12,570 nt of DNA from NCBI GenBank assembly GCA_948469295.1, contig CAOKLK010000004.1, positions 1 to 12,570 on the forward strand, read 5' to 3'. The notes beneath the pieces are model-generated. The model ran no database searches, was not told where the DNA came from, and saw only the letters and a program-made list of their open reading frames with translations. Positions 1-12,570 of this stretch are shown here, piece by piece. The stretch is from an uncultured Mycoplasmatota bacterium. GTDB lineage: Bacteria; Bacillota_I; Bacilli_A; RF39; UBA660. The position numbers and the translations under genes are program-made. The first letter of the stretch is position 1, and every line of letters starts with the position of its first letter.

Positions 1-338
1 GGGAATTATCCAACAAAAAGTGAAACTGAAATTGCGAAAAATTATTTAACTGAATAAGAATTAAATATTTTAAATAGAATGGTATCAGCTTATTTAGATG
101 TTGCAGAAATTAATGCATTAGATAGACATCCAATGATTATGCTTGGGTAAATGAATTAGATTCATTTTTAAAGATGACTAGAAAAGATATTTTAAGTGGT
201 TCAGGCAACATATCCCATGAACAAGCATTAAAAAAAGCTCATGTAGAATATGACAAATATATGCAAAATCATTTAACTACTGCTGAACAAGATTACTTAG
301 AAGTATTAAATAAAGAAATAAAAGAAATTGATAAATAA
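1..338 (+). pseudogene. RhuM-family protein, C-terminal fragment (decayed)
   Basis: The 5' end lies outside the window. Read in frame 1, the segment gives NYPTKSETEIAKNYLTE, a TAA stop at 55-57, then ELNILNRMVSAYLDVAEINALDRHP. After about position 134 the match moves to frame 3 and continues as DYAWVNELDSFLKMTRKDIL and so on to a TAA at 336-338. This is the C-terminal half of the RhuM (virulence protein/DNA-binding accessory) family as I remember it, where NVLNRMVSAYLDVAE and SHEQALKKAHVEYDKY are typical. At least two lesions are present: a nonsense change (TAA where a sense codon such as AAA is expected) and a frameshift near 133-136. The function of RhuM proteins is poorly defined; they are common on mobile islands and near restriction-modification loci. 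It is almost certainly non-functional unless both lesions are sequencing errors. Confidence 0.8.
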
Positions 339-355
339 TAAAGAAAGGAATACTT

Positions 356-1095
356 ATGAACATAGAGTTTGGAAATATAGCTTATCGAAATGATTCAGGA
401 GAAATTGTCACAAAAGAAGAATTTGAGCGAGAGCGACAAAAATTTGAAAAAGATGTAAATGAAGCATATGAAAATAAAGCAAATGAAATAATATCAAGAA
501 TCAATAATTCTACACAAAATGATATTCAAAAATTATGTTACTATATGACTATTTAACTGGAGACAAGATGCAATATAAATTGCAAGGAACAACGATGAAT
601 GGCAAAATGGCTTTAGATGTTCAATATGAATTTCCTCCATATAAAAATTGGAAAGTTTCTCATAGTACAAAGTATCCTGTTTTATTAAATAATTCTGGTG
701 TTTGTGTAACATATTCCCTTGCAATTGAAGATTTAGCAAATAAACTAGGAATACCATGTAGAGTAGTTACTGGACAAACAGGAATGAAACACGCATGGAA
801 TATCGTCTTAATAAATGGTGAAGTAAAACATATTGATGTAGCATATGCTATTATGAAAAGAAAATTTACTAACAAAAAAGATTTCTTCTTGAAAAGTTTT
901 GAAGAATTAATAAAATATAATGGGAGTCGAACAATTACTAATTCAATGAATGATTTAATTGATGAAATGATGAATCAATATAAACAATTACATCCTCAAA
1001 TAAAAGTTATTTCTAGAACTGATATAAGAACTTATCCTGAAATAACTATTATTAATAGAACAGATACTGACGAAATAAAGGGAATGAAACGATAA
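356..1095 (+). pseudogene. Transglutaminase-like cysteine protease-fold protein, frameshifted
   Basis: Translation would start at ATG 356 behind AGAAAGGAA (about 342-350) and stops at TAA 554-556 after 66 codons. The following frame (codons from 535 to TAA 1095) continues the protein without a ribosome binding site of its own. Joining them across about 541 by restoring one base gives DIQKLCYLYDYLTGDKM, a natural continuation, so a one-base deletion is the simplest explanation. The restored product would be about 246 aa. The second part carries a transglutaminase-like Cys-His-Asp triad: Cys (codon 703-705) in NSGVCVTYS, His (790-792) in KHAWN and Asp (835-837) in HIDVAYA. No signal peptide or membrane segment is seen, so it would be cytoplasmic. 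In this superfamily the triad serves peptidase or amide-exchange roles; the substrate here is unknown. It lies in decaying DNA between the RhuM fragment and the broken transporter gene. Loss of function is likely, but a split or sequencing-error gene cannot be excluded. Confidence 0.75.
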
Positions 1096-1745
1096 AACAA
1101 TTTAAAATTGTCCATTATATGAATCAGTTTTAGGAGACTTCTTATACTTGCATTTAGTTCAAATAGATTAACAAAGTCACCTACCCCTGATATATAACTT
1201 CCAGCCAAAGCAGCAAATTCTACAGAATAGTTTAAATTAACTTCATCTTCTCCAATACCAGCATTTTTAAGAGCATTTAAGAAATTTAAAGCAGGCATAC
1301 CACCTTTACGACCAACCAAAATTTCTTTTCCTTTTAAATCATTCCAATCAAATTCTTTATCATCTTTAGAGACAATAAATTGACCATCTCTTTTTGTAAG
1401 ACCAGCAAAAGTAATCAAATAGTTTTCTTCTCCACCATTGTAAACATATATAGCACTTTCAGGACCAGCAAATCCAATATGAACATCTCCAGATAAAACA
1501 GCAGCAGCAACTTTATCAGCACCACTTGTTAAAATAAGTTCTAAGTCAATTCCTTCTTCTTTAAAATATCCATTTTCCATAGAAACATATAATGGAGCAT
1601 AAAAAGCACTATGTGTTACTTCAGCTAGTTTTACATGTACAAGATTATCAGCACCACTTTTATTATTATTCCATTTGTTATAACCAACTAAAATAAGAAC
1701 TACAATTAAAATTCCAATCAGAATTTTTAATAATATTTTTTTCAA
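1032..1745 (-). pseudogene. ABC transporter substrate-binding protein, NMT1/SsuA-like, 3'-truncated
   Basis: The start is TTG at 1745-1743, behind a strong AGGAGG (complement of 1752-1757) with 7-base spacing. The in-frame ATG at 1769 lies upstream of that site and is rejected. Residues 1-22 are a hydrophobic signal or anchor (KKILLKILIGILIVVLILVG) with no lipobox cysteine. Then come HSAFYAPLYVSMENGYFKEEG, GDVHIGFAGPESAIYV and GRKGGMPALNFLNALK, typical of lobe 1 of NMT1/THI5-like periplasmic-binding proteins for sulfonates, thiamine precursors or similar small molecules. Family-like sequence ends at VNLFELNAS (about 1146); the rest (RSLLKLIHIMDNFKLFYR and on) does not look like the family and reads through antisense DNA. 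The family is usually above 300 aa, and about 200 family-like residues remain. Lobe 2 and any downstream permease or ATPase genes are absent from the window. Identity as a binding protein is sure; the ligand is not. Confidence 0.82.
1097..1111. repeat. 15-base perfect palindrome near the island junction
   Basis: ACAATTT-A-AAATTGT follows the stop of the transglutaminase-like gene and lies about 35 bases from where the binding-protein homology ends. It has no GC core and no T-run, so it is a poor terminator. It could be a remnant of an element end or chance in AT-rich DNA. Confidence 0.3.
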
Positions 1746-1772
1746 ACAAATTCCTCCTTTTTGTTCCATGGT

Positions 1773-1778
1773 ATTATA
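1773..1778 (-). promoter_or_regulatory. -10 box for the binding-protein gene
   Basis: On the minus strand TATAAT (complement of ATTATA) lies about 28 bases before the TTG start. A transcript from it would begin near 1766, leaving a short leader that holds the AGGAGG. No convincing -35 hexamer is seen at 16-18 bases. No riboswitch is visible. Confidence 0.5.
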
Positions 1779-1822
1779 TGCAAATATAAAAAAACAGGTA
1801 CTTAAAAAAGTTAAAAAAAGCC

Positions 1823-1851
1823 TTGTAAAAAGAGAAAAAAAGTGTTATTGT
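1823..1851 (+). promoter_or_regulatory. Extended -10 promoter for the coiled-coil membrane protein
   Basis: TTGTAA (1823-1828), a 17-base spacer and TATTGT (1846-1851) preceded by TG at 1843-1844, the extended -10 element. Transcription would start near 1858, which supports ATG 1878 as the start rather than TTG 1860. Confidence 0.6.
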
Positions 1852-1877
1852 AGTAGCATTTGAAAAGAGGCCTAAAA

Positions 1878-2603
1878 ATGAATATTGAGTCTAAATATAT
1901 TGAAGAAAGTAATAATTATATTATAACTGATCAAAATGTAAAGATGAAAACTAGAGAAAATCACCCAAACATCCAAGCAATTTTAATAGAAGAAAATATT
2001 ATTGAAAAAACAACCAAAGATTTAAATTCTATAAAAAGAGAAAAAGACGAATATTTAGAAGTTCTACAAGATATAATAAAGCAACAAGAAGAAAATAAAA
2101 AAACACATAAAAGATTACAGAAAAAAATGTTAATAATAAATATTAATATGATACTAGCAACCATATTTTTATCAAAAGTAATATTTGGAAATGCAATTAG
2201 TTTAGCAACAATATTTGGACCAAAACCAGAAAATTTTACAAAATTAGTTTTTGGATGTATTACCATGGGATCTATTTTTGAGATTTGTTATTATATCCTT
2301 GAAAGACTTCCGCAAAAGTCAGAAAGAATTTGCTTAACAGAAAAATATCAATCAGTAGAAGAAAAAATAAAAGAGCTAGAAAAAGAAATTCAAGTACTAA
2401 GTTTAGTATTAGAACAATCAGAAAAAAAATTGGAAGAACTTGTAAAAGATGCGGAAGAAAAGAACGTAACATCTGAGATAAGTGTAAAAATAACTCCTGT
2501 GAATTATCGAGAGTTGTTAGAAATTCGAAGACATGAATTACAAAACATGTATCAAAAATCTTTAGTAAGAAAACCAAATGATAGAGAAATAATTTATAAA
2601 TAG
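1878..2603 (+). CDS. Predicted membrane protein with two TM segments between coiled coils
   Basis: I do not recognise a family. ATG 1878 is chosen because AGAGG lies at 1866-1870 with 7-base spacing; the in-frame TTG at 1860 would sit at the transcription start. The product has 241 aa. Residues about 43-83 are Lys/Glu-rich and helical. Residues about 84-104 (MLIININMILATIFLSKVIF) and 121-141 (TKLVFGCITMGSIFEICYYI) are hydrophobic and would form a membrane hairpin with a short loop containing GPKPENF. Residues about 153-197 form a strong coiled coil (EEKIKELEKEIQVLSLVLEQ). The tail, PVNYRELLEIRRHELQNMY, is also helical. There is no signal peptide, so the two long charged arms probably face the cytoplasm. 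It is transcribed alone, between its own promoter and terminator. A scaffold or envelope-associated role is only a guess. Confidence 0.8.
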   Translation: MNIESKYIEESNNYIITDQNVKMKTRENHPNIQAILIEENIIEKTTKDLNSIKREKDEYLEVLQDIIKQQEENKKTHKRLQKKMLIININMILATIFLSKVIFGNAISLATIFGPKPENFTKLVFGCITMGSIFEICYYILERLPQKSERICLTEKYQSVEEKIKELEKEIQVLSLVLEQSEKKLEELVKDAEEKNVTSEISVKITPVNYRELLEIRRHELQNMYQKSLVRKPNDREIIYK

Positions 2604-2612
2604 TTCAATAAT

Positions 2613-2640
2613 AAAAAGAGAAAATATCCTCTCTTTTTTT
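2613..2640 (+). terminator. Rho-independent terminator
   Basis: AAAAAGAGA (2613-2621), loop AAATATCC and TCTCTTTTT (2630-2638), ending in a T-run to 2640, ten bases after the stop codon. The stem is AT-rich but the tail is clear. Confidence 0.75.
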
Positions 2641-2664
2641 CATTTGGTTAAAAAATATTAATTC

Positions 2665-2693
2665 TTTACAAGCACTTCGAAGTATGTTAAAAT
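2665..2693 (+). promoter_or_regulatory. Extended -10 promoter of the three-gene repeat operon
   Basis: TTTACA (2665-2670), a 17-base spacer and TAAAAT (2688-2693) with TG at 2685-2686. The in-frame ATG at 2684 lies inside this promoter, so it cannot be the start of the gene. Confidence 0.78.
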
Positions 2694-2719
2694 GTTCACA
2701 TAATAAAGGGAGTGACTAT

Positions 2720-3832
2720 ATGAAAACATTAACACCAGAGGTGAATGCGTTACTAGATAAGTTATATAATCTCCGCGGAGAAGATAGTGTTATCCTTGTC
2801 GAAATGGAAAAACAAAAAAGAGCATCAGAAGAAACTCGTGAAAGAACGACAGAACAAAAAAAAGATTTACAAAAAAAGATTTCTGAATTTGAAAAACTTC
2901 ATGAAGAATTAGATGAACAAGGAGAAAAACTAAAAGAAGTTCTATCAGGAATTCATCGAGAAGACTATAAAACAGTTTTAGATCGTTTAAGAATAGATTT
3001 TAATCCTACTGCATTAGTAGAAAAACTAGAACATTCTTTACCAAAAACAATCAATTCTGTAATTGAAGATACAAAAAAAGCAGAAGATGAATTAGTCAAA
3101 GTAGAAGAAGAAATGAATAATGCTATTACAACAATCGAAGAAGTTGGCATTAGAAAAGATGCAGCATTAGGAAATCAAGAAAAATTAAACGAATACTTTG
3201 AATTAGCTTTATCAGGAAGAATTAACATCACAAGAGATTCCATTACTTCATTACTAGAACAATTTAGTTTTACAGAAGAAGAACAAAGAGAAGCAGCAAA
3301 AATCTTAATGTTCCCAGAAGATGCCTTATTTACTTATGATGAAAAAATAAAATCAAAAGAAAAATCAGGAAAATCCATTGGAGAAGTTTTACAAGAAGCA
3401 AAAACAGCTAGCTTAGAAAAAGAAGAAATAATGGAAGAAAAAGAGGAAATCGTTGAAGAAAAAGTAATAGATCCAAAAGAAGAAGTAATTGAAACATTAA
3501 AAGAACAAGGAATAGATTACTTAGATTTCAAAGCAGATGAAATAGATGAACTAATTGCTAATTTCGAAAAAGAAACCATTGTAAAAAATATTAAATTTAT
3601 TAAAAACAAAGAAATAGGAATTGACATTTTCCACAGTAATATCAAATTAATTTACGATGGAGAATTAGAAGAAAAAATCACTATGCTAGAACAAACTGGA
3701 AAAACTTTAACAGATATCTACTTAAATCCAAACGTTTTAGTAAAATATAATAGACAAGGATTAGAAAATGCTATCGGAAGTATCAAAGCAAATGGTCTTG
3801 CTCCACAAGATGTTCCACTAATGGCTTATTAA
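2720..3832 (+). CDS. Large coiled-coil protein with C-terminal mTERF-like helical repeats
   Basis: The start is ATG 2720, behind AAAGGGAG (2705-2712) with 7-base spacing, giving 370 aa. No signal peptide or membrane segment is seen. Residues about 25-80 and 105-150 are highly charged coiled coils (for example KKISEFEKLHEELDEQGEKL). Residues about 165-215 are a helical segment (SGRINITRDSITSLLEQFSF), followed by an acidic linker rich in EEKEEIVEEK (about 232-255). From about 254 to the end come roughly 30-residue helical units: VIETLKEQGIDYLDFKADEI, KNIKFIKNKEIGIDIFHSNI, and LEEKITMLEQTGKTLTDIYL followed by NPNVLVK. This L-x-x-G/E-I/L ... D-I-F/Y ... NPxxL spacing recalls mTERF-type helical repeats, which bind nucleic acid in other proteins. 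That likeness is by eye and the function is unknown. It is the first gene of an operon; its stop overlaps the next gene's AAGGAGG. Confidence 0.83.
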   Translation: MKTLTPEVNALLDKLYNLRGEDSVILVEMEKQKRASEETRERTTEQKKDLQKKISEFEKLHEELDEQGEKLKEVLSGIHREDYKTVLDRLRIDFNPTALVEKLEHSLPKTINSVIEDTKKAEDELVKVEEEMNNAITTIEEVGIRKDAALGNQEKLNEYFELALSGRINITRDSITSLLEQFSFTEEEQREAAKILMFPEDALFTYDEKIKSKEKSGKSIGEVLQEAKTASLEKEEIMEEKEEIVEEKVIDPKEEVIETLKEQGIDYLDFKADEIDELIANFEKETIVKNIKFIKNKEIGIDIFHSNIKLIYDGELEEKITMLEQTGKTLTDIYLNPNVLVKYNRQGLENAIGSIKANGLAPQDVPLMAY

Positions 3833-3845
3833 GGAGGAATAAAAA

Positions 3846-4181
3846 ATGAATTTGAAACAATTAATGAACGATACTTTAGCAGCCAATAATGGTGACATAT
3901 CCAGAGGATTAAAAAATCAATTAACAATTTTAAATGCGTTTATCAAAGAAGATTTAGAAGAAAAAGTAAATATCTTAAAACAAAATGAAATACCAGTATA
4001 TAGTTATTATGGATTAAGAGTCTTAGAATTTAATTTAGAAGACATTCAAAATGTCATATCAGAAAATAATGCTAAATTAGACATCTATCGTTCCAATCCT
4101 CAAGAACTAGTAAAAGACATTAGACTAAAAGAAATTTCATCAGGAAAATACGTAACTCTAAATGGAATAGGAGGTATGTAA
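3846..4181 (+). CDS. Small helical-repeat protein, second gene of the repeat operon
   Basis: The start is ATG 3846, behind AAGGAGG (3832-3838) that overlaps the previous stop, so translation is probably coupled. The product has 111 aa and looks soluble and alpha-helical. The unit LEEKVNILKQNEIPVYSYYG followed by LRVLEF resembles LEEKITMLEQTGKTLTDIYL at the end of the upstream protein. A second unit, LEDIQNVISENNAKLDIYRS followed by NPQEL, has the same D-I-Y-x-x-NP pattern. It could therefore be a detached continuation of the same repeat array or a paralogue that pairs with it. The C-terminus, SSGKYVTLNGIGGM, is not repeat-like. I do not recognise a named family. The strong ribosome binding site indicates a real, well-translated gene. 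Confidence 0.8.
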   Translation: MNLKQLMNDTLAANNGDISRGLKNQLTILNAFIKEDLEEKVNILKQNEIPVYSYYGLRVLEFNLEDIQNVISENNAKLDIYRSNPQELVKDIRLKEISSGKYVTLNGIGGM

Positions 4182-4183
4182 GA

Positions 4184-4471
4184 ATGAAATTTTTAACGAA
4201 ATTAGATTTCACAGAAGACCAAATCAATTACTTAAATGAAAATGCATCTGGTGTCATGTTAGATTCTATTCATAAAAGTAGAAAATTAGTAGCGTCAAAT
4301 TTGAATTTCTTAATCGAATTAGGGGTGAAAAATTATCGAGATATCTTCTTAGAATACTATGATTTATTTTTATTAGACAATAGCAATTTTGTTGAAATAT
4401 TTAATAAATACGATCGAGAAGATCTTGTGGATAAATTAGAAAAAAATGTCGCAATTATAGAATATTTATAA
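4184..4471 (+). CDS. Small helical protein, third gene of the repeat operon
   Basis: The start is ATG 4184, two bases after the previous stop, with AGGAGG at 4169-4174 inside the upstream gene; this is a tightly coupled arrangement. The product has 95 aa and lacks a signal peptide or membrane segment. After a short N-terminal helix (DFTEDQINYLNENASGVMLD) it shows NLNFLIELGVKNYRDIFLEY and DLVDKLEKNVAIIEYL. The DIF and LEKNV..I..L elements match those in the two upstream proteins (DIF/DIY, LEEKI/LEEKV). It is followed at once by a terminator, so it closes the operon. The function is unknown; a complex with the other two proteins is a reasonable inference from coupling and shared repeats. Confidence 0.8.
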   Translation: MKFLTKLDFTEDQINYLNENASGVMLDSIHKSRKLVASNLNFLIELGVKNYRDIFLEYYDLFLLDNSNFVEIFNKYDREDLVDKLEKNVAIIEYL

Positions 4472-4473
4472 AG

Positions 4474-4496
4474 AAGTCTCAAAAAGAGATTTTTTT
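4474..4496 (+). terminator. Rho-independent terminator of the repeat operon
   Basis: AAGTCTC (4474-4480), loop AAAAA, GAGATTT (4486-4492) with one G-T pair, and a T-run 4490-4496, directly after the stop codon. Confidence 0.8.
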
Positions 4497-4537
4497 AATT
4501 CCCATAATAATTTTGTAAAAAATTTCAAAAATAGGAC

Positions 4538-4566
4538 TTTAAATGAAAAGAAAAATTTGATATATT
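4538..4566 (+). promoter_or_regulatory. Extended -10 promoter of the lipoprotein gene
   Basis: TATATT (4561-4566) with TG at 4558-4559; a weak -35, TTTAAA (4538-4543), lies 17 bases upstream. It is the only good candidate between the preceding terminator and TTG 4591. Confidence 0.5.
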
Positions 4567-4590
4567 AAAACAAGAAAAGGTGTGAGAAAA

Positions 4591-5040
4591 TTGAAAAAAA
4601 TTATAATTTTAGTAGGAATTTGTTTATTATTTGCAACAGGTTGTTCAGGAAAAACAAAAACTATGGTTTGTACAAGAAATGCAAATCAAAATGGCATGAA
4701 AGTCGAATTACGTTATGAAGTAGAATACACGAAAAATACCGTAAATAAAGTTTCGTCAACAGAAAAAATTATCAGTGAATCAAAAGACATATTAGAAACT
4801 TATAAAAAAACAGTAGAAGCAACATATTCACCATATAAAGATGTAGAACATTATAATTATGAAGTGTCTATTGATGGGAATACTCTAACAAGTGTAACTG
4901 AAATTGATTATTCTCAAATTGATACAGATAAATTAATGGAAATTGATTCTGCAAATGGAGCTTTAATCAAAGACGGTAAAATCAACATCGATGATTTAAG
5001 AAGTGCCTACGAATCTATTGGAACCACTTGTGAAAAATAA
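4591..5040 (+). CDS. Small predicted lipoprotein, possibly YehR/DUF1307-like
   Basis: TTG 4591 is chosen as the start: AAGGTG (4577-4582) lies 8 bases upstream, whereas the in-frame GTG at 4582 overlaps that site. The product has 149 aa. Residues 1-17 are a lipoprotein signal peptide (KKIIILVGICLLFATG) ending at a lipobox-like FATGC, so the mature protein would be lipidated at that Cys and held on the outer face of the membrane. The rest is polar and beta-prone, with VELRYEVEYTKNTVNKVSST and the ending SIGTTCEK, which has a second Cys. A third Cys lies in MVCTRNAN near the N-terminus, and these two could form a disulfide. The overall form recalls YehR/DUF1307 lipoproteins, but that is a tentative resemblance. 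It is transcribed alone between its own promoter and a strong terminator. Confidence 0.83.
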   Translation: MKKIIILVGICLLFATGCSGKTKTMVCTRNANQNGMKVELRYEVEYTKNTVNKVSSTEKIISESKDILETYKKTVEATYSPYKDVEHYNYEVSIDGNTLTSVTEIDYSQIDTDKLMEIDSANGALIKDGKINIDDLRSAYESIGTTCEK

Positions 5041-5074
5041 AAAACAATAGAAACCATTCTTTTGTTTTTTTTTT
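5041..5074 (+). terminator. Strong rho-independent terminator
   Basis: The 12-base arms 5041-5052 and 5057-5068 pair at 11 of 12 positions (one T-T mismatch) around the loop ACCA, followed by ten T to 5074. It begins at the base after the lipoprotein stop codon and ends just before the pcrA promoter. Confidence 0.88.
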
Positions 5075-5079
5075 GCTTC

Positions 5080-5088
5080 TGTTATAAT
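5080..5088 (+). promoter_or_regulatory. Extended -10 promoter of the pcrA-ligA operon
   Basis: TG-T-TATAAT with a perfect -10 at 5083-5088. Any -35 would fall inside the T-run of the preceding terminator (for example TTGTTT 5062-5067, spacing only 15), so the promoter probably relies on the extended -10 element. Confidence 0.6.
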
Positions 5089-5110
5089 AAAGAGGGAAGG
5101 TTGATGAATA

Positions 5111-7195
5111 ATGGAGTATCTAAATAATTTAAATGCTGCCCAAAAAGAAGCAGTGTTACATAAAGAAGGGCCTTGCTTAGTAATAGCAGGAGCAGGATCT
5201 GGAAAAACCAAAGTACTAACAACAAGAATTGCTTATTTAATAGAAAACGGAGTCAGTCCATATAATATCTTAGCAATTACGTTTACCAACAAAGCTGCCA
5301 AAGAAATGCGAGATCGTTTAAACATCATGGTTCCAGATAACCAAGCCTTTGTAGGAACCTTTCACTCATTTGGATTAAGAGTGATTCGAGAAAACTATGA
5401 AGCATTAGGACTAGAAAAAAACTTTACCATCATCGATAGTGATGATGTGCTAAGCATTATCAAAAAAATCCTCAAAGAAAAAGGTTATGATCCAAAAGAA
5501 TGTGCTCCAAGTTACATAAGAAATCGTATTAGTTTTATCAAAAATGAAATGTTAAATGAAGGCGAAATTAATAAATTTCTAACAAGTGAACCAGAAAAAA
5601 TTGCCACCGAAGTCTATTTTGAATACAAAAAAAGAATGAAAAAAAATAATTCTGTAGATTTTGATGATTTATTATCATTACCAGTAGAATTGTTTCAAAA
5701 AAATAGCGATATTTTAGAGCATTATCAAGAAAAATACAAATATATTTTAATTGATGAATATCAAGATACCAATGAAGTACAATACAAACTTACAAAACTA
5801 TTAGCCAAAAAATATCAAAATTTATTTGTAGTGGGAGATCCAGATCAATCCATCTATATGTTTCGAGGAGCCAATTTTCGAAATATATTGAACTTTGAAA
5901 AAGATTATCAAAATACCAAAGTAATACCCTTAGAAGAAAATTATCGAAGTACAAAAATGATTTTAGATGCTGCCAATTCTGTAATCAAAAATAACTTAGA
6001 AAGAAAAGAAAAAAACTTACGAAGTAACAATGGAGAAGGCGTAAAATTAAAGTATTTAAGAAGTTATGATGAAAAACATGAAGTAACTTTAATAATAGAA
6101 CAAATAAAACATTTAATCGAAGAAGGTTATCAAAAAAAAGACATTGCTGTATTTTATCGTACCAATGCTCAAGCAAGAGCCATAGAAGAACAATTTTTAA
6201 AATCAAGTATTCCTTATAAAGTAGTAGGAAGCTATTATTTTTATAGTAGAAAAGAAATCAAAGACTTAATTTGTTACTTAAGACTGATCTTAAATCCTCA
6301 TGATGAAATATCTTTAAGAAGAGTAATCAACGTTCCAAAACGAAAAATAGGGATTACAACAATAGCTAATATTGAATCGAAAGCTTTGGAACAAGGAATC
6401 AGTATGTTTGATGCAATCACAACCGGAAAAGAATTAGAATTCAAAAATTTAATTCTCGAAATCCAAAAAGAAAGTGAAAGCTTATCTTTAACGGAATTAA
6501 TTGATTGCATCTTAGAAAAAACAGGAATGAAAAAAGAATTAGAAGATGATCCATCCTTAGAAAGTGAACTTCGCTTGGATAACTTAATGGAATTTAAAAG
6601 TATTACTGCATCTTTTGAAAGTCAAACGGGATCAGTAAATTTAGGAGATTTCTTAGAAGAAATTAGTTTAATTGCTGACATAACTGAACACAAAGAATTT
6701 GAAGATGTCGTTACATTAATGACCATTCATAGTGCCAAAGGATTAGAATTTGATGTTGTTTTTTTAGCAGGAATGGAAGAAAGTATCTTTCCCCATGCCA
6801 ATGCATTAGCAGAAAAAGATGGAATTGAAGAAGAAAGAAGACTAATGTATGTCGGAATCACAAGAGCAAGAAAACTACTATTTCTCACTAACGCCAAAAG
6901 AAGAATGTTATATGGAAGAGATACCACAAACCCTCCAAGTAGATTCATAGAAGAAATAGATAATAATTTGTTAGAAATGAACAATAATAGTATCAAAGAA
7001 GAAAAAATAATAAAAAAAGAAGAAATGTATCAAGAAGGTACAGTAGAATACCAAAATGGAGATGTTGTTATGCATACCACTTATGGACGTGGAGTCGTAA
7101 TATCCGTAGATAAAACCATCGTAACCATAGCATTTGCCAAAAACTTTGGCGTTCGAAAATTAATGAAAAATCACAAAAGTATCAAAAAAATGTAG
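5111..7195 (+). CDS. pcrA: ATP-dependent DNA helicase PcrA (UvrD/Rep family)
   Basis: Superfamily 1A 3'-5' DNA helicase that unwinds DNA in nucleotide excision repair, clears protein blocks and supports plasmid rolling-circle replication; cytoplasmic. All motifs are visible: the Q motif LNAAQKEAV (Gln11), Walker A AGAGSGKT (26-33), Ia ITFTNKAAKEM, II LIDEYQDT (about 213-220), III VGDPDQSIYMFRGAN (about 241-255), IV ENYRST (about 276-281), V MTIHSAKGLEFDVVFLAGME (about 536-555) and VI MYVGITRAR (about 579-587). The C-terminal 45 residues (GDVVMHTTYGRGVVISVDK and on) are the Tudor-like fold of PcrA that contacts RNA polymerase. The length of 694 aa is slightly short for the family but complete. 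GGGAAGG (5094-5100) lies 10 bases before ATG. It is the first gene of the operon; pcrB, often upstream in Bacilli, is absent. Assignment is near certain. Confidence 0.97.
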   Translation: MEYLNNLNAAQKEAVLHKEGPCLVIAGAGSGKTKVLTTRIAYLIENGVSPYNILAITFTNKAAKEMRDRLNIMVPDNQAFVGTFHSFGLRVIRENYEALGLEKNFTIIDSDDVLSIIKKILKEKGYDPKECAPSYIRNRISFIKNEMLNEGEINKFLTSEPEKIATEVYFEYKKRMKKNNSVDFDDLLSLPVELFQKNSDILEHYQEKYKYILIDEYQDTNEVQYKLTKLLAKKYQNLFVVGDPDQSIYMFRGANFRNILNFEKDYQNTKVIPLEENYRSTKMILDAANSVIKNNLERKEKNLRSNNGEGVKLKYLRSYDEKHEVTLIIEQIKHLIEEGYQKKDIAVFYRTNAQARAIEEQFLKSSIPYKVVGSYYFYSRKEIKDLICYLRLILNPHDEISLRRVINVPKRKIGITTIANIESKALEQGISMFDAITTGKELEFKNLILEIQKESESLSLTELIDCILEKTGMKKELEDDPSLESELRLDNLMEFKSITASFESQTGSVNLGDFLEEISLIADITEHKEFEDVVTLMTIHSAKGLEFDVVFLAGMEESIFPHANALAEKDGIEEERRLMYVGITRARKLLFLTNAKRRMLYGRDTTNPPSRFIEEIDNNLLEMNNNSIKEEKIIKKEEMYQEGTVEYQNGDVVMHTTYGRGVVISVDKTIVTIAFAKNFGVRKLMKNHKSIKKM

Positions 7196-7210
7196 AGAGG
7201 AAACAAATTT

Positions 7211-10143
<2,933 letters not shown>

Positions 10144-10155
10144 AAAAGAAACAAA

Positions 10156-10184
10156 TTGACAAATGAAAAAAAAATTTGTATATT
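10156..10184 (+). promoter_or_regulatory. Consensus sigma-A promoter of lysS
   Basis: A perfect TTGACA (10156-10161), a 17-base spacer and TATATT (10179-10184). It lies just after the ligA stop. Transcription would start near 10191, exactly where the T-box leader stem begins. No terminator for the upstream operon is seen before it, so some ligA transcripts may run into the leader. Confidence 0.85.
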
Positions 10185-10191
10185 AAATGCA

Positions 10192-10409
10192 TAAAACGCG
10201 TTGAAAATAAAAAGTAGGATAATAAAAAAGCTTAGAAAAGAGACGTAAGACTTAGGTGAAACTTACGAAGCCTTATTATCTGAAAAAAGATATGGGAGCG
10301 TTTCCGTCATTTCTACGTTACAGAAACAAAGAGCATGAAATACATGAACTAAGGTGGTACCGCGGATTATAAGCAAGAATTCGTCCTTTGGAGGATTCTT
10401 GCTTTTTTT
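10192..10409 (+). ncRNA. T-box riboswitch, lysine-type, controlling lysS
   Basis: The conserved T-box sequence AAGGTGGTACCGCGG lies at 10351-10365. Stem I can be drawn: AAACGC (10194-10199) with GCGTTT (10298-10303) at the base, the loop-E motif AGTA (10213-10216), GATAATAA (10218-10225) with TTATTATC (10273-10280), an AGAGA bulge region, and CGTAAG (10244-10249) with CTTACG (10262-10267) around a loop with GGTG (10255-10258). The specifier loop holds GAAAAAAG (10282-10289), whose AAA codon reads lysine. The antiterminator forms when CGTCCTT (10382-10388) pairs with AAGG and GCG of the T-box. The bulge TGGT would pair with the ACCA end of uncharged tRNA-Lys (discriminator A). This predicts read-through when lysyl-tRNA is uncharged, in line with the downstream lysS. 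The exact specifier register within the A-run is inferred. Confidence 0.93.
10371..10409 (+). terminator. T-box leader terminator
   Basis: AAGCAAGAAT (10371-10380) pairs perfectly with ATTCTTGCTT (10395-10404), with inner CC/GG pairing and a T-run 10403-10409. Its 5' arm overlaps sequence used in the alternative antiterminator, as expected for a T-box. Confidence 0.92.
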
Positions 10410-10431
10410 ATTTAAAGAAAGGTGATGAAAA

Positions 10432-11919
10432 ATGAGAGAATTTACAGAACAAGAATTAGTAAGAAGAGAAAAATTAAAAAACATTCCCAATGCTTATCCT
10501 GAAAGATTTGAAACAAATAAAAGTATCAAAGAAGCTATGGAATTAGAAGATGGAATGACAAATATTAAAGTAGCAGGAAGAATTATTCTAATGCGTAAAA
10601 AGGGGAAAATGGCCTTTTTAACCATTGGAGATATCGAAGGAAGAATTCAACTATCCATTAAAATTGATGTAGTGGGAGAAGAAAGATATGCATTTTTCAA
10701 AGAAAATTTTGATTTAGGAGATTTTATTGGAGCAGAAGGAGAAGTATTTACAACCCATACTGGAGAGAAAACCATTCGTGTCAATCAATTTGAATTTTTA
10801 GGAAAAGCCCTAAAACCCCTTCCAGAAAAATTTCATGGTTTAGAAGATATAGAAACCATCTATCGAAATCGTTTTATTGATTTAATAACCAATGAAGAAT
10901 CCAAAAAAACATTTCTATTCCGTTCAAAATTTATTAGAGAGCTAAGAAACTTTTTAGATGAAAATAATTACATTGAAATTGAAACTCCTGTTTTAAACAA
11001 CAAAGCAAGTGGTGCGATTGCCAAACCATTTATTACCCACCACAATGCCCTAGACATCGATTTATACTTAAGAATTGCTCCAGAAACCTACTTAAAAAGA
11101 GCTATAGTGGGAGGTTTTACCAAAGTATTTGAAATAGCAAGATGCTTTAGAAATGAAGGAATTGATCAAACCCATCTTCAAGACTTTACCATGATTGAAG
11201 GATATGGAGCTTACCTAAATTATGAAGATAATATGATCTTCTTAAAAAATATGTTACAAACAATCATTCAAAAAATCTTTGGAACATTACAAATCCAAGT
11301 AGGAGACAAAATGGTAGATTTAAGTGGAGAATGGGAAAAAGTATCTTTTCGAGACTTAATATTAAAATATATCGACATCGACATTGATATTTATAATACC
11401 AAAGAAACTTTACTTACCAAAATTAAAGAAGAAAAACTTGTGATAGAATCAGAAACTCCATTAGAAAATTTAGGATATGGAAACTTAGTTGACCAACTAT
11501 ACAAAAAAGTTGCAAGACCACATATCATAAATCCTATATTCTTAATCAAACACCCAACCGAATTATCTCCACTTGCAAGAGCAAATGATGATAATCCAAA
11601 CGTTGTCGATCGCTTCCAATTAGTAATTAACGGAGCAGAAATTATCAATGCCTATTCCGAATTAGTAGATCCCCAAGAACAAGAAAAACGTTTATTAGAA
11701 CAAGCCAAATTAAAAGCCAATGGAGACGAAGAAGCTATGTCAATGGATTATGATTACATCGAAGCAATGGAAATGGGAATGCCTCCAATTAGTGGTTGGG
11801 GAATGGGAATTGATCGGTTAATACAACTACTAACCAATAGTGAAAATATCAAAGATGTTATTTTATTCCCCTTAATGCGACCAAAAGAAACCAAAATAAA
11901 TCAAGAAGAAACAAACTAA
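10432..11919 (+). CDS. lysS: Lysyl-tRNA synthetase, class II
   Basis: It charges tRNA-Lys with lysine using ATP. The length of 495 aa is normal. Residues about 45-120 form the anticodon-binding OB fold (NIKVAGRIILMRKKGKMAFL, IGAEGEVFTTHTGEKTIRV). The catalytic core has YRNRFIDLI, IEIETPVLNNKASGAIAKPF, THHNALDIDLYLRIAPETYL, motif 2 FEIARCFRNEG (about 233-243) and motif 3 GWGMGIDRLIQLLT (about 455-468), followed by DVILFPLMRPKE, the usual LysRS ending. Two places differ from the common form: IAKPF where TARPF is usual, and THLQDFTMIEGYGAY where RHNPEFTMLEFYQAY is usual; this points to a divergent bacterial LysRS branch. AAAGGTGA precedes ATG by about 6 bases. The lysine T-box directly upstream supports the identity independently. 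No clear terminator follows. Confidence 0.96.
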   Translation: MREFTEQELVRREKLKNIPNAYPERFETNKSIKEAMELEDGMTNIKVAGRIILMRKKGKMAFLTIGDIEGRIQLSIKIDVVGEERYAFFKENFDLGDFIGAEGEVFTTHTGEKTIRVNQFEFLGKALKPLPEKFHGLEDIETIYRNRFIDLITNEESKKTFLFRSKFIRELRNFLDENNYIEIETPVLNNKASGAIAKPFITHHNALDIDLYLRIAPETYLKRAIVGGFTKVFEIARCFRNEGIDQTHLQDFTMIEGYGAYLNYEDNMIFLKNMLQTIIQKIFGTLQIQVGDKMVDLSGEWEKVSFRDLILKYIDIDIDIYNTKETLLTKIKEEKLVIESETPLENLGYGNLVDQLYKKVARPHIINPIFLIKHPTELSPLARANDDNPNVVDRFQLVINGAEIINAYSELVDPQEQEKRLLEQAKLKANGDEEAMSMDYDYIEAMEMGMPPISGWGMGIDRLIQLLTNSENIKDVILFPLMRPKETKINQEETN

Positions 11920-11979
11920 AAAACTCCAAAAAACGATATAATTTCACAAATGTTTCATAAAAAAACAACATAAAAAGCT

Positions 11980-12008
11980 TTTATTCGAAAGTTGATACGT
12001 GATATAAT
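11980..12008 (+). promoter_or_regulatory. Extended -10 promoter of the transporter gene
   Basis: A perfect TATAAT (12003-12008) preceded by TG (at 11999-12001 with its spacer base), with a weak TTTATT (11980-11985) 17 bases upstream. A second TATAAT at 11937-11942, in the same ten-base context GATATAATTT, lacks a TG and a -35. Confidence 0.65.
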
Positions 12009-12028
12009 TTGTTAGAAGGAGGTGCATA

Positions 12029-12570
12029 GTGAAAAAGTTTTTTGAAAAACACGATTTGGTAAAATTAACATTAATAGCAATAGTTTTTACTTTAGTATTA
12101 ACTTGGATTGTACCAAGTGGTATTTATCAAGGTGGTTCAGTAGTAGGAGAAATCAAAAGAACCGGATTTGCAGATTTATTTCTAGCTGGAATGATGAGTG
12201 TAAGTTTCTTCTTACAACAAATTCTATTTGTGTTAGCAGTTGGAGCTTTCTATGGAGTTTTAACGACCATGGATGGATATAAAAAATTAGTAGGAAATCT
12301 TGCCAATAAAATCAAAAATCATGAAATTATTTTCTTAACAATAACTTCTATATTAATTGCAGGATTTACTTCAATTACAACGAATATTTTTGTAATATTC
12401 CTATTCATTCCATTTCTAATTAGCATTATTAGAAAAGCAAATTTAGATGATATGACTGCTTTTACCACAACATTTGGATCCGTTTTAATAGGTGTGTTAG
12501 GAGCAACTTATGGAACAGAAGGACTAATCAGTTTCACAAATTATCTAAAATATTATACAACTGCAACAGT
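12029..12570 (+). CDS. Multi-pass membrane transporter, YfcC/ion-transporter-like, 5' part
   Basis: The start is GTG 12029, behind a strong AAGGAGGTG (about 12016-12024) with short spacing. The frame is open to the window end, giving 180 codons; the 3' part lies outside. The N-terminus, KKFFEKHDLVKLTLIAIVFT, leads into TM1 (about 12-30, ending WIVPSG). More hydrophobic segments lie at about 48-76 (FADLFLAGMMSVSFFLQQIL), 98-132 (IIFLTITSILIAGFTSITTN, then IFVIFLFIPFLISII) and 146-165 (FGSVLIGVLGATYG). HDLVKxT, xWIVPSGxYQGG and the later TTNIFVIFLFIPF recall the YfcC/C4-dicarboxylate-carrier type membrane proteins of the ion transporter superfamily. The substrate cannot be told. It appears to be its own transcription unit. 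Confidence 0.8.
   Translation, partial: MKKFFEKHDLVKLTLIAIVFTLVLTWIVPSGIYQGGSVVGEIKRTGFADLFLAGMMSVSFFLQQILFVLAVGAFYGVLTTMDGYKKLVGNLANKIKNHEIIFLTITSILIAGFTSITTNIFVIFLFIPFLISIIRKANLDDMTAFTTTFGSVLIGVLGATYGTEGLISFTNYLKYYTTAT

Follow-up and report, generated by a model that had tools for sequence, protein, structure and literature searches.

P1, P2 and P3 are three coupled + strand genes that form a real operon, and their products are proposed to be pieces of one soluble helical protein that most likely works as an acidic protein-binding scaffold, a reading that is given a probability of roughly 0.5. The operon lies in a window of 12,570 nucleotides, which is the whole stretch of DNA that was analysed and which comes from a contig of a 0.94 Mb draft genome that is 78% complete. 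The operon, the gene order, the fusions, the mTERF relation, the acidity and the rates were read from sequence, and the folds are predicted. The operon features the following elements, numbered by position in the window:

2665..2693 (+), sigma-70-like promoter, TTTACA-17-TAAAAT with TG before the second hexamer, 10/12 matches
2705..2712 (+), Shine-Dalgarno-like site of P1, AAAGGGAG, read from the sequence
2720..3832 (+), P1, 370 aa, with a predicted coiled-coil hairpin, small helical domain, acidic linker and mTERF-like C-terminal domain
2789..3214 (+), coiled-coil hairpin of P1, residues 24-165, from the AlphaFold2 model
3227..3346 (+), residues 170-209 of P1, highly conserved block ITRDSI...FPEDALF.YD, from family alignments and the AlphaFold2 model
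3362..3472 (+), acidic linker of P1, residues 215-251, from charge and a pLDDT <50 for residues 215-249
3473..3829 (+), mTERF-like C-terminal domain of P1 (C-domain), residues 252-370, with the conserved VPLMAY at its end
3831..3837 (+), Shine-Dalgarno site of P2, AAGGAGG, read from the sequence
3846..4181 (+), P2, 111 aa, fast-evolving middle piece whose fold is taken from a relative's P2-P3 fusion
4169..4175 (+), Shine-Dalgarno site of P3, AGGAGGT, inside the 3' end of P2
4184..4471 (+), P3, 95 aa, conserved mTERF-like end piece
4466..4500 (+), terminator-like hairpin and U-run, folding at -10.9 kcal/mol, z -4.93

The first-pass annotation described one promoter, three tightly coupled genes with strong Shine-Dalgarno sites, and one terminator. 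The gene coordinates are correct, with gaps of 13 bases between P1 and P2 and 2 bases between P2 and P3, and the claimed Shine-Dalgarno sites are present before all three genes. The start of P1 is supported by the majority start MKxLTP in family alignments A1 and A3. The promoter hexamers are present as described, however sigma-70-like sites are no commoner in the region than in shuffles (11 observed, 14.3 expected) and the site at 2665-2693 is weak alone. The single terminator is supported by the folding of the hairpin, but the terminator scan of the window did not list it.

P1 is predicted by its AlphaFold2 model to consist of a coiled-coil hairpin, a disordered acidic linker and a helical C-domain, and this model matches the long coiled coil and acidic linker that had been noticed in the first protein. 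Residues 170-209 form a block that we take, by eye and without a tool match, to resemble a UBA/RuvA-C-like three-helix domain. A fold search with the P1 model against the PDB returned a result list filled by coiled-coil matches.

The three genes keep their order outside this genome, a point on which the earlier reading could have failed. Gene-order counts cover the best 80 of 154 relatives of P1 in genome contigs. In 78 of these 80 loci the order is P1-P2-P3, with P3 on the same strand and downstream, and the contigs of the other two (L045 and L098) break off within the middle gene. P2 and P3 form separate genes in 62 of the 78 loci, with gaps of -29 to +3 bases, the commonest spacing being a 4-base overlap (19/62), and P3 is 95 aa long in 57 of these 62. 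In 16 of the 78 loci P2 and P3 are one ORF. Distant genomes (L023, L171-L175) carry P1 and a P2-like middle in one ORF of ~550-680 aa that is followed by P3; the P2-like middle of these fusions compares at 94-99% with three long P2 groups and at 0.7% and 10.1% with the short groups.

Further relatives feature a single ORF of 529-688 aa (L180, L191 and L192) that ends in a P3 domain (E 9e-22 to 1.6e-13). The P1 profile has no direct match in these single chains, and their coiled-coil part compares with the P1 coiled coil at 5.1%; over 100 columns, their middle compares at 97.1% with the profile of the P1 C-domain. Additionally, the two-gene locus L201 opens with a gene that matches the P1 C-domain (1.7e-8), and L191 can be aligned to this gene at 40% over 464 columns (E 1.7e-96). 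The single chains L180, L191 and L192 are therefore read as a P1-like part plus P3, and the idea that they hold all three parts was rejected because P2 has no room in them. Two-gene forms (L201, L202 and L204) place a P1-like or coiled-coil-looking ORF of 418-452 aa directly before a 95-aa P3, without P2, and among these three the P1 profile matches L201 and L204 only. Coverage was in part for L196-L200 in the single-chain and two-gene survey and for L094-L095 in the gene-order listing. Since fusions join P2 to P3, P1 to a P2-like middle, and a P1-like part to P3, the three proteins appear to be pieces of one protein, and the operon is, as judged from these sequences, its divided form. The first-pass idea of one body split over three genes is supported by these fusions.

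The single chains without room for P2 lead to the reading that P2 is an optional middle, which some relatives appear to lack. P2 also changes far faster than its neighbours: in 146 locus pairs, picked for P1 proteins that are at least 0.75 identical, the median identities are 0.82 (P1), 0.53 (P2) and 0.82 (P3). Strict clustering gave 10 P2 clusters from 81 sequences (L021 and L099 being the same locus) and replaced a looser clustering that merged 77 of the 81. Profile comparison relates P2 group 2 to group 3 at 97.0% and group 0 to group 4, which holds the P2 of the window, at 87.6%; the remaining group pairs reach 17.6% at most.

The first-pass annotation proposed that all three proteins share a repeat unit of the mTERF type. 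The words it quoted (LEEKITML, LEEKVNIL, LEKNVAII, DIY/DIF and NPxxL) are present in P1, P2 and P3. The LEEK words alone were rejected as proof of a common unit because the pairwise alignments are weak or not significant; of 1000 shuffles, 33 reach the real local-alignment score for P1 C-domain and P2, 183 for P1 C-domain and P3, and 353 for P2 and P3. With hhalign the family profiles of the P1 C-domain and P3 compare at 82.4% over 43 columns, where the best of 50 column shuffles reaches 4.7%. Against a bacterial mTERF reference, which is an alignment of eight true mTERF proteins from the same bacterial family, P3 reaches 88.0% over 88 columns (best of 50 column shuffles, 2.7%) and the P1 C-domain 65.6% over 97 columns (best of 50 shuffles, 0.9%). 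The N-terminal part of P1 gives 0.2% in the same comparison. The best of 31 control windows from PcrA, LigA and the nucleotidyltransferase reaches 11.7% with mTERF and 9.1% with the P1 C-domain; with P3, one PcrA window reaches 46.6% and the next 4.8%. Scores for the window-type P2 profile are 1.0% against mTERF, 2.1% against the P1 C-domain and 0.7% against P3, and the candidate claim that P2 had been shown to be mTERF-like was rejected on the first of these values. Both the shared unit and its mTERF character thus hold for P3 and the P1 C-domain and not for P2. The mTERF signal fades in the smaller alignments of distant forms, to 6.4% for the P1-C region of fused forms and 0.4% for the single-chain middle.

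Pfam and fold comparisons give weaker support in the same direction. The curated Pfam cut-off for mTERF (PF02536) is 23.1 bits. Among members of the P3 family Pfam mTERF turns up more often than any other match, in 36 of 103 at E<=1 (best 3.9e-5), the set being 103 of 108 proteins after P0155, P0165, P0187, P0210 and P0229 were omitted for short or odd length; in an earlier P3 set 11 of 35 members match at E<=10 (best 6.7e-5). In G013, G017, G026 and G114 the mTERF match is P3 itself (E 2.3e-5 to 6e-3, 15.0-22.3 bits), and the best of 10 P3 members scored singly reaches 19.0 bits. No P3 member with a printed score reaches the cut-off, and P1-P2-P3 is therefore not classed as a member of the mTERF family. 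P1, P2 and P3 of the window have no Pfam mTERF match, the window's own genome has none, and neither Pfam nor NCBIfam gives any family above cut-off for the three proteins; a match to an unrelated family, which could have overturned the first-pass reading, did not occur. A PDB sequence search with family profiles gave best E-values of 0.12 and 0.31. A natural P2-P3 fusion from relative L044, modelled in place of the window's own pair, is predicted to be one helical-repeat body (pLDDT 89.0, pTM 0.83), which does not refute the first-pass reading. The top five PDB matches of this model in Foldseek are all MTERF1, with weak E-values, and 13 of the first 14 VIA rows are MTERF1, MTERF3 or MTERF4 complexes, with middling Z; the rank 1 row is a Tetrahymena mitoribosome chain. 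Taken together, the profile comparisons support P3 and the P1 C-domain as distant mTERF-type repeats.

True mTERF proteins are present in this bacterial family. PF02536 is found over the cut-off in 8 of 98 genomes of the family, at up to 4.4e-24, and the loci include L152, L153, L154, L155, L156 and L157, whose mTERF genes by eye adjoin ordinary bacterial genes. In a sample of the phylum 1 of 344 genomes, from the same family, is over the cut-off, and six more have weak matches below it. L153 has 191 relatives in the protein database, and 120 of the 120 listed carry PF02536. The gene at L155:1-777 (-) features near-regular repeats, with 59% equal residues at a shift of 35 and 62% at 70, reminiscent of TALE-like regularity. 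L160:403-2148 is an ORF of 582 residues that by eye consists of a different leucine-rich repeat; its summed mTERF matches, at 40.3 bits, are over the cut-off. The mTERF fold has been described, in passages of the literature, as absent from prokaryotes, and no report of bacterial mTERF proteins was found in titles and abstract openings of mostly non-subscription literature (passages of PMC7909791, PMC3981765, PMC13126933 and PMC7326499).

The trio differs from these true mTERF proteins in charge. The pI values in the window are 4.70 for P1, 5.14 for P2 and 4.64 for P3. Net charge is <=0 in 103 of 103 P3 members and negative in 70 of 70 P1 C-domain rows (68 distinct) and in 62 of 64 P2 sequences (63 distinct). 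The eight bacterial mTERF proteins are all net positive, with a pI of 8.4-9.4. The window's PcrA and LigA, both DNA-binding proteins, also carry a net negative charge, and charge alone therefore does not exclude nucleic acids.

The possible nucleic-acid binding suggested by the first-pass annotation has thus become doubtful, and it remains the main rival to the scaffold. Here the groove of an mTERF-like solenoid would bind RNA (rRNA, for example) or DNA, as is the case for organelle mTERFs. The fold and the profile relation to mTERF are in line with this reading, as are the PDB entries, whose titles give a structure of MTERF1 on DNA and one of MTERF4 within a ribosome intermediate. The Tetrahymena mitoribosome also holds an MTERF-family protein bound to rRNA, according to passages of one paper (PMC7326499). 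Some of the loci adjoin genes for nucleic-acid or translation proteins, pcrA in 18 of 78 and cysS-like in 18 of 78. However, the trio is acidic in nearly every member examined while the eight true mTERFs are basic, and no nucleic-acid-binding domain is found above cut-off in Pfam or NCBIfam. Because the trio is acidic and the true mTERFs of the same family are basic, the scaffold is favoured over nucleic-acid binding.

It is unlikely that the mTERF likeness reflects convergence, in which an unrelated helical-repeat scaffold happens to have a fitting repeat length. The weak Foldseek E-values and middling Z would suit such an origin, as would the lack of any member seen above the Pfam cut-off, the missing mTERF match of P2 and of the single-chain middle, and the one control window that reaches 46.6% with P3. 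Against mTERF, however, P3 and the P1 C-domain score far above the shuffles and all 31 control windows, the Pfam match of four genomes falls on P3 at up to 22.3 bits with the cut-off at 23.1, and the bacterial family has true mTERF proteins as well.

The distribution of the trio centres on one family. P1 is present in 7 of 7 searched genomes of the genus, its own included. In a search of 60 genomes of relatives (E<=1e-3) P1 is found in 11, P3 in 12 and P2 in 7, all of the genus; the sole genus genome without P3 (G006) has a contig that ends at the P2 stop. Within the order, the P1 profile matches 78 of 288 genomes (15 of 102 genera) and the P3 profile 177 of 386 genomes (50 of 116 genera), and the matching genomes among those listed all belong to one family. 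A class-wide sample features P3 in 21 of 296 genomes, 20 of them of the same family; the outlying match is partial and lies in a 745-residue frame. In the protein database 1927 matches to P1 were found among the 7994 candidates scored, these being the ones that share most words, and 108 matches to P3; no Pfam domains were found in the 120 P1 matches listed or in the 108 P3 matches. The 80 contigs with P1 relatives are metagenome assemblies labelled Bacilli, Tenericutes, Erysipelotrichaceae, Mycoplasma or Bacillota, and one is labelled Candidatus Ventrenecus avicola; the taxonomy entry of Candidatus Ventrenecus reads only Bacteria incertae sedis. Second, weak P3-like genes are found in L043 and L042 (E 6.8e-4 and 9.8e-4); by eye one follows pnp and one precedes pheS, each with an unmatched upstream ORF, and they are perhaps paralogous systems.

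The P1-P2-P3 unit stays together while its surroundings change. A divergent NMT1-type gene lies upstream of P1 in 35 of the 78 loci. The tags for pcrA and NMT1 are from profiles of single window proteins and those for sepF and cysS from short words (for sepF also length); Pfam confirmed one example each of SepF, DivIVA, CysS and CdaA and three of NMT1. A constant neighbour that would name the function was looked for and rejected, as the downstream genes vary across the 78 loci. One set of neighbours points to a cell-division or chromosome-positioning scaffold, whose coiled coil would act with SepF- or DivIVA-type proteins. A sepF-like gene is downstream in 9 of the 78 loci, and in L105 Pfam identifies SepF (2.1e-28) and then DivIVA (5.3e-30). 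The remaining 69 loci have another downstream neighbour (pcrA in 18, cysS-like in 18, others in 29 and the contig end in 4), and in the window the genes next to the trio include no recognised division gene, which makes a division role improbable.

Several features near the operon were noted in passing. The window carries an NMT1-type binding-protein gene at 1032-1769 (-), which at 245 codons is apparently shortened against the ~327-343 of most full-length relatives, and the ATPase and permease genes that adjoin it in relatives are absent from the window. A 241-codon ORF at 1878-2603 (+) lies between this gene and P1; in L014, L015, L018 and L019 P1 directly follows the NMT1 gene. A T-box leader upstream of lysS at 10192-10391 (+) scores 92.2 bits (E 3.8e-21), narrowly below the default threshold, the gathering score being 93.

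A mobile element, phage, defence or toxin-antitoxin module is very improbable: the small coupled genes, one of them fast-evolving, and a weak PHROG match of P2 (6e-4, of unknown function) would fit one, but no known anti-phage defence system was matched in PADLOC (best E 0.0061), a viral fold library search gave a best E of 2.8, phages searched with P3, plasmids with P1 and viral contigs with the P1 profile gave no match, and P1 is found in 7 of 7 searched genomes of the genus and among housekeeping genes where the neighbours are named.

The acidic scaffold is therefore the preferred reading, and it is drawn from the acidity and the coiled coil of the trio, from a middle that evolves fast and can be dispensed with, and from finding no recognised catalytic or nucleic-acid domain. 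We infer that the separate P1, P2 and P3 proteins bind each other and that the assembly acts as a scaffold. P3 would close the far end of the body, P2 would form its variable middle, and a flexible acidic linker would attach the coiled-coil hairpin of P1, which probably serves self-association or anchoring. Translational coupling may let the pieces assemble during synthesis, as the fused relatives do in one chain. P1 and P3 would meet constant partners, and P2 would be a variable or loosely constrained centre. More tentatively, the family may carry a set of mTERF-type solenoids in which one branch has become a freely split and fused acidic scaffold with conserved ends and a middle that is quickly lost, replaced or remade; if true, this branch would be a modular platform for binding whose centre can be exchanged. 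The finding of distant mTERF-type repeats in a conserved bacterial operon, within a family that also holds true mTERF proteins, raises the question of where the organelle mTERF fold came from and offers simple bacterial versions for testing. The repeated splitting and fusion of one helical body with a fast and sometimes missing centre is also a natural case of subunit division in a repeat protein.

Among known systems, TAL effectors, whose repeats carry a base-reading code, appear to be a weaker fit than mTERF. The coiled-coil hairpin of P1 is a common arrangement that is also found in HP0958 of Helicobacter pylori and in the arms of SMC/Rad50; P1 features no convincing PDB sequence match and no recognised ATPase domain. 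The closest likeness is to the mTERF family (PF02536; MTERF1, MTERF3, MTERF4 and plant mTERFs), which features helical repeats of ~30 residues and which P3 and the P1 C-domain resemble by profile and the P2-P3 model by fold. In contrast to that family, the trio is found in bacteria, is divided among three genes, carries a coiled coil and an acidic linker, is acidic and scores below the curated cut-off, and its P2 lacks a sequence match. The true bacterial mTERF proteins (L152-L157) are, unlike the trio, single basic proteins of repeats (8/8), by eye without a coiled coil or acidic linker, and they share with the trio the same bacterial family and repeats that are related to P3 and the P1 C-domain.
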